From assembly GCF_039541115.1 (NCBI RefSeq), contig NZ_BAABFP010000005.1, positions 480,447 to 544,446 of the forward strand: a stretch of 64,000 nt of DNA. The letters run 5' to 3'. The position numbers were made by a program, and so were the translations under genes. Positions 1 to 64,000 of the stretch are shown here, one piece after another. The notes under the pieces are model-generated. The model saw only the letters and a program-made list of their open reading frames with translations. It was not told where the DNA came from and made no database searches. Each line of letters opens with the position of its first letter. Positions within the stretch are counted from its first letter, which is position 1. The DNA is from Angustibacter luteus (GTDB lineage: Bacteria; Actinomycetota; Actinomycetes; Actinomycetales; Angustibacteraceae).

Positions 1-18
1 TGATCGGGGACCGGCACC

Positions 19-498
19 GTGGAGGCGTTCGTCGCGTGGTGCGGGTTCTTCGGCGCCTGGTTGCTGGTGGCCGGCCCGATCTACCAGGCGGCCCTAGAGC
101 TCCAGGAGCAGGACCTCGAACGGGACCGGATCCACGACGTCAGCCAGGCCGTGCCCAAGCCGCCGCAGGTGTCGGTCTGGTGGTGGCTGGTGCCACCGGT
201 CCGGTACGTGCTGCACCACAAGCAGGAAGAGCGCTACCGGCAGGCGGTACTGCGGGCGCTGAGCGCAGAGGACCGCGAGGCGTTCGTGCAGTTCGTGAAC
301 AAGGCCACGGGCTGGTTCCTGGTCGCCGGCGGCGCGTCGCTGCTGGCGCTGAAGGAGACGTGGGAGCTGCGCGAGCACTACGAGTGGCCGGTCGCCGCCT
401 TCTGGGTGCTCGCCGCGGTCATGGCGGTGCTGGCCGCCAGCTACACGGTCGGGCGGATCCAGCGCACCGAGCGGATGCTGGCTCGCTCCACGGGCTGA
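19..498 (+). CDS. small membrane protein, function unknown
   Basis: I do not recognise this 159-residue protein. One hydrophobic segment lies near residues 5-24 and two more near 97-110 and 121-140. A charged stretch with many Glu, Arg and Gln residues between them is probably cytoplasmic. An in-frame TGA at positions 1-3 rules out a longer protein, so the GTG at 19 is the first usable start, although no clear ribosome binding site precedes it. The stop is followed by the first of two operator-like inverted repeats, so the gene is probably transcribed separately from the downstream SRPBCC-ArsR operon. Confidence 0.6.
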   Translation: MEAFVAWCGFFGAWLLVAGPIYQAALELQEQDLERDRIHDVSQAVPKPPQVSVWWWLVPPVRYVLHHKQEERYRQAVLRALSAEDREAFVQFVNKATGWFLVAGGASLLALKETWELREHYEWPVAAFWVLAAVMAVLAASYTVGRIQRTERMLARSTG

Positions 499-505
499 TC
501 CCTTT

Positions 506-522
506 CTGCAACTGATGGTTGC
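506..522. promoter_or_regulatory. operator candidate, upstream copy (CTGCAAC-N5-GTTGC)
   Basis: An inverted repeat with arms CTGCAAC and GTTGC and a 5-nt spacer. The same arrangement recurs at 551-569, 45 bp downstream (start to start, about four helical turns). Two matched sites just before an operon encoding an ArsR regulator suggest autoregulation. Confidence 0.55.
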
Positions 523-550
523 GCGTCCGTCGAGGATCGGCTAACGTCAC

Positions 551-569
551 CTGCAACCAAACGTTGCAG
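551..569. promoter_or_regulatory. operator candidate, downstream copy (CTGCAAC-N5-GTTGCAG)
   Basis: A perfect inverted repeat with 7-bp arms CTGCAAC and GTTGCAG around CAAAC. It ends next to the ribosome binding site (AGGTGG at 571-576) of the SRPBCC gene, so a bound repressor would block transcription initiation or early elongation. It pairs with the copy at 506-522. Confidence 0.6.
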
Positions 570-581
570 AAGGTGGCGAGC

Positions 582-1049
582 ATGGAACACGGAACGATCG
601 AGCGAGAGATCCACATCGACGCCTCACCGGAGGTCGTCTTCGACGTGGTGAGCAGCCCAGAGCACCTGCGCGAGTGGTGGCCGGACGAGGCGGAGTACCC
701 GGCGGTGCCCGGGGGAGCAGGGCGCATCGGCTTCGGGGACTTCTCGCAGGGCGAGGGCACCTGGGTGCAGTTCGTCGTCGTCGACGCCGAGCCGCCCCGG
801 CTGTTCTCGTTCCGGTGGACCCATGACGAGGGGGAGTCGGCCACGCCGAGCAACTCGCTCCTCGTCGTCTTCACGCTCGAGCCCGTCGCCGGCGGCGGGA
901 CGCTGCTGCGGATGACCGAGAGCGGCTTCCGTCAGCGGGGCTGGGACGAGGCGAAGGTCATCGCCCAGCACGCCGACCACGTCAGCGGCTGGGACCACTT
1001 CCTGTCCCGCCTGCCGGCGTACGCCGCACAGGTCGGCGCGCGCACGTGA
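582..1049 (+). CDS. SRPBCC (AHSA1-like) domain protein
   Basis: A single START/Bet v1-like domain of 155 residues. The family signature is visible: an N-terminal strand with IxIDASPEVVFD, a following helix with REWWPDE, and a C-terminal helix with WDEAK...GWDHFL. Such domains bind small hydrophobic ligands; the ligand here cannot be predicted. ATG 582 is chosen because AGGTGG lies at 571-576; an upstream GTG at 519 would sit inside the operator region. The stop overlaps the GTG of the following ArsR gene by 4 bp, so translation is coupled. A second SRPBCC gene follows that regulator. SRPBCC-ArsR pairs are common in actinobacteria. Confidence 0.85.
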   Translation: MEHGTIEREIHIDASPEVVFDVVSSPEHLREWWPDEAEYPAVPGGAGRIGFGDFSQGEGTWVQFVVVDAEPPRLFSFRWTHDEGESATPSNSLLVVFTLEPVAGGGTLLRMTESGFRQRGWDEAKVIAQHADHVSGWDHFLSRLPAYAAQVGART

Positions 1050-1393
1050 GCGTGCTCGTCGACGACGACCTCTGGTCCGCGGTGGGGGACCCGACGCGTC
1101 GCCGGATGCTCGACCAGCTGCTGAGCGACGGCAGCGGGACGGCGACCAGCCTGAGCGAGCACCTGCCGGTGACCCGTCAGGCGGTGTCCAAGCACCTCGT
1201 CGTCCTGGACCGGGTCGGCCTGGTGCACGCCACCACCGCCGGTCGCGAGCGGCAGTACCGCGTCGACCCGGCGCAGCTGGCCCGGGCCGTCGCGCAGCTC
1301 GCCGACGTCGGGGCCACCTGGGACACCCGCCTGCAGCGCATCAAGCGGATCGCGGAGACGATCCAGCGCGGCAACACCGAGACCGACAAGTAG
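1046..1393 (+). CDS. ArsR/SmtB-type transcriptional regulator
   Basis: A 115-residue winged-helix protein: a GDPTRRRMLDQL first helix, a recognition region PVTRQAVSKHLVVL around residues 43-56, and a wing GRERQYRVD. The cysteine/histidine metal sites of classical ArsR/SmtB proteins are absent, so a metal sensor is unlikely; an organic ligand or the partner SRPBCC proteins are better guesses. GTG 1046 overlaps the TGA of the SRPBCC gene. The two inverted repeats at 506-522 and 551-569 are the probable binding sites. Function by family is confident, the effector is unknown. Confidence 0.88.
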   Translation: MSVLVDDDLWSAVGDPTRRRMLDQLLSDGSGTATSLSEHLPVTRQAVSKHLVVLDRVGLVHATTAGRERQYRVDPAQLARAVAQLADVGATWDTRLQRIKRIAETIQRGNTETDK

Positions 1394-1408
1394 AGAAGGG
1401 AGACGGCT

Positions 1409-1852
1409 ATGGCAGACATCCTGCACCGCATCGGCGTCGAGCAGTCCTCGCCGAAGGAGGTGTACGACGCGCTCACCACCCTGGAGGGACTGTCCGGTTG
1501 GTGGACGGAGAAGACGACGGGAGAGACCGCCGTCGGCGGCGTGATCGAGTTCCGGTTCACCCCGGGCGACATCTCCATGAAGGTCGTGGACCTCGACCCC
1601 GGCCGGCTCGTCCGGTGGGAGGTCGTAGACGGGGCGCCGGAGTGGATCGGCACCACGGTCGAGTTCGACCTGCGCCAGGAGGGCGACTACACGATCGTGA
1701 TGTTCAAGCACGAGGGCTGGCGCGAGCCGGTCGAGTTCATGCACCACTGCAGCACCAAGTGGGCCACGTACCTGATGAGCCTCAAGCAGCTGGTCGAGAG
1801 CGGGGACGGTGCTCCGGATCCGCGCGACCAGTGGATCAGCGACTGGCACTGA
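1409..1852 (+). CDS. SRPBCC (AHSA1-like) domain protein, second copy
   Basis: A 147-residue SRPBCC protein of the same fold as the gene at 582. It shows an LxGWWTEKTTGE segment after helix 1 and a C-terminal helix with HHCSTKWATYLMSLKQL. A good ribosome binding site (AGAAGGGAG at about 1393-1401) precedes ATG 1409, 15 bp after the ArsR stop. It is probably the third gene of one operon. The two SRPBCC proteins are diverged rather than near-identical, so this is not a recent duplication. Confidence 0.83.
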   Translation: MADILHRIGVEQSSPKEVYDALTTLEGLSGWWTEKTTGETAVGGVIEFRFTPGDISMKVVDLDPGRLVRWEVVDGAPEWIGTTVEFDLRQEGDYTIVMFKHEGWREPVEFMHHCSTKWATYLMSLKQLVESGDGAPDPRDQWISDWH

Positions 1853-1892
1853 GCGGGGAGGGCTGGTCGGTGCTCACCTTCGCCGGAATGAC

Positions 1893-1906
1893 ATAATGTT
1901 CATTAT
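1893..1906. other. AT-rich palindrome ATAATG-TT-CATTAT
   Basis: A 14-bp inverted repeat with arms ATAATG and CATTAT. It is strikingly AT-rich in this GC-rich window. It lies between two convergent genes (ends 1852 and 2036), where a promoter is not obviously needed. It could be an orphan repressor site or a remnant promoter for a transcript reading into the inverted repeat at 1953. Confidence 0.4.
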
Positions 1907-1952
1907 CGGCGTTACGCCAGGCGCACCACGGCTCACTTCCGGCCCCGTTCCC

Positions 1953-1998
1953 GATCGTGGCAACCTCGCACCGTCCGTGATGCGAGGTTGCCACGATC
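1953..1998. terminator. perfect 18-bp inverted repeat, probable bidirectional terminator
   Basis: The arms at 1953-1970 and 1981-1998 are exact reverse complements, with a 10-nt loop (CCGTCCGTGA). It lies between the convergent SRPBCC (+) and UvrA-like (-) genes, where one structure could stop both transcripts. There is no U-run, as usual in actinobacteria. A dispersed palindromic repeat element is the alternative; no second copy was seen in the window. Confidence 0.5.
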
Positions 1999-2001
1999 TG
2001 C

Positions 2002-2028
2002 TGCGTGCGGTGCGTGCGGTGCGTGCGG
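2002..2028. repeat. three tandem copies of TGCGTGCGG
   Basis: Three exact 9-bp units (2002-2010, 2011-2019, 2020-2028) follow the inverted repeat and stop 8 bp before the end of the UvrA-like gene. No conserved protein spans them. Confidence 0.8.
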
Positions 2029-2035
2029 TGCCGGA

Positions 2036-4396
<2,361 letters not shown>

Positions 4397-4452
4397 GTCT
4401 GCTCCATCGTGTCGATGTCCGGCTGCTCAGCGCAGACAGCCTGCCACGAAGA

Positions 4453-4863
4453 TCAGGGCAGTTCCTGGATGCGCACCAGGTTGCCTGCGGGGTCCCGCAC
4501 GGCGCAGTCGCGGACGCCGTAGGGCTGCTCGGTCGGCTCCTGGACGATGTCGGCGTCACTCGCCTGCAGCCGCTCAAAGGCACCGTCGAGGTCCCTGGTG
4601 GCCAGCAGGAGCGAGGCGTAGGTGCCCTTGGCCATCATCTCGACGATCGTCTGGCGCTCGTCGTCGGTGATGCCGGGGTCCACGGCCGGCGGGTGCAGCA
4701 CGATCGACGTGCCGGGCTGGTCGGGCGGCCCGACCGTCAACCAGCGCATCGTGCCGCTGCCGACGTCGCCCCGGACCTCGAAGCCGAGGGTGTCGCGGAA
4801 GAAGGCCAACGAGGCCTCCGGGTCGTCGTGCGGCAGGAAGCTCGCGTGAATGGTGATGTCCAT
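4453..4863 (-). CDS. VOC (glyoxalase/bleomycin-resistance fold) family protein
   Basis: A 136-residue protein with one vicinal-oxygen-chelate module: an N-terminal FLPHDDPEASLAFFRDTLGFEV half and a C-terminal RDCAVRDPAGNLVRIQEL half typical of these beta-alpha-beta-beta-beta repeats. It could bind a metal or a drug-like ligand; no substrate can be named. ATG 4863 lies 5 bp after the stop of the AraC gene, so the two form an operon. The AraC regulator probably controls this gene, an arrangement often seen in actinobacteria. Confidence 0.85.
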   Translation of the reverse strand: MDITIHASFLPHDDPEASLAFFRDTLGFEVRGDVGSGTMRWLTVGPPDQPGTSIVLHPPAVDPGITDDERQTIVEMMAKGTYASLLLATRDLDGAFERLQASDADIVQEPTEQPYGVRDCAVRDPAGNLVRIQELP

Positions 4864-4868
4864 GGTCG

Positions 4869-5318
4869 TCAGGCTAGATGCGGTGCGGCGACCGGCGCTT
4901 CTCGATTCCTGACCGGTCTCGTCACCTGCTTCACCACGCAGTGCGGCATCCCGGCGGTGGCGTTGCCCACCTCGCGCCGGTAGGTGCTGGGCGGCATGCC
5001 GACGAGCTCGGTGAAGCGGGTGCTGAAGGTGCCCAGGGACGAGCAGCCGACGGCGAAGCACACCTCCGTCACGCTCAGGTCGCCGCGCCGCAGCAGGGCC
5101 ATCGCCCGCTCGATGCGTCGCGTCATGAGGTAGGAGTACGGCGACTCCCCGTACGCCAGGCGGAACTGGCGGCTGAGGTGACCGGCGGACATGTTGACCC
5201 CGCGGGCCAGCGCCTCGACGTCCAGCGGCTGGGTGTACTCGCGGTCCATCCGGTCGCGGACCCGGCGCAGCAGCGCGAGGTCGCGCAGGCGCTGGGCGGC
5301 GACGGGGCTGATGCTCAC
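4869..5318 (-). CDS. AraC-family transcriptional regulator, DNA-binding domain only
   Basis: A 149-residue protein containing little more than the two helix-turn-helix motifs of the AraC family: LARGVNMSAGHLSRQFR and VTEVCFAVGCSSLGTFSTRF. Classical AraC proteins are about 300 residues with an N-terminal sensor domain, which is missing here, so this is a short stand-alone form. GTG 5318 is preferred because a -10-like CACGCT lies exactly 6 nt upstream, fitting a leaderless transcript. The gene is divergent from the alpha/beta hydrolase at 5382 and upstream of the VOC gene. Confidence 0.82.
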   Translation of the reverse strand: MSISPVAAQRLRDLALLRRVRDRMDREYTQPLDVEALARGVNMSAGHLSRQFRLAYGESPYSYLMTRRIERAMALLRRGDLSVTEVCFAVGCSSLGTFSTRFTELVGMPPSTYRREVGNATAGMPHCVVKQVTRPVRNREAPVAAPHLA

Positions 5319-5368
5319 CGGCAAAGCGTGCCACGACTGCTCGCCTCGCGACTGTCGGTGGCTGTCCC

Positions 5369-5374
5369 TAGGTT
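5369..5374 (+). promoter_or_regulatory. -10 element TAGGTT, leaderless promoter
   Basis: TAGGTT lies 7 nt before ATG 5382 and there is no Shine-Dalgarno sequence, so transcription should begin at or next to the start codon. Confidence 0.55.
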
Positions 5375-5381
5375 GGCGGCC

Positions 5382-6101
5382 ATGAACTCGACCCCCATCA
5401 TCCTGGTTCCTGGTTACTGGCTCGGCGCGTGGGCGTGGGACGAGGTGGTCGCCGCGTTGAGCGCGGACGGTCACGCCGTCACCGCGCTGACGCTGCCCGG
5501 GCTCGAGTCGCCGGACGCGGACCGGTCGTCCGTGACGCTGGCCGACCACGTGGACGCGATCTGCGCGGCGGTGTCCGACGCCGGCCGGCCGGTCGTCCTC
5601 GCCGTGCACAGTGGTGCCGGCACCCCCGGTTACGCCGTCACCGATCGGATCCCCGAGCAGATCGCGGCGATGGTGTACGTCGACACCGGCCCGGGGGTGG
5701 CCGAGCCCGATCCCGAGGCCGCGCAGCACGATCTCCCCATGCCGGCGCCGGCCGAGCTGGCCGAGAACGAGAACCTGGACGGGCTGTCCGCGGAGCAGCT
5801 CGCGACCTTCCAGGAACGGTCGGTGCCCGAGCCCGGCGGGGTGGTGCACGGGGCGTTCGAGCTGACGAACGACGCGCGCCTCGACGTGCCGAGCACCCTG
5901 GTCTGCACCGGGTTCAGCTCCCAGGAGTACAAGGAGGCGGCGGAGGCCGGCTACGCGTTCCTGGCCGGGCTCAAGGACCTGCGGAAGGTCACCTACATGG
6001 ACCTGCCGACGAGCCACTGGCCGATGTGGTCGAAGCCGGCCGAGCTCGCCGCCATCATCGGGGAGGTTGCCCGGGGCGCCGCTGCGGGTACGCAAGACTG
6101 A
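5382..6101 (+). CDS. alpha/beta hydrolase
   Basis: A 239-residue alpha/beta-hydrolase fold protein. The oxyanion segment LVPGYWLGAWAWDEV is at residues 7-21. The nucleophile elbow reads HSGAG rather than GxSxG, and a late SHW supplies a histidine. The usual consensus before the nucleophile is degenerate but this form occurs in RsbQ/YdeN-like and actinobacterial hydrolases. The substrate is unknown. ATG 5382 is fixed by the leaderless -10 at 5369. The gene is divergent from the AraC-VOC pair, and the HhH-PHP gene follows 5 bp after the stop. Confidence 0.8.
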   Translation: MNSTPIILVPGYWLGAWAWDEVVAALSADGHAVTALTLPGLESPDADRSSVTLADHVDAICAAVSDAGRPVVLAVHSGAGTPGYAVTDRIPEQIAAMVYVDTGPGVAEPDPEAAQHDLPMPAPAELAENENLDGLSAEQLATFQERSVPEPGGVVHGAFELTNDARLDVPSTLVCTGFSSQEYKEAAEAGYAFLAGLKDLRKVTYMDLPTSHWPMWSKPAELAAIIGEVARGAAAGTQD

Positions 6102-6106
6102 GCCCC

Positions 6107-7141
6107 GTGGATCCACTGGGAGCTCTGCGCGAGATCGCGTTCCGCCTCGAGCGGGCGCTGGAGTCGACGTACCGCGTGCAGGCGTTCCGCACCGCGGCCG
6201 CCGTCGTAGCCCGGACGGAGCCGGCCGAGCTCGCCGAACGTCACCGGCAGAAGACGCTGACCGAGCTGAGCGGGATCGGCGACCGGACGGCGACGGTGAT
6301 CGGCCAGGCGCTGGACGGTCGCACGCCCGCGTACCTGGAGGACCTGCGCGGCAAGGCCAGCCCGCTGCCGGAGCTGGACGACGACGGCGCGCAGCTGCTC
6401 GCCCGCCTGCGCGGTGACCTGCACAGCCACTCGGACTGGAGCGACGGTGGTAGCCCGATCGACGAGATGGCCCGGACGGCGGCCGAGATGGGCCACGAGT
6501 ACCTGGCCCTGACGGACCACTCCCCCCGCCTGACCGTGGCCAACGGGTTGTCCCCCAGCCGGCTGCGCAGGCAGTTCGAGGTGGTCGACGAGGTGGGCGC
6601 CCAGCTCGCGCCGTTCCGGCTGCTCAAGGGCATCGAGGTCGACATCCTGGACTCCGGCGCGCTCGACCAGGAGCCTGAGCTGCTGGAGGCGCTGGACGTC
6701 GTGGTGGCCTCCGTGCACTCCAAGCTCCGGATGGAGAGCGCAGCGATGACGCGACGGATGGTGGCGGCGATCGCGAACCCGCACACGGACGTGCTTGGCC
6801 ACTGCACGGGCCGGTACGTCACCAAGAACACCCGCACGGGCAAGCCACGACCGCCGTCCGACTTCGACGCGGAGATCGTGTTCGCCGCGTGCCAGCAGTT
6901 CGACGTCGCGGTCGAGATCAACTCCCGACCCGAGCGCCTGGACCCGCCCCGCGAGCTGCTGCGGCTGGCGGTCGAGGCCGGCTGCCTGTTCAGCATCGAC
7001 ACGGACGCGCACGCGCCGGGTCAGCTGGACTGGCGGGCCTACGGCGTGGAACGCGCCGTCGCGTGCGGCGTCCCGGCGGACCGGATCGTGACGACCTGGC
7101 CGCTCGACCGGCTGCTGGAGTGGACTCGTCGTGCCCGCTGA
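6107..7141 (+). CDS. HhH-PHP domain protein (PolX C-terminal-like phosphoesterase)
   Basis: A 344-residue protein. Residues 1-85 contain a helix-hairpin-helix-like region (LSGIGDRTATVIG). Residues 100-335 are a PHP phosphoesterase domain with metal ligands in DLHSHSDWSDG (D104, H106, H108), LTDHS, KGIEVDIL, ASVHSK, LGHCTGR and DTDAHA. This matches the C-terminal half of bacterial family X DNA polymerases, but the polymerase beta catalytic core is absent. A nuclease or phosphatase acting on DNA ends is an inference. GTG 6107 is 5 bp after the hydrolase stop; the next gene starts 11 bp before this stop. Confidence 0.85.
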   Translation: MDPLGALREIAFRLERALESTYRVQAFRTAAAVVARTEPAELAERHRQKTLTELSGIGDRTATVIGQALDGRTPAYLEDLRGKASPLPELDDDGAQLLARLRGDLHSHSDWSDGGSPIDEMARTAAEMGHEYLALTDHSPRLTVANGLSPSRLRRQFEVVDEVGAQLAPFRLLKGIEVDILDSGALDQEPELLEALDVVVASVHSKLRMESAAMTRRMVAAIANPHTDVLGHCTGRYVTKNTRTGKPRPPSDFDAEIVFAACQQFDVAVEINSRPERLDPPRELLRLAVEAGCLFSIDTDAHAPGQLDWRAYGVERAVACGVPADRIVTTWPLDRLLEWTRRAR

Positions 7142-7619
7142 CCCGGCTGCGCAGGCGGCCGGGCTCCTGTTCCGGGCCGCGACGGCGGACGACGTCGCCG
7201 ACGTGGTGGCTCTCATCTACGACGACGAGATCGCGGCCTCCCGGGAGGCTGCACCCGGTGCTGGCCTCGAGGAGTCCTACCGGACCGCCTTCGCGCTGAT
7301 CGAGGCGAACCCTGACGACCTGCTCGTGGTCGGCGTGCTGGACGGCCGGGTCGTGGCGTGCGCGCAGGTCACCCTGCTGCACCACCTGTCCCGGCGGGGT
7401 GGCACCCGTGCCCAGGTCGAGTCCGTCCGGGTGGCCACGCACCTGCGCGGCCGCGGTGCCGGCGGTCAGCTCATGGGATGGATCGAGACGTACGCTCGAG
7501 AGCACGGCGCCGCCCTGATCCAGCTCACCACGGACAAGCGTCGCTCCGCCGCCCGGCACTTCTACGAGGGGCTCGGGTACACCGCGTCGCACGAGGGCAT
7601 GAAGCGGGCGCTGACCTGA
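7131..7619 (+). CDS. GNAT family N-acetyltransferase
   Basis: A 162-residue single-domain acetyltransferase. The acetyl-CoA pyrophosphate loop is visible as VATHLRGRGAGGQLM, and the C-terminal part (RRSAARHFYEGLGY) is the usual motif B. The substrate is unknown. GTG 7131 overlaps the PHP gene by 11 bp, so the two are co-translated. A GC-rich hairpin follows the stop and probably ends the transcript. Confidence 0.85.
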   Translation: MPADPAAQAAGLLFRAATADDVADVVALIYDDEIAASREAAPGAGLEESYRTAFALIEANPDDLLVVGVLDGRVVACAQVTLLHHLSRRGGTRAQVESVRVATHLRGRGAGGQLMGWIETYAREHGAALIQLTTDKRRSAARHFYEGLGYTASHEGMKRALT

Positions 7620-7627
7620 CCCGCTCC

Positions 7628-7646
7628 CCCGGGACGACGTCCCGGG
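7628..7646 (+). terminator. hairpin terminator after the GNAT gene
   Basis: CCCGGGAC and GTCCCGGG form an 8-bp stem with a 3-nt loop, starting 8 nt after the GNAT stop. It is followed by AATTCC without a T-run. Confidence 0.5.
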
Positions 7647-7681
7647 AATTCCGGGGTGGCGATGCAGGTTGTGGCATGCGA

Positions 7682-7699
7682 TAGTTGAAGACGCAACTA
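7682..7699. promoter_or_regulatory. operator candidate TAGTTG-N6-CAACTA before the pirin gene
   Basis: A perfect 6-bp-arm inverted repeat just upstream of the ribosome binding site (AGGAGG) of the pirin gene. The form resembles sites of MarR-type repressors; no such regulator is encoded next to it. Confidence 0.4.
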
Positions 7700-7716
7700 A
7701 CTAGCAGGAGGCCACC

Positions 7717-8700
7717 GTGCCCGCCGTCACCGTCCCCGACATCACCGTCCTGTCCCGCATCGACGCGGTCGACCCGCAGACCAGCACGGAGCGTCCGGTC
7801 AAGAGCCTGACCAGCGCACCGAGCGGGTTCGAGGGTGAAGGCTTCCCGGTGCGGCGCGCCTTCGCGGGCGTCGACCTCACCGAGCTCGACCCGTTCATCC
7901 ACATGGACCAGATGGGCGAGGTCGAGTACGCCCCGGGTGAGCCGAAGGGCACGGCCTGGCACCCGCACCGAGGCTTCGAGACCGTCACGTACATCATGGA
8001 CGGCACGTTCGACCACCAGGACTCGCACGGGGGCGGGGGGCGGATCACCAACGGCGACACCCAGTGGATGACCGCGGGCAGCGGACTTCTCCACATCGAG
8101 GCGCCGCCGGAGGAGCTCGTCGTCAGCGGCGGTCTGTTCCACGGGATCCAGCTGTGGGTGAACCTGCCGCGTGCCGACAAGTGGGCGGACCCGCGCTACC
8201 AGGACCTGCGCGGCGGCGACGTCGGCCTGCTGACGACGCCGGACAGCGGGGCCCTGATCCGAGTCATCGCCGGTGACGTGGCGGGTCACCGTGGGCCGGG
8301 CAGCACGCACACGCCCATCGCACTGGTGCATGCCACCGTGTCCCCCGGTGCTCGGCTCTCCTTGCCGTGGCGACGGGACTTCAACGCCCTGGTCTACGTC
8401 CTGGCCGGCCAGGGCACGGTCGGCAGCGACCGGCGACCGATCCGCAAGGGCCAGCTTGTCGTCCTTGGCGCCGGCGACCACCTGCAGGTGGATGCCGCGA
8501 CCAGCCAGCCCCTGGCCGAGCCGAACCTGGACGTCCTCGTCCTCGGCGGGCAGCCGATCCGCGAGCCGCTGGCCTGGGCGGGCCCGTTCGTGATGAACAC
8601 GCGCGACGAGGTCATCCAGGCGTTCGAGGACTTCCAGGCGGGCAAGCTCGGCACGATCCCATCGGTCCACGGTGCGCCCACCACGTTGACCGAGGCCTGA
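7717..8700 (+). CDS. pirin family protein (bicupin)
   Basis: A 327-residue pirin-like protein. The N-terminal cupin has the metal-binding signature WHPHRGFETVTYI, with a further histidine and glutamate in LLHIEAPPE. The C-terminal domain begins around residue 190. Pirins are iron-binding bicupins; some have quercetinase activity, others regulate metabolism, and the role here cannot be chosen. GTG 7717 has AGGAGG upstream. The probable operator at 7682-7699 suggests inducible expression. It converges on the fluC pair with only 3 bp between stops. Confidence 0.88.
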   Translation: MPAVTVPDITVLSRIDAVDPQTSTERPVKSLTSAPSGFEGEGFPVRRAFAGVDLTELDPFIHMDQMGEVEYAPGEPKGTAWHPHRGFETVTYIMDGTFDHQDSHGGGGRITNGDTQWMTAGSGLLHIEAPPEELVVSGGLFHGIQLWVNLPRADKWADPRYQDLRGGDVGLLTTPDSGALIRVIAGDVAGHRGPGSTHTPIALVHATVSPGARLSLPWRRDFNALVYVLAGQGTVGSDRRPIRKGQLVVLGAGDHLQVDAATSQPLAEPNLDVLVLGGQPIREPLAWAGPFVMNTRDEVIQAFEDFQAGKLGTIPSVHGAPTTLTEA

Positions 8701-8703
8701 CCG

Positions 8704-9078
8704 TCAGGACCACAGGGCGGTGGCCGCCGCGAACCCGACCGCGACGGCCGCCAGCCCGGTGGCCAGGCTGGCGCCGACGTTCGCCGCGGCCCGCCACCAC
8801 TCGCCGTCCTCCGCCAGCCGCCACGTCTCGAAGCTGAACGTCGAGAACGTGGTCAGCCCACCGCACAGGCCTGTTCCCAGCAGTGGCAGCAACCAGTCCG
8901 GCGCGTCGGTACCGCGGGCGGCGCCGGCCACCGTGCCGAGCACCAGGCACCCCACCACGTTCACGACGTAGGTGCCCCACGGGAACGGGCCGCGCCGGCG
9001 CGCCGTCACCACCTGGTCGATGACGTAGCGGGCGACCGCCCCGGCCGCTCCCCCGGCAGCGACCAGCACGAGGGTCAC
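8704..9078 (-). CDS. crcB: fluoride channel subunit FluC/CrcB, second copy
   Basis: A 124-residue four-helix membrane protein with the Fluc signatures: VARYVIDQ in helix 1, WGTYVVNVVGCLVLG with the conserved Asn in helix 2, and GGLTTFSTFSFE in helix 3, whose phenylalanines line the ion path. Fluc channels export fluoride as dual-topology dimers. GTG 9078 overlaps the stop of the preceding crcB (GTGA). Two adjacent copies usually mean a heterodimer with fixed opposite orientations. No fluoride riboswitch was recognised upstream. Confidence 0.92.
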   Translation of the reverse strand: MTLVLVAAGGAAGAVARYVIDQVVTARRRGPFPWGTYVVNVVGCLVLGTVAGAARGTDAPDWLLPLLGTGLCGGLTTFSTFSFETWRLAEDGEWWRAAANVGASLATGLAAVAVGFAAATALWS

Positions 9079-9587
9079 GACTCCTGCCCGGCCGAGAGGT
9101 CCGGACGTCGGCGGTGCACCCCAGCGGCCACCGACCGGCCGATCCACACGCCGGCCCCCACCGCGGCCAACCCCAGGACCACCGAGCCGAGCAGGTAGCC
9201 GAGGGCGAGAGTGCCGTCGCCGTCCGCGAACAGGTCGCGGCTCTCCAGGGCGTACGTCGAGAAGGTCGTGTAGCCGCCGAGGACGCCGATCCCGAGGAAC
9301 GGTCGCGCGTACCGGTGGGGCCGCCAGACGTCGAACACCAGAACCATGAGCAGGCCGATCAGCGCCGCCCCGCTCACGTTCTCCAGCAGCGTGCCCCAGG
9401 GGACCTCGCCGGGCCGGGTCGGGAACGCTTGCGACAGCGACCACCGCGCAACACTGCCCAACGCACCACCGACGGCGATCGCCGCCAGGACGTCCCAGTG
9501 CCGCGGGTGCAGCACGTGCCGGGCCGCCGCCTGGGCGGAGTCCGGGTCGACCGGCAGCGGCGGGGGGACCCACGGTTGGCCGCCCAT
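9075..9587 (-). CDS. crcB: fluoride channel subunit FluC/CrcB, first copy, extended N-terminus
   Basis: A 170-residue CrcB with an extra proline-rich N-terminal tail of about 40 residues before helix 1. Helix 2 has WGTLLENVSGAALIG and helix 3 has GGYTTFSTYALE. ATG 9587 shares one base with the TGA of the methyltransferase gene upstream, so all three minus-strand genes are coupled. With the second copy it probably forms a heterodimeric fluoride channel. The tail is unusual for the family and may be cytoplasmic. Confidence 0.9.
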   Translation of the reverse strand: MGGQPWVPPPLPVDPDSAQAAARHVLHPRHWDVLAAIAVGGALGSVARWSLSQAFPTRPGEVPWGTLLENVSGAALIGLLMVLVFDVWRPHRYARPFLGIGVLGGYTTFSTYALESRDLFADGDGTLALGYLLGSVVLGLAAVGAGVWIGRSVAAGVHRRRPDLSAGQES

Positions 9588-10396
9588 CAGGCACTCCCGG
9601 CCCGTCGGCGGGCCACCAGCATCCACATCGCTGCGATGTCGCGGTACGGGTCGCGGTCGGCGACGGCGAGCTCGAGCCGCTCGAGGTCCGCCGCGAAGTC
9701 GGGGTCGTGCTTGCGCTCGTCGTCGGTGACCAGGTGGTTGACGCACAGGACGCCGTAGCGCTGGACGACGTCAGCGCCGGCGCGCTCCAGTGCGGCCGCC
9801 GCCTCCTGCCAGGTGATCCGCCGCACCGCGTGGTCGAACGTCACGGTGTGCACGGTCGGGGCGCCCAGCATCGCCAACGCCGCGGCCGGGTCGAGGTCGC
9901 GGACCGCGGCGCGCAGGACGTGCATCACGGGGTTGGTGGCGATCACGCTGACCAGACCGCCGGGGCGCGCCGCGCCCACCGCAGCAGCGAGCACGTCGGC
10001 CAGATCCGGGCAGTACTGGATCACGTTGTGCAGCAGGACGACGTCGTTGCCCTCGGGCAGCAGCCGGCGGTCCCCGACACCCGCCATCACAGCCGCGACC
10101 GCAACCCCCCGCTCCCGGGCACGCCGCTCGGCGAGGTCGAGCATCGCGCGCGAGGAGTCCGCGACGGTGACGTCGTGTCCGGCCACGGCGAGCGGCACGG
10201 AGTCGGCGCCATCACCCCCGCCGAGGTCGAGGACCCGCTGAGCGCTCTCTGCCGGGCCGAGGTGCCGGTCGAGGAGGTCGCCGACGAGCCGGTACCTCAG
10301 CCGACCCCAGGGACTGTCCTGCCAGGCCGTCCACGCGTCCATGTGGGTGTCGAAGACCTCCGGCGTGGCGGGCGAGGGACCGGGCGATGCACTCAC
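9587..10396 (-). CDS. class I SAM-dependent methyltransferase
   Basis: A 269-residue Rossmann-fold methyltransferase with the SAM motif VLDLGGGDGADS near residues 54-65 and post-I acidic residue in VTVADSS. The family resembles SmtA/CmoM-like enzymes; tRNA is one possible substrate but small molecules are equally possible. GTG 10396 has GAGGAGCGG upstream. Being first in a transcript with two fluoride channel genes does not suggest its substrate. Confidence 0.82.
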   Translation of the reverse strand: MSASPGPSPATPEVFDTHMDAWTAWQDSPWGRLRYRLVGDLLDRHLGPAESAQRVLDLGGGDGADSVPLAVAGHDVTVADSSRAMLDLAERRARERGVAVAAVMAGVGDRRLLPEGNDVVLLHNVIQYCPDLADVLAAAVGAARPGGLVSVIATNPVMHVLRAAVRDLDPAAALAMLGAPTVHTVTFDHAVRRITWQEAAAALERAGADVVQRYGVLCVNHLVTDDERKHDPDFAADLERLELAVADRDPYRDIAAMWMLVARRRAGSA

Positions 10397-10508
10397 AAGA
10401 CCGCTCCTCTGCGAGGCTCAGCAACCCCAGGCGTCCCACGGGTTACGGCCGGACGGCGAACTGGCAACCAATCTCAGCAGACACCTCGCCGCACCCCTCC
10501 CCCGGGGT

Positions 10509-10547
10509 TACTGTCGAGAGGCGGGTTGGGGCGTCCGTCCCCGACCC
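10509..10547 (+). promoter_or_regulatory. -10 element and leader hairpin of the M15 peptidase gene
   Basis: A -10-like TACTGT (10509-10514) precedes a 9-bp stem (10523-10531 with 10539-10547, one G-U pair, 7-nt loop) at the very 5' end of the expected mRNA. GGGAG follows 9 nt before GTG 10563. I see no match to the c-di-AMP (ydaO) riboswitch core known upstream of some cell-wall hydrolases. Confidence 0.4.
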
Positions 10548-10562
10548 CGGGAGCAGTGTGTC

Positions 10563-11975
10563 GTGACTCGGCTGGTGCAGGGCCAACGCGGGATGCGGGC
10601 GGCAGTCGCCGTCCCGGTGACCGCTGTGCTGGCCGCCCTCGCCCTCGGGCTCGTCGGTGCCGGTCCCGCCAGCGCCGACCCGACGACCCCGACCAGCACC
10701 CCCACCGGCACTGCCACGCCCACCCCCACGTCGACCGTCCCCTCGACCGCCTCGCCGACCGCACCGTCGTCGACCAGCTCGTCCACGCAGCCGGCGACGC
10801 CCAAGCCCACAGGGCCGTCGGCGACGGGGACGCCGGCCGCGACCGCGACGACACCGCCGGCCCCCAAGCACGACGACGAGGGGCCGCTCACGGCCGAGCA
10901 GGTCCGCGCCCAGCTGGCCCAGGCCGCCGCGCTGGCCGCGCAGCGCCGGGCGACCGACGCAGGGATGCAGGCCGCGCTGGAGCAGCTGCAGGCCGTCGGC
11001 CAGCGCATCTCCACCGCGCTCGACACCCTCGGGCAGGCCAAGATCGCCGAGCAGGAGGCGCAGCGCGTCCAGACGATGAACGACCAGCTGCTGACCCGGG
11101 CCAAGGGTGAGATGACCATCCAGCAGGACGCGCTCGGTCGCTGGGCACGCGACACCTACGCCACCGGTGGACCGATGGGCGCCTACGAGTCCTGGCTGCT
11201 CGCGTTGGAGTCCGGCTCGACAGCGGACGTGGCGCACAACCTCTCCGTCCTGGAGCAGATCGGCATCGCCGGCAGCCAGGCGCTGACCCGGCTGCAGTCC
11301 GCGGTCGACGTCCAGGCCGAGGCCGCTCGCCAGTCGGCGCTCGCGGCCGCGCAGGCGCAGGCGGCACGGGCGCGGGCCGCGGGCGCGGTGCAGACCCTGA
11401 AGTCCCTGCAGGACCAGGCCCGGCTGGCCACCGCGCAGCTCCAGGTCCAGCAGGCCAAGCTGCTGGGAGCCGGGTCGCTGGACGCCAAGCAGCAGGCCAA
11501 CCTGAAGGCCGCCGAGGCGGTCGTGAAGGCGCTGGGCGGTCGACCCGTCGCCGGCCAGTGCGCGGGCCTGCCCACCGGCCGCTACCCCAACGGGACCATC
11601 CCGGCCGCCGCGCTCTGCCCGGTATGGGGCGCGCCCGGCAAGCTGCTGCGGTCCGACGCGGCCGCGGCGATGGGCAGGCTGTCTCGGGCCTACGCCGCCG
11701 AGTTCGGCCGTCCGCTGTGCATCACCGACTCCTATCGCACGCTGGCCGAGCAGGTGCAGGTCTTCGCGACCAAGCCCGCGCTGGCCGCCAAGCCCGGGAC
11801 CAGCAACCACGGCTGGGGCACCGCGACGGATCTCTGTGGCGGCGTGGAGTCCTTCGGCACCGAACAGCACGCGTGGATGCTCGCGCACGCCCCGCTGTAC
11901 GGCTGGTTCCACCCGAGCTGGGCGGGCCCGGCCGGGTCGCGTCCCGAGCCCTGGCACTGGGAGTTCGCCGGTTGA
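10563..11975 (+). CDS. secreted M15B (VanY-type) D-Ala-D-Ala carboxypeptidase-like protein with coiled coil
   Basis: A 470-residue exported protein. Residues 11-37 form a signal peptide ending in ASA; residues 38-105 are a Thr/Pro/Ser-rich linker; residues 110-310 are Ala/Gln-rich coiled coil, as in PcsB- and RipA-type hydrolases. The C-terminal domain carries the M15B zinc motifs SNHGWGTATDL and EPWHWEF. It should cut peptidoglycan stem peptides outside the membrane; the coiled coil may keep it inactive until activated. GTG 10563 has GGGAG upstream; ATG 10593 is an alternative that keeps a shorter signal peptide. The gene stands alone. Confidence 0.85.
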   Translation: MTRLVQGQRGMRAAVAVPVTAVLAALALGLVGAGPASADPTTPTSTPTGTATPTPTSTVPSTASPTAPSSTSSSTQPATPKPTGPSATGTPAATATTPPAPKHDDEGPLTAEQVRAQLAQAAALAAQRRATDAGMQAALEQLQAVGQRISTALDTLGQAKIAEQEAQRVQTMNDQLLTRAKGEMTIQQDALGRWARDTYATGGPMGAYESWLLALESGSTADVAHNLSVLEQIGIAGSQALTRLQSAVDVQAEAARQSALAAAQAQAARARAAGAVQTLKSLQDQARLATAQLQVQQAKLLGAGSLDAKQQANLKAAEAVVKALGGRPVAGQCAGLPTGRYPNGTIPAAALCPVWGAPGKLLRSDAAAAMGRLSRAYAAEFGRPLCITDSYRTLAEQVQVFATKPALAAKPGTSNHGWGTATDLCGGVESFGTEQHAWMLAHAPLYGWFHPSWAGPAGSRPEPWHWEFAG

Positions 11976-12001
11976 CCGGCCGCGAGAGCGTCACCTCCCA
12001 G

Positions 12002-12007
12002 TAGCGT
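12002..12007 (+). promoter_or_regulatory. -10 element TAGCGT, leaderless promoter
   Basis: TAGCGT lies exactly 6 nt before GTG 12014, without a ribosome binding site. Confidence 0.55.
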
Positions 12008-12013
12008 GACCGG

Positions 12014-12802
12014 GTGCCGGTCGCCGTCCACCCCTACCTCGACGTCGAGGGTCCGATCGCCATGGCCCACCGGGGCTTCTCCCTGGACGGCCTGGAGAAC
12101 ACGATGCCAGCCTTCGCTGCGGCGGTCGGGCTCGGGATGACCCACGTCGAGACCGACGTGCACGCGACCCGTGACGGCGTGGTCGTGGCGTTCCACGACG
12201 CGGTCCTGGACCGGGTCAGCGACGGGCACGGGGCGATCGCCGACCTGACCTGGGCCGACCTGCAGACCGTCCGGGTCGGTGGCTCGCAGGTCGTCCCGCG
12301 CCTCGCGGACCTGCTCGACACCTGGCCCGACCTGCGGGTCAACATCGACGTGAAGGCCTGGCCGGCGGTGCAGCCGCTCGCCGCGGTCGTGGATGGCGCG
12401 ACCGCCCGGCACCGGGTCTGCGTCACCTCGTTCGACGACCGGCGCAGCGCCGCCGTCCGGGCCCTGCTCGGGCCTGAGGTGGCCACCTCGCCGGGTAGGC
12501 GCGGGGTGGTGCGCTGGCGGTTCGCGTCCTGGCTCCCGGGCCCGCTCGGCGTCCGGCTGGCCCGCCCGCGCGGCGCGGGCGTCGTCGCCTACCAGGTCCC
12601 GGCGTCCGCCGGTCCGCTGCCGGTCGTCACGACCCGGACCCTGGACGTCGCCCACCGGCTGGGCCTGCAGGTGCACGTGTGGACGGTGAACGAGGCCCAC
12701 GAGATGCACCGGTTGCTCGACCTCGGCGTCGACGGCCTGATCACGGACCGATCGGACACGTTGCGCGATGTGCTGCGCGATCGCGGGGCCGCACGGGCAT
12801 GA
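12014..12802 (+). CDS. glycerophosphodiester phosphodiesterase
   Basis: A 262-residue GDPD-fold enzyme. The catalytic and metal residues are visible: H19-R20 in AHRG, E46 and D48 in HVETDVH, and H50. No signal peptide is present, so it acts in the cytoplasm, releasing glycerol 3-phosphate from deacylated phospholipids. The C-terminal segment HVWTVNEAHEMHRLLDLGVDG is the usual last strand and helix. The GTG start is fixed by the -10 at 12002, a predicted leaderless mRNA. The UMF1 transporter follows 7 bp later. Confidence 0.9.
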   Translation: MPVAVHPYLDVEGPIAMAHRGFSLDGLENTMPAFAAAVGLGMTHVETDVHATRDGVVVAFHDAVLDRVSDGHGAIADLTWADLQTVRVGGSQVVPRLADLLDTWPDLRVNIDVKAWPAVQPLAAVVDGATARHRVCVTSFDDRRSAAVRALLGPEVATSPGRRGVVRWRFASWLPGPLGVRLARPRGAGVVAYQVPASAGPLPVVTTRTLDVAHRLGLQVHVWTVNEAHEMHRLLDLGVDGLITDRSDTLRDVLRDRGAARA

Positions 12803-12803
12803 T
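12798..12803 (+). promoter_or_regulatory. -10-like CATGAT, possible leaderless start
   Basis: CATGAT lies 6 nt before GTG 12810, with no Shine-Dalgarno sequence. The match is weaker than TANNNT, so read-through from the GDPD gene may also serve. Confidence 0.35.
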
Positions 12804-12809
12804 CTCCCC

Positions 12810-14201
12810 GTGACGCACTCCGACGTGGGCCAGACCGGACCGGACGCTGTCGACCCTCGGCAGGCCACCAAGGAACAACGCGCCTGGTACTTCTACGACT
12901 GGGCGAACTCCGCGTACGTGACCACCACGGCCACGGTGCTGTTCGCGCCGTACCTGACCGTCGTGGCGAAGGAGGCCGGCTGCCCCGGCCAGGACTCCGA
13001 CCTCTCGTGCTCGACGAACCTGCACGTGCTCGGCATCCCGATCAGCCCCGGCTCGCTCGCCTTCTACGCGGTGACCTTCGCGACGATCCTGTCCGCCTTC
13101 GTGCTGCCCGTCGTCGGCGCGCTGGCCGACCGCTCGGCGCACCAGCGCCGGATCCTGGGCGGCTTCGCGTGGGTGGGGGCGGTCGCGGCCTCCGCGATGT
13201 GGTTCGTGCAGGGAGACAACTGGCAGCTCGGGGTGCTCCTGCTGCTGATCGCGAACCTGTGCCTGGGCGGCTCACTCGTGGTCTACGACGCGATCCTGTG
13301 CCAGATCGCCGGTCCGGACGACCGGGACCGGGTGTCCAGCCGGGGTTGGGCCCTCGGTTACCTCGGCGGCTTCATCCTGCTGGCCATCAACCTCGCGCTG
13401 GTCACCGCGCACGACTCGCTGGGGCTGACCAAGGGCGAGGCGGTCCGTTGGAGCCTGCTCACCGCCGGCATCTGGTGGGGTGCCTTCACCCTCATCCCCT
13501 ACTTCGGCCTGCGGGACCGCGCACCCCTGAACGTGGCTCCCGTCGAGGGCTCGCTCGTGCGCGAGGCGTTCGGTCAGCTGGGCAACACCCTGCGCCACCT
13601 GCGGGGCTTCCCGCACACCTTGAAGTTCCTGCTCGCCTACCTGTTCTTCAACGACGGCATCCAGACCGTCATCGGGGTGTCCAGCGTCTACGGCGCCGAG
13701 CAGCTGGGGTTCAGCACGAACCAGCTCATCGAGACGATCCTGCTGGTCCAGCTCGTCGCCTTCGGCGGGGCGCTGCTGTTCGGCCGCGCGGCCCGACGCT
13801 TCGGGGCCCGGGACGTCGTCCTGTCCAGCCTGGTGCTGTGGGCGGGCGTGGTGGCCATCGGCTTCTTCCTGCCGCGCGGCCAGTTCGGCCTCTGGCTCGG
13901 CCTGGCCGTGCTGATCGGCGTGGTGCTCGGCGGCAGCCAGGCACTGTCCCGGTCGATGTACAGCCAGCTGGTCCCGCGGGGGCGCGAGGCGGAGTACTTC
14001 AGCCTCTACCAGGCCTGCGAACGAGGGACGAGCTGGTTCGGCACCCTGCTGTTCGGCATCGTGCACCAGCTGACCGACTCCTACCGGCCGGCGATCCTCG
14101 CGCTCATCGTGTTCTTCGTGCTCGGCGGCCTGATCCTGCGCACGGTCGACGTCCGGCAGGGCATCCGGGACGCCGGCAACGTCGAGCCGGCCATCGTCTG
14201 A
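12810..14201 (+). CDS. UMF1/Atg22-like MFS transporter
   Basis: A 463-residue, 12-helix transporter of the UMF1 (Atg22-like) branch of the major facilitator superfamily, recognised by the N-terminal WYFYDWANSAY and the internal LADRSAHQRR loop between helices 2 and 3. The yeast homologue releases amino acids from the vacuole; bacterial substrates are unknown. GTG 12810 is chosen because it lies just after the previous stop and keeps the N-terminal motif about 25 residues in. The preceding GDPD gene may be co-transcribed. Confidence 0.88.
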   Translation: MTHSDVGQTGPDAVDPRQATKEQRAWYFYDWANSAYVTTTATVLFAPYLTVVAKEAGCPGQDSDLSCSTNLHVLGIPISPGSLAFYAVTFATILSAFVLPVVGALADRSAHQRRILGGFAWVGAVAASAMWFVQGDNWQLGVLLLLIANLCLGGSLVVYDAILCQIAGPDDRDRVSSRGWALGYLGGFILLAINLALVTAHDSLGLTKGEAVRWSLLTAGIWWGAFTLIPYFGLRDRAPLNVAPVEGSLVREAFGQLGNTLRHLRGFPHTLKFLLAYLFFNDGIQTVIGVSSVYGAEQLGFSTNQLIETILLVQLVAFGGALLFGRAARRFGARDVVLSSLVLWAGVVAIGFFLPRGQFGLWLGLAVLIGVVLGGSQALSRSMYSQLVPRGREAEYFSLYQACERGTSWFGTLLFGIVHQLTDSYRPAILALIVFFVLGGLILRTVDVRQGIRDAGNVEPAIV

Positions 14202-14272
14202 ACGCTGAGCAATGCGCTGACCTGCGGGTTCGGCGAACGTGACAGCCTTCACGTCATCTCCACACGCCAACC

Positions 14273-14299
14273 GGAACACCGGCGGAGGGGTGAGGCGTT
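14273..14299 (+). promoter_or_regulatory. possible SigR-type promoter of rbpA (GGAAC-N19-GTT)
   Basis: GGAAC at 14273-14277 and GTT at 14297-14299 resemble the GGGAAT-N18-GTT pattern of SigR, which is known to induce rbpA under thiol stress in Streptomyces. The spacer is one longer than the consensus, so confidence is low. Confidence 0.3.
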
Positions 14300-14346
14300 C
14301 TTCCAGGTGACGGGACCACACCGACCCGTCCGAGGAGGGCACAGAC

Positions 14347-14706
14347 ATGGCAGACAAGAGCCTGCGCGGCACCCGCCTGGGGGCGCAGAGCATGGAGAGC
14401 GACGAAGGCGTGGAGCCGGCGGCGCGGATCATCTCCGAGTACCACTGCCCCAAGGGGCACGTGGTTCGTATCCCCTTCTCCGTCGAGGCCGACATCCCGG
14501 CTCTGTGGGAGTGCCGCTGCGGCAGCGAGGCGCTGCTGGTGGACTCCGAGCGCCCGGAGCCCAAGGCGAGCAAGCCGGCCCGCACGCACTGGGACATGCT
14601 GCTCGAGCGCCGGTCCATCGCGGACCTCGAGGTGCTCCTGGACGAGCGACTCGCCTTGCTGCGCGCCGCCAAGCGAGCCGCACCGAGCCACCGGCGCAGC
14701 GCCTGA
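14347..14706 (+). CDS. rbpA: RNA polymerase-binding protein RbpA
   Basis: A 119-residue actinobacterial RbpA. The N-terminal tail and core domain hold zinc-type ligands C34, H38, C56 and C58 (YHCPKGH, WECRC). A basic linker (KASKPARTH) leads to the sigma-interaction helix WDMLLERRSIADLEVLLDER. RbpA binds the housekeeping sigma factor and stabilises the open promoter complex. ATG 14347 follows a strong GAGGAGGG. Its convergent neighbours fxsA, ppm and lnt are conserved beside rbpA in mycobacteria. A strong hairpin after the gene serves both strands. Confidence 0.97.
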   Translation: MADKSLRGTRLGAQSMESDEGVEPAARIISEYHCPKGHVVRIPFSVEADIPALWECRCGSEALLVDSERPEPKASKPARTHWDMLLERRSIADLEVLLDERLALLRAAKRAAPSHRRSA

Positions 14707-14777
14707 GCGGACTCTCGAGCCCGCCCGCTAGCCGGTGCGGTCTCGGCCGGATCCCCCCTCCTGCCGAGGCCTGACGA

Positions 14778-14813
14778 GCCGGCCGCACCAACCCCCTAGC
14801 TGGTGCGGCCGGC
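14778..14813. terminator. 13-bp stem bidirectional terminator between rbpA and fxsA
   Basis: The arms 14778-14790 and 14801-14813 are perfect complements with a 10-nt loop. The TAG stop of the fxsA-like gene lies inside the loop, so the structure overlaps the end of that coding sequence. Confidence 0.75.
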
Positions 14814-15380
14814 TTCGTCGTCCCCGGAGCCCAGCTCGGGCCCGGGCTCGTCGGACACGATCTGGCCTTCGACCACCTCACCCCGGACGACGTCACGGCC
14901 CTGTCCGTAGCCCGGGCCGTAGCCCGTACCGGCACCCGGTCCGTAGGTCTGGAACCGGACGGGGATGCGGGTCAGCACGCCACGGCCGAGCAGCAGCGTG
15001 AACACCCCGCGCACGACCGGACGGGTGACAGGTACCACGAACAGGAGGCCGACCAGTCCGGTGAGGAATCCCGGCACCACCATGAGCAGACCACCCACCA
15101 ACGCGAAGGCGCTCTCGCCCACCTCGCCGGACGGCACCCGGCCGGACGACGCCGCGGTGGACAGCGCCTTGAAGGCCCGGGTGCCCTCGCGTCGGACGAC
15201 GACGGCGCCCACCACCGAGACGGCGACGAGGGCCACGAACGTCCAGGGGTAGCCGATCGCCCGGCCCAGCAGGATGAACAGCACGATCTCGATCAGCAGC
15301 AGGAGCAGCAGCGCGGCCCGTACCGGGTGGCGGCCCCCGCGGGACGCCCCCGACGGCTGGGTCGGCTGGGGAGCGCTCAC
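14796..15380 (-). CDS. fxsA: FxsA family membrane protein
   Basis: A 194-residue protein with the FxsA domain: hydrophobic helices near residues 20-40 (LLLLLLIEIVLFILLG), 43-60 and 90-125 (GGLLMVVPGFLTGLVGLL). The tail is Gly/Tyr-rich (YGPGAGTGYGPGYGQG) then acidic. In E. coli, FxsA overexpression relieves phage T7 exclusion by the F plasmid; the normal role is unknown. GTG 15380 overlaps the stop of the mannosyltransferase gene (GTGA), so fxsA is last in the lnt-ppm-fxsA operon. Its stop lies in a terminator loop. Confidence 0.88.
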   Translation of the reverse strand: MSAPQPTQPSGASRGGRHPVRAALLLLLLIEIVLFILLGRAIGYPWTFVALVAVSVVGAVVVRREGTRAFKALSTAASSGRVPSGEVGESAFALVGGLLMVVPGFLTGLVGLLFVVPVTRPVVRGVFTLLLGRGVLTRIPVRFQTYGPGAGTGYGPGYGQGRDVVRGEVVEGQIVSDEPGPELGSGDDEAGRTS

Positions 15381-16147
15381 ACCGCGGCCCGGTCCCGGCG
15401 CAACGCGTGGCCCACCTGCTGGGACCGGTAGGCCAGCCCCCACGCCGTGACCCGGACCAGCGACTCGCGCACGATCGCACCGCTCATCTTGCTCTCGCCG
15501 CGCTCGCGCTCGACGAAGGTGATGGGCACCTCGACCACCCGCAGCCCGCGCTGCACCGCGCGCCAGGCCAGGTCGATCTGGAAGCAGTAGCCCTGGGACG
15601 CGACGTCGTCCAGGCCGAGCGCGGTCAGCGTGCTGGTCCGGAAGGCCCGGTACCCGCCGGTCACGTCCCGGATCGGGACGCCGAGCGCCAGGCGGGCGTA
15701 GGTCGTGCCGGCCCGCGAGATGAGCTTGCGGTGCAGCGGCCAGTTCTCCACCCGTCCGCCGGGCACCCAGCGCGAGCCGAGCACCAGGTCGGCGTCCTCG
15801 AGTGCCGTCAGCAGGTGCGGCAGCTGCTCGGGCTGGTGCGAACCGTCGGCGTCCATCTCGACCAGGACGTCGAAGCCGCGGTCCATCCCCCAGGCGAAGC
15901 CGGCCAGGTAGGCGCGTCCCAGGCCCTGCTTGCCCTCGCGGTGCAGCACGTGGACGTGGTCGTCGGCGGCCGCCAACCGGTCCACGATCGCCCCCGTCCC
16001 GTCGGGTGAGTTGTCGTCGGCCACCAGGACGTGCGCGTCCGGGACCGCGGCGCGCACCCGCGCGACGATCGGCTCGACGTTCTCCCGCTCCTGGTAGGTG
16101 GGAATGACCACCAGGACTCGGAAGGATCCCGAGGGGGACTCGCTCAC
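15377..16147 (-). CDS. polyprenol monophosphomannose synthase (Ppm1 catalytic domain)
   Basis: A 256-residue GT2 glycosyltransferase. The GDP-mannose binding region starts with VVIPTYQERENVEPIV; DXD-type residues are D99 and D101 in VEMDADGSHQPEQ; a C-terminal part has RDVTGGYRAFR. It transfers mannose from GDP-mannose to polyprenyl phosphate, the donor for lipoglycan and protein mannosylation outside the membrane. In M. tuberculosis this domain is fused to an Lnt domain in one protein; here the two are separate genes overlapping by GTGA. No transmembrane segments are visible, so Lnt may anchor it at the membrane. Confidence 0.93.
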   Translation of the reverse strand: MSESPSGSFRVLVVIPTYQERENVEPIVARVRAAVPDAHVLVADDNSPDGTGAIVDRLAAADDHVHVLHREGKQGLGRAYLAGFAWGMDRGFDVLVEMDADGSHQPEQLPHLLTALEDADLVLGSRWVPGGRVENWPLHRKLISRAGTTYARLALGVPIRDVTGGYRAFRTSTLTALGLDDVASQGYCFQIDLAWRAVQRGLRVVEVPITFVERERGESKMSGAIVRESLVRVTAWGLAYRSQQVGHALRRDRAAV

Positions 16148-17790
16148 CCTGCCTCCGCGCGCTCGATCGGTGCCTCGTCCTGGACGGGGTTGTCCGTGGG
16201 ATCGCCGGGCGCCGAGCCTAGCCGCCAGCGACGAGGCCCGGGACGCGAGCCCAGGAACAACGCGGCGCACCCCAGCATCCCGATGAGGGCCAGGCCGAGC
16301 TCGGCCCACCCGCCGAGCCGGTCCGCCGGCGTCCGCGCGGTCCGCAGCGGCAGGGTGGCCTCCAGCACGGCCGGGGTGAACAGGCCGGCCCGGGCCACGA
16401 CCCGTCCGTCCGGGGTGATGAGGGCGCTCTCCCCCACCGTCGACACGTGGGCGACGGAGCGGCCGTGCTCGATGGCCCGCAGCCGGGACATCGCGAGCTG
16501 CTGGACCGCCTCGTCCGTGTAGCCGAAGGTCGCGTTGTTGGTCTGCACGACGAGCAGGTCCGCGCCCCCACGGACGGTGTCGCGCACGAGGTCGTCGTAG
16601 GCCACCTCGAAGCAGATCGCGATGCCGGCCCGGGTCGGCCCGAGGTCCAGCACCCCCGGTACGTGGCCGGCGACGAAGTCCTCGCGGACGAGATCCACCT
16701 TCGCGCTGAACGTGCGGAAGAAGGAGCGGTACGGGATGTACTCGCCGAACGGCACCGGGTGCCGCTTCGCGTACAGCTGGGTGGGCCCGACGCCGGGCTC
16801 CCAGACGATCGAGGCGTTCGTCAGGAAGCCGACCGGTCGCTGCAGCACGGCCCCGACCAGCGTGGGCACCCCGATGGCGTCCACCGCGTCGTCGATGACC
16901 TGGCGGGCATCGGCCTGCTGGTACGGGTCGAGGTCGGAGGCGTTCTCGGGCCAGATGACGACGTCCGGCCGCGGCGACGTCCCCGCGGCGACCCGGCGGG
17001 CCAGCTCGGTGGTCACCCGGGCGTGGTTGTCCAGGACGGCCCGTCGCTCGGCGTTGAAGTCCAGGCCGGCCTCGGGCACGTCGCCCTGGATCCCGGCCAC
17101 CCGCGTCGGGGTGCCACCCGTGGCGAGTGGGACGAGCAGTCCGGATGCGGCCACGAGCACCGCGAGCCCGCCCGCCGCTACCGCCACGGTCGCTACGGTG
17201 GCGGGCCGGCTGAAGTCGCTGCGGCGCAGCACGACCAGGACGGCGGTGCCCAGTGCGGCACCGCTCCAGGCGACCGCGAAGGTCACCAGCGGCGCCCCGC
17301 CGAGGAACGCCAACCGGACGAAGGGCGAGTCGGCCTGCGAGAACGCGAGCCGACCCCAGGGGAAGCCGCCGAACGGGGTCCGGTCGCGCAGTGCCTCCTG
17401 CGCCGTCCAGAGCCCGGCGAGCACCGCGGTGCTGGCGAGCGTCCGGCGCCGCCCCCACTCGGGGCGGGCGACCGCCCAGGCCGCCGGAGCGGAGAGCAGC
17501 GCCAGGTAGGCCGCCTGCAGCACGCTGAGCGCCAGCCAGGGCATGGCGCCCACGTAGACGCCGCTCCAGTGCAGCAGCGGGACGAAGAAGCTGAGGCCGT
17601 AGAGCAACCCCAGGGCCGCGGCGACGAGCGGCCGGCGACCGGCGATGGCCAGGACCCACGCGGCGACGCCGACGACGGCGAGCGGCCACCAACCCGGGTC
17701 CGGGAACGCGAGGCGGGTCAGGTACCCGCCGGCGATCGCCAGCAGGACCGCCACGACGAGCGGCACGGGCGCTCGACGTCCGGGATTCAC
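16144..17790 (-). CDS. lnt: apolipoprotein N-acyltransferase
   Basis: A 548-residue protein with about seven membrane helices in residues 8-240 and a periplasmic-side nitrilase domain. The catalytic triad is visible as E near 280 (WPENASD), K near 340 (KRHPVPFGEY) and C near 392 (CFEVAYD). It N-acylates the lipid-modified cysteine of lipoproteins; a candidate substrate in this window is the FKBP lipoprotein at 38511. I choose GTG 17790 because TACCGT lies exactly 6 nt upstream (leaderless). A longer GTG start at 17862 would add 24 residues of low-complexity sequence. It is first gene of lnt-ppm-fxsA. Confidence 0.92.
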   Translation of the reverse strand: MNPGRRAPVPLVVAVLLAIAGGYLTRLAFPDPGWWPLAVVGVAAWVLAIAGRRPLVAAALGLLYGLSFFVPLLHWSGVYVGAMPWLALSVLQAAYLALLSAPAAWAVARPEWGRRRTLASTAVLAGLWTAQEALRDRTPFGGFPWGRLAFSQADSPFVRLAFLGGAPLVTFAVAWSGAALGTAVLVVLRRSDFSRPATVATVAVAAGGLAVLVAASGLLVPLATGGTPTRVAGIQGDVPEAGLDFNAERRAVLDNHARVTTELARRVAAGTSPRPDVVIWPENASDLDPYQQADARQVIDDAVDAIGVPTLVGAVLQRPVGFLTNASIVWEPGVGPTQLYAKRHPVPFGEYIPYRSFFRTFSAKVDLVREDFVAGHVPGVLDLGPTRAGIAICFEVAYDDLVRDTVRGGADLLVVQTNNATFGYTDEAVQQLAMSRLRAIEHGRSVAHVSTVGESALITPDGRVVARAGLFTPAVLEATLPLRTARTPADRLGGWAELGLALIGMLGCAALFLGSRPGPRRWRLGSAPGDPTDNPVQDEAPIERAEAG

Positions 17791-17796
17791 CGCACC

Positions 17797-17802
17797 ACGG
17801 TA
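17797..17802 (-). promoter_or_regulatory. -10 element TACCGT, leaderless promoter of lnt
   Basis: On the minus strand TACCGT ends 6 nt before GTG 17790, with no ribosome binding site. Confidence 0.5.
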
Positions 17803-18092
17803 ACCCGCCCACCACCCGGACATGGGTCGGGCCCGCCGCGCCGTTGGTGCCACCGTCTCCACGCTGGGTGCGAGGTCGATCGGTGTTGTCTACTGAGCGC
17901 TGCGGGCCCGTCCGCGTCCACCCCGGTACGAGGAGGGTGAGCTTTCGAGTGCCTGGCTGACCGAGTGGGGCGAGCCCCGCTCGTGGCCTCGGGTGGTGTG
18001 CCCCCTCCTGACGACTGAACTTCGTCGCCGGTTCCTGCAAGGAGTTCTTGTCGCCGAGTGTGCTGCGATCGCCGCGATGGACGACCTGCACG
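17803..18092 (-). other. untranslated interval downstream of a TTGACA/TACCTT promoter, ncRNA or leader candidate
   Basis: About 290 nt without a convincing gene. On the minus strand the promoter at 18093-18120 would start a transcript near 18086. That RNA holds a GACGA-N7-TCGTC hairpin and a 10-bp GC-rich hairpin at 17962-17983 (one G-U pair). It reaches lnt unless it ends first. I cannot match it to tmRNA, RNase P, SRP RNA or a known riboswitch. Either a small RNA or a long lnt leader would fit. Confidence 0.35.
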
Positions 18093-18120
18093 AAGGTACT
18101 CAGCACGGGCCCGGTGTCAA
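18093..18120 (-). promoter_or_regulatory. consensus promoter TTGACA-N16-TACCTT
   Basis: On the minus strand a perfect -35 (TTGACA, 18120-18115) and a TANNNT -10 (TACCTT, 18098-18093) are separated by 16 nt. This is the best housekeeping-type promoter seen in the window. It lies 138 bp after the end of kal and about 300 bp before the chosen lnt start. Confidence 0.6.
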
Positions 18121-18128
18121 CTGGCCCG

Positions 18129-18161
18129 TGACCTGCACGGACTCAGGATCCTTGCAGGTCA
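18129..18161. promoter_or_regulatory. inverted repeat TGACCTGCA-N15-TGCAGGTCA
   Basis: Nine-bp perfect arms (18129-18137, 18153-18161) placed directly upstream of the -35 at 18120. It could bind a regulator of that promoter. Confidence 0.4.
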
Positions 18162-18207
18162 ACCGCTTTCGCTCGTCATCCGGCGTTCACCTGGATTCTT
18201 TCGGCGA

Positions 18208-18235
18208 CTCGGCGTGTCCCGCGCGACACGCCGAG
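18208..18235 (-). terminator. 11-bp stem terminator after kamD-kamE-kal
   Basis: CTCGGCGTGTC and GACACGCCGAG form a perfect stem with a 6-nt loop, 23 nt past the kal stop. Confidence 0.65.
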
Positions 18236-18238
18236 GGT

Positions 18239-18266
18239 CCGTCGTCAGCCCTCCGTCGTCAGCCCT
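18239..18266. repeat. 14-bp perfect tandem duplication across the kal stop codon
   Basis: CCGTCGTCAGCCCT occurs twice in a row (18239-18252 and 18253-18266). The second copy contains the kal stop. The duplication leaves the protein unaffected and looks recent. Confidence 0.75.
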
Positions 18267-18672
18267 CGGTCGGTGCCGGGACGACGACGGTGCCGGTCGC
18301 GGTCGTCGCGACGATCGGCGGGTCCAGCACCTCGGCGGCGGACTCCGCCAGGTCGGCTCGTCCGCGGCACACCACCCGCACCTCGAACGCCAGCTCGCGG
18401 CTGCGCCGCCCGACCCGTACGACGCGTGCGTCGATCTCCAGGACGTCGCCGGCCCGGACCGGCGCGTGGAACTGGACGTCCGAGTAGGAGGCGAAGAGGC
18501 CCTCGTCGCCGTCGGTGCGGATGCACACCTCGGTGGCCACGTCACCGAACGCGGCGAGCGAGTACGCCCCGTCCACCAGGTTGCCGGCGTAGTGCGCGTG
18601 CGAGTACGGCACGTACCGCCGGTGGGTGACCACCAGACCCGTGTGGTCGCGCTGGTCGGTGCGCTCGCTCAT
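18259..18672 (-). CDS. kal: 3-aminobutyryl-CoA ammonia-lyase
   Basis: A 137-residue hotdog-fold protein. The context and the segments RRYVPYSHAHYAGNLVDGAY and DVQFHAPVRAGDVLEIDARV match Kal of the lysine fermentation pathway, which deaminates L-3-aminobutyryl-CoA to crotonyl-CoA. The central helix residues HYAGN correspond to the usual hotdog catalytic helix. ATG 18672 overlaps the kamE stop (ATGA), so the three genes kamD-kamE-kal are one coupled unit. A terminator follows at 18208-18235. Hotdog folds are hard to assign by sequence alone; the neighbourhood carries much of the confidence. Confidence 0.85.
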   Translation of the reverse strand: MSERTDQRDHTGLVVTHRRYVPYSHAHYAGNLVDGAYSLAAFGDVATEVCIRTDGDEGLFASYSDVQFHAPVRAGDVLEIDARVVRVGRRSRELAFEVRVVCRGRADLAESAAEVLDPPIVATTATGTVVVPAPTEG

Positions 18673-19436
18673 GCGGACTTCCTCTCGCGGGGCGGGATCA
18701 GGGCGTGCACGAGGTAGGAGGCCACCTCGCCGGGCGTCGTGCCCTTGCCGAAGACCCGGTCCACCCCGAGCCGATCGGTGGCGTGCTCGTCGAAGCGCGG
18801 GCCGCCGACCACCAGCAGGGGTCGCTTGCCGGCCGGGTAGGCCTCGCGGAAGGCCGCTGACATCTCCGTGGTGTTGTGCAGGTGGGCGTCGCGCTGGGTG
18901 ACGACCTGGGAGACCAGGACGGCGTCGGCCTTCTCGGCCCTCGCTCGCTCGACGAGGTCCGGTACGAGCACCTGGGCGCCGAGGTTGACCACGGTGATCT
19001 CCCGGTAGTACTCCAGGCCCTTCTCCCCCGCGAACCCCTTGATGTTGAGGATGGCGTCGATCCCGACCGTGTGCGCATCGGTGCCGATGCACGCGCCGAC
19101 CACCACGAGCCGGCGACGCAGCCGTGACTTGATCGCCCCGTTGACCTCCTTGGCCGACAGCAGCGGGTACTCGCGCTCGAGGACCCGCACGGCCGACACG
19201 TCGACCAGGTGGTTCACCGCGCCGTACACGACGAAGAAGGTGAAGTCCGGGCCCATCGCCTTGGCGTGCACCAGCAGCGCCGGGTCCATGCCCATCTTGG
19301 CGGCCAGCTGCAGGGCGGCGCCCTCAGCGCGCTTGTCGTGCGGCAGCGGCAGGGTGAACGACATCTGCACCATGCCGTCGCCCGTGGTGTCGCCGTAGGG
19401 GCGCACGATCTTCGGTGCGGTGCCGGGCGCGCTCAT
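18669..19436 (-). CDS. kamE: lysine 5,6-aminomutase beta subunit
   Basis: A 255-residue adenosylcobalamin-binding subunit. The base-off B12 motif DAHTVG places H122 as cobalt ligand, and K133 in NIKG lies 11 residues later. The same spacing separates His133 and Lys144 in the clostridial enzyme, where the lysine binds PLP. The C-terminal Rossmann part ends with ERARAEKADAVLVSQVVTQ. With KamD it moves the terminal amino group of beta-lysine or D-lysine to carbon 5. ATG 19436 overlaps the kamD stop. Separate 255- and 525-residue subunits fit KamDE and not D-ornithine aminomutase. Confidence 0.96.
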   Translation of the reverse strand: MSAPGTAPKIVRPYGDTTGDGMVQMSFTLPLPHDKRAEGAALQLAAKMGMDPALLVHAKAMGPDFTFFVVYGAVNHLVDVSAVRVLEREYPLLSAKEVNGAIKSRLRRRLVVVGACIGTDAHTVGIDAILNIKGFAGEKGLEYYREITVVNLGAQVLVPDLVERARAEKADAVLVSQVVTQRDAHLHNTTEMSAAFREAYPAGKRPLLVVGGPRFDEHATDRLGVDRVFGKGTTPGEVASYLVHALIPPRERKSA

Positions 19437-21010
19437 CGGGTGGCCCCTTCCTCGAGCAGGTCGATCGCCGGGTTGAGGTAGCCCGGCGCCCGCTTGGCCA
19501 CGCCCTCCAGGCCCTTGCCGGCGTCCGCCGGGCGCTTCATCAGCCCGAAGGTCCCGTCGGCGATGGCCTCGAGCATCGTGTCGTCCACGATGCGGTCCAG
19601 CAGCTCGACCGCCTCCGAGAGCACCTGCCGGGCCCGGGTCTGGATGAACCCGTCGCGCGGCGGGTGGAAGTCCTCGGTGAGGCCGCCGGCGGCCTCCATC
19701 ACGTACCGCACGTTCTGCAGCGCCAGGTCGCGGTCGGACAGGAACGGCGTGACGACGGCCTCGGTCATCATCCCGACGAGCAGGATGCCCTGGCCGGTCA
19801 TCGCGCCGACCAGGTTGAAGAAGCCGTCGAGCAGGTAGCCGCGGAACACGTCGCCGGTCATGTGCTTGGTCGGCGGCATCCACTTCAGCGGCGCCTGCGG
19901 GAAGAGCGTGCGAGCCAGCAGGGCGTGCGCGAGCTCCAGCCGGAACGACTCCGGCACCTCGGGGTTGATCTCGAACGCGTGCCCGAGGCCGAGCTGCCAG
20001 TCCTGCAGGCCGGCCTCCTTGGCGAAGAACTCGTTCATCAGCTGGCTCACGGTGACCGTGTGCGCAGCCTCGACCGCGTCCGCCGTGGTCAGGTAGTTGT
20101 CCTCGCCCGTGTTGATGATGATCCCGGCGCGGGCATGCACCTGCCGGCTGAACCGCTGGTCCACGAACGTGCGGATCGGGTTGATGTCGCGGAAGAGGAT
20201 CCCGTACATGGAGTCGTTGAGCATCATGTCCAGCCGCTCGAGACCGGCCAGGGTGGCGATCTCGGGCATGCACAGGCCGCTGGCGTAGTTCGTCAGCCGC
20301 ACGTACCGTCCGAGCTCCTTGCCGACGTCGTCCAGCGCCGCCCGCATCAGGCGGAAGTTCTCCTGCGTCGCGTAGGTACCGGCGTAGCCCTCGCGGGTGG
20401 CGCCCTCGGGGACGTAGTCGAGCAGGCTCTGACCGGTCGACCGGATCACGGCGATGACGTCGGCGCCCTCGCGGGCCGCCGCCTGGGCCTGCGGGATGTC
20501 CTCGTAGATGTCCCCCGTGGCCACGATCAGGTAGATCCAGGGACGGCGGGGAGCGTCGCCCAGGCGGCTGATCAGCCGGTCGCGCTCGACCCGTCGCCTG
20601 TCGATCGTCCGGACGCCGGACCCGGCGGCCTTGCGGGCCGCGGTGCCGGCGCGCTGGGCGTCGCGGCCCTCGGGCAGCCGGAAGCTCACGGCGCCGCTGC
20701 TCGCCTTCTGCGCGAGCGTCAGCAGGTCTGGTGCGTCACCGCGCAGCAGGGCGTCCCACACCGGCAGTGCCACCCCGTGCTCGATCCCGACGTCGGCGCG
20801 GACGGCGTCGACCAGGTGGTTCACCCAAGGGACCCGCTCGGCATCGGCACCGGACAGGCCGGACATGCGCAGCAGCGCACGCTCGACCGAGACGGTGGTG
20901 TGGGTGCGGGCCAGCTTGACCACGGGGGCGCCGGCCTTCTTGGCTAGCCGGCGAGCGGTTCGGACGACCTGGGGGTCGAGTTCGAGGACCGGGTTCTGAC
21001 GTGAAGACAC
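19433..21010 (-). CDS. kamD: lysine 5,6-aminomutase alpha subunit
   Basis: A 525-residue TIM-barrel subunit of lysine 5,6-aminomutase. Family blocks include YLIVATGDIYEDIPQAQAAA, RSTGQSLLDYVPEG, TNYASGLCMPEIA, MYGILFRDIN and TGEDNYLTT. It provides most of the PLP and substrate pocket while KamE brings B12. Length equals that of clostridial KamD. GTG 21010 is preceded 6 nt upstream by TAATCT, so the operon mRNA is predicted leaderless. I see no cobalamin riboswitch in the 126-bp gap to the divergent gene at 21137. Confidence 0.96.
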   Translation of the reverse strand: MSSRQNPVLELDPQVVRTARRLAKKAGAPVVKLARTHTTVSVERALLRMSGLSGADAERVPWVNHLVDAVRADVGIEHGVALPVWDALLRGDAPDLLTLAQKASSGAVSFRLPEGRDAQRAGTAARKAAGSGVRTIDRRRVERDRLISRLGDAPRRPWIYLIVATGDIYEDIPQAQAAAREGADVIAVIRSTGQSLLDYVPEGATREGYAGTYATQENFRLMRAALDDVGKELGRYVRLTNYASGLCMPEIATLAGLERLDMMLNDSMYGILFRDINPIRTFVDQRFSRQVHARAGIIINTGEDNYLTTADAVEAAHTVTVSQLMNEFFAKEAGLQDWQLGLGHAFEINPEVPESFRLELAHALLARTLFPQAPLKWMPPTKHMTGDVFRGYLLDGFFNLVGAMTGQGILLVGMMTEAVVTPFLSDRDLALQNVRYVMEAAGGLTEDFHPPRDGFIQTRARQVLSEAVELLDRIVDDTMLEAIADGTFGLMKRPADAGKGLEGVAKRAPGYLNPAIDLLEEGATR

Positions 21011-21016
21011 TCCGTG

Positions 21017-21022
21017 AGATTA
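21017..21022 (-). promoter_or_regulatory. -10 element TAATCT, leaderless promoter of kamD-kamE-kal
   Basis: On the minus strand TAATCT is followed by CACGGA and then GTG 21010. It is the best TANNNT match among the leaderless promoters here. Confidence 0.6.
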
Positions 21023-21136
21023 GCAGTCTGCACGATGATTCTTCGGTGACAGAGCACGATCACCGCAAGAACGGCCGAACGCCAGGCCTGTGGACAACGT
21101 CAACGCCCGTTCGGGGATTCTCGCCAGAATTGGGGC

Positions 21137-21559
21137 ATGACACCGATCTCGCCCCTTGACCTCGCCGTCCAGTCCGACGCCGACCTGCTCGAGCACTGGC
21201 AGTGCCTGATGGGTCCCGACGGCTTCGGCCGGCGCAGCCTCTGGCTGGGCTTCTTCGACGCTGACGGGATACCGGCGCCCACGCTGGTGCCGATCGACGA
21301 CATCCCCGACCAGCCGGAGCCGGCCCTGGGCGCCAGCCTGGACCACATCGTCGCCGAGCTGCGCGCGACGACCGACATCGACTCGGTGGCCGTGCTCCTG
21401 ACCCGGCCGGGTGATGCCGTCATGACCTCCGGGGACCGGGCCTGGGGCCGATTCCTTCGTGACGACACCGACCTGACCCGGCGCTGGCCCGCGCACCTGG
21501 CCACCACGGGCATCGTCCGGGTGTTCGCGCCGGACGACCTGCTGGCCGACCGCCGCTGA
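21137..21559 (+). CDS. conserved hypothetical protein
   Basis: A 140-residue soluble acidic protein I cannot assign. It begins with a helix-like DLAVQSDADLLEHWQCLMG, has GFFDADGIPAPTLVPIDDIP and a central stretch with SVAVLLTRPGDAVMTSGDRAW. No membrane segment, signal peptide or catalytic motif is visible. ATG 21137 has CAGAAT 6 nt upstream, a weak leaderless pattern. It is divergent from kamD and convergent with the amidohydrolase; nothing ties it to lysine degradation. Confidence 0.65.
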   Translation: MTPISPLDLAVQSDADLLEHWQCLMGPDGFGRRSLWLGFFDADGIPAPTLVPIDDIPDQPEPALGASLDHIVAELRATTDIDSVAVLLTRPGDAVMTSGDRAWGRFLRDDTDLTRRWPAHLATTGIVRVFAPDDLLADRR

Positions 21560-21577
21560 GGCCGGCGGCGAGCAGGG

Positions 21578-23218
21578 TCAGACCTGGTGCACCGTGCGTC
21601 CGGCCACGACCGTCCGCAGGCACCGCGGCAGCTCGAGGCCGGGGGTGAGGTCCGGCAGACCCTGGGTGCCGGACCGGGGGTCGGTGCTCCAGGCCTGGAT
21701 GCGGTCGTCCGGCGCCTGGACGACCAGGTCACCCGCGGTCCAGATCGCGTAGCTGGCCAGGGCGCCGGGCGACAGGACGCCACGGTCGTCCAGCCCGGCG
21801 GCCCGCCAGGCACCGCGGGTGTGCGCGAGGAAGGCGGCGCGCGCACTGATGCGGTGGTCCGGCTCCTGGTGGAACGCGCACGCGCGGACGGCCGCCCACG
21901 GGTCGAACGGGGTGACTGGTGAGTCGGAGCCGAGCGCGAGCGGCACGCCCGCCGCAGCGAGCGGGGCAAAGGGGTTCATCCGGCTGGCTCTCTCACGCCC
22001 CACGCGCTGGGCGTACATGCCGTCCGGGCCGCCCCACCAGGCATCGAAGACGGGCTGCACGCTCGCGTGCACACCGAGTGCCGACAGGGCGGCGATCGCG
22101 CCGCTGTCCGGCATCTCGATGTGCTCGAGACGGTGCCGAGCTCGGCGCAGGGCGGGGCCGCCGACGACCTGCTCCGCGGCCTGCAGGCCGCGCACGACGA
22201 CATCGACAGCGGCGTCACCGATCACGTGGAAGCCGGCCTGCAGCCCCGCCTGGGTGCACGCGACGACGTGGTCGCGGACCTGCTCGACGTCGAGGTAGCC
22301 GTTGCCGCGGTGGCCGGGCTGGTCGCGGTAGTCCTCGCGCAGGCTCGCCGTGCGGGAACCGACCGAGCCGTCGGCGCACAGGTCGCCGGCCAGCCCGCGC
22401 AGCACGCCGGCCGGCAGGTCGAGCGCGGACGCGACGTCCCGCGCCTCGTCGGCCGTGGCGACCAGGTGGCCGCGGTAGGCCAGGACGTGCGGCAGGTCCT
22501 CGGCCGCGCTCAGCGCGACCACCCCGCGCAGGTCGTCCTCGGTCCCGATGTGCGGTGCGGACATCTCGTGCAGCGAACCGATGCCGACGGCGGCCGCCGC
22601 CTGCAGTGCCGTGCGCTGCAGGTCCTCCCGCTGGCCCGGTGAGATGGCGGCGCGCGTCGCGTCCCGGGCGGCGTGGTGGGCCTCGCGCTCGACCCGGCCG
22701 TCGTCGTCCCAGCCGTCGAGCCCGCGCAGCCCGGCCTGGGCGGCGAGGTTGCTGGAGACCACCGCAGAGTGCACGTCCACCCGGGCGAGGTAGACGGCCC
22801 CGCCGTAGGAGGCCCGGTCGAGCTCGGCCCGGGTCGGGGCGCGGCCCTCCGGCCAGTCCCCTTCGTCCCAGCCCGTGCCGAGGATCGGTCGGCCGCCACC
22901 TCGTCGGGCGGCGTCCTCGACCCGGCGCAGGACGTCGGCCAGCGACGTGGCGTCGTGCAGGTCGAGCCCGGTCAGCGCGAGTCCGGTCTCGGTGACGTGC
23001 GCGTGCCCGTCCACGAACGCCGGGGTGACGAGTGCGCCGTCGAGCTCCACCACCTCGTCGGCGGACGTGGCGTGCCCGGCCGCCGCGTCGTCCGACCCCA
23101 CCCAGGCGATGGTGTCGCCCACGACGAGCATCGCCGTCGCGAAGGGGTCGGCTGGGGTGTAGACGTCGCCGCCGCGGTACAGGACGGCTCGGGGCTTGCT
23201 CTCCGGCTGGTCGCTCAC
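21578..23218 (-). CDS. YtcJ-like amidohydrolase
   Basis: A 546-residue metal-dependent amidohydrolase of the YtcJ/DUF3-type branch. Motifs: FVDGHAHVTE near residue 68, EHIEMPD in the middle, and ALGSDSPVTPFDPWAAV near the C-terminus. Enzymes of this branch hydrolyse N-formyl or cyclic amide bonds, but substrates are rarely known. GTG 23218 starts 17 bp after the kdd stop, so it is co-transcribed with kdd. An acylated or cyclised amino acid from lysine catabolism would be a reasonable substrate, though that is inference from position only. Confidence 0.85.
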   Translation of the reverse strand: MSDQPESKPRAVLYRGGDVYTPADPFATAMLVVGDTIAWVGSDDAAAGHATSADEVVELDGALVTPAFVDGHAHVTETGLALTGLDLHDATSLADVLRRVEDAARRGGGRPILGTGWDEGDWPEGRAPTRAELDRASYGGAVYLARVDVHSAVVSSNLAAQAGLRGLDGWDDDGRVEREAHHAARDATRAAISPGQREDLQRTALQAAAAVGIGSLHEMSAPHIGTEDDLRGVVALSAAEDLPHVLAYRGHLVATADEARDVASALDLPAGVLRGLAGDLCADGSVGSRTASLREDYRDQPGHRGNGYLDVEQVRDHVVACTQAGLQAGFHVIGDAAVDVVVRGLQAAEQVVGGPALRRARHRLEHIEMPDSGAIAALSALGVHASVQPVFDAWWGGPDGMYAQRVGRERASRMNPFAPLAAAGVPLALGSDSPVTPFDPWAAVRACAFHQEPDHRISARAAFLAHTRGAWRAAGLDDRGVLSPGALASYAIWTAGDLVVQAPDDRIQAWSTDPRSGTQGLPDLTPGLELPRCLRTVVAGRTVHQV

Positions 23219-23235
23219 CAGGCCAGTCTGTCGGG

Positions 23236-24327
23236 TCAGTGCTGCCGCTCGGCGGCGAGGCGTCCCTCGAAGAGGTCGCGGACCGCCGGGTCGCGCCGGA
23301 TCAGGTCCAGCGCGTACGCGGCGTGGCCCGGCACGTAGCCGTTGCCCACCAGCATCGTGACGTCGGCGGCCAGCCCCTCGGCGCCGAGCGCCGCCGCGCT
23401 GAACGACGTGGCCATCGAGAAGAAGATGACCGTGCCGCCCTCGGCGGTGGCCAGGACGGCGCCGTGCTCGCACCCCGGCACGTCCACGCAGACGACGGTG
23501 ACGTCGGCGGCGCGGCCCAGGGCCTGCTCGACAGCGCTGCTCAGCGCCACCGGGTCGCGGGCGTCGGCGAGCGCGACGTGGTCCGCGAGCCCGCTGGCGG
23601 TGAGGGTCTGGCGCTCCCGCTCGACGGGGACGACACCGACGGTGGCGGCGGCGCCGGAATCGCGCGCCGCCGACAAGGACAGCGAGCCGGACTTGCCGGC
23701 GCCCCCGATCACGGCCACGGTCGGCGCGCTCCCCCGCTCGACGTACTGCCCGACGACCCGGGCGACCAGTGCGGGTGCGCCGCAGACGTCCATCACCATC
23801 AGGGCCAGCCCGGGGTCGAGGTCGGCCGGCAGGGTGGCGGCGATCGAGCGGCCGAACAGGATGGCGTGGCCGGCCGCGGGTACCTGCTCGCTGAGCCCGT
23901 CCCAGCCGGCCAGGGCGTCGTCGATCTGCAGCGGGGTGAGCGAGAGCGAGACGAGGGTGGCCACCTGGTCCCCGGCGACGAGGCCGAGCGGGCTGTCCGG
24001 GCCGACCTCGTCCACGGTGCCGATGAGCATGCCGCCGGACCCGGTGACCGGGTTCTGCATCTTGCCGCGCTCGGCGACGATGTCCAGCACGGCCGCCCGG
24101 ACGGCCGCGCCGTCCACGGTGCCGTCCTCGCGGGTGTGCGTGCCGGCCAGCTGGCGGTAGGACGCGGCGTCCAGGTTCAGCGTGTCCAGGCTGATCCGCA
24201 CCTCGTCCGGCCAGAGCTGGCGCCGGGCGTCGAGGCGGCGGGCGCCCTGCGGGAGCACGCCAGCCGGCTCCAGCACGCGGTGCAGGCCGACGGGCGACGA
24301 CGGGGTGGTGGGCGCGGACTCGGTCAC
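23236..24327 (-). CDS. kdd: L-erythro-3,5-diaminohexanoate dehydrogenase
   Basis: A 363-residue dehydrogenase. The N-terminal half shows RISLDTLNLDAASYRQL and GKMQNPVTGSGGMLIG; the C-terminal half has a Rossmann nucleotide site AVIGGAGKSGSLSL. It oxidises L-erythro-3,5-diaminohexanoate to 5-amino-3-oxohexanoate with NAD+ in lysine fermentation. GTG 24327 has AGGAGAAC upstream. The gene diverges from kamA across 88 bp, so both aminomutase products and their oxidation could be controlled from one intergenic region. Confidence 0.93.
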   Translation of the reverse strand: MTESAPTTPSSPVGLHRVLEPAGVLPQGARRLDARRQLWPDEVRISLDTLNLDAASYRQLAGTHTREDGTVDGAAVRAAVLDIVAERGKMQNPVTGSGGMLIGTVDEVGPDSPLGLVAGDQVATLVSLSLTPLQIDDALAGWDGLSEQVPAAGHAILFGRSIAATLPADLDPGLALMVMDVCGAPALVARVVGQYVERGSAPTVAVIGGAGKSGSLSLSAARDSGAAATVGVVPVERERQTLTASGLADHVALADARDPVALSSAVEQALGRAADVTVVCVDVPGCEHGAVLATAEGGTVIFFSMATSFSAAALGAEGLAADVTMLVGNGYVPGHAAYALDLIRRDPAVRDLFEGRLAAERQH

Positions 24328-24402
24328 GCTCTGTTCTCCTCTGCAGTGCCGTGTGGCGCAAGAAGTTGCGGCGATGTGTTCGATTCTCAGGATATCTTCC
24401 CG

Positions 24403-24408
24403 TACTCT
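24403..24408 (+). promoter_or_regulatory. -10 element TACTCT, leaderless promoter of kamA
   Basis: TACTCT lies 7 nt before GTG 24416. The 88-bp gap to kdd also holds a GATATC-centred AT-rich patch (24384-24400) where an Lrp-type regulator might bind. Confidence 0.5.
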
Positions 24409-24415
24409 GCCAGGT

Positions 24416-25900
24416 GTGAGCCAGAAGATCGAGCAGCCCTACGCCTACCGCCGCCGCGAGCTCGTGGAGCCCGACTGGGCCCGCCTGCCGGGTTGGCGCG
24501 ACGTCACCGCCGAGCAGTGGGCCAGCGCCCAGTGGCAGCGCGCGAACTGCGTCAAGAACGTCAAGCAGCTGCGCGCCCTGATGGGTGACCTGCTCGACGA
24601 GCGGTTCTACGCCGACCTGGAGCGGGACCAGGCCGAGCGGGCCACGATGTCGATGCTGGTCCCGCCGCAGATGATGAACACGATGGTGCCGGCCACCGGG
24701 GTGTTCGACGACGGCGTGATGCCCGCAGCCGGCGAGGCGTTCACCGAGGCGTTCTACGCCGACCCGGTGCGCCGGTACATGCTGCCGGTGTTCAGCGACC
24801 GCCGGACGGACTGGCCCTCGCACCCGTTCGCCACCCGCGACTCGCTGCACGAGCACGACATGTGGGTGGCCGAGGGGCTGACCCACCGCTACCCCACCAA
24901 GGTGCTCGCCGAGCTGCTGCCCACCTGCCCGCAGTACTGCGGGCACTGCACCCGGATGGACCTGGTCGGCAACTCCACGCCGGTCGTGCCCAAGCTGAAG
25001 TTCGACCTGAAGCCGGTCGACCGCTACGACGCGATGATCGACTACCTGCGCCGCACGCCGTCCGTGCGCGACGTCGTGGTCAGCGGCGGCGACGTCGCCA
25101 ACATGCCGTGGAAGAACCTCGAGGCCTACCTCAACCGGCTGCTCGAGATCGACAACATCCGCGACATCCGGCTGGCCACCAAGGCGCTGATGGGCCTGCC
25201 GCAGCACTGGCTGGCCGACGACGTCGTCGAGGGAGTGGGCCGGGTCGCGGCCACCGCGCGCGAGCGCGGCGTCAGCCTGGCGATCCACACCCACGTCAAC
25301 AACGCGCAGTCCGTCACCCCGGCGGTGGCTGCGGCGTCCCGGGCCATGCTGGACGCCGGTGTGCGCGACGTCCGCAACCAGGGCGTGCTGATGCGCGGCG
25401 TGAACGACACGACGTCCCAGCTGCTCGACCTGTGCTTCGCCCTGCAGGACGAGGCCAGCATCACGCCGTACTACTTCTACATGTGCGACATGATCCCGTT
25501 CAGCGAGCACTGGCGGATGTCGCTGGGCGAGGCCCAGCACCTGCAGCACTCGCTGATGGGCTACCTGCCCGGGTTCGCGACGCCGCGCATCGTCTGCGAC
25601 GTGCCGTTCGTCGGCAAGCGCTGGGTGCACCAGGTGCACACCTACGACACCGAGCGCGGCATCTCGTACTGGACGAAGAACTACCGGACGTCGATCGAGA
25701 CCGAGGACGCCGAGGCGCTCAGCCGCGAGTACGTCTACTACGACCCGATCTACACGCTCCCCGAGGCCGGCCAGGCGTGGTGGCGGGAGCACGGGGACAG
25801 CGACTCCGCCCACGCGGACGCCGTCGCCGCCGCCGAGGCCAGCCGGGTCGCCGCCGCCGCGCAGCACGAAGAGGTCGCCAGCCACGCCATCCACGCCTGA
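24416..25900 (+). CDS. kamA: lysine 2,3-aminomutase (KamA family radical SAM enzyme)
   Basis: A 494-residue radical SAM protein. The [4Fe-4S] motif CxxxCxxC is C171, C175, C178 (CPQYCGHC). The substrate carboxylate/PLP region includes SGGDVANMPW and THVNNAQSVTP. It should interconvert lysine and beta-lysine. The PLP lysine of the clostridial enzyme sits in a PGGGGK loop; here the aligned segment reads DVPFVGKRW with K401, so the loop is diverged. GTG 24416 is chosen on the leaderless -10 at 24403. The gene is divergent from kdd; the Lrp gene lies downstream on the opposite strand. Confidence 0.9.
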   Translation: MSQKIEQPYAYRRRELVEPDWARLPGWRDVTAEQWASAQWQRANCVKNVKQLRALMGDLLDERFYADLERDQAERATMSMLVPPQMMNTMVPATGVFDDGVMPAAGEAFTEAFYADPVRRYMLPVFSDRRTDWPSHPFATRDSLHEHDMWVAEGLTHRYPTKVLAELLPTCPQYCGHCTRMDLVGNSTPVVPKLKFDLKPVDRYDAMIDYLRRTPSVRDVVVSGGDVANMPWKNLEAYLNRLLEIDNIRDIRLATKALMGLPQHWLADDVVEGVGRVAATARERGVSLAIHTHVNNAQSVTPAVAAASRAMLDAGVRDVRNQGVLMRGVNDTTSQLLDLCFALQDEASITPYYFYMCDMIPFSEHWRMSLGEAQHLQHSLMGYLPGFATPRIVCDVPFVGKRWVHQVHTYDTERGISYWTKNYRTSIETEDAEALSREYVYYDPIYTLPEAGQAWWREHGDSDSAHADAVAAAEASRVAAAAQHEEVASHAIHA

Positions 25901-25936
25901 CGACCCGCTTCCGCCACTCAGCCCCGCTTTCCGCCA

Positions 25937-25955
25937 CTCGGGCCGGTCTCCCGAG
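25937..25955. terminator. hairpin between kamA and the Lrp gene
   Basis: CTCGGG and CCCGAG form a 6-bp stem with a 7-nt loop. It overlaps the end of an imperfect direct repeat (CCGCTTCCGCCACTC at 25905 and CCGCTTTCCGCCACTC at 25924). Confidence 0.45.
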
Positions 25956-25998
25956 CAGGTAACCGGCTTGAGGGGCGGACGTGCGGGTGGGCGGGCGG

Positions 25999-26439
25999 TC
26001 AGACGGCCGGGGGCCGCGACTCGTACGGCGTGGACAGGACGACGGTCGTGCGCGTCCGCACGTTCGCGGCCGCCCGGATCCGGGCCAGCAGGTCCTCGAG
26101 GTCGCCGGGCGAACCCACCCGCACCTTGAGGATGTACGACTCCTCCCCCGCGACCGAGTGGCACGCCTCGATCTCGGTCATGCCAGCCAGCCGCTGCGGC
26201 GCGTCGTCCGGGGCGCCCGGGTCCAACGGCGTCACCGAGATGAAAGCGGTCAGCGGGAGGCCGATCGCGTCGGACGACACCTGGGCCGCGTACCCGGTGA
26301 TCACGCCGCGCTGCTCGAGGCGCCGCACCCGTTGGTGCACCGCGGACGTCGACAAGCCCGTCGCCTTCGCCAGGTCGGTGTAGCTCATCCGTCCGTCGTG
26401 CGCGAGCAGCCGGACGATCTCCCGGTCGGTGTCCTCCAC
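25999..26439 (-). CDS. Lrp/AsnC family transcriptional regulator
   Basis: A 146-residue protein with an N-terminal helix-turn-helix (DREIVRLLAHDGRMSYTDLAKATGLS... recognition VHQRVRRLEQRGVI) and a C-terminal RAM domain (GEESYILKVRVGSPGDLEDLL). Lrp proteins sense amino acids and often control nearby catabolic genes, so lysine or beta-lysine is the natural guess for its effector. GTG 26439 has TAGGCT exactly 6 nt upstream. It lies between kamA and the acyl-CoA dehydrogenase, both plausible targets. Confidence 0.9.
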   Translation of the reverse strand: MEDTDREIVRLLAHDGRMSYTDLAKATGLSTSAVHQRVRRLEQRGVITGYAAQVSSDAIGLPLTAFISVTPLDPGAPDDAPQRLAGMTEIEACHSVAGEESYILKVRVGSPGDLEDLLARIRAAANVRTRTTVVLSTPYESRPPAV

Positions 26440-26445
26440 CCGCGG

Positions 26446-26451
26446 AGCCTA
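26446..26451 (-). promoter_or_regulatory. -10 element TAGGCT, leaderless promoter of the Lrp gene
   Basis: On the minus strand TAGGCT, then CCGCGG, then GTG 26439. Confidence 0.55.
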
Positions 26452-26469
26452 TCGGTCGGTGCGGGCGGA

Positions 26470-27624
26470 TCAGTGCTTGGCGAGGTGGCGACCGATGACC
26501 AGGCGCTGCACCTGGTTGGTGCCCTCCACGATCTGCAGGACCTTCGCCTCGCGGAACCACCGCTCCACCGGGAAGTCCCGGACGTACCCGGCGCCGCCGA
26601 GCACCTGGACGGCGTCCGTGGTCACCTTCATGCAGGTGTCGGTGGCGAACAGCTTGGCCATGGCGGCCTGCACGCTGAACGACTGCCCGGCGTCGCGTCG
26701 ACGGGCCGCCGCCAGGTAGAGCTCGCGGGCCGCGGCCACCTGGGTGGCCATGTCCGCGAGCATGAACGACAGGCCCTGGAAGTCGATGATCCGCTGCCCG
26801 AACTGCTGGCGCTCCTTGGCGTACGCGACCGCGGACTCCAGTGCGGCCTGCGCGATGCCCACCGCGCAGGCGGCGATACCCAGCCGGCCGGAGTCCAGCG
26901 CGGACAGCGCGATCGTGAAGCCCTGCCCCTCCTCGCCGATGCGACGGCCGGAGTCCACGGTGGCGCCGTCCAGCAGGATCTGCGCCGTCTGCGAGGACCG
27001 GTAGCCCATCTTGCGCTCGGGCGGCGCGGCCGACAGCCCCGGGGTGTCGGCGTCCGCCAGCAGGCACGAGATGCCGTGCGGTCCGGTGTCGGCGGTGCGC
27101 ACCATGAGGTTGTAGAAGTCGGCGACCCCGCCGTGGGTGATCCACGCCTTCGTCCCCGTCACGTCGTACGTCGCCCCGTCCGCCGACAGCACCGCGCGGG
27201 TCCGCAGGGCGGCCGCGTCCGACCCGGAGGTCGGCTCGCTCAGGCAGTACGCGCCGAGCTGCTCGCCGGACAGCATCCCCGGCAGCCACCGCTCACGCTG
27301 GGCGTCGGAACCGAACTGCGCCACCGGGTAGCACGACAGCGTGTGCACGCTGGCCCCCAGACCCACCGCACCCCAGGCGGCCGAGAGCTCCTCGAGGACC
27401 TGCAGGTAGACCGTGTACGGCTGGGCCCCCCCGCCGAACTCCTCCGGGTAGGGCAGCGACAGCAGGCCGGCGCGACCGATCTCGGTGAAGACCTCACGTG
27501 GGAACGTGCCCTTGTCCTCGTAGTCGTCCACCTGCGGCACCAACCGCTGACGAGCGATGTCGCGGACGAGCTCCAGCAGGTCGTGCGCCTCGTCGGTGGG
27601 CAGGTCACGCTCGACGGTGGTCAC
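26470..27624 (-). CDS. acyl-CoA dehydrogenase
   Basis: A 384-residue FAD-dependent acyl-CoA dehydrogenase of typical length. Signature blocks are YCLSEPTSGSDAAALRT, TGTKAWITHGG and the C-terminal VQVLGGAGYVRDFPVERWFR...EGTNQVQRLVIGRHL; the glutamate of IVEGTNQ is the position of the catalytic base in short-chain enzymes. Next to kal it may act on butyryl- or crotonyl-CoA from lysine breakdown, but this is inference; beta-oxidation is an alternative. GTG 27624 has CCGGAG upstream. Read from an upstream TAGAAT-like -10 in the gap to 27740. Confidence 0.9.
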   Translation of the reverse strand: MTTVERDLPTDEAHDLLELVRDIARQRLVPQVDDYEDKGTFPREVFTEIGRAGLLSLPYPEEFGGGAQPYTVYLQVLEELSAAWGAVGLGASVHTLSCYPVAQFGSDAQRERWLPGMLSGEQLGAYCLSEPTSGSDAAALRTRAVLSADGATYDVTGTKAWITHGGVADFYNLMVRTADTGPHGISCLLADADTPGLSAAPPERKMGYRSSQTAQILLDGATVDSGRRIGEEGQGFTIALSALDSGRLGIAACAVGIAQAALESAVAYAKERQQFGQRIIDFQGLSFMLADMATQVAAARELYLAAARRRDAGQSFSVQAAMAKLFATDTCMKVTTDAVQVLGGAGYVRDFPVERWFREAKVLQIVEGTNQVQRLVIGRHLAKH

Positions 27625-27739
27625 CAGGTGCTCCGGTTCGGCAGAGATAGTTGGACGTCCGAGTAATTCTAGCGCCTCGTGCCGAACCTCGACGGCGCTC
27701 CCGACCCGGCTGTCCCTGCCGGCTGCCATGCTGGCCCGC

Positions 27740-28687
27740 ATGCCCGATCGCCTCATGCTGCTCGACTCCGCCTCCCTGTACTTCCGTGCGTTCTTCGGCG
27801 TACCCGACTCGGTGAAGGCACCGGACGGGACGCCGGTCAATGCGGTTCGCGGCTTCCTGGACTCGATCGCGATGCTGGTCAACGGCCAGCAGCCCACCCA
27901 TCTCGTGGCCTGCTGGGACGACGACTGGCGGCCGCAGTTCCGGGTCGACGCCATCCCGTCGTACAAGGCGCACCGCGTCGCGGCGCCGCGGCCGAAGGGC
28001 ACGCCCGACGTCGAGGAGACGCCCGACCTGCTCGAGGCCCAGGTGCCGATCATCGTCGACGTCCTGGCCGCGTTCGGCATCGCGCGCGTCGGTCACCCCG
28101 GCTTCGAGGCGGACGACGTGATCGGCACCCTCAGCGAACGCGGCGCCGCAGCGGGCCAGGCGGTGGACGTCGTCACCGGCGACCGCGACCTCTTCCAGCT
28201 CGTCGACGACGCCCGCCAGGTCCGCGTGCTCTACACGGCCAAGGGTGGCGTGCGGAACCTCGACGTCGTCGACGAGGCCCGGCTCTTCGAGAAGTACGGC
28301 ATCCACGGCGGCCGCGCCTACGCCGGCATGGCCGCCCTGCGCGGGGACCCCAGCGACGGCCTGCCTGGCGTCCCGGGCATCGGCGAGAAGACGGCCGCGG
28401 CTCTGCTCGGGCGCGCGGGCGACTACGACGGACTCCTGCGGGCGCTCGCGGACGACGACCAGGACGTCCTCGGCAACAGCCGGACGAAGCTGCTGGCGGC
28501 CCGGGACTACCTCGACGTCGCCGCCCAGGTGGTGGACGTCGTCCGCGACATCCCCATCCCCGAGCTCGACGACACGCTCCCCCGGGAGCCGGCCGACCCC
28601 GCGGCCCTGCTCGACCTGGCCCACCGCTGGGGCCTGTCCAGCAGCGTCGAGCGGGTGCTGCACTCCCTCGGCTGGACCGGGGAGTGA
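27740..28687 (+). CDS. 5'-3' exonuclease (PolI N-terminal/FEN-like)
   Basis: A 315-residue flap-type nuclease like the N-terminal domain of DNA polymerase I. Metal-binding acids are visible in LMLLDSASLY, CWDDDWRP, FEADDVIG and TGDRDLFQLVDD, and the helical arch is followed by an H3TH-type DNA-binding helix-hairpin (LPGVPGIGEKTAAALL). Stand-alone copies are common in actinobacteria besides PolA. ATG 27740 is preferred: CATGCT lies 7 nt upstream and the family starts close to LMLLDSAS. ATG 27728 in the same frame is possible. The methyltransferase gene overlaps its stop. Confidence 0.9.
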   Translation: MPDRLMLLDSASLYFRAFFGVPDSVKAPDGTPVNAVRGFLDSIAMLVNGQQPTHLVACWDDDWRPQFRVDAIPSYKAHRVAAPRPKGTPDVEETPDLLEAQVPIIVDVLAAFGIARVGHPGFEADDVIGTLSERGAAAGQAVDVVTGDRDLFQLVDDARQVRVLYTAKGGVRNLDVVDEARLFEKYGIHGGRAYAGMAALRGDPSDGLPGVPGIGEKTAAALLGRAGDYDGLLRALADDDQDVLGNSRTKLLAARDYLDVAAQVVDVVRDIPIPELDDTLPREPADPAALLDLAHRWGLSSSVERVLHSLGWTGE

Positions 28688-29361
28688 GCGACGTGGCCCG
28701 CGACTGGGACCTGCGCGGCGACGAGCTCGCGACCGCCGCGATCGCCGCCGGCGAGCCCACGGCCTGGTTCGACCAGCTCTACGCCGAGGGCGAGCAGGGC
28801 GCGGTCTCCATGCCGTGGAATCGGGACGCGCCCTACCCGCTGCTGCGCGAGTGGGCCGACGCCGGCGAGCTCGTCGGGCAGGGCCGCACCGCCATCGTGG
28901 TGGGCTGCGGGCTCGGCGCGGACGCGGAGTACCTCGCGCGGCTCGGGTACGTCACCACGGCGTTCGACATCGCCCCCACTGCGGTACGCCTCGCGGCCGA
29001 GCGGAATCCCGGCAGCGCCGTGGACTACCGCGTCGCCGACCTGCTGGACCTGCCGCCGCAGTGGGACGGCGCGTTCGACCTCGTCGTCGAGATCTTCACG
29101 GTGCAGGCGTTGCCGGATCCGCCGCGGTCCGCGGCCATCCGGGCCATCAGCGCTCTGCTGGCGCCCGGCGGCACCCTGCTCGCCGTCGCCTTCCGACCTA
29201 CCGAGGGGGCCGACCCGGCGGACGGCCCTCCGTTCTCGCTCACCCGGGACGTCATGGAGCAGTTCGCCGTGGACGACGTCCGCGTGCAGCGCGTCGAGGA
29301 GCTCGGCGACCGGTGGCGGATCGAGTACCGGCGCGCCGGGTCGGCTGGGTCAGGCAGCTAG
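28684..29361 (+). CDS. class I SAM-dependent methyltransferase
   Basis: A 225-residue methyltransferase with the SAM loop AIVVGCGLGADAEYLA near residues 76-91 and acidic FDIAPTAVRLA after strand 2. It resembles thiopurine/TehB-like small-molecule methyltransferases: WFDQLYAEGEQGAVSMPW near the N-terminus is a typical lid. The substrate is unknown. GTG 28684 overlaps the exonuclease stop (GTGA). The 3' end overlaps the convergent helicase gene by 4 bp. Confidence 0.82.
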   Translation: MSDVARDWDLRGDELATAAIAAGEPTAWFDQLYAEGEQGAVSMPWNRDAPYPLLREWADAGELVGQGRTAIVVGCGLGADAEYLARLGYVTTAFDIAPTAVRLAAERNPGSAVDYRVADLLDLPPQWDGAFDLVVEIFTVQALPDPPRSAAIRAISALLAPGGTLLAVAFRPTEGADPADGPPFSLTRDVMEQFAVDDVRVQRVEELGDRWRIEYRRAGSAGSGS

Positions 29362-32108
29362 CCCGGGATGGAGTGGGCGACCACGCCGCGCAGGACGCCG
29401 TCCACCGCCTGCCGGGCAGCCTTGCGCGTCCCGGGGTCGTCGCTGGCGCCGAGCAGCTGACCGAGCAGGTCGACGAGCTGCTTGCACCGCCGCACGAAGT
29501 CGCCCGCGGCCAGGTCACCGTCGCGCAGGACCGCATCGAGGCTTTGCCCCCGGGCCCACCGGAGCATCGCCGGCGCCAGACCCGGGTCGGGCTGGCGCAT
29601 CGTGGACAGGCGGTGCTCGCGCTCGATCGCGTCCAGCCGCGTCCACTCCCGCCAGGTGGCGTCGAGCGCGTCGCCGACGGCACCCGGAGGCGGCTGGGGC
29701 AGGCGCGCGTCGTCGCGCCGGGCCTCGTACACCAGAGCCGACAGCACCGCGGCCAGACCCGGCCCGTCCAGTCCACGCCACGCACCACTACGCAGGCACT
29801 CCGCAACCAGCAGGTCGTGCTCGCTGTACAGCCGGCGCAGGCGCTCGCCGTCCGGCGTGACCTGCGCGTGCTCGTCCAGGTAGCCGAGCTCGGACAGCAC
29901 GCCGCAGACCCGGTCGAACGTGCGCGCGACCGAGCTGGTCCGCCCGTCGATCCGCTTGAGCAGCCCGTCCGTCTCCTTGCGCAGCCGCGCCCACCGCTCG
30001 CCCCAGCGGGCGTGGTCCTCGCGCTCCGGGCACTGGTGGCAGGGGTGCGCGCGCATCGCTCGCCGCAGCTCGACCAGGCGCTCGTCCTCGCCGGGGGCAC
30101 CGTCGGCCGCCCCGCGCTTGCGGCTGCGTGGTGGGTCGTGCGGGACGGCGGTGCGCAGGGTCGAGGCCAGGTCCCGCCGCGACTGCGGGCTGCGGGCGTT
30201 GAACCCCTTCGGCAGCCGCACCGACGTCACCTGCTCGACGGGTGCCGTGAGCTCGGCGAGCGTCAGCCGGCGCACCTGCCGGTCCTGCCCGAGCACGTAG
30301 GGCTTGGGACCGTCCAGGCCCGGCGAACGGTCCGGCTCGACCACCACGACGTAGCCGGCGCGACGCCCGCCGGGGACGCGCAGGACGTCCCCGGTGCGGA
30401 CCGTCTCGAGGCTCTGCGCGGTCGCCGCACGCTGGCCGCTCTGCCGGGTCCGGGACAGCTCGGCCTCGCGGTCCTTGATCGCCCGCCGCAGACCGGCGTA
30501 CTCGGCGAAGTCCCCGAGGTGGCAGGTCATCGACGCGGCGTAGCCGTCCAGCGCCTCCTCGTGGGTGCGCACCTGACGAGCCAGGCCGACCACCGCCCGG
30601 TCCGCCTGGAACTGCGCGAACGAGGTCTCCAGGACCTCGCGCGCCCGCTGCTGACCGACCTGCGCGACCAGGTTCACGGCCATGTTGTACGTCGGGCTGA
30701 AGCTGGACCGGAGCGGGTACGTGCGGGTCGAGGCCAGACCCGCGACCGAGCGAGGGTCGAGGTTCGGGTGCCACAGGACGACCGCGTGCCCCTCGACGTC
30801 GATGCCTCGCCGCCCCGCCCGTCCGGTCAGCTGGGTGAACTCCCCCGGCGTGATGTCGGCGTGCGTCTCACCGTTCCACTTGACCAGCTTCTCCAGCACG
30901 ACGGTCCGCGCCGGCATGTTGATCCCCAGCGCCAGCGTCTCGGTGGCGAACACGCAGCGCACGAGCCCGGCCGCGAACAGCTGCTCCACGACCTCCTTGA
31001 ACGAGGGCAGCAGGCCGGCGTGGTGGGCGGCGACGCCGCGGGTCAGCCCGTCCAGCCACGCCCAGTACCCCAGCACGTCGAGGTCGGCGGGCGGGATGTC
31101 CGCGGTGTGCTCCTCGGCGAAGTCCCGGATCCGGTCCGCCTCGTCGGGAGTGGTGAGCCGGATCCCCGCGTCCAGGCACTGCTTCACCGCCGCGTCGCAC
31201 CCGGCGCGGCTGAAGATGAACGTGATGGCCGGCAGCAGCCCGGCCCGCTCGAGCTGGGTGACGACGTCCGAGCGGCGCGGCACCCCGTGCCGGCCGATGT
31301 GGTGCCGCGGCTGGTGCCGCTGGGCCGACTTGCCGCGGCCACCGCGCCCGGCGGGTGCGTTGCGCTCGTAGCGCTCCTCGTTGCGTGCCAGCTGCAGGAG
31401 GTCCGGGTTCACCCGGGTCGACTCCCCGCCGTCCACGAACAGGTCGTGCATGCGGTTGCCTACCAGCACGTGCTGGTACAGCGGGACCGGCCGGTGCTCC
31501 TCGACCACGACCTCGGTGTCGCCCCGCACGGTGTCCAGCCACGCGCCGAACTCCTCGGCGTTGCTGACCGTGGCTGACAGCGACACGAGTCGGACGTCGT
31601 CCGGCAGGTGGATGATCACCTCCTCCCAGACCGCGCCACGGAACCGGTCGGCGAGGTAGTGCACCTCGTCCATCACCACGAAACCCAGCCCGGCCAGCGT
31701 CGGGGAGCCCGCGTAGAGCATGTTGCGCAGCACCTCGGTCGTCATCACGACGACGTCCGCCTCGCCGTTGACGGTCGTGTCGCCGGTCAGCAGGCCGACC
31801 CGGTCACTACCGTGCACCGCCACCAGCTCGGCGTACTTCTGGTTCGAGAGCGCCTTGATGGGCGTGGTGTAGAACGCCTTGCGACCGGCGGCCAGGGCCA
31901 GGTGGACGGCGAACTCACCGACGATGGTCTTGCCCGCGCCGGTCGGGGCGGCGACCAGCACCCCACGGCCGGCCTCCAGCGCGCGGCAGGAGCGGAGCTG
32001 GAAGTCGTCCAGCTCGAAGCCGACGCGTTCGCGGAACCGGCCGAGCTCGCTGCGGTCGTCGGCCTGGCGCAGCCGGGCAGCCGCGTACTGCTCCGCGGGG
32101 GTGGGCAC
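29358..32108 (-). CDS. Ski2-like DEAD/DEAH-box RNA helicase (HelY type)
   Basis: A 916-residue SF2 helicase. Motif I is APTGAGKT near residues 54-61, motif II is DEVH (VMDEVHYLADRF), motif III SATVSN, motif VI QLTGRAGRRG. The C-terminal half has the DSHCT-type helical region of Ski2/Mtr4 proteins. An Arg/His-rich insertion (near residues 256-285) follows the first RecA domain. Such enzymes unwind RNA, probably for decay. GTG 32108 has TAGCCT 6 nt upstream, inside the end of the preceding gene. In mycobacteria helY is near tatC/tatA and the pafBC genes, as here. Confidence 0.93.
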   Translation of the reverse strand: MPTPAEQYAAARLRQADDRSELGRFRERVGFELDDFQLRSCRALEAGRGVLVAAPTGAGKTIVGEFAVHLALAAGRKAFYTTPIKALSNQKYAELVAVHGSDRVGLLTGDTTVNGEADVVVMTTEVLRNMLYAGSPTLAGLGFVVMDEVHYLADRFRGAVWEEVIIHLPDDVRLVSLSATVSNAEEFGAWLDTVRGDTEVVVEEHRPVPLYQHVLVGNRMHDLFVDGGESTRVNPDLLQLARNEERYERNAPAGRGGRGKSAQRHQPRHHIGRHGVPRRSDVVTQLERAGLLPAITFIFSRAGCDAAVKQCLDAGIRLTTPDEADRIRDFAEEHTADIPPADLDVLGYWAWLDGLTRGVAAHHAGLLPSFKEVVEQLFAAGLVRCVFATETLALGINMPARTVVLEKLVKWNGETHADITPGEFTQLTGRAGRRGIDVEGHAVVLWHPNLDPRSVAGLASTRTYPLRSSFSPTYNMAVNLVAQVGQQRAREVLETSFAQFQADRAVVGLARQVRTHEEALDGYAASMTCHLGDFAEYAGLRRAIKDREAELSRTRQSGQRAATAQSLETVRTGDVLRVPGGRRAGYVVVVEPDRSPGLDGPKPYVLGQDRQVRRLTLAELTAPVEQVTSVRLPKGFNARSPQSRRDLASTLRTAVPHDPPRSRKRGAADGAPGEDERLVELRRAMRAHPCHQCPEREDHARWGERWARLRKETDGLLKRIDGRTSSVARTFDRVCGVLSELGYLDEHAQVTPDGERLRRLYSEHDLLVAECLRSGAWRGLDGPGLAAVLSALVYEARRDDARLPQPPPGAVGDALDATWREWTRLDAIEREHRLSTMRQPDPGLAPAMLRWARGQSLDAVLRDGDLAAGDFVRRCKQLVDLLGQLLGASDDPGTRKAARQAVDGVLRGVVAHSIPG

Positions 32109-32112
32109 GCGA

Positions 32113-33054
32113 TCAGGCTACGACCGACGGGACCAGCACGCCCAGGCTGCGGGGCACGACCTCGAGCTCCATGGGCAGCGGGCCGAAGCGCTCGCCGTCC
32201 GCGTAGGCGACGATCCCGTCGGTGTTGAGGCGCACCCGCCGGGCCCGCTTGATGGTCACCGCCGGGTGCGAGGTGTGCGTCCCCTTGAACACCTTCGGGA
32301 AGACCTTCAGCAGCTCCAGCACCGAGATCGGTCCGACGACGAGCACGTCGAGCAGCCCGTCGTCGTAGTCGGCGTCCGGGGTGATGTGCATGCCGCCCCC
32401 GTAGCTGGGGCCGTTGCCGAGCGCGACCAGCATCGCCTCGGTGTTCCACAGCTCGCCGTCCAGCTCGATCTCGTACTTCAGTGGCTTGAACAGCGGCAGC
32501 TCGCGGGCGATGGCCAGGTTGTAGCGCATCTTGCCCCGCGGCCAGGCCCAGCCGTTCGCGCGCTCGTTGACGACGGCGTCGAACCCACCGCAGAGCACCC
32601 CGGCGAACCACTGCGGGCCGTCCCCCGGGCCGAGCTGGCCCGCGGCGTCCACCCGGCGGGCCGCGTCGATGCGACGCACGTGGGCGCCCGTGATCGTCTG
32701 CACCGCGGCGGGGATGTCGTGCACCGGCAGCCCCAGCGAGCCGGCGATGTCGTTCCCGGTGCCGGCAGCGACGATGCCGAGCGGGGTGTCGGTGCCCGCA
32801 CAGGCGTTGACGCCGAGGTTCACCATGCCGTCACCGCCGACGACGACGAGGGCGTCGATACCCGAGGCGACCGCGCTGGCGGCCCGGTCGGCAGCCTCGG
32901 CGGCCGACTCGCTCGTCACGTCCAAGACCTCGATGCCGGCTGCCAGGAGCAGCTCACCGGTGCGCACGCCGAGGGCGCGAGCACGGCCCTTGCCGGCCGT
33001 CGGGTTGACGGCGATCGCAACCCGCCGCTGGCCGACGGGAGTCGGCGCGGTCAC
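32113..33054 (-). CDS. diacylglycerol kinase catalytic-domain protein (DagK/YegS-like)
   Basis: A 313-residue lipid kinase. ATP-binding motif VVGGDGMVNLG near residues 68-78, GTGNDIAGSLGLP near 96-108 and metal-binding acids in a C-terminal DADYDDGLLDV. It phosphorylates diacylglycerol or a similar lipid with ATP. GTG 33054 overlaps the tatC stop (GTGA). The tatA-tatC-dagK-helY order is a run of coupled genes on the minus strand. Specificity for diacylglycerol versus sphingosine-like lipids cannot be decided. Confidence 0.9.
   Translation of the reverse strand: MTAPTPVGQRRVAIAVNPTAGKGRARALGVRTGELLLAAGIEVLDVTSESAAEAADRAASAVASGIDALVVVGGDGMVNLGVNACAGTDTPLGIVAAGTGNDIAGSLGLPVHDIPAAVQTITGAHVRRIDAARRVDAAGQLGPGDGPQWFAGVLCGGFDAVVNERANGWAWPRGKMRYNLAIARELPLFKPLKYEIELDGELWNTEAMLVALGNGPSYGGGMHITPDADYDDGLLDVLVVGPISVLELLKVFPKVFKGTHTSHPAVTIKRARRVRLNTDGIVAYADGERFGPLPMELEVVPRSLGVLVPSVVA
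32115..32120 (-). promoter_or_regulatory. -10 element TAGCCT, leaderless promoter of the helicase gene
   Basis: On the minus strand TAGCCT, then GATCGC, then GTG 32108. The hexamer overlaps the last codons of the diacylglycerol-kinase-like gene. Confidence 0.5.
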
Positions 33055-33857
33055 AGGCTGCTGGCCTCGTCGTCGGGGATGGACTCGTAGTCGGGCTCGT
33101 CCTGGTTGCGGGCGCGGCGACGGTCCAGGAGCAGGCAGATGGCGATGGCGATGCCGAACAGCAGGCACATGGAGCCGGCCAGGATGCACATCGAGGTCGC
33201 TTCGGGGGTGGGCGTCGCGATGGCCGCGAACAGGAAGCAGGTGAACACGGTGATCCGCCAGTGCCGGAGCAGGGTGCGGCCCTTGAGCAGACCCACCATG
33301 TTGAGGGCGACCAGCACCACCGGGACGACGAACGCGATGCCGAAGGCGAGCACGATGCGGATGACGAACGCGAAGTACACGTTGGCCGTGATGAAGTTCG
33401 ACCCGCCCTCCGGGACGAACGAGTTCAGGAACTCCATGGCCTTGGGCAGCACCCACCAGGCCAGCGTGCCGCCCGCCAGGAACAACGGCAGCGCGGCCGC
33501 GACGAACCCGATCGAGTACCGCCGCTCCTTGCGGGTCAGGCCCGGGGTGATGAACGCCCACAGCTGGTAGAGCCAGACCGGGGAGGCCAGGATGAGCCCG
33601 ATGATGATGCTGATCTGCACGCGCTGGTTGAAGGCCGACAGCGGGTCGGCGAAGTTGATCGTCGTCGGGACGCCGTTGGCCTCCTGGCTGGCGACGATGG
33701 GGCGCAGCAGCGCCTCGTAGAACCAGTCGGACAGGAACCAGCCCGCGATGCCGCAGACCACCACCGCGATCGCGCACTTGAAGAGCCGGGAACGCAGTTC
33801 GCGCAGGTGCTCGCGAAGCGCCATCCGGCCTTCGGGATCACGGCCGCGGCGGTTCAC
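33051..33857 (-). CDS. tatC: twin-arginine translocase subunit TatC
   Basis: A 268-residue protein with six membrane helices. Conserved TatC features are the N-terminal MALREHLRELRSRLF with the signal-peptide-binding glutamate and the LYQLWAFITPGLTRKERR loop. The acidic tail (DEPDYESIPDDEASSL) is a common actinobacterial ending. TatC recognises twin-arginine signal peptides of folded proteins. GTG 33857 begins about 30 bp after the tatA stop. A tatB was not seen in the window. Confidence 0.96.
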   Translation of the reverse strand: MNRRGRDPEGRMALREHLRELRSRLFKCAIAVVVCGIAGWFLSDWFYEALLRPIVASQEANGVPTTINFADPLSAFNQRVQISIIIGLILASPVWLYQLWAFITPGLTRKERRYSIGFVAAALPLFLAGGTLAWWVLPKAMEFLNSFVPEGGSNFITANVYFAFVIRIVLAFGIAFVVPVVLVALNMVGLLKGRTLLRHWRITVFTCFLFAAIATPTPEATSMCILAGSMCLLFGIAIAICLLLDRRRARNQDEPDYESIPDDEASSL

Positions 33858-33887
33858 CGGACTCTCGGTCGTAGTCAGCGGTGGTGC

Positions 33888-34154
33888 CTAGGCGCTGGAG
33901 TCGCGCTGCTCACCCGTGCGGACGTCCGCGGGCGGGGTCGCACGGGGAGGGGCAGGCGGCTCGACGATGCGCCCCTCGACGGGCGAGGTGGGCTTGGCCG
34001 GGGTGTCGTCGTCGTGCATCTGCTTGACCTCGGACTTGAAGATCCGCATGGACCGACCGAGCCCACGCGCCGCGTCCGGGAGGCGCTTGCCACCGAACAG
34101 GATGAGGACGACGACCAGCAGCACGATGAGGTGCCACGGCTCGAGAGCGCGCAT
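33888..34154 (-). CDS. tatA: twin-arginine translocase subunit TatA
   Basis: An 88-residue protein: short N-terminus, one membrane helix ([13 protein letters not shown]), hinge [23 protein letters not shown] forming the amphipathic helix (split here by description), and a proline-rich acidic tail. The N-terminal EPWH is typical of TatA. It oligomerises to form the Tat pore. ATG 34154 has AAGGGAT upstream. It is directly followed by tatC. Confidence 0.96.
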
Positions 34155-34195
34155 GGGTATCCCTTCAGAGAACTCAGTGGGTCCACTCTACGTCT

Positions 34196-34453
34196 TCAAC
34201 GGCGAACGCGACCCTGACTGCCCGATCCGTTACGTGGCGCGTCGGGCGTGGCGTTCGGATCGACCAGGACAGACGGGTCGGGACGGTACGGCTCGGACAC
34301 CGGCTCCAGCGCCCGGCTGACCAGGTCGCTGCTCTCGCCCAGCTGGCGCCCGAGGGCGATGCCGCGCTTGATCACGGACTTCCAGACGAGCAGGCCGAGC
34401 ACTGCGGCGGCTCCGAGGAGCAGCAACGCCCAGATCAGGATCCACCACCACAC
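34196..34453 (-). CDS. small membrane protein, function unknown
   Basis: An 85-residue protein starting with one long hydrophobic helix (WWWILIWALLLLGAAAVLGL) and a hydrophilic tail of about 55 residues rich in Arg, Ser and Pro. It belongs to the group of short proteins found between the PafBC genes and tatA in actinobacteria. No function is known. The start is the GTG preceding three tryptophan codons. Confidence 0.65.
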   Translation of the reverse strand: MWWWILIWALLLLGAAAVLGLLVWKSVIKRGIALGRQLGESSDLVSRALEPVSEPYRPDPSVLVDPNATPDAPRNGSGSQGRVRR

Positions 34454-34509
34454 GCCGTCACCCTAAGGGGTCACGAGTGGGCGGTCCGCGATCGGGTTCC
34501 GGTCCGGAG

Positions 34510-34860
34510 TCAGCGACGCGCGACGCGGGGGCCCGGACGCAGCGCGGTCAGCGCCGCCACCGGGTCGTTGGCCCGCTCGAGCCACAGCGCGAAGTCCAGG
34601 ACGTCGTCGTACCCGATCGGAGCACCTTCGTGCTCCTCCATGGCCTCGGCCGGGACGGTCCAGCGCTCCACCTTGACGCCGCCGGTGCGCAGCAGGCTGA
34701 CGACCTCGCTGCCGGCCGGCTTGCGGACCTCGTCGCTGCACTGGTCGCAGGTGAAGGAGTAGTACGACCAGTCGGCGACGGTGCACACCACGAGTCGGAC
34801 CTGGGCGGCCGTGAGCTCCACGTCGCCACAGCTGGGGCAGGACGCCTTGATCGTCGCCAT
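34510..34860 (-). CDS. conserved zinc-finger-type small protein
   Basis: A 116-residue protein with two CxxC pairs, CPSCGD (residues 7-12) and CDQCSDE (residues 39-45), likely to bind zinc, followed by a helical C-terminal half (DDVLDFALWLERANDPVAAL). ATG 34860 has GGAGG upstream. I recall similar short proteins in this position in other actinobacteria but not a function. A longer frame from upstream lacks a good start. Confidence 0.7.
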   Translation of the reverse strand: MATIKASCPSCGDVELTAAQVRLVVCTVADWSYYSFTCDQCSDEVRKPAGSEVVSLLRTGGVKVERWTVPAEAMEEHEGAPIGYDDVLDFALWLERANDPVAALTALRPGPRVARR

Positions 34861-34886
34861 CTCGTCCGCCTCCTTCACAGGGAGAG

Positions 34887-34939
34887 CGGGATGCCCAGCA
34901 TCCCGACCGGTGGTGTCGCTCAGGAGCCCCCGTTGGGGC
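34887..34939 (-). other. intergenic hairpins between pafC and the zinc-finger gene
   Basis: The 124-bp gap holds CGGGATGC-CCA-GCATCCCG (34887-34905, 8-bp stem) and GCCCC-N4-GGGGC (34926-34939). On the minus strand they follow pafC, so either may end its transcript. Neither has a T-run. Confidence 0.35.
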
Positions 34940-34984
34940 CCCGTCGCGCCTACAACCACTGGATCGGCACCGTGCTGGCCGAAC

Positions 34985-35953
34985 TTAACTGTCGCGTTCG
35001 CCGTAGCCCTCGAGTGCGGCGGCCGCGACGCGGCGGACGTCGTCCGCCAGCTCGGGTGGGTCGACGATCCGTCCGCTGCCGCCGAGCCGCAGCGCGAGCT
35101 GGCGTAGCCACGCCAGGTCGCCGGTGCGCAGCGTGACCACCAGGTCGCCGTCGCTCGTCTCGGTCACCCGGTCCACCGGGTAGTAGTCGACGACCCAGCG
35201 GGCGGACGGGCGCAGCGCGAGGGTGACCACGTGGTCGTCCGGGCCGGGGGCGAACAGGTCCCCGTCCAGGTCGCGGCCCTGCGCCTCGGCGGGCGGGGTG
35301 CCGTCGACGTCCAGGATCCGCGCGCTGACGACCCGGTCCAGCCGGAACAGCCGCACCCCCTCGGCGCGGTGGCACCAGCCCTCCAGGTACCAGCGGCCGT
35401 CGACGTGCAGCACCCGCATCGGGTCCACGTCGCGCTCGGTGGTCTCGTCCCGGTGCGGCACCAGGTAGCCGAGGTGCAGCCGGCGGCGCAGCCGCAGGGC
35501 GTCCTCGGCGGTGGTCAGCACGTCGGCGTCCGCGACCTGGCCCAGGTCGACCCGGACCGATCCGGCGGGCTGGCCGGCCGCGCCGGCCGCGGCCTCCAGC
35601 TTGACCAGGGCGCGCCGCACCGCGTCGCGGTCGCCGACGCCGGGCACGTCCATCAGGGTGCGCAGGCCGACGATGAGGGCCAGCGCCTCGTCCACGCCGA
35701 GCCGCAGCGGTCGCGAGATCGCGTCGGCGTTGCCGAGGTAGACGAAGCCCTCCTCCCAGTCGGCCTCGATGAGGTCGTCGGGCAGGTGACCGGGCAGGCC
35801 GCACACGAAGAGCAGCTCGAGGTCCTTCACCAGCTGGCGCTCGTCGACGCCGAACTCGGCGGCGGCGTCGGCCAGCGGTACCCCCTGGTGCGCGAGCAGC
35901 CACGGCACCATCGCGAGCAGCCGGGACAGCCGCTCGGTCGCGGACTCGCTCAC
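34985..35953 (-). CDS. pafC: WYL-domain transcriptional regulator PafC
   Basis: A 322-residue protein: an N-terminal winged helix (residues 7-75), a WYL domain with GRWYLEGWCHRAEGVRLFRLD near residues 185-205, and a WCX C-terminal extension. With PafB it forms the DNA-damage-responsive activator of many repair genes in mycobacteria; the WYL domain may sense single-stranded nucleic acid. GTG 35953 overlaps the pafB stop (GTGA), fitting a stoichiometric heterodimer. The name Paf comes from the link to pafA, which lies 3.6 kb upstream in the same orientation. Confidence 0.92.
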   Translation of the reverse strand: MSESATERLSRLLAMVPWLLAHQGVPLADAAAEFGVDERQLVKDLELLFVCGLPGHLPDDLIEADWEEGFVYLGNADAISRPLRLGVDEALALIVGLRTLMDVPGVGDRDAVRRALVKLEAAAGAAGQPAGSVRVDLGQVADADVLTTAEDALRLRRRLHLGYLVPHRDETTERDVDPMRVLHVDGRWYLEGWCHRAEGVRLFRLDRVVSARILDVDGTPPAEAQGRDLDGDLFAPGPDDHVVTLALRPSARWVVDYYPVDRVTETSDGDLVVTLRTGDLAWLRQLALRLGGSGRIVDPPELADDVRRVAAAALEGYGERDS

Positions 35954-36915
35954 CCGGACACCTCCGCCACCGCTCGCAACCGGCGCACCACCGACGCGCG
36001 CAGCTCGTCCGGTTCGATGGCCAGCACCCCGGCGCCCAGGCCGACGAGCTCCTCGGCCAGCGACTCGACGTCCCCGAACTCGACCTCCACGACGTCCCAG
36101 CCGTCGTTCCCAGGCGCGATGGACTTCGCGCGGCGGCGCAGCGACTGCGCGGCCGTCGACCGGGCCCGCACCTGAGCGAGCTCCAGCGGGCGGTCCTGCA
36201 CGCTCTCGCCGACCATGACGCGCGGCACGTGGTCGGCCGGTACCTCGTACTCCCCCGGCTCGCCGATCCGGACGACGTCGCCCTCGACGCGCGACAGCCG
36301 GTAGACGCGTGCTGCGCCTCGGGAGCGGTCGTGACCGGTCAGGTACCAGCGGCCGTTGCGGCTCGTGACTCCCCACGGCTCCACCTGGCGCTCGGCGACC
36401 TCGCCGGTCCGGGCGGTCCGGTACGTGAACCGGACCGGGACGCGGTCGCGGACGGCGCCCCACAGCGCGTCGAACGCAGGCTCGGCGGTGCGGATGCGCG
36501 GCTCCAGGCCGATCAGCGAGCCGTCGTCCTGCGGCGCACCGAGGGCGGTGAGCTTGGTCAGGGCGCGGGTCGCGGGTGCGGCCAGGCTGGCCTGCTGCCA
36601 GACGCGCGAGGCCAGGCCGAGGACGGCGAGCTCGTCCGGTTCGAAGACGACCTGCGGCAGCGCGTACGCCTCGCGGTCCACCCGGTAGCCGATCTCGTCC
36701 TCGAAGAGCGCGTCGTCGCTGCTGGTGACCAGCGGGATGCCCAGCTCGCGCAGCTCGTCCTTGTCGCGCTCGAACATGCGCTCGAACGCCTCGGTCGAGG
36801 TGTTACCGGCGTACTGGGGCACGGCCTGGCGGATCTGCGCCTTGGTGAGCGGGCGTGCGGTGCTCAGCAGGCAGATGACGAGGTTGAGCAACCGCTCGGT
36901 CTTGATGCTGGACAT
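35950..36915 (-). CDS. pafB: WYL-domain transcriptional regulator PafB
   Basis: A 321-residue WYL protein: a winged helix-turn-helix at residues 5-80 (RLLNLVICLLSTARPLTKAQI...), a WYL domain with NGRWYLTGHDRSRGAARVYRLS near 190-210, and the WCX tail. PafB pairs with PafC to activate the mycobacterial LexA-independent DNA damage response. ATG 36915 has AAGGAG upstream. The gene diverges from the DUF3866-type gene (GTG 36973) across 57 bp. Confidence 0.93.
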   Translation of the reverse strand: MSSIKTERLLNLVICLLSTARPLTKAQIRQAVPQYAGNTSTEAFERMFERDKDELRELGIPLVTSSDDALFEDEIGYRVDREAYALPQVVFEPDELAVLGLASRVWQQASLAAPATRALTKLTALGAPQDDGSLIGLEPRIRTAEPAFDALWGAVRDRVPVRFTYRTARTGEVAERQVEPWGVTSRNGRWYLTGHDRSRGAARVYRLSRVEGDVVRIGEPGEYEVPADHVPRVMVGESVQDRPLELAQVRARSTAAQSLRRRAKSIAPGNDGWDVVEVEFGDVESLAEELVGLGAGVLAIEPDELRASVVRRLRAVAEVSG

Positions 36916-36960
36916 GGTCTCCTTCCCGGTGCGGACGGTACCGGACGACGGGGGTCTGGC

Positions 36961-36966
36961 TACCCT
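36961..36966 (+). promoter_or_regulatory. -10 element TACCCT, leaderless promoter
   Basis: TACCCT, then CGGCAC, then GTG 36973. Confidence 0.55.
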
Positions 36967-36972
36967 CGGCAC

Positions 36973-38076
36973 GTGACGATGGTGCGGTGGCGGCGCGGGA
37001 CGGTCGTCGAGGTGGTTCGGCGGTGGACCGGGACGGTCGAGCTGGTGGTCGCGGTGGACGACGCGGCAACGTCGGTGCGGGCGCTGGCCTTCCCCGAGCT
37101 GGTCGGCGAGCCGGAGGTCGGCGACGAGGTGCTGCTGACCACGTCGGCCCTCGAGCGCGGGCTCGGCACCGGCGGCTTCGCGATGGTCGCCGCCGTGCCC
37201 GGTCGCCTGCCGGTCACGGCGGAGGACGCCGATGAGGCGGAGCCGGGGCACCTGGTGAAGGCGCGGTACACGCCCCTGCAGGCGATGGTCCTGGGCGTGG
37301 ACGAGCAGGAGTCCCCGCACCACGAGGTGCTCCGCGACGCGGACGACCTCGCCGGGATGCCCGTGGTCGTGGCCGACCTGCACTCCGCCCTGCCGGCAGT
37401 CGTCGCCGGGCTGCGCACGGTCGCGCCCCACGCCCGGGTGGCCTACGTGATGACCGACGGTGGCGCGCTCCCCGCGTGGTTCTCCCGCACGGTGGACGAG
37501 CTGCGCGCCGCGGGTTGGATCGACGGGTGCGTGTCCGTCGGGCAGGCCTTCGGCGGGGACGTCGAGGCCGTGACGGTGCACACCGGGCTGCTGGCCGCGC
37601 GGCTGGTGATGGGTGCTGATGTGGCCGTGGTCGCCCAGGGGCCTGGCAACCTCGGCACCGGGACGCGCTGGGGCTTCTCCGGGGTCGCCGCCGGCGAGGC
37701 CGTCAACGCGGCCGCAGTCCTCAACGGGCGACCGGTGGCGAGCCTGCGGGTGTCCCAGGCGGACGCGCGGGAGCGGCACCTCGGGGTGTCGCACCACAGC
37801 CTCACCGCCTACGGGCGGGTGGCGCTCGCGCCGTCCGACGTCGTCGTCCCCCTGCTCGGCGGCGAGCTCGGTGAGCGCGTCCGGCGGCAGGCCGCGGTGC
37901 TGGGCGCCCCGACGGGGCGGCACCGGCTCGTCGAGGTCGACTGCGACGGGCTGCTCGCGGCGTTGCGCGCGGCGCCCGTCCGGTTGTCCACGATGGGGCG
38001 CGGACTGGACGAGGACGCCGCCGCGTTCGTCGCGGCGGCGTCCTCCGGCGTGCACGCGGCACGCCTCATCTCGTGA
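36973..38076 (+). CDS. DUF3866-type conserved protein
   Basis: A 367-residue protein I assign to DUF3866 from its length, its partner genes and segments such as LVKARYTPLQAMVLGVDEQES and GPGNLGTGTRWGFSGVAAGEAVN. The glycine-rich GPGNLGTGT and the ADVAVVAQ strand suggest a nucleotide-binding or Rossmann-type fold; no catalytic motif is certain. No membrane segment or signal peptide. GTG 36973 is fixed by its leaderless -10. It sits opposite pafBC and ends 3 bp before the FKBP gene. Conserved near proteasome genes but uncharacterised. Confidence 0.75.
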   Translation: MTMVRWRRGTVVEVVRRWTGTVELVVAVDDAATSVRALAFPELVGEPEVGDEVLLTTSALERGLGTGGFAMVAAVPGRLPVTAEDADEAEPGHLVKARYTPLQAMVLGVDEQESPHHEVLRDADDLAGMPVVVADLHSALPAVVAGLRTVAPHARVAYVMTDGGALPAWFSRTVDELRAAGWIDGCVSVGQAFGGDVEAVTVHTGLLAARLVMGADVAVVAQGPGNLGTGTRWGFSGVAAGEAVNAAAVLNGRPVASLRVSQADARERHLGVSHHSLTAYGRVALAPSDVVVPLLGGELGERVRRQAAVLGAPTGRHRLVEVDCDGLLAALRAAPVRLSTMGRGLDEDAAAFVAAASSGVHAARLIS

Positions 38077-38079
38077 TCG

Positions 38080-38460
38080 TCAGCTGACGTCGACCAGGTC
38101 GACGACGAAGATCAGCGTCTCGCCGCCCTTGATCGCGCCGCCCGCGCCACGGTCGCCGTAGCCCAGGTGCGGCGGGATCGTGATGGTCCGGCGTCCGCCG
38201 ACCCGCATCCCCTGCAGCCCCTGGTCCCAGCCCTGGATGACCTGGCCGACGCCGAGTTGGAAGCGCAGTGGTTCCCCGCGGTTCCACGAGGCGTCGAACT
38301 CCTCGCCGGTGGAGTGCGCGACCCCGACGTAGTGCGCCAGCACCGTGCTGCCGGCCACCGCCTCGGTGCCCTCGCCGACGATCTGGTCCTCGAGGACGAG
38401 CTCCGTCGGCGGCTCGTCACCGGGGAACTCGATCTCGGGCTTGGTGCGGTCGAACGCCAT
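38080..38460 (-). CDS. FKBP-type peptidyl-prolyl isomerase
   Basis: A 126-residue single FKBP domain, cytoplasmic (no signal). Active-site residues are visible in VLAHYVGV, EFDASWNRGEPLRFQLGVGQVIQGWDQ (given as two parts: EFDASW and VIQGWD) and HLGYGDRGAG. It catalyses cis-trans isomerisation of proline bonds. ATG 38460 has AGAGGA upstream and is 50 bp after the stop of the FKBP lipoprotein gene, so they are co-transcribed. FKBP genes beside pafA are common in actinobacteria. Confidence 0.94.
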   Translation of the reverse strand: MAFDRTKPEIEFPGDEPPTELVLEDQIVGEGTEAVAGSTVLAHYVGVAHSTGEEFDASWNRGEPLRFQLGVGQVIQGWDQGLQGMRVGGRRTITIPPHLGYGDRGAGGAIKGGETLIFVVDLVDVS

Positions 38461-38510
38461 GGCGGGTCCTCTCGTTGAGCGAGTCGGAGTGGGTCGTGCG
38501 GGTGGTTGCG

Positions 38511-39488
38511 TCAGTGCGCGTCGAGGATGTCGACGACGAACACGAGGCTGTCGGTGCCCTTGATCCCGGCGTTGGCGTTGCCGGCCTTGCCGTAGCCGTC
38601 GGCCGGCGGGATGACCAGGAGGACGCGGCTGCCGATGGTCTGGCCCGTGAGGCCCTTGTCGAAGCCGGGGATGGTGCCGCCGGTGCCGACGGGGAAGTCT
38701 GCGGTGGTGCCGCGGGAGAACGAGGAGTCGAAGACCTTGGTGGAGCCGAAGATCTGCCCGACGTAGTTGACGGTGACGGTCTGCCCGGCCTTGACCGCGG
38801 CGCCCTTGCCCTTGATGAGCGGCTGAGCGATGGTCTTGGTCGGGGCCTTCGCGCCGGCGACCATCGTGATGGTCGGGGCCTTGCCGTCGCCGTTGTCCTT
38901 CACGGTGGGCAGGCCGGCCGGCGGGGTGACGGCGTCACCGGTCGGCTTGGTCAGCGGGGTGCTCGCGGACTTCACGTCGAGGACGAAGATCAGGCCGTCC
39001 TCCTTGGCGAAGCCGAGCTCGGCGTTGGTCTGGTCGGCGAAGCCGTCCTGCGGCGCGATACCGGCCAGGACGCGCGAGCCGACCTTCTGCCCGATCAGGC
39101 TGACGGCCAGGCCCGGCATCAGCTGCTGCGGGTCCGCCACGAAGGTGGCTGGGGTCTTGCCGAACGAGGTGTCGGCCTCCTTGCCGTCCTTCGCGTTCAG
39201 CAGGACGTAGTCGACGGTGACCCGCTGCCCGGAGGTGACCTTGGCGCCGGTGCCCTCGGAGATGACCTTGGTGCCGGTGCGGGTGAGCACCGTCGGGGTC
39301 GAGGCCAGCTTGACGGTCGGCTTCTCGCCGAACTTGCCGGTGACCGTCACGTCCTTCAGTGCGGCCGGCGTGCCCTGGGCAGCCGTGGAGGACGACGAAG
39401 CGGCCGGCTTGTCAGCACTGGCGCAGCCCGCGAGGAGCAGGGCGGGGACGGCCAGGGCAGCGGCGAGTCGGGGCAGGGCAGGGCGCAC
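38511..39488 (-). CDS. lipoprotein with two FKBP domains
   Basis: A 325-residue exported lipoprotein. The signal peptide ends with a lipobox LLAGC at residues 18-22, then a Ser/Ala linker. Two FKBP modules follow: residues 70-185 (ending LIFVLDVKSA) and 215-325 (VNYVGQIFG, FDSSF, VIPPADGYG, VFVVDILDAH). The first module is degenerate and may be structural only. It would act as a foldase at the outer face of the membrane and needs Lgt/LspA processing; the lnt at 16144 could add the third acyl chain. Start GTG 39488 with AAAGG upstream. Confidence 0.92.
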   Translation of the reverse strand: MRPALPRLAAALAVPALLLAGCASADKPAASSSSTAAQGTPAALKDVTVTGKFGEKPTVKLASTPTVLTRTGTKVISEGTGAKVTSGQRVTVDYVLLNAKDGKEADTSFGKTPATFVADPQQLMPGLAVSLIGQKVGSRVLAGIAPQDGFADQTNAELGFAKEDGLIFVLDVKSASTPLTKPTGDAVTPPAGLPTVKDNGDGKAPTITMVAGAKAPTKTIAQPLIKGKGAAVKAGQTVTVNYVGQIFGSTKVFDSSFSRGTTADFPVGTGGTIPGFDKGLTGQTIGSRVLLVIPPADGYGKAGNANAGIKGTDSLVFVVDILDAH

Positions 39489-39587
39489 GAGGATGAACCT
39501 TTGGTCGGGGGATGTCGAGACAGCCTAACCCGCCTCCCTGGGAGTTCCCTTGGAGCGGTGTGTCCGAAACGTGGAGAACCCGCGGGC

Positions 39588-40949
39588 TCACATGCTCGCG
39601 ATGAGCCGGTCCACCCGCTCGTCCGTGCTGGCGAACGGGTCCTTGCAGAGCACCGTGCGCTGCGCCTGGTCGTTCAGCTTCAGGTGCACCCAGTCGACCG
39701 TGAAGTCACGGCGCTGCTCCTGCGCCCGGCGGACGAAGTCGCCGCGCAGCTTCGCCCGGGTGGTCTGCGGCGGCACCGACTTGGCCTCGAAGATCTCGAT
39801 GTCGCTGGCGACCCGCTCCACCCGGCCCGCGCGCTCCAGCAGGTAGTAGAGGCCCCGACGGCGGTGGATGTCGTGGTAGGCGAGGTCCAGCTGCGCGATC
39901 CGGGGGTGGGACAGGTCCATCCCGTGCTTCGCCTGGTACCGCTCGATCAGGCGCAGCTTGATGGCCCAGTCGATCTCGCGATCGATCAGCGACAGGTCGG
40001 CCGTGTCGACGGCGGTCAGCGTCCGCCGCCACAGCTCGAGCACCGCCTTGTGCGACGGGCTGGTGGGGCCGCGGCGGTCGACGAAGTCCTGCGCCCGGTC
40101 CAGGTACTCGGTCTGGATCTCCAGCGCGGAGAGCTCTCGGCCGTTGGCCAGCCGGACCTTCTTGCGTCCGGTGACGTCGTGGCTGATCTCGCGGATCGCC
40201 CGGATCGGGTTCTCCAGCGTGAGGTCCCGCATGACGACGCCGGCCTCGATCATCTGCAGCACGATGTCGGCGGAGCCGAGCTTGAGCAGTGTCGTGCTCT
40301 CGCTCATGTTGGAGTCGCCGACGATGACGTGCAGGCGACGGTGGTGCTCGGCGTCCGCGTGCGGCTCGTCCCGGGTGTTGATGATCGGACGCGAGCGGGT
40401 GGTGGCGCTCGACACGCCCTCCCAGATGTGGTCCGCGCGCTGGCTGACGCAGTAGATCGCGCCACGAGGGGTCTGCAGCACCTTGCCCGCTCCGCAGATG
40501 ATCTGCCGGCTGACCAGGAACGGGATCAGCACGTCCGACAGGCGCTGGAAGTCGCCGTGCCGGGAGACGAGGTAGTTCTCGTGGCAGCCGTAGCTGTTGC
40601 CGGCCGAGTCCGTGTTGTTCTTGAACAGGTAGACCTCGCCGGCGATGCCCTCGTCCTTCAGGCGCTGCTGCGCGTCGGCGACCAGGCCCTCGAGGATCCG
40701 CTCCCCCGCCTTGTCGTGCACCACGGCCTGGCGCAGGTCGTCGCACTCCGGTGTCGCGTACTCGGGGTGCGAGCCGACGTCCAGGTACAGCCGCGCGCCG
40801 TTGCGCAGGAAGACGTTGCTGGACCGGCCCCAGGACACCACGCGGCGGAACAGGTAACGGGCCACCTCGTCGGGGCTCAGGCGGCGCTGACCTTCGAACG
40901 AGCACGTCACCCCGTACTCGTTCTCGATCCCGAAGATACGTCGGTCCAC
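39588..40949 (-). CDS. pafA: Pup-protein ligase PafA
   Basis: A 453-residue carboxylate-amine ligase of the glutamine-synthetase-like fold. [11 protein letters not shown] opens the protein with E9, and D57 in [17 protein letters not shown] is the catalytic base position known in the mycobacterial enzyme. It couples the C-terminal glutamate of deamidated Pup to target lysines using ATP. The length matches M. tuberculosis PafA. GTG 40949 follows GGAGGG. It lies downstream of a GNAT and upstream of the two FKBP genes, with the 99-bp gap to the FKBP lipoprotein gene. Confidence 0.98.
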
Positions 40950-40983
40950 GGGGCTCCCTCCTGCGCTCGGGCCTTCACCCACC

Positions 40984-41514
40984 CTACGTCGGCTCGGTCG
41001 AACCCGCCGGGACCTCGCGCCGCATCACCTGCAGCGTGATGCCGCGGTCGTCCTGCCGGGTCTCCTGGTCCACGTAGCCGTGCCGGCGGTAGAACGCCAG
41101 GTTGGACTGCGAGCTGCCGCCGGTCCACAGCTCGAAGCGGCGCACTCCGAGGCCTGCGGCGAGGTCGTGCAGCGCCTGAACCAGCAGGCTGCCCAGGCCG
41201 CGACCCTGCACGTCCGGCGCCACCACGATGCGCCCGACGACGGCGGCCAGGCCCTCGGGGTCGACCACGAGCCGCGCCGAGCCGAGCAGCCGGCCGGGCC
41301 GGCCCTCGGTCTCGTCGACGGCGACGGCGACCACGACGTGCGTGCGTGGGTCCCCGATCGCCCGCCGGACGTCGTCCGGGGTGTCCCGCAGGGGTTGGAT
41401 GTCGGGCTCGCCGTACAGCTGCGCCTCGGCGACGAAGGCCGCGCGTTGCAGTGTCAGCACCTCGCCGGTGTCGGACGAGGTGGCCGGACGGAGCTGGACC
41501 GCAGGCGTCGCCAT
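40984..41514 (-). CDS. GNAT family N-acetyltransferase
   Basis: A 176-residue acetyltransferase. The acetyl-CoA loop is visible as [18 protein letters not shown] and motif B as [17 protein letters not shown]. Substrate unknown. ATG 41514 is chosen over ATG 41535 because TACCGT lies 7 nt before it, a leaderless arrangement. The gene sits between prcA and pafA; it is followed by pafA after 34 bp on the same strand, so it may be transcribed with pafA. Confidence 0.87.
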
Positions 41515-41521
41515 GGAGCCG

Positions 41522-41527
41522 ACGGTA
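41522..41527 (-). promoter_or_regulatory. -10 element TACCGT, leaderless promoter of the GNAT gene
   Basis: On the minus strand TACCGT, then CGGCTCC, then ATG 41514. It may also drive pafA. Confidence 0.5.
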
Positions 41528-41637
41528 GCGGCCACCGCTCACGGGCGACGCTGCGGCGGGTTCGCCGACGGCGCAACCGTTGCGCTGCGGGCGAACCGGG
41601 CGTGACAGCCGCCGGCGGACCCTGGTCTGCTGACCGC

Positions 41638-42645
41638 ATGACGAAGCTGCTGGTGCTCGGTGGGACGGCGTGGCTCGGTCGGGAGGTGGCCCGGGCGGCG
41701 GTCTCCCGTGGTGACGAGGTGACGTGCCTGGCGCGCGGGGAGTCGGGACAACCCGCCGACGGTGTCGCCTGGGTCGCCGCGGACCGGACCCGCGCCGACG
41801 CCTACGACGCGGTGCGCACGAGTGACTGGGACGCCGTGGTCGACGTGTCGTGGCAGCCGGGGATGGTGCGCTCGGCGCTCGCCGCGCTCGGTGACCACGC
41901 CGGCCACTGGGCGTACGTGTCGTCCTGCTCCGTGTACGCCAGTCACGGCCAGGTGGACGCCGGCGAGAGCGCCGAGCTGCTGCGCGCGCTGGAGGGCGAC
42001 ACCGCGACCCGGGAGGAGTACGGCGAGGCCAAGGTGGCCTGCGAGATCGCCTGCCGGGACTCCGTCGGCGGCCGCCTGCTGGTGGCCCGGTCCGGGTTGA
42101 TCGGTGGCTACGGCGACCCGAGCGACCGGTTCGGCTACTGGCCGGGGCGTTTCGCGCGGGCCGCGGCCGGGGCGGTCCCAGTTCTCGTGCCCGACGTGCT
42201 CGAGGCGCGGACCCAGACCTGCGACGTCCGCGACCTCGCGGAGTGGCTGGTGCGCGCGGGTTCGGCGGGAACCACCGGGACGTTCAACGCGCCTGGGGCG
42301 CGGCACTCGTTCGGCGAGGTGCTCGATGCCTGCCGCGTCGCGACCGGGTACGACGGGGCGGTTGAGCTCGTGCCGCCGGCCTGGCTGCGGGAGCAGGAGG
42401 TCGGGGAGTACATGGGGCCGCGGTCGGTCCCGCTGTGGATCGGCGACCCGGACTGGCAGGGCTTCAGCGCGCGGGACGGCTCGGCCGCAGTGGCGGCGGG
42501 GCTGACTCACCGCCCGCTGCTGGACCTCGTCGAGCAGTCGTTGCGCTGGGAGCGCGAGCTCGGTCTCACCCGTGAGCAGCGCAAGGCCGGGCTGTCGGCC
42601 GACGAGGAAGACGAGCTGCTGCAGCGCTGGGGTGCTGTCGCCTAG
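41638..42645 (+). CDS. NAD(P)-dependent epimerase/dehydratase-type protein
   Basis: A 335-residue Rossmann protein of the extended SDR/atypical class: nucleotide motif LVLGGTAWLGREVA at residues 5-18, a YVSSCSVYAS segment in place of the usual S...YxxxK region, and EEYGEAKVACE holding Y and K. The C-terminal half binds substrate. Function unknown. It is on the plus strand, facing prcA, between two minus-strand proteasome genes. ATG 41638 has TCTGCT 6 nt upstream, a weak -10. Confidence 0.82.
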   Translation: MTKLLVLGGTAWLGREVARAAVSRGDEVTCLARGESGQPADGVAWVAADRTRADAYDAVRTSDWDAVVDVSWQPGMVRSALAALGDHAGHWAYVSSCSVYASHGQVDAGESAELLRALEGDTATREEYGEAKVACEIACRDSVGGRLLVARSGLIGGYGDPSDRFGYWPGRFARAAAGAVPVLVPDVLEARTQTCDVRDLAEWLVRAGSAGTTGTFNAPGARHSFGEVLDACRVATGYDGAVELVPPAWLREQEVGEYMGPRSVPLWIGDPDWQGFSARDGSAAVAAGLTHRPLLDLVEQSLRWERELGLTREQRKAGLSADEEDELLQRWGAVA

Positions 42646-42658
42646 CCGGTCTGGGGGT

Positions 42659-43414
42659 TCAGCTGTCGTCCGGCTGACCCGGCCGCTCGTCGACGTGCGG
42701 GACGTCGCTCGTCGGGTCGCTCGGGCTCAGCAGCCGCTCCAGCAGGTCACCGGTGATCCGGCGGAACAGGCGGCGGTCGCGCTGCCGGTCCAGCACCGCG
42801 GCCTCGATGACCTCGGGGCCGAGGACGCGCGGCTCGCCGCCGGCCGGGTCGACCCCCAGCAGCTCGACCGCCAGCGACAGCGCCTCACCCAGGGTCAGGT
42901 CCGGGCGCCAGCGCTCCTCGAGCCCGGTGATGATCGCCTCAGGCTGACCGCCCATGGCGACGAAGCCCTGCTCGTCCGCGACGGAGCCGTCGTAGGTGAT
43001 CCGGTAGATCTGGTCGCCCTCGGGCCGCTGGGCGACCTCGGCGACGACGATCTCGACCTCGTACGGCTTGGACTCCTGGGTGAACACGGTCCCGAGGGTC
43101 TGCGCGTAGGCGTTGGCCAGGCCGCGGGCCGTCACGTCGCTGCGGTCGTAGGAGTAGCCGCGCAGGTCGGCGTACCGGACTCCGGCCACCCGCAGGTTCT
43201 CGAACTCGTTGTACTTGCCGACAGCGGCGAAGGCGACGCGGTCGTAGATCTCGCTGACCTTGTGCAACGCCCGCGAGGTGTTCTCGGCGACGAAGGCGAT
43301 CCCGCCGTCGTACCCCAGGACGACGGCCGACCGGCCGCGCGCGATCCCCTTGCGCGCGTAGTCGGCCCGGTCCTTCATGAGCTGCTCGGGCGAGACGTAG
43401 AACGGCATGCTCAT
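42659..43414 (-). CDS. prcA: 20S proteasome alpha subunit PrcA
   Basis: A 251-residue alpha subunit. The N-terminal [25 protein letters not shown] is the H0-gate region (given in parts: FYVSPEQLM and [12 protein letters not shown]). The core continues with [17 protein letters not shown] and [16 protein letters not shown]. It forms the outer ring that Mpa docks on. The C-terminus is acidic and hydrophilic. ATG 43414 overlaps the prcB stop (ATGA). The 12-bp gap to the epimerase stop is convergent. Confidence 0.98.
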
Positions 43415-44268
43415 CGGTCGCTCCCCTCCCCGCGCTGGAGTGCGCCGCCGGGATCGCCTCGGCGCCCGGCGACCACCTGCTGGACGACCGCACCGAGGGT
43501 GTCGTCGTCCACCCGCCGGTAGCCCTCGACGTCCACGACGCCGACGACGGGCCAGATCTGCCGGTTGAGGTCCGGGCCACCGGTGGCCGAGTCGTCGTCC
43601 GCGGCGTCGTAGAGCGCCTCCACAGCGAACCGCACCGCCTGCTCGGACGTCAGGCCGGGGCGCCACATCTTCTTCAGGGCGCCGCGGGCGAACAGCGAGC
43701 CCGAGCCCACCGAGTGGTGGTGGTGCTCGCGGTAGCAGCCGCCGGTGACGTCGTAGCTGTAGATGCGACCCTGCCGGACGTCGACGTCGTAGCCGGCGAA
43801 CAGCGGGACCACGGCGAGTCCCTGCATGGCGAGCCCGAGGTTGTTGCGGAGCATGGTCGCGAGCCGGTTGGCCTTGCCCTCCAGGGAGAGCAGCGTGCCC
43901 TCGATCTTCTCGTAGTGCTCGAGCTCGACCTGGAAGAGCTTGACCAGCTCGATGGCGAGGCCTGCGCTGCCGGCGATGCCGACGCAGGAGTACTCGTCGG
44001 TGCCGAACACCTTCTCGATCTCGCGGTTGGCGATCATGCTGCCCATCGTCGCCCGGCGATCGCCGCCCATCACGACGCCGCCGTCGAACTCGACGGCCAC
44101 GATCGTGGTGCCGTGCGGGATGTCTGGCACGGTGCCCGGGGGCAGCGCGCGGCCCGCCGGGAGCATCGTCGGGGCGTGCGCGGACAGGAAGTCGGTGAAG
44201 GACGACGACCCCGGCGAGGTGAACGCGCGTGGGAGTCGGCCGGCCGGATCGCGCTGGTCTGGGCTCAC
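43411..44268 (-). CDS. prcB: 20S proteasome beta subunit PrcB, with propeptide
   Basis: A 285-residue N-terminal nucleophile hydrolase. Residues 1-53 are the propeptide; autocleavage in [10 protein letters not shown] exposes T54 as catalytic nucleophile. Other features: [12 protein letters not shown] with the active-site lysine region downstream, ETCVG-like CVGIAGSAG and DGVVMGG-type GGVVMGGD. It forms the inner ring of the proteasome. GTG 44268 overlaps the stop of the endonuclease-VII-like gene (GTGA), so it is translated from the same mRNA as pup. Confidence 0.97.
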
Positions 44269-45008
44269 CTGGGCGACCCTACCCGGCGGTGGATCACCCG
44301 CTCGATCATCGACTCCACAACGGAGTCCGGACGCCGCCAGGACCGCGATTGCCAGTCGACGTAACCAGGTAGCACTACCGACGGAGCCGTCAGCGTGCCG
44401 TTGAGGTACTCGGCGGCGCGATCGAGGCGCGTCACCTCGTCGGAGAAGTTGCCCAGACCAGCGTTGCAGGTGAAGCACAGCAGAGCACGCACTCTGCCGG
44501 TGGCATGGTCGTGATCGACGTGGGCGTTCTCTCCCAAGGGCCGGAGGCAGATCGGGCAGAGACCAGCCTGGCGCGTGTGCATGAGATCGGCATCCTCAGC
44601 CGTGATGCCGTACCGCCGGATCAGGTGGTACGAACGAGATCCGCCGTGGAGTCGTTCCTTGGACGCCCTACCGCGTTGGTTGTGATGAAGCTTGCAGTAC
44701 ACGCCGAAGCCGGACACCGTTCCTCGATGTCTGGGAAACGCGTCCTCGCTTCTGAACTCTTCACAGTCCGGACACCATCGCTGGCCATCGGGGGCGTCGC
44801 GCGCCTCGCGCACCTTCTTACCCGCAGCGGCACGGCGCCTTCGATAGCTCGCCTTGTTGATGGCTTGAAAGCAATCTCGGCAGTACTCAGCCAAACCGTC
44901 GCCACGAGACGCATTGTTACCGAAGCTGGCGATGGGCTTCTCCTGGGTACAACGGCGGCACAACTTCGAGAGAACCACCGGCCTCCGTTCGTCCGAGGCC
45001 TCGTTCAT
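44265..45008 (-). CDS. recombination endonuclease VII-like HNH protein inside the proteasome operon
   Basis: A 247-residue protein. Residues 20-60 and 78-110 contain two similar zinc-binding segments (CRRC..YCRDC and CPDC..YCKLH). Residues 140-195 form an endonuclease VII module: [21 protein letters not shown] then [15 protein letters not shown], the ββα-metal fold known from phage T4 endonuclease VII. Such enzymes cut branched DNA; activity here is untested. ATG 45008 overlaps the pup stop and the gene ends in the prcB start, so it is coupled on both sides. Its GC is lower than its neighbours (35/60 and 36/60 in two stretches, against 42/60 in prcB), suggesting acquisition. Confidence 0.85.
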
Positions 45009-45202
45009 TGGCCGCCCTTTTGCACGAAGCTGCGCACAAAATCTTCGGCATTGGCTTCCAAAACTTCGTCGATCTCGTCCAGGACGGAGTCGATGTCGTC
45101 GTCCAGCCCCTCCTTGGTCGCCGCACCGGCCGGGATGGGCGCCGGGGCCTCGTCGGGCTCGTCGTCGCGACGCTGCGGGCGCTGCTGCTCCTGACCGGGC
45201 AT
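45005..45202 (-). CDS. pup: prokaryotic ubiquitin-like protein Pup
   Basis: A 65-residue protein ending FVQKGGQ. The C-terminal Gln must be deamidated to Glu by Dop before PafA can ligate Pup. The N-terminal half is disordered and rich in Gln, Asp, Glu and Pro; the Mpa-binding helix is in the C-terminal half (DDIDSVLDEIDEVLEANAED). ATG 45202 has AGGAGG upstream. The gene starts a coupled unit with the endonuclease-VII-like gene, prcB and prcA. Its own promoter is needed because the MFS gene lies between pup and dop. Confidence 0.98.
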   Translation of the reverse strand: MPGQEQQRPQRRDDEPDEAPAPIPAGAATKEGLDDDIDSVLDEIDEVLEANAEDFVRSFVQKGGQ

Positions 45203-45232
45203 GACGTCCTCCTGGGGGTGAGTGCTCCGAGT

Positions 45233-45238
45233 TCCACC
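45233..45238 (-). promoter_or_regulatory. -10 element TAGGGT of the pup operon
   Basis: TAGGGT on the minus strand, about 30 nt before ATG 45202, giving a short leader that includes AGGAGG. The -35 region is not obvious. An inverted repeat overlaps it upstream (45246-45261). Confidence 0.5.
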
Positions 45239-45245
45239 CTAGTCG

Positions 45246-45261
45246 CGGGTGCTGACACCCG
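45246..45261. promoter_or_regulatory. inverted repeat CGGGTG-CTGA-CACCCG upstream of pup
   Basis: A perfect 6-bp-arm repeat just upstream of the pup -10; an operator or a hairpin. A second palindrome, CTCGCC-T-GGCGAG, is at 45280-45292. Confidence 0.4.
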
Positions 45262-45321
45262 TGTGGTTCAACGCGGGATCTCGCCTGGCGAGCCACCCGC
45301 GCGCGCGATCCAACACAGGCG

Positions 45322-45327
45322 TATCGT
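45322..45327 (+). promoter_or_regulatory. -10 element TATCGT of the MFS gene
   Basis: TATCGT would start a transcript near 45334, giving a 31-nt leader with GAGGAG before GTG 45365. Confidence 0.45.
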
Positions 45328-45364
45328 CCCGCATGGCAAGACCACCATCCCGAGGAGTGAGATC

Positions 45365-46588
45365 GTGCACGCGTCGCGCCAGCGCTGGCTGGTCCTCGCC
45401 GTCGGGCTGTTCGCCCAGACGTCGGCGTCCAGCCTGGTCTACGGCGTGCCGTTCCTCGTCCCGGCGCTCCGCGACCAGGACGGGCTCACGCTCGCCCAGG
45501 CCGGCGCCCTCGTCTCGGCCCCCGTCACCGGACTGCTCGTCGCCCTCATCGCCTGGGGCGCCCTTGCCGACCGGTACGGCGAGCGCGTCGTGATGGCCAG
45601 CGGCCTCGCCATCACCACCGTGGCCACCGCCGTGGTGGGGGTGAGCGAGCCGACGCTGCGGACCGCGGCCGCCTGGCTCTTCGTCGCGGGCATCGGCGGC
45701 GCCAGCGTCAATGCGGCCAGTGGTCGCCTCGTCATGGGCTGGTTCGCCCGCGACCAGCGCGGCCTGGCCATGGGGATCCGGCAGACCGCCCAACCGCTCG
45801 GCGTCGCGGTCGCTGCCGCCACGCTGCCCAGCCTCGCCGCCGACGTCGGTGTCACCCGTGCGCTCCTGCTGCCTGCGACCCTCTGCGGGCTGGCCGCGCT
45901 GCTGGTCACCGCCCTCGCCGTGGACCCTCCCCGACCGCCGCTCGACGCCGACGCACCGAAGCCCGCGTCCCCCTATCGCGAGCCCGTGCTCTGGCGGCTG
46001 CACACCGCCAGCGCGCTGCTGGTGCTCCCCCAGTTCGCGATCGCCGCCTTCTCCGTCGAGTACCTCGTCCGCGAGCAGCACTGGCACGCGGCCAGCGCCG
46101 GGGCGTTCGTCGCCGCGCTGCAGGTCTGCGGGGCGGTCGGACGCATCGGCACGGGGATCTGGTCCGACGCCGTCGGCAGCCGGCTGCGGCCGATGCGCCA
46201 GCTCGCCCTCGCCAGCGCGACCGTGATGCTGGTTCTGGCCGCCGGCGACGCCTGGGCGGGGTGGCTGGCGGTCGCCGCCATCGCCATCGGGTCGATGGTG
46301 ACCGTCGCGGACAACGGCCTCGCGTTCACCGCCACCGCGGAGATCGCTGGCCAGCGCTGGGCCGGCCGCGCGCTGGGCATCCAGAACACCGGGCAGAACG
46401 TCGTCGCCTCCGCCGCTCCCCCGCTGCTGGGTGCCCTGGTCGGCGCCCGCGGCTACGCCGTCGGCTTCGCGGTCGTCGCGCTGTTCCCGCTGGTCTCGTA
46501 CGTCGTGACTCCGGTGGCCGCCGAGGACCGGCGCCGGGCGCGGGCCGAGCGACGCGAACCGGTCAGCGGGCCGCCAGCGCGGCCATGA
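45365..46588 (+). CDS. major facilitator superfamily transporter
   Basis: A 407-residue, 12-helix MFS protein. The loop after helix 2, [16 protein letters not shown], is the MFS motif A; the N-terminus is [26 protein letters not shown] (given as [11 protein letters not shown]). Closest in style to drug or sugar/organic-acid exporters with a short C-terminal basic tail. GTG 45365 has GAGGAG upstream. It runs opposite to dop and pup, and its last 26 bp overlap the 3' end of dop. Confidence 0.85.
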
Positions 46589-48080
46589 GCTCCTCCGCGG
46601 TGTCGCTGGCGTCGATCAGCGCACCGACGACGTCCCGGCCGCCACGAGCCGGCTCGAGCATCGGCACGCGTTGCAGGGAGTCGCGCCCGGGGATGTCGAA
46701 GATGACCGAGTCCCACGAGGCCGCGGCGACGTCCTTGCCGTACTTGGCCAGGCAGCGGCCGCGGAAGTACGCCCGGGTGTCCTCCGGCGGCTCCTCGACG
46801 GCCAGGGCCACCGCGTCGTCCGGCACCAGCTGCTCCATGCGTCCGCGCGCCACCAGGCGCTGGTAGAGCCCCTTCTCCGGCCGGACGTCGGTGTACTGGA
46901 CGTCGATCAGCCCGAGCCTCGGGTGGTCCCACTCCAGGCCCTCGCGCTCGCGGAACCCTTCCAGGAGAGCCAGCTTCGCCACCCAGTCGAGCTCGCGCGA
47001 GCACTCCATCGGGTCCCGCTCGAGTCGGGTCAGCACCGACTCCCAGCGCTCCAGCACCTCGACGGTGTCGGCGTCGACGTCCGACCCCATCCGCTCGTCG
47101 ACGTACGCCCGGGCCTGCTCCAGGTAGGCCCACTGCAGCTGGACGGCGGTCAGCTTGGTCCCGTCCCGCAGCGTGAGCATGGTCTTGAGCGTCGGGTCGT
47201 GCGAGACCGCGCGCAACGCGGCGACCGGCCGGTCCACGGTGAGGTCCCGCTTCAGCGCCCGGTCCTCGACCATCGCCAGCACCAGGGACGTCGTCCCGAG
47301 CTTGAGCAGGGTCGCGACCTCGGCCAGGTTCGCGTCGCCGATGATCACGTGCAGCCGCCGGTACTTGTCTGCACTCGCGTGCGGCTCGTCCCGGGTGTTC
47401 ACGATCGGCCGCTTCAGCGTGGTCTCCAGCCCGACCTCCACCTCGAAGAAGTCGGCGCGCTGGGTGAGCTGGTAGCCGGCCTCCTCGCTCTGCGCGCCCA
47501 GGCCGACCCGCCCGGCGCCGCAGAACACCTGCCGCGAGACGAAGAACGGCACGAGGTGCCGGACGATGTCCGCGAACGGGGTGGCCCGGCTCATCAGGTA
47601 GTTCTCGTGGGTCCCGTACGACGAGCCCTTGCCGTCGGTGTTGTTCTTGTAGAGGTTGACCGGGCTCAGCCCCGGGGTGCTCGCGATGGTCCGCACCGCC
47701 GACTGCATGATCCGCTCCCCCGCCTTGTCCCAGCGGACGGCGTCCCGCGGGCTCATCACCTCCGGCGAGCTGTACTCCGGGTGCGCGTGGTCGACGTACA
47801 GCCTTGCGCCGTTGGTCAGGATCACGTTGGCGAGGGTCGGGTCCTCCTCGTCGGTGAGCTGCGAGGCGTCGGCCAGGGCCCGGCTCATCTCGAAGCCGCG
47901 GGCGTCGCGCAACGGCGCCTCGTCCTCGTAGTCCCAGCGGGCGCGGCCGGCGCGGTTGCCGAGCGGCTGCGCGTACGCGTTCACCACGAGCCCCGACATG
48001 ATCATCGGGTTCGCCTCCGGCGCCCCGGGCTCGGAGATGCCGTACTCGGTCTCGATCCCCATCACCCGTCGCACGCTCAC
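46563..48080 (-). CDS. dop: Pup deamidase/depupylase Dop
   Basis: A 505-residue paralogue of Paf[11 protein letters not shown] carries E10 and the catalytic aspartate D97 is in [16 protein letters not shown]. The extra segment of about 40 residues after [10 protein letters not shown] (about 43-83) is the Dop loop, absent from PafA. It deamidates Pup and removes it from substrates. GTG 48080 has TAGGCT 6 nt upstream. It ends in overlap with the convergent MFS gene, whereas dop is usually followed directly by pup. Confidence 0.97.
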
Positions 48081-48086
48081 CCCGCG

Positions 48087-48092
48087 AGCCTA
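48087..48092 (-). promoter_or_regulatory. -10 element TAGGCT, leaderless promoter of dop
   Basis: On the minus strand TAGGCT, then CGCGGG, then GTG 48080. It shares a 59-bp gap with the promoter of the NUDIX gene. Confidence 0.6.
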
Positions 48093-48127
48093 CGGTCCGT
48101 CGGCGGCGGTCCGCCCGGCGGCTCGCA

Positions 48128-48133
48128 TAGGGT
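48128..48133 (+). promoter_or_regulatory. -10 element TAGGGT, leaderless promoter of the NUDIX gene
   Basis: TAGGGT, then CGCTGC, then GTG 48140. Confidence 0.6.
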
Positions 48134-48139
48134 CGCTGC

Positions 48140-48685
48140 GTGAGCGTGGAGGAGCTGGTCGCGATCTACGACCCTGACGACGAGCGCGGACGGGTCGTGG
48201 GCTCGGCGCCCCGCTCGCAGGTCCGGGCGCAGAATCTGCCGCACGCCGCGACGGCCGTGCTGCTCACCGATGACGCCGGGCGCGTCTACGTGCACCGGCG
48301 CACGGACACCAAGGACGTCTACCCCGGCACCTGGGACGCGTGGGCCGGTGGCGTCGTCCGGGCCGGTGAGGACCCGACCGAGGCGGCATCCCGCGAGCTG
48401 ACCGAAGAGCTCGGCGTGCACGGGCTGACCCTCGAACCGCTCTTCACCGCCTGGTACCGCGACGATCGGATCCACGAGCTGGCCGTGGCCTTCCTGGCCC
48501 GGTGGCGGGGCGCCCAGGTCCACGGCGAGATCGTGCACCAGCCCGAGGAGGTGGCCGAGGGTGCCTGGCTCGACCTGGACGAGGTCCGCGCACTGATGGT
48601 CGACCCCGCCAGGCCGATGATCCCGGACGGCCGTGCCGCCCTGCAGCGCTACCTCGACGAGCTCGACGTGAGAGGCGCCTCGTGA
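48140..48685 (+). CDS. NUDIX hydrolase (isopentenyl-diphosphate-isomerase-like class)
   Basis: A 181-residue NUDIX protein. The box is complete: GGVVRAGEDPTEAASRELTEELGV. The sequence around it (VHRRTDTKDVYPGTWDAWAGG) is that of the IDI-like subgroup whose members hydrolyse nucleoside or other diphosphates. GTG 48140 is fixed by a leaderless -10. It is the first gene of a coupled run NUDIX-esterase-DUF3054-GNAT/NUDIX. Confidence 0.9.
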   Translation: MSVEELVAIYDPDDERGRVVGSAPRSQVRAQNLPHAATAVLLTDDAGRVYVHRRTDTKDVYPGTWDAWAGGVVRAGEDPTEAASRELTEELGVHGLTLEPLFTAWYRDDRIHELAVAFLARWRGAQVHGEIVHQPEEVAEGAWLDLDEVRALMVDPARPMIPDGRAALQRYLDELDVRGAS

Positions 48686-49662
48686 GCCTGCCCCGCCGCA
48701 CGCTCGCCTTCTGCGCGGCGATCGACCGGCTGTCCGGCCCGCCGCTGTCGCAGAAGTCGCTGGCCCAGATCCGGCGCACGAGGCGGCTGCAGCCGCCGCA
48801 CACCTTCCCGTTCAGCCTGCTCTTCGGGGCCGTCCCCCGCGACGTGCGCTGGCACGACGAGCAGGCCCTCACCCGGTCCGGTTCCATCCGGGTGCGGCGC
48901 TACCTGCCGACCACGCCGTACCCGCCGGGCCCCTGGGGCGGCTCGAGCCGCGCGCAACGCCCGCTGGTGCTGTACTTCCACGGCGGCGGCTGGGTGCAGG
49001 GCGGGGTGTCGGGCTTCGACTCGGTGTGCGCGCAGGTGGCCTCCGGGGTCGGCGCGGTGGTGGTGTCGGTGGACTACCGCCTGGCGCCTGAGCACCCGTT
49101 CCCGGCAGCGGTCGAGGACGCCTTCGACGCCACCAGCTGGGCGGTCGCGCGGGCGGAGTCCTGGCAGGTCGACCCCGCGCGCGTCGCGGTCATGGGTGAC
49201 AGTGCCGGCGCGAACCTCGCCGCGGTGGTCAGCCAGCTCGCCCGGGACGCCGGCGGCCCGCCCATCGCCGCCCAGGTGCTCGCCTACCCAGGGCTCGACG
49301 GGACCTTGTCGTCGCCCTCGGTCGTCGCCCTCGCCGATGCCCCGATCCTCACCAGGCGCGCCATCGACGACTTCGTCGACCGCTACTACCCGACCGGCGA
49401 CCGCCGCGACCCCCGCTTCTCGCCGCTGCACGCTCCCGACCTGTCGCGGCTGCCGCGCACGCTCGTCCAGACCGCGGAGTACGACCCGTTGCGGGACGAC
49501 GGTCTGCGGTACGCCCGCGCGCTCAGCGAGGCCGGGGTCGCCGTCCGGTACACCGAGTACCGCGACGTCCCGCACGGCTTCCTGTCCTTCCCCGGCGCGG
49601 CCGCCTGCGGCGACGCGCCGCTGCGCGAGATCGTCCGCGAGCTCCGGGACGCGCTGCGGTGA
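48682..49662 (+). CDS. alpha/beta hydrolase of the hormone-sensitive lipase type (carboxylesterase)
   Basis: A 326-residue enzyme. The HGGGW oxyanion motif, YRLAPEHPFPAAVED, and the nucleophile GDSAGAN are all present, with a late aspartate/histidine pair (YDPLRDDG and VPHGF). It hydrolyses esters of short acyl chains. GTG 48682 overlaps the NUDIX stop (GTGA), so expression is coupled. No signal peptide is visible. Confidence 0.92.
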   Translation: MSLPRRTLAFCAAIDRLSGPPLSQKSLAQIRRTRRLQPPHTFPFSLLFGAVPRDVRWHDEQALTRSGSIRVRRYLPTTPYPPGPWGGSSRAQRPLVLYFHGGGWVQGGVSGFDSVCAQVASGVGAVVVSVDYRLAPEHPFPAAVEDAFDATSWAVARAESWQVDPARVAVMGDSAGANLAAVVSQLARDAGGPPIAAQVLAYPGLDGTLSSPSVVALADAPILTRRAIDDFVDRYYPTGDRRDPRFSPLHAPDLSRLPRTLVQTAEYDPLRDDGLRYARALSEAGVAVRYTEYRDVPHGFLSFPGAAACGDAPLREIVRELRDALR

Positions 49663-50042
49663 CGCGCGATCCCCAGACGGCCGCGGGACCTCCGCCCGCG
49701 TTCCTGCTGCTGGACGTGCTCGCGGTGCTGGTGTTCGCCACCATCGGCCGGATCAGCCACGACGAGGGGGCCGGTCCGGTCGACGTCCTCGGCACCGCCT
49801 GGCCGTTCCTGGTCGGGTGCGCGGTCGGCTGGGCGCTCAGCCGCGCCTGGCGGCGGCCGACCGCGCTTCGCCCGGTCGGCGTGCCGGTGTGGCTAGCCAC
49901 CGTCGCGATCGGGATGGCGCTGCGGGCGCTGGCGGACGCCGGCACCGAGCTCTCGTTCGTCGTCGTCACGACGTTGTTCCTCGGCCTCTTCATGCTGGGC
50001 TGGCGGCTCGTCGCGGGCCGGTTCGCCAGGGGCGCGCGGTGA
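49659..50042 (+). CDS. DUF3054 family membrane protein
   Basis: A 127-residue protein with four predicted helices (LLLDVLAVLVFATIGR, LGTAWPFLVGCAVGWAL, GVPVWLATVAIGMALRAL and FVVVTTLFLGLFMLGW). The spacing and the FATIGRISHDEG segment are those of DUF3054. No function is known. GTG 49659 overlaps the esterase stop, and its own stop overlaps the GNAT-NUDIX start. Confidence 0.85.
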   Translation: MTRDPQTAAGPPPAFLLLDVLAVLVFATIGRISHDEGAGPVDVLGTAWPFLVGCAVGWALSRAWRRPTALRPVGVPVWLATVAIGMALRALADAGTELSFVVVTTLFLGLFMLGWRLVAGRFARGAR

Positions 50043-51016
50043 GCGCGGACGACCTGGGCGCCCTCGGCACCACCGAGGTCCAGGACGCGGTCGCTGCGCT
50101 GCTGGGGACGGCGGTGGGCGAGGGCGCCGCGCTCGGCTGGGTCGAGCCACCGGAGGCGGACGACGTCCGCACGCTGCTCACCGAGCTCGGCGCGGCCGGC
50201 CGCCGTGGCGACGCCGACGTCGTCCTGGCGTGGGACGGTGGCACCCTCGTCGGGTTCGGCTACTGGCGCCGGTACGCGCGGCCGACGCACCGACCGCAGG
50301 CCGACCTCGAACGGGTCGTGGTCGTCGCGAGCCACCGCGGCCGGGGCCTCGGCCGCGAGCTGGTGGACCGGTTGGTGTCCTCGGCCACGGACGCCGGGAT
50401 CGAGACCCTGACGTTGGACGTCCGCGGGGACAACGCGAGCGCCATCGCCCTGTACGAGCGGGCCGGCTTCCGCCGGTACGGCGTGCTGCCCGACTTCGTC
50501 GCGTTCGGCGACCGGCGGTGGGACAAGGTGCTCATGATGCGCCGTCTGCAGGACGGACCCGAGGCCGAGCCCACCTCGCAGCCGCGCAGCCAGTCGGCGC
50601 GCACGGATCATCTGGTGGCCTGGGCGGTGCTGCAACGCGCCGATGGGTGGGTGCTCCTCGGACGCCGCGCCGGCGTCACGTACGGCAACGGCTTGTGGGG
50701 GCTGCCGGGTGGGCACGTCGAGGACCACGAGTCCATGGCCGAGGCGGCCGCTCGCGAGGTCGCCGAGGAGGTCGGGCTGGTCGTCGCGCCGTCCGACCTG
50801 ACGCCGATCGGGGTGACGAGGTACGTGGACGGCGCCATGCGCGGGACCAGCTTCTTCTTCCGGGCGCGGCGCTGGCAGGGCGATCCCGCTGCCGTGAGCG
50901 AGTGCTCCGCCGTCGACTGGTTCGACCCGGAGCGACTGCCGGACGACGCCCTGCCCTGGCTGGCCGCGACCCTGGGTCGTCACCTGTCGGGCGACTGGTT
51001 GGACGACCAGCCCTAA
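50039..51016 (+). CDS. fusion of a GNAT acetyltransferase and a NUDIX hydrolase
   Basis: A 325-residue two-domain protein. Residues 40-165 are GNAT (ERVVVVASHRGRGLGREL, then NASAIALYERAGFRRYG); residues 190-325 are NUDIX with the box GGHVEDHESMAEAAAREVAEEVGL. A short Gln/Ser/Pro linker joins them. The substrates are unknown; the fusion suggests one molecule or paired detoxification steps. The GTG start overlaps the DUF3054 stop. The gene ends convergently with the monooxygenase gene, with a 4-bp overlap. Confidence 0.88.
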   Translation: MSADDLGALGTTEVQDAVAALLGTAVGEGAALGWVEPPEADDVRTLLTELGAAGRRGDADVVLAWDGGTLVGFGYWRRYARPTHRPQADLERVVVVASHRGRGLGRELVDRLVSSATDAGIETLTLDVRGDNASAIALYERAGFRRYGVLPDFVAFGDRRWDKVLMMRRLQDGPEAEPTSQPRSQSARTDHLVAWAVLQRADGWVLLGRRAGVTYGNGLWGLPGGHVEDHESMAEAAAREVAEEVGLVVAPSDLTPIGVTRYVDGAMRGTSFFFRARRWQGDPAAVSECSAVDWFDPERLPDDALPWLAATLGRHLSGDWLDDQP

Positions 51017-53385
51017 CCTCGTTGCGCTCCCGGCCGCCAACGTTCGTGCCGGGTGCCGCGCGGACCCTCGCGGACCAGGTCGAGTCGGGGCGGCGGCCCG
51101 TCGCTGCGACCGGTCTGCGGCGGGCGGCTCCCAGCCTGCCAGGGCAGCGGCCAGCTGGCGCCGCTGCCGGCGTACCCCTGCGCCGCCGCGGCGTGCAGGG
51201 TCCAGCTGGGGTCGTACAGGTGCGCTCGACCCAGCGCGCACAGGTCGGCCCGCCCGGCCAGCAGGATCGAGTTCACGTCGTCGTAGGACGAGATGGCGCC
51301 CACCGCGATGGTCGCGACCTTCGAGCGGTGCCGCACGGCGTCCGCGTACGGGGTCTGGTACGAGCGGCCGAATGCCGGTCGCTCGTCCGGGCTGACCTGG
51401 CCGGTGGACACGTCCACGGCATCGGCTCCGGCATCGGCGAACGCCCGGGCCACCAGGACGGCGTCGTCCACCTCGACGCCGCCGTCCACCCAGTCGGTGG
51501 CCGAGATCCGCACGGTCATCGGTCGCCCGGCCGGCCACACCTCGCGGACCGCTGCGAACACCTCGAGCGGGAAGCGCAGCCGTCCGGCCAGGTCCCCGCC
51601 GTAGCCGTCGGTGCGGTGGTTGGTCAGCGGTGAGATGAAGCTGGACAGCAGGTAGCCGTGCGCGCAGTGCAGCTCGAGCAGGTCGAAGCCCGCCTCGACG
51701 CCGCGCCCGGCCGCGGCCACGAACTGGGCCGTGATCTCGGTCAGGTCGTCTGCGGTCAGCTCGACCGGGACCTGGTTGACGCCCGCCCGGTACGGCAGCG
51801 GGGACGGCGCCACGACCGGCCAGTTCCCGTCGGGCAGCGGCTGGTCGATGCCCTCCCACATCAGCCGGGTCGAGCCCTTGCGGCCGGAGTGGCCGAGCTG
51901 CAGCCCGACCTTGGCGTCGCTGTGGGTGTGCACGAAGTCGGTAATGCGGGTGAACGCCTGGGTCTGCTCGTCGTTCCACAGCCCGCAGCAGCCGGGCGAG
52001 ATGCGTGCCTCGGGGGACACGCAGACCATCTCGGTCATCACCAGGCCGGCGCCGCCGAGCGCCTTGCCGCCGAGATGGGCGAGGTGGAAGTCGCCCGGTA
52101 CGCCGTCCTGCGCGACGTACATGTCCATCGGGGACACCACGATGCGGTTCGAGAGCTCCAGGTCGCGCAGCCGCAGGGGCTGGAACATCGGCGGTCGCAG
52201 CTCACCGTCGCCGTGGCCGCCCTCCTTGGTGTGCCGGGCGAACCACTCATCGGCCGCGGCCACGAACTCGGGGTCACGCAGTCGCAGCTCGTCGTAGGTG
52301 ACCCGGCGGCTGCGGGTCATGATGTTGAACGCGAGCTGCATCGGGTCCTGGTCGAGGTACTGCCCGAGGTTCTCGAACCACTCCAGGCTGGCCTGAGCCG
52401 CCCGTTGGGTGGACAGCACCACCGGCCGGCGCTCGACCTCGTACGCGGCCAGCGCAGTGTCGACGTCCGGTTGCTCGTGCAGGCAGGCGGCGAGGGCGAG
52501 CGCGTCCTCCATCGCCAGCTTGGTACCGGAGCCGATCGAGAAGTGCGCGGTGTGCGCCGCGTCCCCGAGCAGGACGACGTTGCCGCGCCGCCAGGTGCTG
52601 GTGCGGACCGTGCCGAAGCTGATCCAGCGCGAGTTGTTGCCCACCACCCGGTGGCCGTCCAGCAGGTCGGCGAACAGCTCACGCACCTGGGCGATGGCGG
52701 CCTCGTCGGACTCCCCCGGTGCCAGCCCGCTCACGTCCCGGTCGAAACCAGCGGCGCGCCAGACGTCGTCGTGCATCTCGACGATGAACGTGCTGCCGGT
52801 CGCGTCGTAGGGGTACGCGTGCACCTGCATGACGCCGTAGGGCGTCTCGCGCACCACGAACGTGAAGGCGTCCAGCACCCGGTCGGTGCCGAGCCACATG
52901 TACCGGCAGCGGCGGGTCTCGGTGCTCGCGCCGAAGTCCTGCGCCCAGCGCGCGCGGGTCGCCGAGTTCACGCCGTCCGCGGCGACGACGAGGTCGTGCG
53001 TGCGGGAGAGCTCCTCGACGTCCGGCGCCACGGTGCTGGTGAGCAGCCGCACGTCGAGGTCGCGGCAGCGCTGCTGCAGGATCTGCAGCAGCCGCAGCCG
53101 GCTCATCGCGGCGAAGCCGTGGCCGCCGCTGGTGATGACCTCGTCCTTGACGTGGATGTCGATGTCGTCCCAGCGAGCGAACTCGCGCTCCATCGCCGCG
53201 TGCACCACCGGGTCGGCCTGCTCGATGCCGCCGAGGGTCTGGTCGGAGAAGACCACGCCGAACCCGAAGGTGTCGTCCGGTGCGTTGCGCTCCCAGACCG
53301 TGACGTCGTGCGCCGGCTGCAGCGCCTTGACCAGAGCGGCCAGGTACAGGCCGCCGGGTCCACCACCGACGACCGCGATGCGCAT
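51013..53385 (-). CDS. 2-aminobenzoyl-CoA (anthraniloyl-CoA) monooxygenase/reductase, flavoprotein fused to OYE
   Basis: A 790-residue fusion. Residues 1-370 are an FAD aromatic hydroxylase (GGGPGGLYLAALVKALQP at the start; VLLGDAAHTAHFSIGSG near 280). Residues 400-770 are an Old Yellow Enzyme-type FMN barrel (SNRIVVSPMDMY, HCAHGYLLSSFISP). The same fusion in Azoarcus evansii hydroxylates and reduces 2-aminobenzoyl-CoA; salicylyl-CoA 5-hydroxylase is the other annotation. ATG 53385 is chosen because TAGGGT (53416-53411) places transcription after the alternative GTG 53412, and GGCGAGG precedes ATG. The partner ligase is at 58721. Confidence 0.9.
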   Translation of the reverse strand: MRIAVVGGGPGGLYLAALVKALQPAHDVTVWERNAPDDTFGFGVVFSDQTLGGIEQADPVVHAAMEREFARWDDIDIHVKDEVITSGGHGFAAMSRLRLLQILQQRCRDLDVRLLTSTVAPDVEELSRTHDLVVAADGVNSATRARWAQDFGASTETRRCRYMWLGTDRVLDAFTFVVRETPYGVMQVHAYPYDATGSTFIVEMHDDVWRAAGFDRDVSGLAPGESDEAAIAQVRELFADLLDGHRVVGNNSRWISFGTVRTSTWRRGNVVLLGDAAHTAHFSIGSGTKLAMEDALALAACLHEQPDVDTALAAYEVERRPVVLSTQRAAQASLEWFENLGQYLDQDPMQLAFNIMTRSRRVTYDELRLRDPEFVAAADEWFARHTKEGGHGDGELRPPMFQPLRLRDLELSNRIVVSPMDMYVAQDGVPGDFHLAHLGGKALGGAGLVMTEMVCVSPEARISPGCCGLWNDEQTQAFTRITDFVHTHSDAKVGLQLGHSGRKGSTRLMWEGIDQPLPDGNWPVVAPSPLPYRAGVNQVPVELTADDLTEITAQFVAAAGRGVEAGFDLLELHCAHGYLLSSFISPLTNHRTDGYGGDLAGRLRFPLEVFAAVREVWPAGRPMTVRISATDWVDGGVEVDDAVLVARAFADAGADAVDVSTGQVSPDERPAFGRSYQTPYADAVRHRSKVATIAVGAISSYDDVNSILLAGRADLCALGRAHLYDPSWTLHAAAAQGYAGSGASWPLPWQAGSRPPQTGRSDGPPPRLDLVREGPRGTRHERWRPGAQRG

Positions 53386-53410
53386 CCTCGCCTCACCTGC
53401 CTCACCGGTC

Positions 53411-53439
53411 ACCCTATGGCGTCCTGCTGACGTTGGTCA
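53411..53439 (-). promoter_or_regulatory. promoter of the monooxygenase gene (TGACCA-N17-TAGGGT)
   Basis: On the minus strand a TGACCA-like -35 near 53439-53434 and TAGGGT at 53416-53411 are 17 nt apart. The gap to the enoyl-CoA hydratase gene also holds TACGCT (53444-53449) on the plus strand, a likely -10 for that gene. Confidence 0.4.
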
Positions 53440-53481
53440 CCGATACGCTATCCCCTGACGTCGCGACGAGGAGGCCCGCCC

Positions 53482-54309
53482 GTGGGTGCGTTTCGTGGAT
53501 CGGCTCCGCTCACCTCGGACTGGAAGCACTTCCGGACCAGCTGGGACGGCGGGGTGTGCACGGTCACGTTCGACCGGCCGGAGAAGCTGAACGCGTTGAC
53601 CTTCGAGGTCTACGCGGACCTGCGGGACCTGCTGGCCGAGCTGCCGCACCGGGGTGACACCCGGGTGCTCGTGCTGCGCGGCGAGGGGCGTGCCTTCTGC
53701 TCCGGCGGCGACGTGCACGAGATCATCGGACGCACCCTGGAGATGGACCACGCCGACCTGCTGACCTTCACCCGGATGACCGGCGAGGTCGTGCGGCTGC
53801 TCCGGGAGTGCCCGGTACCGGTGATCGCCGCGGTGCACGGGGTGGCCGCGGGGGCGGGGTCGGTGCTCGCACTGGCCAGTGACCTGCGCGTCGTCGAGCG
53901 ATCGGCCCGGTTCGCGTTCCTGTTCACCAAGGTCGGCCTCGCCGGCGCGGACATGGGGGCGGCGTACCTGCTCCCCCGGCTGGTCGGCCTCGGCCGGGCC
54001 AGCGAGCTGCTGCTGCTCGGCGACACGCTGCCGGCGGAGCAGGCGGAGCGCTGGGGCCTGGTGACCCGCCTGGTGGACGACGGCACCGCGAGCGAGGTGG
54101 CCGGGCAGCTCGCGCGCCGGCTGGCCGACGGTCCGGTGCACGCCTACGCGCAGACCAAGGCCCTGCTGTCCCGCGAGCTGGACATGAGCCTGTCCGCAGC
54201 GGTCGAGCTCGAGGCCGTGACCCAGGCGCTGCTGATGACCAGCGCCGACTACCGCGAGTTCTACGAGGCGTTCAGCGAGGGCCGGGACCCGCAGTGGAAG
54301 GGTCGTTGA
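53482..54309 (+). CDS. enoyl-CoA hydratase/isomerase family protein
   Basis: A 275-residue crotonase-fold enzyme. Oxyanion segments are FCSGGDVHEI and GVAAGAGSVLALASDLRV; the second catalytic acid region is GADMGAAYLLPRLVG. It can hydrate, hydrolyse or open CoA esters; beside the anthraniloyl-CoA monooxygenase it is the likely ring-opening or hydration step. GTG 53482 has GAGGAGG upstream. The acyl-CoA dehydrogenase starts 4 bp after its stop. Confidence 0.9.
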   Translation: MGAFRGSAPLTSDWKHFRTSWDGGVCTVTFDRPEKLNALTFEVYADLRDLLAELPHRGDTRVLVLRGEGRAFCSGGDVHEIIGRTLEMDHADLLTFTRMTGEVVRLLRECPVPVIAAVHGVAAGAGSVLALASDLRVVERSARFAFLFTKVGLAGADMGAAYLLPRLVGLGRASELLLLGDTLPAEQAERWGLVTRLVDDGTASEVAGQLARRLADGPVHAYAQTKALLSRELDMSLSAAVELEAVTQALLMTSADYREFYEAFSEGRDPQWKGR

Positions 54310-54313
54310 GCGG

Positions 54314-55495
54314 ATGAGCTGGGACCTCGAACCTCAGCAGCGCGAGCTGGTCACCTGGGCTCGCGCTCGCGCGGTGCAGGATCTGCGCCCGCTCGCCGAG
54401 GCCGGGACGCCGGGCGAGGTGAACCGGCCGCTGCTCCGGGCGATGGGCGAGCTCGGTCTGCTCGGTCGGCTGTTCCCCGGCTACGGCCCCGGCGAGGCGG
54501 CTGGTGCCGCCGGGCCGGGCGCCCACGCGGAGCTGAGCCGGGAGGCCGCGGCGTTCGACCTGTGCCTGCTGCGCGAGGCGCTGGCCCGCGAGTGCACCGA
54601 GGCCGAGACGGCGCTGGCCCTGCAGGGGCTCGGCGCCTACCCGATCCTGCAGAGCGGGACCGACACCCAGGTGCGGCGCTGGCTGCCGGCGGTGGCGTCC
54701 GGCGACGCCGTGGCGGCCTTCGCGCTGACCGAGCCGGAGGCCGGCTCCGATGCGGCCGCGCTCGCCCTCGCTGCGGAGCGCGACGGTGACGGCTGGCGGC
54801 TGACCGGCACCAAGGTATGGATCTCGAACGCGCCTCAGGCGGACGTGTACACGGTGTTCGCCCGGACGACGCCGGGTGCCGGCTCCCGTGGGGTCAGTGC
54901 GTTCGTGGTGCCGGCGGACCGCGCCGGCCTGGGCGGGCAGTCGCTCGACCTGCTGTCACCGCACCCGATCGGTCGGCTCGACTTCGACGGGGTCCGCGTC
55001 GGGCCCGACGAGCTGCTCGGCGAGGTCGACCGTGGCTTCGCCGTCGCGATGCGCACGCTGGACCTGTTCCGGCCCAGCGTGGGCGCCTTCGCCGTGGGGA
55101 TGGCCGCGGCGGCGCTGGACGCCAGCGTGGCGCACGTGCGTCGTCGGGTGGCCTTCGGTGGTCCGCTGGCCGACCAGCAGTCCGTGGCGCACCGGCTCGC
55201 TGAGATGGCGACGCGCACCCAGGCGGCCCGGCTGCTGGTGTACCAGGCGGCGTCGGCCTACGACGCCGGACTGCCAGGGGTGACCTCTCGGGCGGCGATG
55301 GCCAAGCTCACGGCCACGGAGACCGCGCAGTACGTCGTCGACTCCGCCGTGCAACTGCACGGTGCGCGGGCGTTGCAGCGCGGGCACCTTCTCGAGCACC
55401 TGTACCGCGAGGTCCGGGCGCCGCGGATCTACGAAGGTGCCTCCGAGGTCCAGCTCGGCATCATCGCGCGGGAGCTGTTGCGCGACACCGACTGA
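54314..55495 (+). CDS. acyl-CoA dehydrogenase
   Basis: A 393-residue acyl-CoA dehydrogenase with FALTEPEAGSDAAALAL, LTGTKVWISNAPQ and the C-terminal YEGASEVQLGIIARELLRD, where E is in the catalytic base segment. In the anthranilate cluster it may oxidise the reduced cyclic CoA intermediate. ATG 54314 lies 4 bp after the enoyl-CoA hydratase stop. It ends 18 bp before the convergent membrane protein gene of the ABC operon. Confidence 0.9.
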   Translation: MSWDLEPQQRELVTWARARAVQDLRPLAEAGTPGEVNRPLLRAMGELGLLGRLFPGYGPGEAAGAAGPGAHAELSREAAAFDLCLLREALARECTEAETALALQGLGAYPILQSGTDTQVRRWLPAVASGDAVAAFALTEPEAGSDAAALALAAERDGDGWRLTGTKVWISNAPQADVYTVFARTTPGAGSRGVSAFVVPADRAGLGGQSLDLLSPHPIGRLDFDGVRVGPDELLGEVDRGFAVAMRTLDLFRPSVGAFAVGMAAAALDASVAHVRRRVAFGGPLADQQSVAHRLAEMATRTQAARLLVYQAASAYDAGLPGVTSRAAMAKLTATETAQYVVDSAVQLHGARALQRGHLLEHLYREVRAPRIYEGASEVQLGIIARELLRDTD

Positions 55496-55513
55496 TCAGG
55501 GTGGGACCGACGA

Positions 55514-56101
55514 TCACGTGGGCTGCTGCGTGACCAACGAGAGCAGGCCGAGCAGGCAACAGCCCGCCGCGACGAGAAGCTGCGTCGAGTCGGTTCCGCT
55601 CTGCACCAGCCAGTTCCAGGCCTGCGGTGTGCGCAGCGGCTGGGCACTCAGCAGCACCAGGGACGTGAAGGCCGTGACCGCGCACGGGATGGCAGTCGCC
55701 CCAGGCGCCAGGAACCGCAGCGACACCAGGGCCACGGCGGCGAACAGCAGGTAGTTGCGCTCCCCGGCGGCCAGGCTGATCTGACCCGAGTACGCCGCAC
55801 CGGCGGCCGCCAGTGCCGCGCCCGGAAGGAGCACCAGCAGCCCCCAGGTGAGCTGGATCGGCCAGGTGCGTCGGCTGCGCTGCCGCAGCAGGTCTGGCGC
55901 CTCATGATGGACCGCGAAGGTCACGGCCGTGGCCGCCACGACGGGCAGCACCAGCGCCGTCGGCGTGCCGATGCTCTGCACGGGTTGTCCGATGACTGGC
56001 AGGGTGGACCGTCCGCACGTCACTGCGAAGACGACCGTCACGCACCAGCAGTAGGCAGCCTCGCGGACCAGGTGCATGGCCGTCCACGAACGCCAGACCA
56101 T
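55514..56101 (-). CDS. membrane protein of the secreted-protein/ABC operon
   Basis: A 195-residue protein with about six hydrophobic segments (TAMHLVREAAYCWCVTVVFAV, LVLPVVAATAVTFAVHH, QLTWGLLVLLPGAALAAAG, LLFAAVALVSLRFLA, AIPCAVTAFTSLVLL and LLVAAGCCLLGLL). No known family was recognised. ATG 56101 shares a base with the stop of the permease gene, so it is translationally coupled. It is the last gene of the four-gene operon 58613-55514, probably a second membrane subunit or an immunity-type protein. Confidence 0.65.
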   Translation of the reverse strand: MVWRSWTAMHLVREAAYCWCVTVVFAVTCGRSTLPVIGQPVQSIGTPTALVLPVVAATAVTFAVHHEAPDLLRQRSRRTWPIQLTWGLLVLLPGAALAAAGAAYSGQISLAAGERNYLLFAAVALVSLRFLAPGATAIPCAVTAFTSLVLLSAQPLRTPQAWNWLVQSGTDSTQLLVAAGCCLLGLLSLVTQQPT

Positions 56102-57399
56102 CACGCCGCACCGACAGCCAGGTCGAGGTTGCACGACACGCTGCCCCGCACGAACACCTGGAACTGCCGTGGACTCATCGCCCACTGGTTCGGCGGTCGT
56201 CCGTCGAGCATGTCCGACACGGTCTGCTCAGCCTGGACACCCAGCGCGAGGTACCGCTCGAACGTCGGTGTCGAGTCGGGGCTGGGGTCGGTGACCTCGG
56301 GGCAGTCCCTCCCGCCCATGAGCGCCTGCGCCAGCGTCGGGATGCTGATGTGCCGGGCGTCGTCGTCGGGGCCGAGCACCAGCAGCCCGTAGCGATCGAC
56401 GGCACCCGACGGCGCCTCATCCAAGCGAGCCGGGACGACGTCGGCGATGTCGGCGGCTCGAGCCGCCTGGGCGAACGTGGTCACCCGCCGCGCCAGCTGG
56501 GGCAGGGCTGGATCGTGACCGACCATCAGGCAGATCGGTACCGCCCGGTCGTCGGACCCTTCGGCCGAGACGCAGCGCACACGCGTTTCCGCCGTGGTTT
56601 CGACCGGCTGGCCTTGCACGAGCGGAGCCACGGCGTACGTCAGCAGGATCGCGGCCGTGGCCACGGCCAGCGGGGCGCGGGACACCCGGCGCGCCCCGTT
56701 GCCTGACGCGCGGGTCGTCGCCGCCAGCGAGAGCAGGGCGAGGATCCACGCGCCGGCCACGACGCACTGGGCGGCGACCCGCACCGGGTTGAGCTCCAGC
56801 CCCAGCATGTGGTGGGAGGCGATGTCCAGATGAGCCGGTGGCACCACCCGGTCCCCCACGTACCCGAGACCGTAGGTGAGGTACGAGGCGGCGACCAGTG
56901 CGGTGAACGACCCGGTCCGTGCGCCCAGCAGCGCGCCGCAGAGGCAGCCGAGCGCGGCTGACACGCCGAGGACGGCACCTTGCTGCGCCGGTGACGCCCA
57001 CGAGCCGACGCTGACGCCGCCGGTGCCGGCCAGCACACCGATGACGGTGGCGACCGTGAGTGCCTGGGCCACGATGAACGGCAGCAGGGAACCCCACCAG
57101 AGTCGGAGGACGTCGCACCCCGGCCTCGGCTGCGTGTTCCAGGCCGCAGCGCGGTCGCCGGTCAGGGCAGAGCCGGTGTCGTAGGCCGCAACCGCCGCCA
57201 GGACGATGCTGGTGAACAGCACCGCGAGGGACGACCAACCCAGCCCGAACGCCCAGTCCCCGGCCCAGGGCCGGGAGCGGAGGCCGACGGTGAGCAGCAC
57301 CGAGCTCGTCAGCACGACCGGGAAGGCGTACCACGAGATCGAGCTGTGCACGGTGTACCGAAACAGCGTCGACCGGCTGCTCTCTCGACGCTGCGTCAC
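56101..57399 (-). CDS. ABC transporter permease with extracytoplasmic C-terminal domain
   Basis: A 432-residue protein with about seven helices in residues 20-270 and a soluble C-terminal domain of about 155 residues holding four cysteines (VRCVS, ICLMVG, DCPEV, SCNLD), consistent with disulfides outside the cell. The layout is unlike the common ABC-2 permeases, although it is paired with an ABC ATPase. GTG 57399 overlaps the ATPase stop (GTGA). The pairing, and the following small membrane protein, suggest a transport complex for a secreted or toxic product. Confidence 0.7.
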   Translation of the reverse strand: MTQRRESSRSTLFRYTVHSSISWYAFPVVLTSSVLLTVGLRSRPWAGDWAFGLGWSSLAVLFTSIVLAAVAAYDTGSALTGDRAAAWNTQPRPGCDVLRLWWGSLLPFIVAQALTVATVIGVLAGTGGVSVGSWASPAQQGAVLGVSAALGCLCGALLGARTGSFTALVAASYLTYGLGYVGDRVVPPAHLDIASHHMLGLELNPVRVAAQCVVAGAWILALLSLAATTRASGNGARRVSRAPLAVATAAILLTYAVAPLVQGQPVETTAETRVRCVSAEGSDDRAVPICLMVGHDPALPQLARRVTTFAQAARAADIADVVPARLDEAPSGAVDRYGLLVLGPDDDARHISIPTLAQALMGGRDCPEVTDPSPDSTPTFERYLALGVQAEQTVSDMLDGRPPNQWAMSPRQFQVFVRGSVSCNLDLAVGAA

Positions 57400-58157
57400 T
57401 GCCCGGACACCCCGGGCTGCAGGAGGGTCTCGAGGGCGGCGTCGATCCGACTGCGCCCGGCCCGCACGTGCGGCTCGACGGCGATCAACGCCTCGACCGA
57501 CCCCTCGAAGACGGGGCGGCCGTCCCCCAGGACGACGACGTGGTCGGCGAGCACCTGCACGTCCTCAGCCAGGTGGGTGGCCAGGATGATCGTCCGGTCG
57601 CCGGCGATCTCGCTCAAGTGGTCGCGCATGGCCGTGCGCTGGCCCGGGTCCAGCCCCGTCGTCGGTTCGTCGAGGAACAGCATCGGTGGCGAGTGCACGA
57701 GCGCCTGGGCCACGGCGAGCCGGCGCAGCATGCCGCCGGACAGGCTCCGGCATCGCGCGCCCGCCCTGTCCTGCAGGCCGACGGCGGCCAGGGCTGCCTC
57801 GACCGCCGCTGGGCGGGCCGAGGCCGGCACCTCCCGCAGCCAAGCAGCGTGGTGCAGCACCTCGACCAACCGCGCCCGCGGCGGGAAGGCAAGGTGCTGC
57901 GGGACGTAGCCCACGAGGCGCTTGGTGTGACGACCACGACGACCGGGCTCCACCGCGACACCGCCGATGGTGATGGTGCCCGCGTCGGGTCTCCGCTCAC
58001 CGCACACCAGGCGCGAGAGGGTGGTCTTGCCGGCTCCGTTTGGGCCCATCAGCCCGGTGATCCCGCGGCCCGCGGTGAAGCTCAGCGGCCCCAGCGAGAA
58101 CCCCCGTCGGTAGGTGAAGGTCACGTCCTCGACCCGCACGGAGCCGGCCGTCGACAC
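57396..58157 (-). CDS. ABC transporter ATP-binding protein
   Basis: A 253-residue ATPase with Walker A GPNGAGKTTLS near residues 37-47, signature LSGGMLRRLAVAQAL, Walker B LFLDEPTTGLDP and H-loop ILATHL. It resembles exporters of the CcmA/BcrA type. GTG 58157 begins right after the TGA of the secreted protein gene (no gap). It should power the permease at 56101, so the operon encodes one complete ABC system. Confidence 0.93.
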   Translation of the reverse strand: MSTAGSVRVEDVTFTYRRGFSLGPLSFTAGRGITGLMGPNGAGKTTLSRLVCGERRPDAGTITIGGVAVEPGRRGRHTKRLVGYVPQHLAFPPRARLVEVLHHAAWLREVPASARPAAVEAALAAVGLQDRAGARCRSLSGGMLRRLAVAQALVHSPPMLFLDEPTTGLDPGQRTAMRDHLSEIAGDRTIILATHLAEDVQVLADHVVVLGDGRPVFEGSVEALIAVEPHVRAGRSRIDAALETLLQPGVSGQ

Positions 58158-58613
58158 TCAGTACCTCTGCGCGGGGATCGCGACGGTGTGCATGGGGTCC
58201 GCTGCCAGAGGCCGGTCGAGCGCGACGCTCACCAACGTCTTGACGTAGCTGCTCGTCCCCGGGAGCGTGCCGGCCTTCGGGAGTTCGTGCCAGCTGCGGT
58301 GGTTCCACTTCGGCGTCTTCAGCTGCGGACCTGCCCGCCACGAGTGACCATCGGCACTGACGCTCATCGACGCCTGGGCGTAAGCCCCGCCATAGCCGGT
58401 CTGCGCCGCGTAGACGTTCGGGTAGAAGGTGACGCGGTTCGTGGACGTGTTCACGTACCAGGTGCCGTAGGCGCCGGCCGCGTTCTTCCCCTGGTACGAG
58501 GCCCACATGGCCTTGGCCGGACTGGCGCGCCAGGTGTAGGCGTGCGCCGGTGCGGCCGTGACCAGTCCGAGCGCGACCGCGAGACCTGCGGCACGCAGGA
58601 GGTTTCGAAGCAT
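58158..58613 (-). CDS. small secreted protein of the ABC operon
   Basis: A 151-residue protein with a clear signal peptide (MLRNLLRAAGLAVALGLV, cleaved after AHA near residue 24). The mature part of about 127 residues is aromatic-rich and Cys-free (YTWRAS, TWYVNTSTNRVTFYPNVY, MSVSADGHSWR). No family was recognised. ATG 58613 has AAGGGG upstream. TAGCGT on the minus strand at 58657-58652 is a probable -10. The adjoining ABC genes suggest it is a substrate or a secreted partner of the transporter. The lactococcin 972-type operon shape is similar, but the protein does not match. Confidence 0.6.
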   Translation of the reverse strand: MLRNLLRAAGLAVALGLVTAAPAHAYTWRASPAKAMWASYQGKNAAGAYGTWYVNTSTNRVTFYPNVYAAQTGYGGAYAQASMSVSADGHSWRAGPQLKTPKWNHRSWHELPKAGTLPGTSSYVKTLVSVALDRPLAADPMHTVAIPAQRY

Positions 58614-58720
58614 GACTGCCCCTTGAGTTTGGGTGACTACTGACACGGATGACGCTAGTCAGGCGTGTCTCCCAGGAGCAAGACCCGCGCCATGCGAGGT
58701 CTGCATCCCCCGGCGGACCG

Positions 58721-60358
58721 CTACTGCCGCAGGCGGAAACGCTGCAGCTTGCCGGTGCTGGTGCGCGGCAGCTCGGCGACGAACTCGATGCGTCGCGGGT
58801 ACTTGTACGGCGCGATGACCGCCTTCACGTGGTCCTGCAGCGCGCGCACCAGGGCGGGGTCGGCGACGACGTCGTCGCCCAGCACGACGAAGGCCGTGAC
58901 GAGCTGACCGCGGTCGGTGTCCGGCGTCCCGATGACCGCGACCTCGGTGACGTCCGGGTGGCTGAGCAGCGCTTCCTCGACCTCGGGCGCGGCGATGTTG
59001 TAGCCGGCCGAGATGATCATGTCGTCGCTGCGGGCCTGGTACCAGAGGTACCCGTCCTCGTCCTGGACGTAGGTGTCGCCGGTGACGTTCCAGCCGTCCT
59101 GCACGTACACGGACTGACGGTCGTCGGCCAGGTACCGGCATCCGGTCGGTCCGCGCACGGCCAACCGACCCACCTGCCCCGCGGGAAGCGGCGACCCGTC
59201 GTCACCCAGGACGACGGCGCGGTACCCGGGGACGGCGCGACCGGTGGAACCCGGCCGGATGTCGTCGTCCGCGGCCGAGACGAAGATGTGCAGCATCTCG
59301 GTCGACCCGAGGCCGTCGATGATCGCGATGCCGGTGGCGTCGCGAAAGGCCTCCCACGTGGCCGCGGGCAGGTGCTCGCCGGCAGAGACGCAGCGGCGCA
59401 ACGAGGTCAGCCGCTCCGCGCGCCCGGCCGCCAGCATCGCGCGGTAGGCCGTCGGCGCCGTGAAGCAGATGGTGACACCGTGCTCGGCGACCAGGTCCGC
59501 GAGCTGGTCCGGGGAGGCCTTCTCGATCAGCAGGGTGCTAGCGCCGACGCGCAGCGGAAAGACCACGAGACCGCCCAGCCCGAACGTGAAGGCGAGCGGC
59601 GGCGTGCCGGTGAAGACGTCGTCCGGCGTGGGCTTGAGCACGTGCCGGGAGAACGTGTCGGCGTTCGCCAGGACGTCCCGGTGGAAGTGCATCGTGGCCT
59701 TGGGTCGTCCGGTGGTGCCCGAGGTGAACGCGAGCAGGGCGACGTCGTCCGCAGACGTCGCGACCGCCTCGTGCTGGCTCTCGGCCCGCTCCGCCCGGTG
59801 CACCAGGTCGTCCGCGTCGTCCGGGTCGGTCGATCCGTAGGCCACCACCGGCACGCCGAGGTCGGCGGCCCGCAGGTCGTCCAGGAACCGGTGGTCGCAC
59901 AGCGCCAGGTCGAGCCGGGCGATCTCGTGGATCGTGGCCAGCTCGCCGGGTCGCAGCAGCGGCATCGTCGTCACCGCGACCGCGCCGACCCGCAGCACCG
60001 CGAACCAGCACGCGACGATCCAGGGGTTGTTCGGCCCGCGGAGCAGGACTCGTTGGCCAGGACGAATCCCGAGGTCGTCGACGAGCACGCGCGCGGTGCG
60101 CCGGACGCGGTCGGCGAGGCCGTCGTAGGTCCAGCGCGTCCCGTCCGGCGCGAGCAGGCACTCGCGGTCGCCACCGGTCGCCTCGATGGTCGCGTCGAGC
60201 AGCTCGACGGAGCAGTTGAGCTGACTCGGGTACTGCAGCTCGGGGAGGTCGAAGGTCAGCTCGGGCCACTGCTCGCGCGGCGGGAGGTGGTCCCGGCAGA
60301 AGGTGTCGACGTGGGCCGAAGGCCCCAGCGCCGCCGTCCTCGAACCCTGTGCCGTCAC
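58721..60358 (-). CDS. 2-aminobenzoate-CoA ligase (benzoate-CoA ligase family)
   Basis: A 545-residue AMP-forming acyl-CoA synthetase. Core motifs: AFTSGTTGRPKATMHFHRD, then IIDGLGSTEMLHIF, and YLWYQARSDDMIISAGYNI with the C-terminal lysine in RTSTGKLQRF. The family includes 2-aminobenzoate-CoA and benzoate-CoA ligases; the neighbouring anthraniloyl-CoA monooxygenase favours anthranilate. GTG 60358 is chosen since CATACT lies exactly 6 nt upstream; the alternative is a TTG at 60388. It is divergent from paaX-type gene 60443. Confidence 0.87.
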   Translation of the reverse strand: MTAQGSRTAALGPSAHVDTFCRDHLPPREQWPELTFDLPELQYPSQLNCSVELLDATIEATGGDRECLLAPDGTRWTYDGLADRVRRTARVLVDDLGIRPGQRVLLRGPNNPWIVACWFAVLRVGAVAVTTMPLLRPGELATIHEIARLDLALCDHRFLDDLRAADLGVPVVAYGSTDPDDADDLVHRAERAESQHEAVATSADDVALLAFTSGTTGRPKATMHFHRDVLANADTFSRHVLKPTPDDVFTGTPPLAFTFGLGGLVVFPLRVGASTLLIEKASPDQLADLVAEHGVTICFTAPTAYRAMLAAGRAERLTSLRRCVSAGEHLPAATWEAFRDATGIAIIDGLGSTEMLHIFVSAADDDIRPGSTGRAVPGYRAVVLGDDGSPLPAGQVGRLAVRGPTGCRYLADDRQSVYVQDGWNVTGDTYVQDEDGYLWYQARSDDMIISAGYNIAAPEVEEALLSHPDVTEVAVIGTPDTDRGQLVTAFVVLGDDVVADPALVRALQDHVKAVIAPYKYPRRIEFVAELPRTSTGKLQRFRLRQ

Positions 60359-60442
60359 CCCGCCAGTATGACCGTCTCGTGACGACAATCAAGAGACCGC
60401 GACACGAGCGCGTCGTCCCAGGCGGCCCGGTATCGTGCACGC
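60359..60442. promoter_or_regulatory. divergent promoter region, CoA ligase and PaaX genes
   Basis: Minus-strand CATACT sits 6 nt before GTG 60358; plus-strand TATCGT (60431-60436) sits 6 nt before GTG 60443. Between them the inverted repeat CTCGTG (60376-60381) and CACGAG (60403-60408) may bind the PaaX protein. Confidence 0.55.
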
Positions 60443-61297
60443 GTGACGACCGACAGGGCCACGCCAGCGACCCGCCTGCCCTCGCAGCAACCACGCGCCC
60501 TCATCGTCACCGTGTACGGGCTGTACGCCCGCGAGACGGCCGGCTGGCTCGCGGTCGCGACGCTGGTGCGGCTGCTGGACGGGGTCGGAGTCGAGGAGCC
60601 CGCCGTCCGCTCGGCGATCTCGCGGCTCAAGCGCCGTGGCGTGCTCGCCGCCCGGACCCGCGCCGGGGTCGCAGGCTACGAGCTCTCCCCCGCCGGCCGG
60701 GCGATCCTCGCCGAAGGCGACCAGCGGATCTTCCAACGCGTCAGGGCGACTGTCGGCGAGGGGTGGCTGCTGGCGGTGTTCAGCGTGCCGGAGTCGGAAC
60801 GGCGACGTCGCCACCAGCTGCGCGCGCGGTTGACCTGGTTGGGCTTCGGGACCGTCTCGGCCGGGGTCTGGGTGGCCCCGGCGCACCTGAGCGCGGAGAC
60901 CACCGAGGTGCTCGAACGACACGAGCTCACCGAGTACGTCGACCTGTTCCGCGCCGACCACCTCGCGTTCGGTGACCTGCGGGCCGAGGTGTCGCAGTGG
61001 TGGCAGCTCGACGGTCTCGCGGCGATGTACGAGGACTTCACCGCCGCCTTCGCGCCCGTCCTGCGCCGGTGGCAGCGGCGACGGACGACGGACGACGGGG
61101 CCGCCTTCGCCGACTACGTGACTGCCCTGACCGCGTGGCGCCGGCTGCCCTTCCTCGATCCCGGACTCCCCTTGGACGTATTGCCCAGCAAGTGGCCCGG
61201 GGCTCGTGCTGGGCACCTCTTCGAGGGGCTGACGGCGGCCCTGGCGCCAGCGGCCCATCGGCACCTCGCCGCGGTCTCCTCGGGAGACGTGCCGTGA
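60443..61297 (+). CDS. PaaX family transcriptional regulator
   Basis: A 284-residue protein with an N-terminal winged helix (RSAISRLKRRGVLAARTRAG near residues 53-72) and the C-terminal PaaX domain (GWLLAVFSVPESERRRR and the final LPSKWPGARAGHLFEGL). PaaX-type repressors respond to aryl-CoA esters; here anthraniloyl-CoA is the natural guess. GTG 60443 is fixed by a leaderless -10. It faces the CoA ligase across the shared 84-bp region, and converges on the RidA gene 3 bp later. Confidence 0.93.
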   Translation: MTTDRATPATRLPSQQPRALIVTVYGLYARETAGWLAVATLVRLLDGVGVEEPAVRSAISRLKRRGVLAARTRAGVAGYELSPAGRAILAEGDQRIFQRVRATVGEGWLLAVFSVPESERRRRHQLRARLTWLGFGTVSAGVWVAPAHLSAETTEVLERHELTEYVDLFRADHLAFGDLRAEVSQWWQLDGLAAMYEDFTAAFAPVLRRWQRRRTTDDGAAFADYVTALTAWRRLPFLDPGLPLDVLPSKWPGARAGHLFEGLTAALAPAAHRHLAAVSSGDVP

Positions 61298-61300
61298 CCG

Positions 61301-61693
61301 CTACAGGATCGCGAGGCCCTGCAGCTCGACCAGTGCCGCGTCGTCCCAGAGTCGGCTGATCCCGATGCCCGCGCTGGCTGGGTAGTCCGAGCCGACCAGC
61401 CGCCGCCAGACCTGACCGATCTCGCGCGCGTGGGCCCGGTAGTCGGCGAGGTCGACGCTGTAGATCGTCAGTCCGGCCAGGTGCTCCGGGCCTCCTCCGG
61501 CGCCGCGCAGTGCCGTGAGCAGGTTCGTCAACGCCTGCTCGAACTGCTCGACGACGCCGGCTCCGACGATTCGGCCGTCGCCGTCGAGCGCGGTCTGGCC
61601 GGCCAGCACGACGACCCGGCCCTCACCCACCACGGCGTGCGCGAAGCCGCTCGGGCGGGCCAGCTCGGGCGGGTTGACTCGTTGCAGGCTCAT
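61301..61693 (-). CDS. RidA/YjgF family protein
   Basis: A 130-residue Rid-family protein with FAHAVVGEGRVVVLAGQTA at the start and a late YPASAGIGISRLWDDAALVELQG. The usual RidA arginine in a PARS(A/T) segment is replaced by PASA, so imine deaminase activity is uncertain. RidA-like proteins occur in anthranilate-CoA clusters, where removal of the amino group from an enamine/imine intermediate is expected. ATG 61693 overlaps the SDR stop (ATGA). Confidence 0.85.
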   Translation of the reverse strand: MSLQRVNPPELARPSGFAHAVVGEGRVVVLAGQTALDGDGRIVGAGVVEQFEQALTNLLTALRGAGGGPEHLAGLTIYSVDLADYRAHAREIGQVWRRLVGSDYPASAGIGISRLWDDAALVELQGLAIL

Positions 61694-62460
61694 GACTGGA
61701 CCGCTCCTCCGTCGACGTTGATCGCCTGCCCGGTGATCGAGGGGTTGGCCAGGCACAGCAGGACGACGTCCGCGACCTCGTCGGGGGTGACGAGCCGACC
61801 CGTCGGCTGCTTGCGGGCGAGCGCGTCCCGGGCCTGCTCCGGCGTCCGGCCCGTGGCGGCCGCGATCGCGCGCACCGTGGCGTCGGTCATCGGGGTGTCG
61901 ACGTAGCCTGGGCAGACCGCGTTCACGGTCACGCCGTCCCCCGCCAGCTCGGCGGCCGCGGAGCGGACCAGCCCCAGCAGTCCGTGCTTGCTGGCGGTGT
62001 AGGCGGCGATGTAGGGCTCCCCCACCTTGCCTGCCACCGACGCGATGGCGACGATCCGACCGTTGCCGCTCGCCCGCATCGCGGGGACCGCCCGCCGCAC
62101 GCAGCGGAACGGAGCCGTCAGGTTGAGGTCGAGGGTGTGCTGCCAGTCCTCGTCGCTCGTGCGCTCGATCCGGGCCGAGCCCGACGTCCCGGCGTTGAGC
62201 ACCAGGTCGGTCACCGGACCCCAGGCGTCCTCGACCTGGTCGAACACCTGGTCCACCCCGCTCAGGTCGAGCAGGTCCGCGGGCACCACGAGCGTGTCGG
62301 CGGGGCAGGCCTGCGCGGTCTCGGCCAGCTCTGCCGCGCTGCGGGCGGTGAGGGCGACTCGCAGACCCTGGCGGCTCAGTGCGATGGCCACCGCACGTCC
62401 GATCCCCCGGCCCGCACCGGTGACCAGGGCGACGCGGTCCGACGACTCAGGCACAGGCAC
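61690..62460 (-). CDS. short-chain dehydrogenase/reductase (3-hydroxyacyl-CoA-type)
   Basis: A 256-residue classical SDR. Cofactor motif TGAGRGIGRAV, NNAG-type variant NAGTSG, catalytic S (ASVAGK), Y and K in YTASKHG, and a C-terminal PSITGQAINVDGG. It should act in the anthranilate pathway as the alcohol dehydrogenase step, but the exact substrate is inferred. GTG 62460 has CACGGT 6 nt upstream, a leaderless pattern. It is the first gene of the SDR-RidA unit. Confidence 0.92.
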   Translation of the reverse strand: MPVPESSDRVALVTGAGRGIGRAVAIALSRQGLRVALTARSAAELAETAQACPADTLVVPADLLDLSGVDQVFDQVEDAWGPVTDLVLNAGTSGSARIERTSDEDWQHTLDLNLTAPFRCVRRAVPAMRASGNGRIVAIASVAGKVGEPYIAAYTASKHGLLGLVRSAAAELAGDGVTVNAVCPGYVDTPMTDATVRAIAAATGRTPEQARDALARKQPTGRLVTPDEVADVVLLCLANPSITGQAINVDGGAVQS

Positions 62461-62592
62461 CGGGTCACCGTGGCATGTGCGCGCGGTCGCGGCAAGCAGT
62501 CGCCTCGTCGTGTCGCGGTCCGACAGGTGAGACAGCCGGACCCGAGTCCCAGCACGAATCGCGGCCCGACAGGCCCGGAGGGGTTGGCGAGG

Positions 62593-62620
62593 TGGACAGT
62601 TCGCCCTGTTTCGTTACGGT
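62593..62620 (+). promoter_or_regulatory. promoter TGGACA-N16-TACGGT
   Basis: A near-consensus -35 (TGGACA 62593-62598) and -10 (TACGGT 62615-62620), 16 nt apart, upstream of the secreted gene at 62665. Confidence 0.6.
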
Positions 62621-62664
62621 CGATGACGTTCGGAGGACACCCCAGATGCAAGGAGCTGAACCTC

Positions 62665-63354
62665 GTGAACCGCACGATCATCCGCAATGCCGTCGCCGGC
62701 ACCACTCTGGTGGCCAGCGCTGCGCTCGCCGCACCCGCCTTCGCCTGCCTGCCGTCCGACACCGGTAGCACCACGGCGTCGCCGAGCAGCGCCTCGGCGG
62801 CCTGGGCAGCCAGCGACGCGAAGTCCGGCGCGAAGGATCCGAAGACCAAGGCCCCGACGGCCAAGGACCCGAAGGCCAGCACGCTGACGTTCGCCGAGAA
62901 GCGGGCCAAGGTGCTCGACCGCATCGATGCCAGGCTCGCCGGGCTGAAGGCGCTCCGGGCGAAGGTGGTCGGCTCCGACCGGCTGACGTCCGAGCAGCAG
63001 AGCGCCTGGTTGGCCAAGATCGACGCGGCCACCGCAGCCCTGAGCGGCCTGCGCAGCGATGTCGCCGCCGACACCACGACGGCGCAGCTCAAGGACGACC
63101 TGAAGGCGTTCGCGACCGCGCACCAGGGTGACCTGCGCCAGCTCGGCGCCGGGCACCACCGCTGGGGAAAGCACCACGAGCGGAAGGCCGTTGACCCCGG
63201 TCGGGACGCCAAGCAGGCCGGCTCGCACGTCGCCCGCCACCGCGGCGACAACCGTCGGGACGGCAGCCATGAGAGCCGTCAGGACGGGCAGAGCGGTGCG
63301 GCCCGCACGGTGTCGTACCGGCAGCACGCCGGTGCCGGGTCTCGTCATGGCTGA
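62665..63354 (+). CDS. secreted Ala/Lys-rich protein, function unknown
   Basis: A 229-residue protein with a signal peptide (NRTIIRNAVAGTTLVASAAL, cleavage near AFA at 27). Then a low-complexity Ser/Ala/Lys region, a helical middle (LDRIDARLAGLKALRAKVVG) and a basic His/Arg-rich tail. No family was recognised. GTG 62665 has AAGGAG upstream. The tail is His/Arg-rich from about residue 168 onward. A neighbouring frame in the same region has a Thr/Ala/Pro-rich composition, so a frameshift cannot be excluded. A strong terminator follows. Confidence 0.6.
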   Translation: MNRTIIRNAVAGTTLVASAALAAPAFACLPSDTGSTTASPSSASAAWAASDAKSGAKDPKTKAPTAKDPKASTLTFAEKRAKVLDRIDARLAGLKALRAKVVGSDRLTSEQQSAWLAKIDAATAALSGLRSDVAADTTTAQLKDDLKAFATAHQGDLRQLGAGHHRWGKHHERKAVDPGRDAKQAGSHVARHRGDNRRDGSHESRQDGQSGAARTVSYRQHAGAGSRHG

Positions 63355-63375
63355 CCGCACCTGACGCCGAACGAC

Positions 63376-63409
63376 GACGAGGGCCCCACCACCAGGTGGG
63401 GCCCTCGTC
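63376..63409. terminator. 15-bp stem bidirectional terminator before mpa
   Basis: The arms 63376-63390 and 63395-63409 are perfect complements with a 4-nt loop (ACCA). It lies between the convergent secreted protein gene and mpa. Confidence 0.85.
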
Positions 63410-63418
63410 ACGTCACGA

Positions 63419-64000
63419 TCAGAGGTACTGGCCCGTGTTGGCGACGGTGTCGATGGCCCGTCCGGGCTCGGTGCCCTGCTTGCCGGTGATCAGGGTACGG
63501 ATGTACACGATCCGCTCGCCCTTCTTGCCGGAGATGCGAGCCCAGTCATCCGGGTTCGTCGTGTTGGGCAGGTCCTCGTTCTCCTTGAACTCGTCCACGC
63601 ACGCATCCAGCAGGTGCTCCACCCGGATGCCACGCTGCTGCGTGGTGAGGAAGTCCTTGATCGCAGACTTCTTGGCCCGGTCCACGATGTTCTGCACCAT
63701 GGCTCCGGAGTTGAAGTCCTTGAAGTAGAGGATCTCCTTGTCGCCGTTGGCGTACGTGACCTCGAGGAAGCGGTTCTCGTCGATCTCGGAGTACATCCGC
63801 TCGACCGTCCGCTGGATCATCGCCTCGACCGTGGCCTGACGAGACCCACCGTTCTCCGCGACGTCCTGCTCGTGCAGCGGCAGGTCCGACGTCAGGTACT
63901 TGGTGAAGATGTCGCGCGAGGCCTCGGCGTCCGGACGTTCGATCTTGATCTTCACGTCCAGGCGTCCCGGGCGCAGGATCGCCGGGTCGATCATGTCCTC
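63419..64000 (-). CDS. mpa: proteasome-associated AAA ATPase Mpa/ARC, C-terminal part
   Basis: The 3' end of a gene that continues past the window; about 194 residues are visible. The second-region-of-homology segment [21 protein letters not shown] is the AAA motif of Mpa/ARC (split here: [10 protein letters not shown] and IKIERPD). The protein ends GQYL; the last three residues, QYL, dock into the alpha ring of the proteasome. Mpa unfolds pupylated proteins. The visible end is intact. In most actinobacteria dop follows immediately; here dop is about 15 kb away. Confidence 0.95.

Follow-up and report, generated by a model that had tools for sequence, protein, structure and literature searches.

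In a 64,000-nucleotide stretch of the Angustibacter luteus genome (hereafter the window, to which all positions refer), an operon of four genes encodes a small secreted protein, an ABC ATPase, a permease with a cysteine-bearing outer domain and a six-helix membrane protein. The operon represents a real, conserved family for which we found no description in the literature searched. We tentatively read it, with a probability of about 0.45, as encoding a bacteriocin-like protein exported by Sec together with a dedicated, LanFEG-like immunity transporter.

The first gene (58158 to 58613) encodes a cysteine-free protein of 151 amino acids with an apparent Sec-type signal peptide, MLRNLLRAAGLAVALGLVTAAPAHA, that is probably cleaved. 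We placed its start at an ATG behind AAGGGG; the longest open reading frame begins with a GTG at 58646. Its TGA (58158 to 58160) abuts the GTG (58155 to 58157) of the ATPase gene (57396 to 58157), whose 253-residue product carries Walker A, an LSGG signature and Walker B. The ATPase gene overlaps the gene of the 432-residue permease (56101 to 57399) by four bases, and the gene of the six-helix protein (55514 to 56104) starts on the permease stop, with either a GTG at 56104 or an ATG at 56101. All four genes lie on the minus strand. They are translationally coupled, as a first-pass annotation of the sequence had proposed in pointing to the contact between the secreted-protein stop and the ATPase start. 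The open reading frame list places no regulator gene in the cassette, and a consensus search found neither a sigma-70-like promoter nor an intrinsic terminator there.

Seven hydrophobic helices are present in the permease. Using hand-set helix limits, we counted 12 lysines and arginines in its inner loops against three in the three short outer loops, which places the 171-residue C-terminal domain (residues about 262 to 432, encoded at 56101 to 56616) outside the cell. Within this domain, C276, C290 and C423 are present in all 30 aligned permeases and C366 in at least 90% of them, and the four residues probably form two disulfides. An extracellular, cysteine-containing permease domain and a six-helix last protein had both been anticipated, and the charge count and cysteine conservation confirmed the former, hydropathy the latter. 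The permease would be the first transmembrane subunit of the transporter and the six-helix protein the second. Neither matched any Pfam or NCBIfam family up to E 1, and the secreted protein gave only two chance-like matches (E 0.42 and 0.11); no toxin motif was found, a point against the bacteriocin-like reading. The claim that the parts other than the ATPase belong to no known family thus held in that no Pfam or NCBIfam match came near a cut-off, but not entirely, since the corresponding domain in some relatives of the permease is DUF7224. Structure predictions made without an alignment were poor (mean pLDDT 36.8 and 43.4), and PDB searches returned nothing usable.

As a single query, the window permease (P0003) found no relative in genome contigs or plasmids and nothing but itself among 198 genomes from the order and 396 from the phylum; the secreted protein (P0001) likewise matched only itself in 198 genomes. 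The ATPase gave matches of the top class in same-order genomes. We reached the family through ATPase matches in close genomes and then through profiles built from the neighboring genes: an ATPase, a cysteine-bearing permease and a multi-helix protein occur together in loci L113 to L118 and L123 (the ATPase frame of L118 is shortened). The best 80 of 179 ATPase relatives from the contig search were mostly from Chloroflexi, judging by record titles, and permease profile A1 matched in none of these 80 loci. In the order, profile A1 hit 28 of 297 genomes, six of which had supplied its sequences. Of 276 genomes from the class, 71 gave a match to profile A2 with E no higher than 1e-3, three of them sources; 61 of these reached 1e-7 or better, the other ten matches being weak (E above 1e-6) and mostly partial. 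With a family present in 61 to 71 of 276 class genomes, the permease is not the isolated protein that it had seemed.

Membership of the window proteins did not depend on their own sequences. Among 10119 six-frame peptides from the window and related loci, a profile of 81 other permeases picked out that of the window with E 1.6e-34 (next window peptide, 4.1), and a profile of 78 other downstream multi-helix proteins recovered the window's six-helix protein at E 1.8e-18 (next, 0.17). A profile of seven permeases excluding that of the window also gave the window permease its best score (E 4.7e-4) in a set that included seven other ABC permeases together with 20 shuffled sequences and the reversed one. 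At 79 of 83 loci with both ATPase and permease, a downstream frame with four to six helices lies between -60 and +90 bases from the permease stop, a count that accepts any frame of 140 to 290 amino acids with at least four helices there and may include chance occurrences. These 83 remained after eight of 91 loci (L177, L217, L227, L268, L269 and L274 to L276) were left out because our script saw no ATPase within its distance limits; L217 does carry an ATPase. Loci L122, which lacks a permease, and L182, on a short contig, had been set aside before partners were counted, and the permease tree omits L181 and thus has 82 rows.

What precedes the transporter genes differs across this tree. The upstream partner is a zf-HC2 membrane protein in 30 rows, a protein of a secreted class in 26, an unclassified secreted candidate in two (L221 and L259) and another membrane protein in two, with none recognized in the remaining 22. 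The zf-HC2 labels came from a motif script; a signal-peptide script applied to the gene just upstream made 24 calls among 53 loci without that label and none among 30 with it. Secreted classes were assigned by eye to 22 of the 24 script calls and, by hand, to L114, L172, L174 and L180, the class of L180 being doubtful. The layout first noticed in the window, a secreted protein upstream of the transporter, therefore recurs in many relatives.

Unlike the transporters, which are covered by one profile, the secreted partners divide into six or more sequence classes that lack Pfam matches and that profiles barely connect. Class A comprises the window protein and those of L115, L166, L253 and L217, with L226 more distant; class B comprises L162 and L170; class C has eight sequences with conserved cysteines; and D, E and F are further classes. 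Cross-class profile matches (A with B, C with F and C with E) sit at the equivalent upstream position, so the classes may be branches of one very divergent superfamily. The window protein matched the profile of the other class A members weakly, at E 0.11, or at 0.017 with L226 included, among the 10119 peptides; in both runs every match below E 1 was a secreted gene of the cassette family, and a third run omitting L253 returned an unrelated frame of L219 at E 0.9. We counted this weak link to class A against the weapon reading. The window permease falls in an eight-row clade with all four rows labeled A (support 98/98 in the careful tree and 95 in the quick tree), a placement that is somewhat risky because the branch of the window permease is long.

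The sister clade contains 31 permeases without a secreted partner, 30 of them preceded by a zf-HC2 membrane protein. In both sister loci checked, L113 and L159, Pfam confirmed an ECF sigma factor, and the zf-HC2 match in L113 was below threshold. A zf-HC2 membrane protein beside an ECF sigma factor is a common layout in envelope-stress regulation. Both operon types share the permease family, the ATPase and, mostly, a downstream multi-helix protein, but the sister operons carry regulatory genes in place of the secreted protein. The annotation had held that a remote match to a well-described transporter family lacking a secreted partner would refute the proposed system; the transporters of this clade, which lack such a partner, go part of the way toward that. 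The clade was counted against the weapon reading, as were the 22 of 82 rows without a recognized partner.

The absence of a secreted partner from this clade keeps alive a reading as an envelope-stress or antimicrobial-resistance pump with a secreted helper, which would bind an incoming antimicrobial or a cell-wall component and present it to the permease outer domain, or would act as a signal. Because regulatory genes precede the transporters of the sister clade, this is the strongest rival to the weapon reading; the many transporters without a secreted gene also suit it. The window cassette, however, has no regulator of its own, and the split of the secreted proteins into at least six classes likewise argues against a helper. 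We consider this explanation rather unlikely.

We also compared the inheritance of the two parts. On the quick permease tree, the secreted-class labels of 26 loci (with label A2 pooled with A, and doubtful B with B) require six changes, against a minimum of five; in 300 shuffles of the labels the mean was 15.6 and the lowest value 13. On the evidence of this tree, the comparison shows that secreted class and permease clade are stably co-inherited; any conserved operon should show this, and it is no proof of cognate binding. Secreted profile A3 matched five of 198 genomes, each time adjoining the transporter; four were sources of the profile and the fifth, G193 (L217), was independent, with its ATPase gene between the secreted gene and the permease. 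Among 2095 upstream peptides from both strands, all 16 secreted-profile matches outside the profiles' own members were on the sense strand.

These observations bear on whether the secreted gene could be an unrelated neighbor of an ordinary ABC exporter, as its absence from many loci of the family might suggest. The stop/start coupling in the window, the constant position and strand across loci with a secreted class, the agreement of class with permease clade and the 16 of 16 sense-strand matches all contradict this idea, which is very improbable and close to refuted.

Some transporters appear to have lost their partner. L165, L172, L174, L219 and L247 keep no more than fragments of the secreted class proper to their clade (in L172 spread across two frames) ahead of an intact ATPase and permease. 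Matches at L221 (E 0.054) and L181 (E 0.032) are weaker, and the copy at L252 is nearly full length. The broken copies could partly be errors of draft assembly. A transporter that persists after its small protein has gone would suit orphan immunity, and also a pump that needs no partner; a secreted helper, though, should stay with its pump, yet these five loci hold fragments only.

Partner loss is not the sole pattern, and the class C domain has other uses. Class C profile A6 matched 21 of 355 genomes, five of them sources. The others comprise one new cassette in G912 (L322), a class C-like secreted protein standing alone in G928 (L323) with no transporter within 7 kb, a remnant in G898 (L335) with no transporter nearby, and two weak matches (L336 and L337); the remaining 11 are larger secreted proteins with CAP-like ends, each in family f105. 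Pfam found a CAP domain in both of the larger proteins scanned, and all 11 carry at least one of two motifs that we take to be CAP-like. The use of the class C domain as a module of larger proteins is in keeping with the envelope-stress pump, and the G928 protein and the G898 remnant are at odds with a picture of orphan immunity.

The cassette is patchily distributed. In a same-genus genome (G001), the flanks of the cassette align at 80% and 76% to positions 111643 to 116032 and 116113 to 119109 of one contig, separated by 80 bp, and positions 55483 to 58723 of the window, in effect the four minus-strand genes, have no counterpart. Gain in one genome and loss in the other are both compatible with this empty site. 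Among the matches listed, no repeat of at least 11 bases paired the two ends of 55440 to 58760; of six flanking proteins scanned, five have metabolic or regulatory functions and the sixth had no match. Four genomes (G005, G619, G758 and G797) carry two secreted classes at separate places. Relatives of the L262 permease occur on seven Streptomyces plasmid records, one of which has two small hypothetical genes in tandem; in the three records examined, the permease, six-helix and small proteins are annotated as hypothetical. Of the three relatives whose permeases were searched against plasmids, L262 was the only one with a match, L223 and L170 having none.

In the weapon reading, the small protein would be exported by Sec and would act on the surface of competing actinobacteria. 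The ATPase, seven-helix permease and six-helix protein would form a heteromeric ABC-2-like transporter whose outer domain, stabilized by disulfides, would capture the secreted protein, and the transporter would drive that protein out of the membrane or off its target, protecting the producer. Because the secreted protein has its own Sec-type signal, the ABC proteins are more likely to serve immunity, or as a helper, than export, and we set aside export as their main role. Of the bacteriocin export-immunity layout suggested by the annotation, the recurring upstream secreted partner stands, a bacteriocin with immunity is a fair reading, and export is the less likely role.

An ABC complex that does not transport, but spends ATP on regulating the secreted protein by way of the permease's outer domain, would be a different way to link the same genes. 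FtsEX controls secreted partners in this manner, and the large outer domain with its conserved cysteines, encoded beside a coupled secreted gene, would suit such a switch. In the secreted proteins, however, no hydrolase or other domain reached its cut-off, and two membrane proteins of seven and six helices depart from the four-helix plan of FtsX; we regard a switch of this kind as decidedly improbable.

A broader generalization of the weapon reading is possible, if doubtful: that actinobacteria use Sec-exported weapons of 100 to 150 residues in many classes, each with a three-part ABC immunity pump that would recognize its class by a cysteine-bonded outer domain, and that the cassettes move between chromosomes and plasmids and leave orphan pumps behind. 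If the weapon reading is right, some of the transporters in roughly 20 to 25% of the class genomes sampled (61 to 71 of 276, depending on the cut-off and counting both operon types) would guard undescribed antibacterial proteins, which name-based searches would miss, as no model catches the secreted, permease and six-helix parts.

Among known systems, peptidase-containing peptide exporters have an ATPase fused to a membrane domain and a C39 peptidase; we rejected this assignment, the window ATPase being a stand-alone protein of 253 residues without a peptidase domain by Pfam. LanFEG transporters consist of one ATPase and two different multi-helix membrane proteins encoded in one operon, and the window operon likewise encodes an ATPase and two distinct multi-helix membrane proteins, a likeness of genes whose products would assemble in a similar way. 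The window ATPase also matches the lantibiotic protection model TIGR03740 at E 1e-25; its score of 90.7 bits is, however, far from the cut-off of 309.75, and 21 models rank higher. The window cassette differs further in having no modification genes, a permease with seven helices and an outer domain, and a partner predicted to mature to 126 residues behind a Sec-type signal. The proposed pump would work in the manner of LanFEG or of the lactococcin 972 cluster, but the cassette fails the sequence tests for both.

In the lactococcin 972 cluster (lclA, lclB and an ABC transporter), a small protein with a signal peptide is encoded beside a membrane protein and an ABC transporter (PMC11161930), and lactococcin 972 is free of post-translational modification (PMC9964109). 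The cassette shares the set of small signal-peptide protein, membrane protein and ABC transporter; it differs in that its membrane proteins have no Pfam or NCBIfam family. Sequence membership was rejected, as neither the window's secreted protein (E up to 1) nor any of 24 secreted proteins of the cassette family that were scanned matched the lactococcin 972 family in Pfam. Titles and abstract openings of the literature on lactococcin 972 and on Sec-dependent bacteriocins with ABC immunity do not describe the operon.

A link to a named family is provided by DUF7224 (PF23866), a domain of unknown function for which a literature search on the term found no paper. Across 20 genomes searched, it matched at ten places in nine genomes, and eight of the ten coincide with the C-terminal part of permeases that A2 had detected, including those of G539 (L262), G728 (L270), G895 (L273) and G905 (L265). 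PF23866 matches two of the 30 members of alignment A2 (best E 0.0032), but neither the window permease, even with E values up to 1 allowed, nor any place in the window's genome. In the DUF7224 permease family as extended by alignment A2, the window permease is a member by its profile match and its four cysteines, and, if the weapon reading is right, DUF7224 may serve for recognition on the outer side of a pump for immunity or resistance.

The four-gene cassette is surrounded by an aromatic-CoA degradation cluster that spans 51013-61756 of the window. Within this interval, a salicylyl-CoA 5-hydroxylase-like fusion (NF006101) and an enoyl-CoA hydratase (NF006107) matched their models above cut-off, and an acyl-CoA dehydrogenase is also present; an enzyme resembling benzoate-CoA ligase and a regulator resembling PaaX had matches below cut-off. 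In G001, a genome of the same genus that lacks the cassette, the counterparts of the cassette flanks run on without interruption.

Sister operons of the cassette were found at L113, L159, L164, L173, L220, L222 and other loci. They encode a membrane protein labelled zf-HC2 by a motif script, an ATPase, a permease of the same family as that of the cassette and, usually, a multi-helix protein. An ECF sigma factor was confirmed for L113 and L159.

In a related locus on a Streptomyces plasmid (L298, 2205-3133), the ATPase is preceded by two small hypothetical genes in tandem, and the upstream region within L262 holds a second match to class F of the secreted partners, located farther upstream. At L118, the ATPase frame is shortened (3725-4189) and the adjoining permease and multi-helix protein frames are open.

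Class C of the secreted partners carries conserved cysteines. A class-C-like secreted protein occurs on its own at L323 (2658-3134), and the 7-kb stretch there contains no transporter of the cassette's family. In 11 larger secreted proteins (L324-L334), a class-C-related domain forms the N-terminal part; all 11 contain CAP-like motifs, and a CAP domain (PF00188) lies at the end of each of the two proteins scanned.
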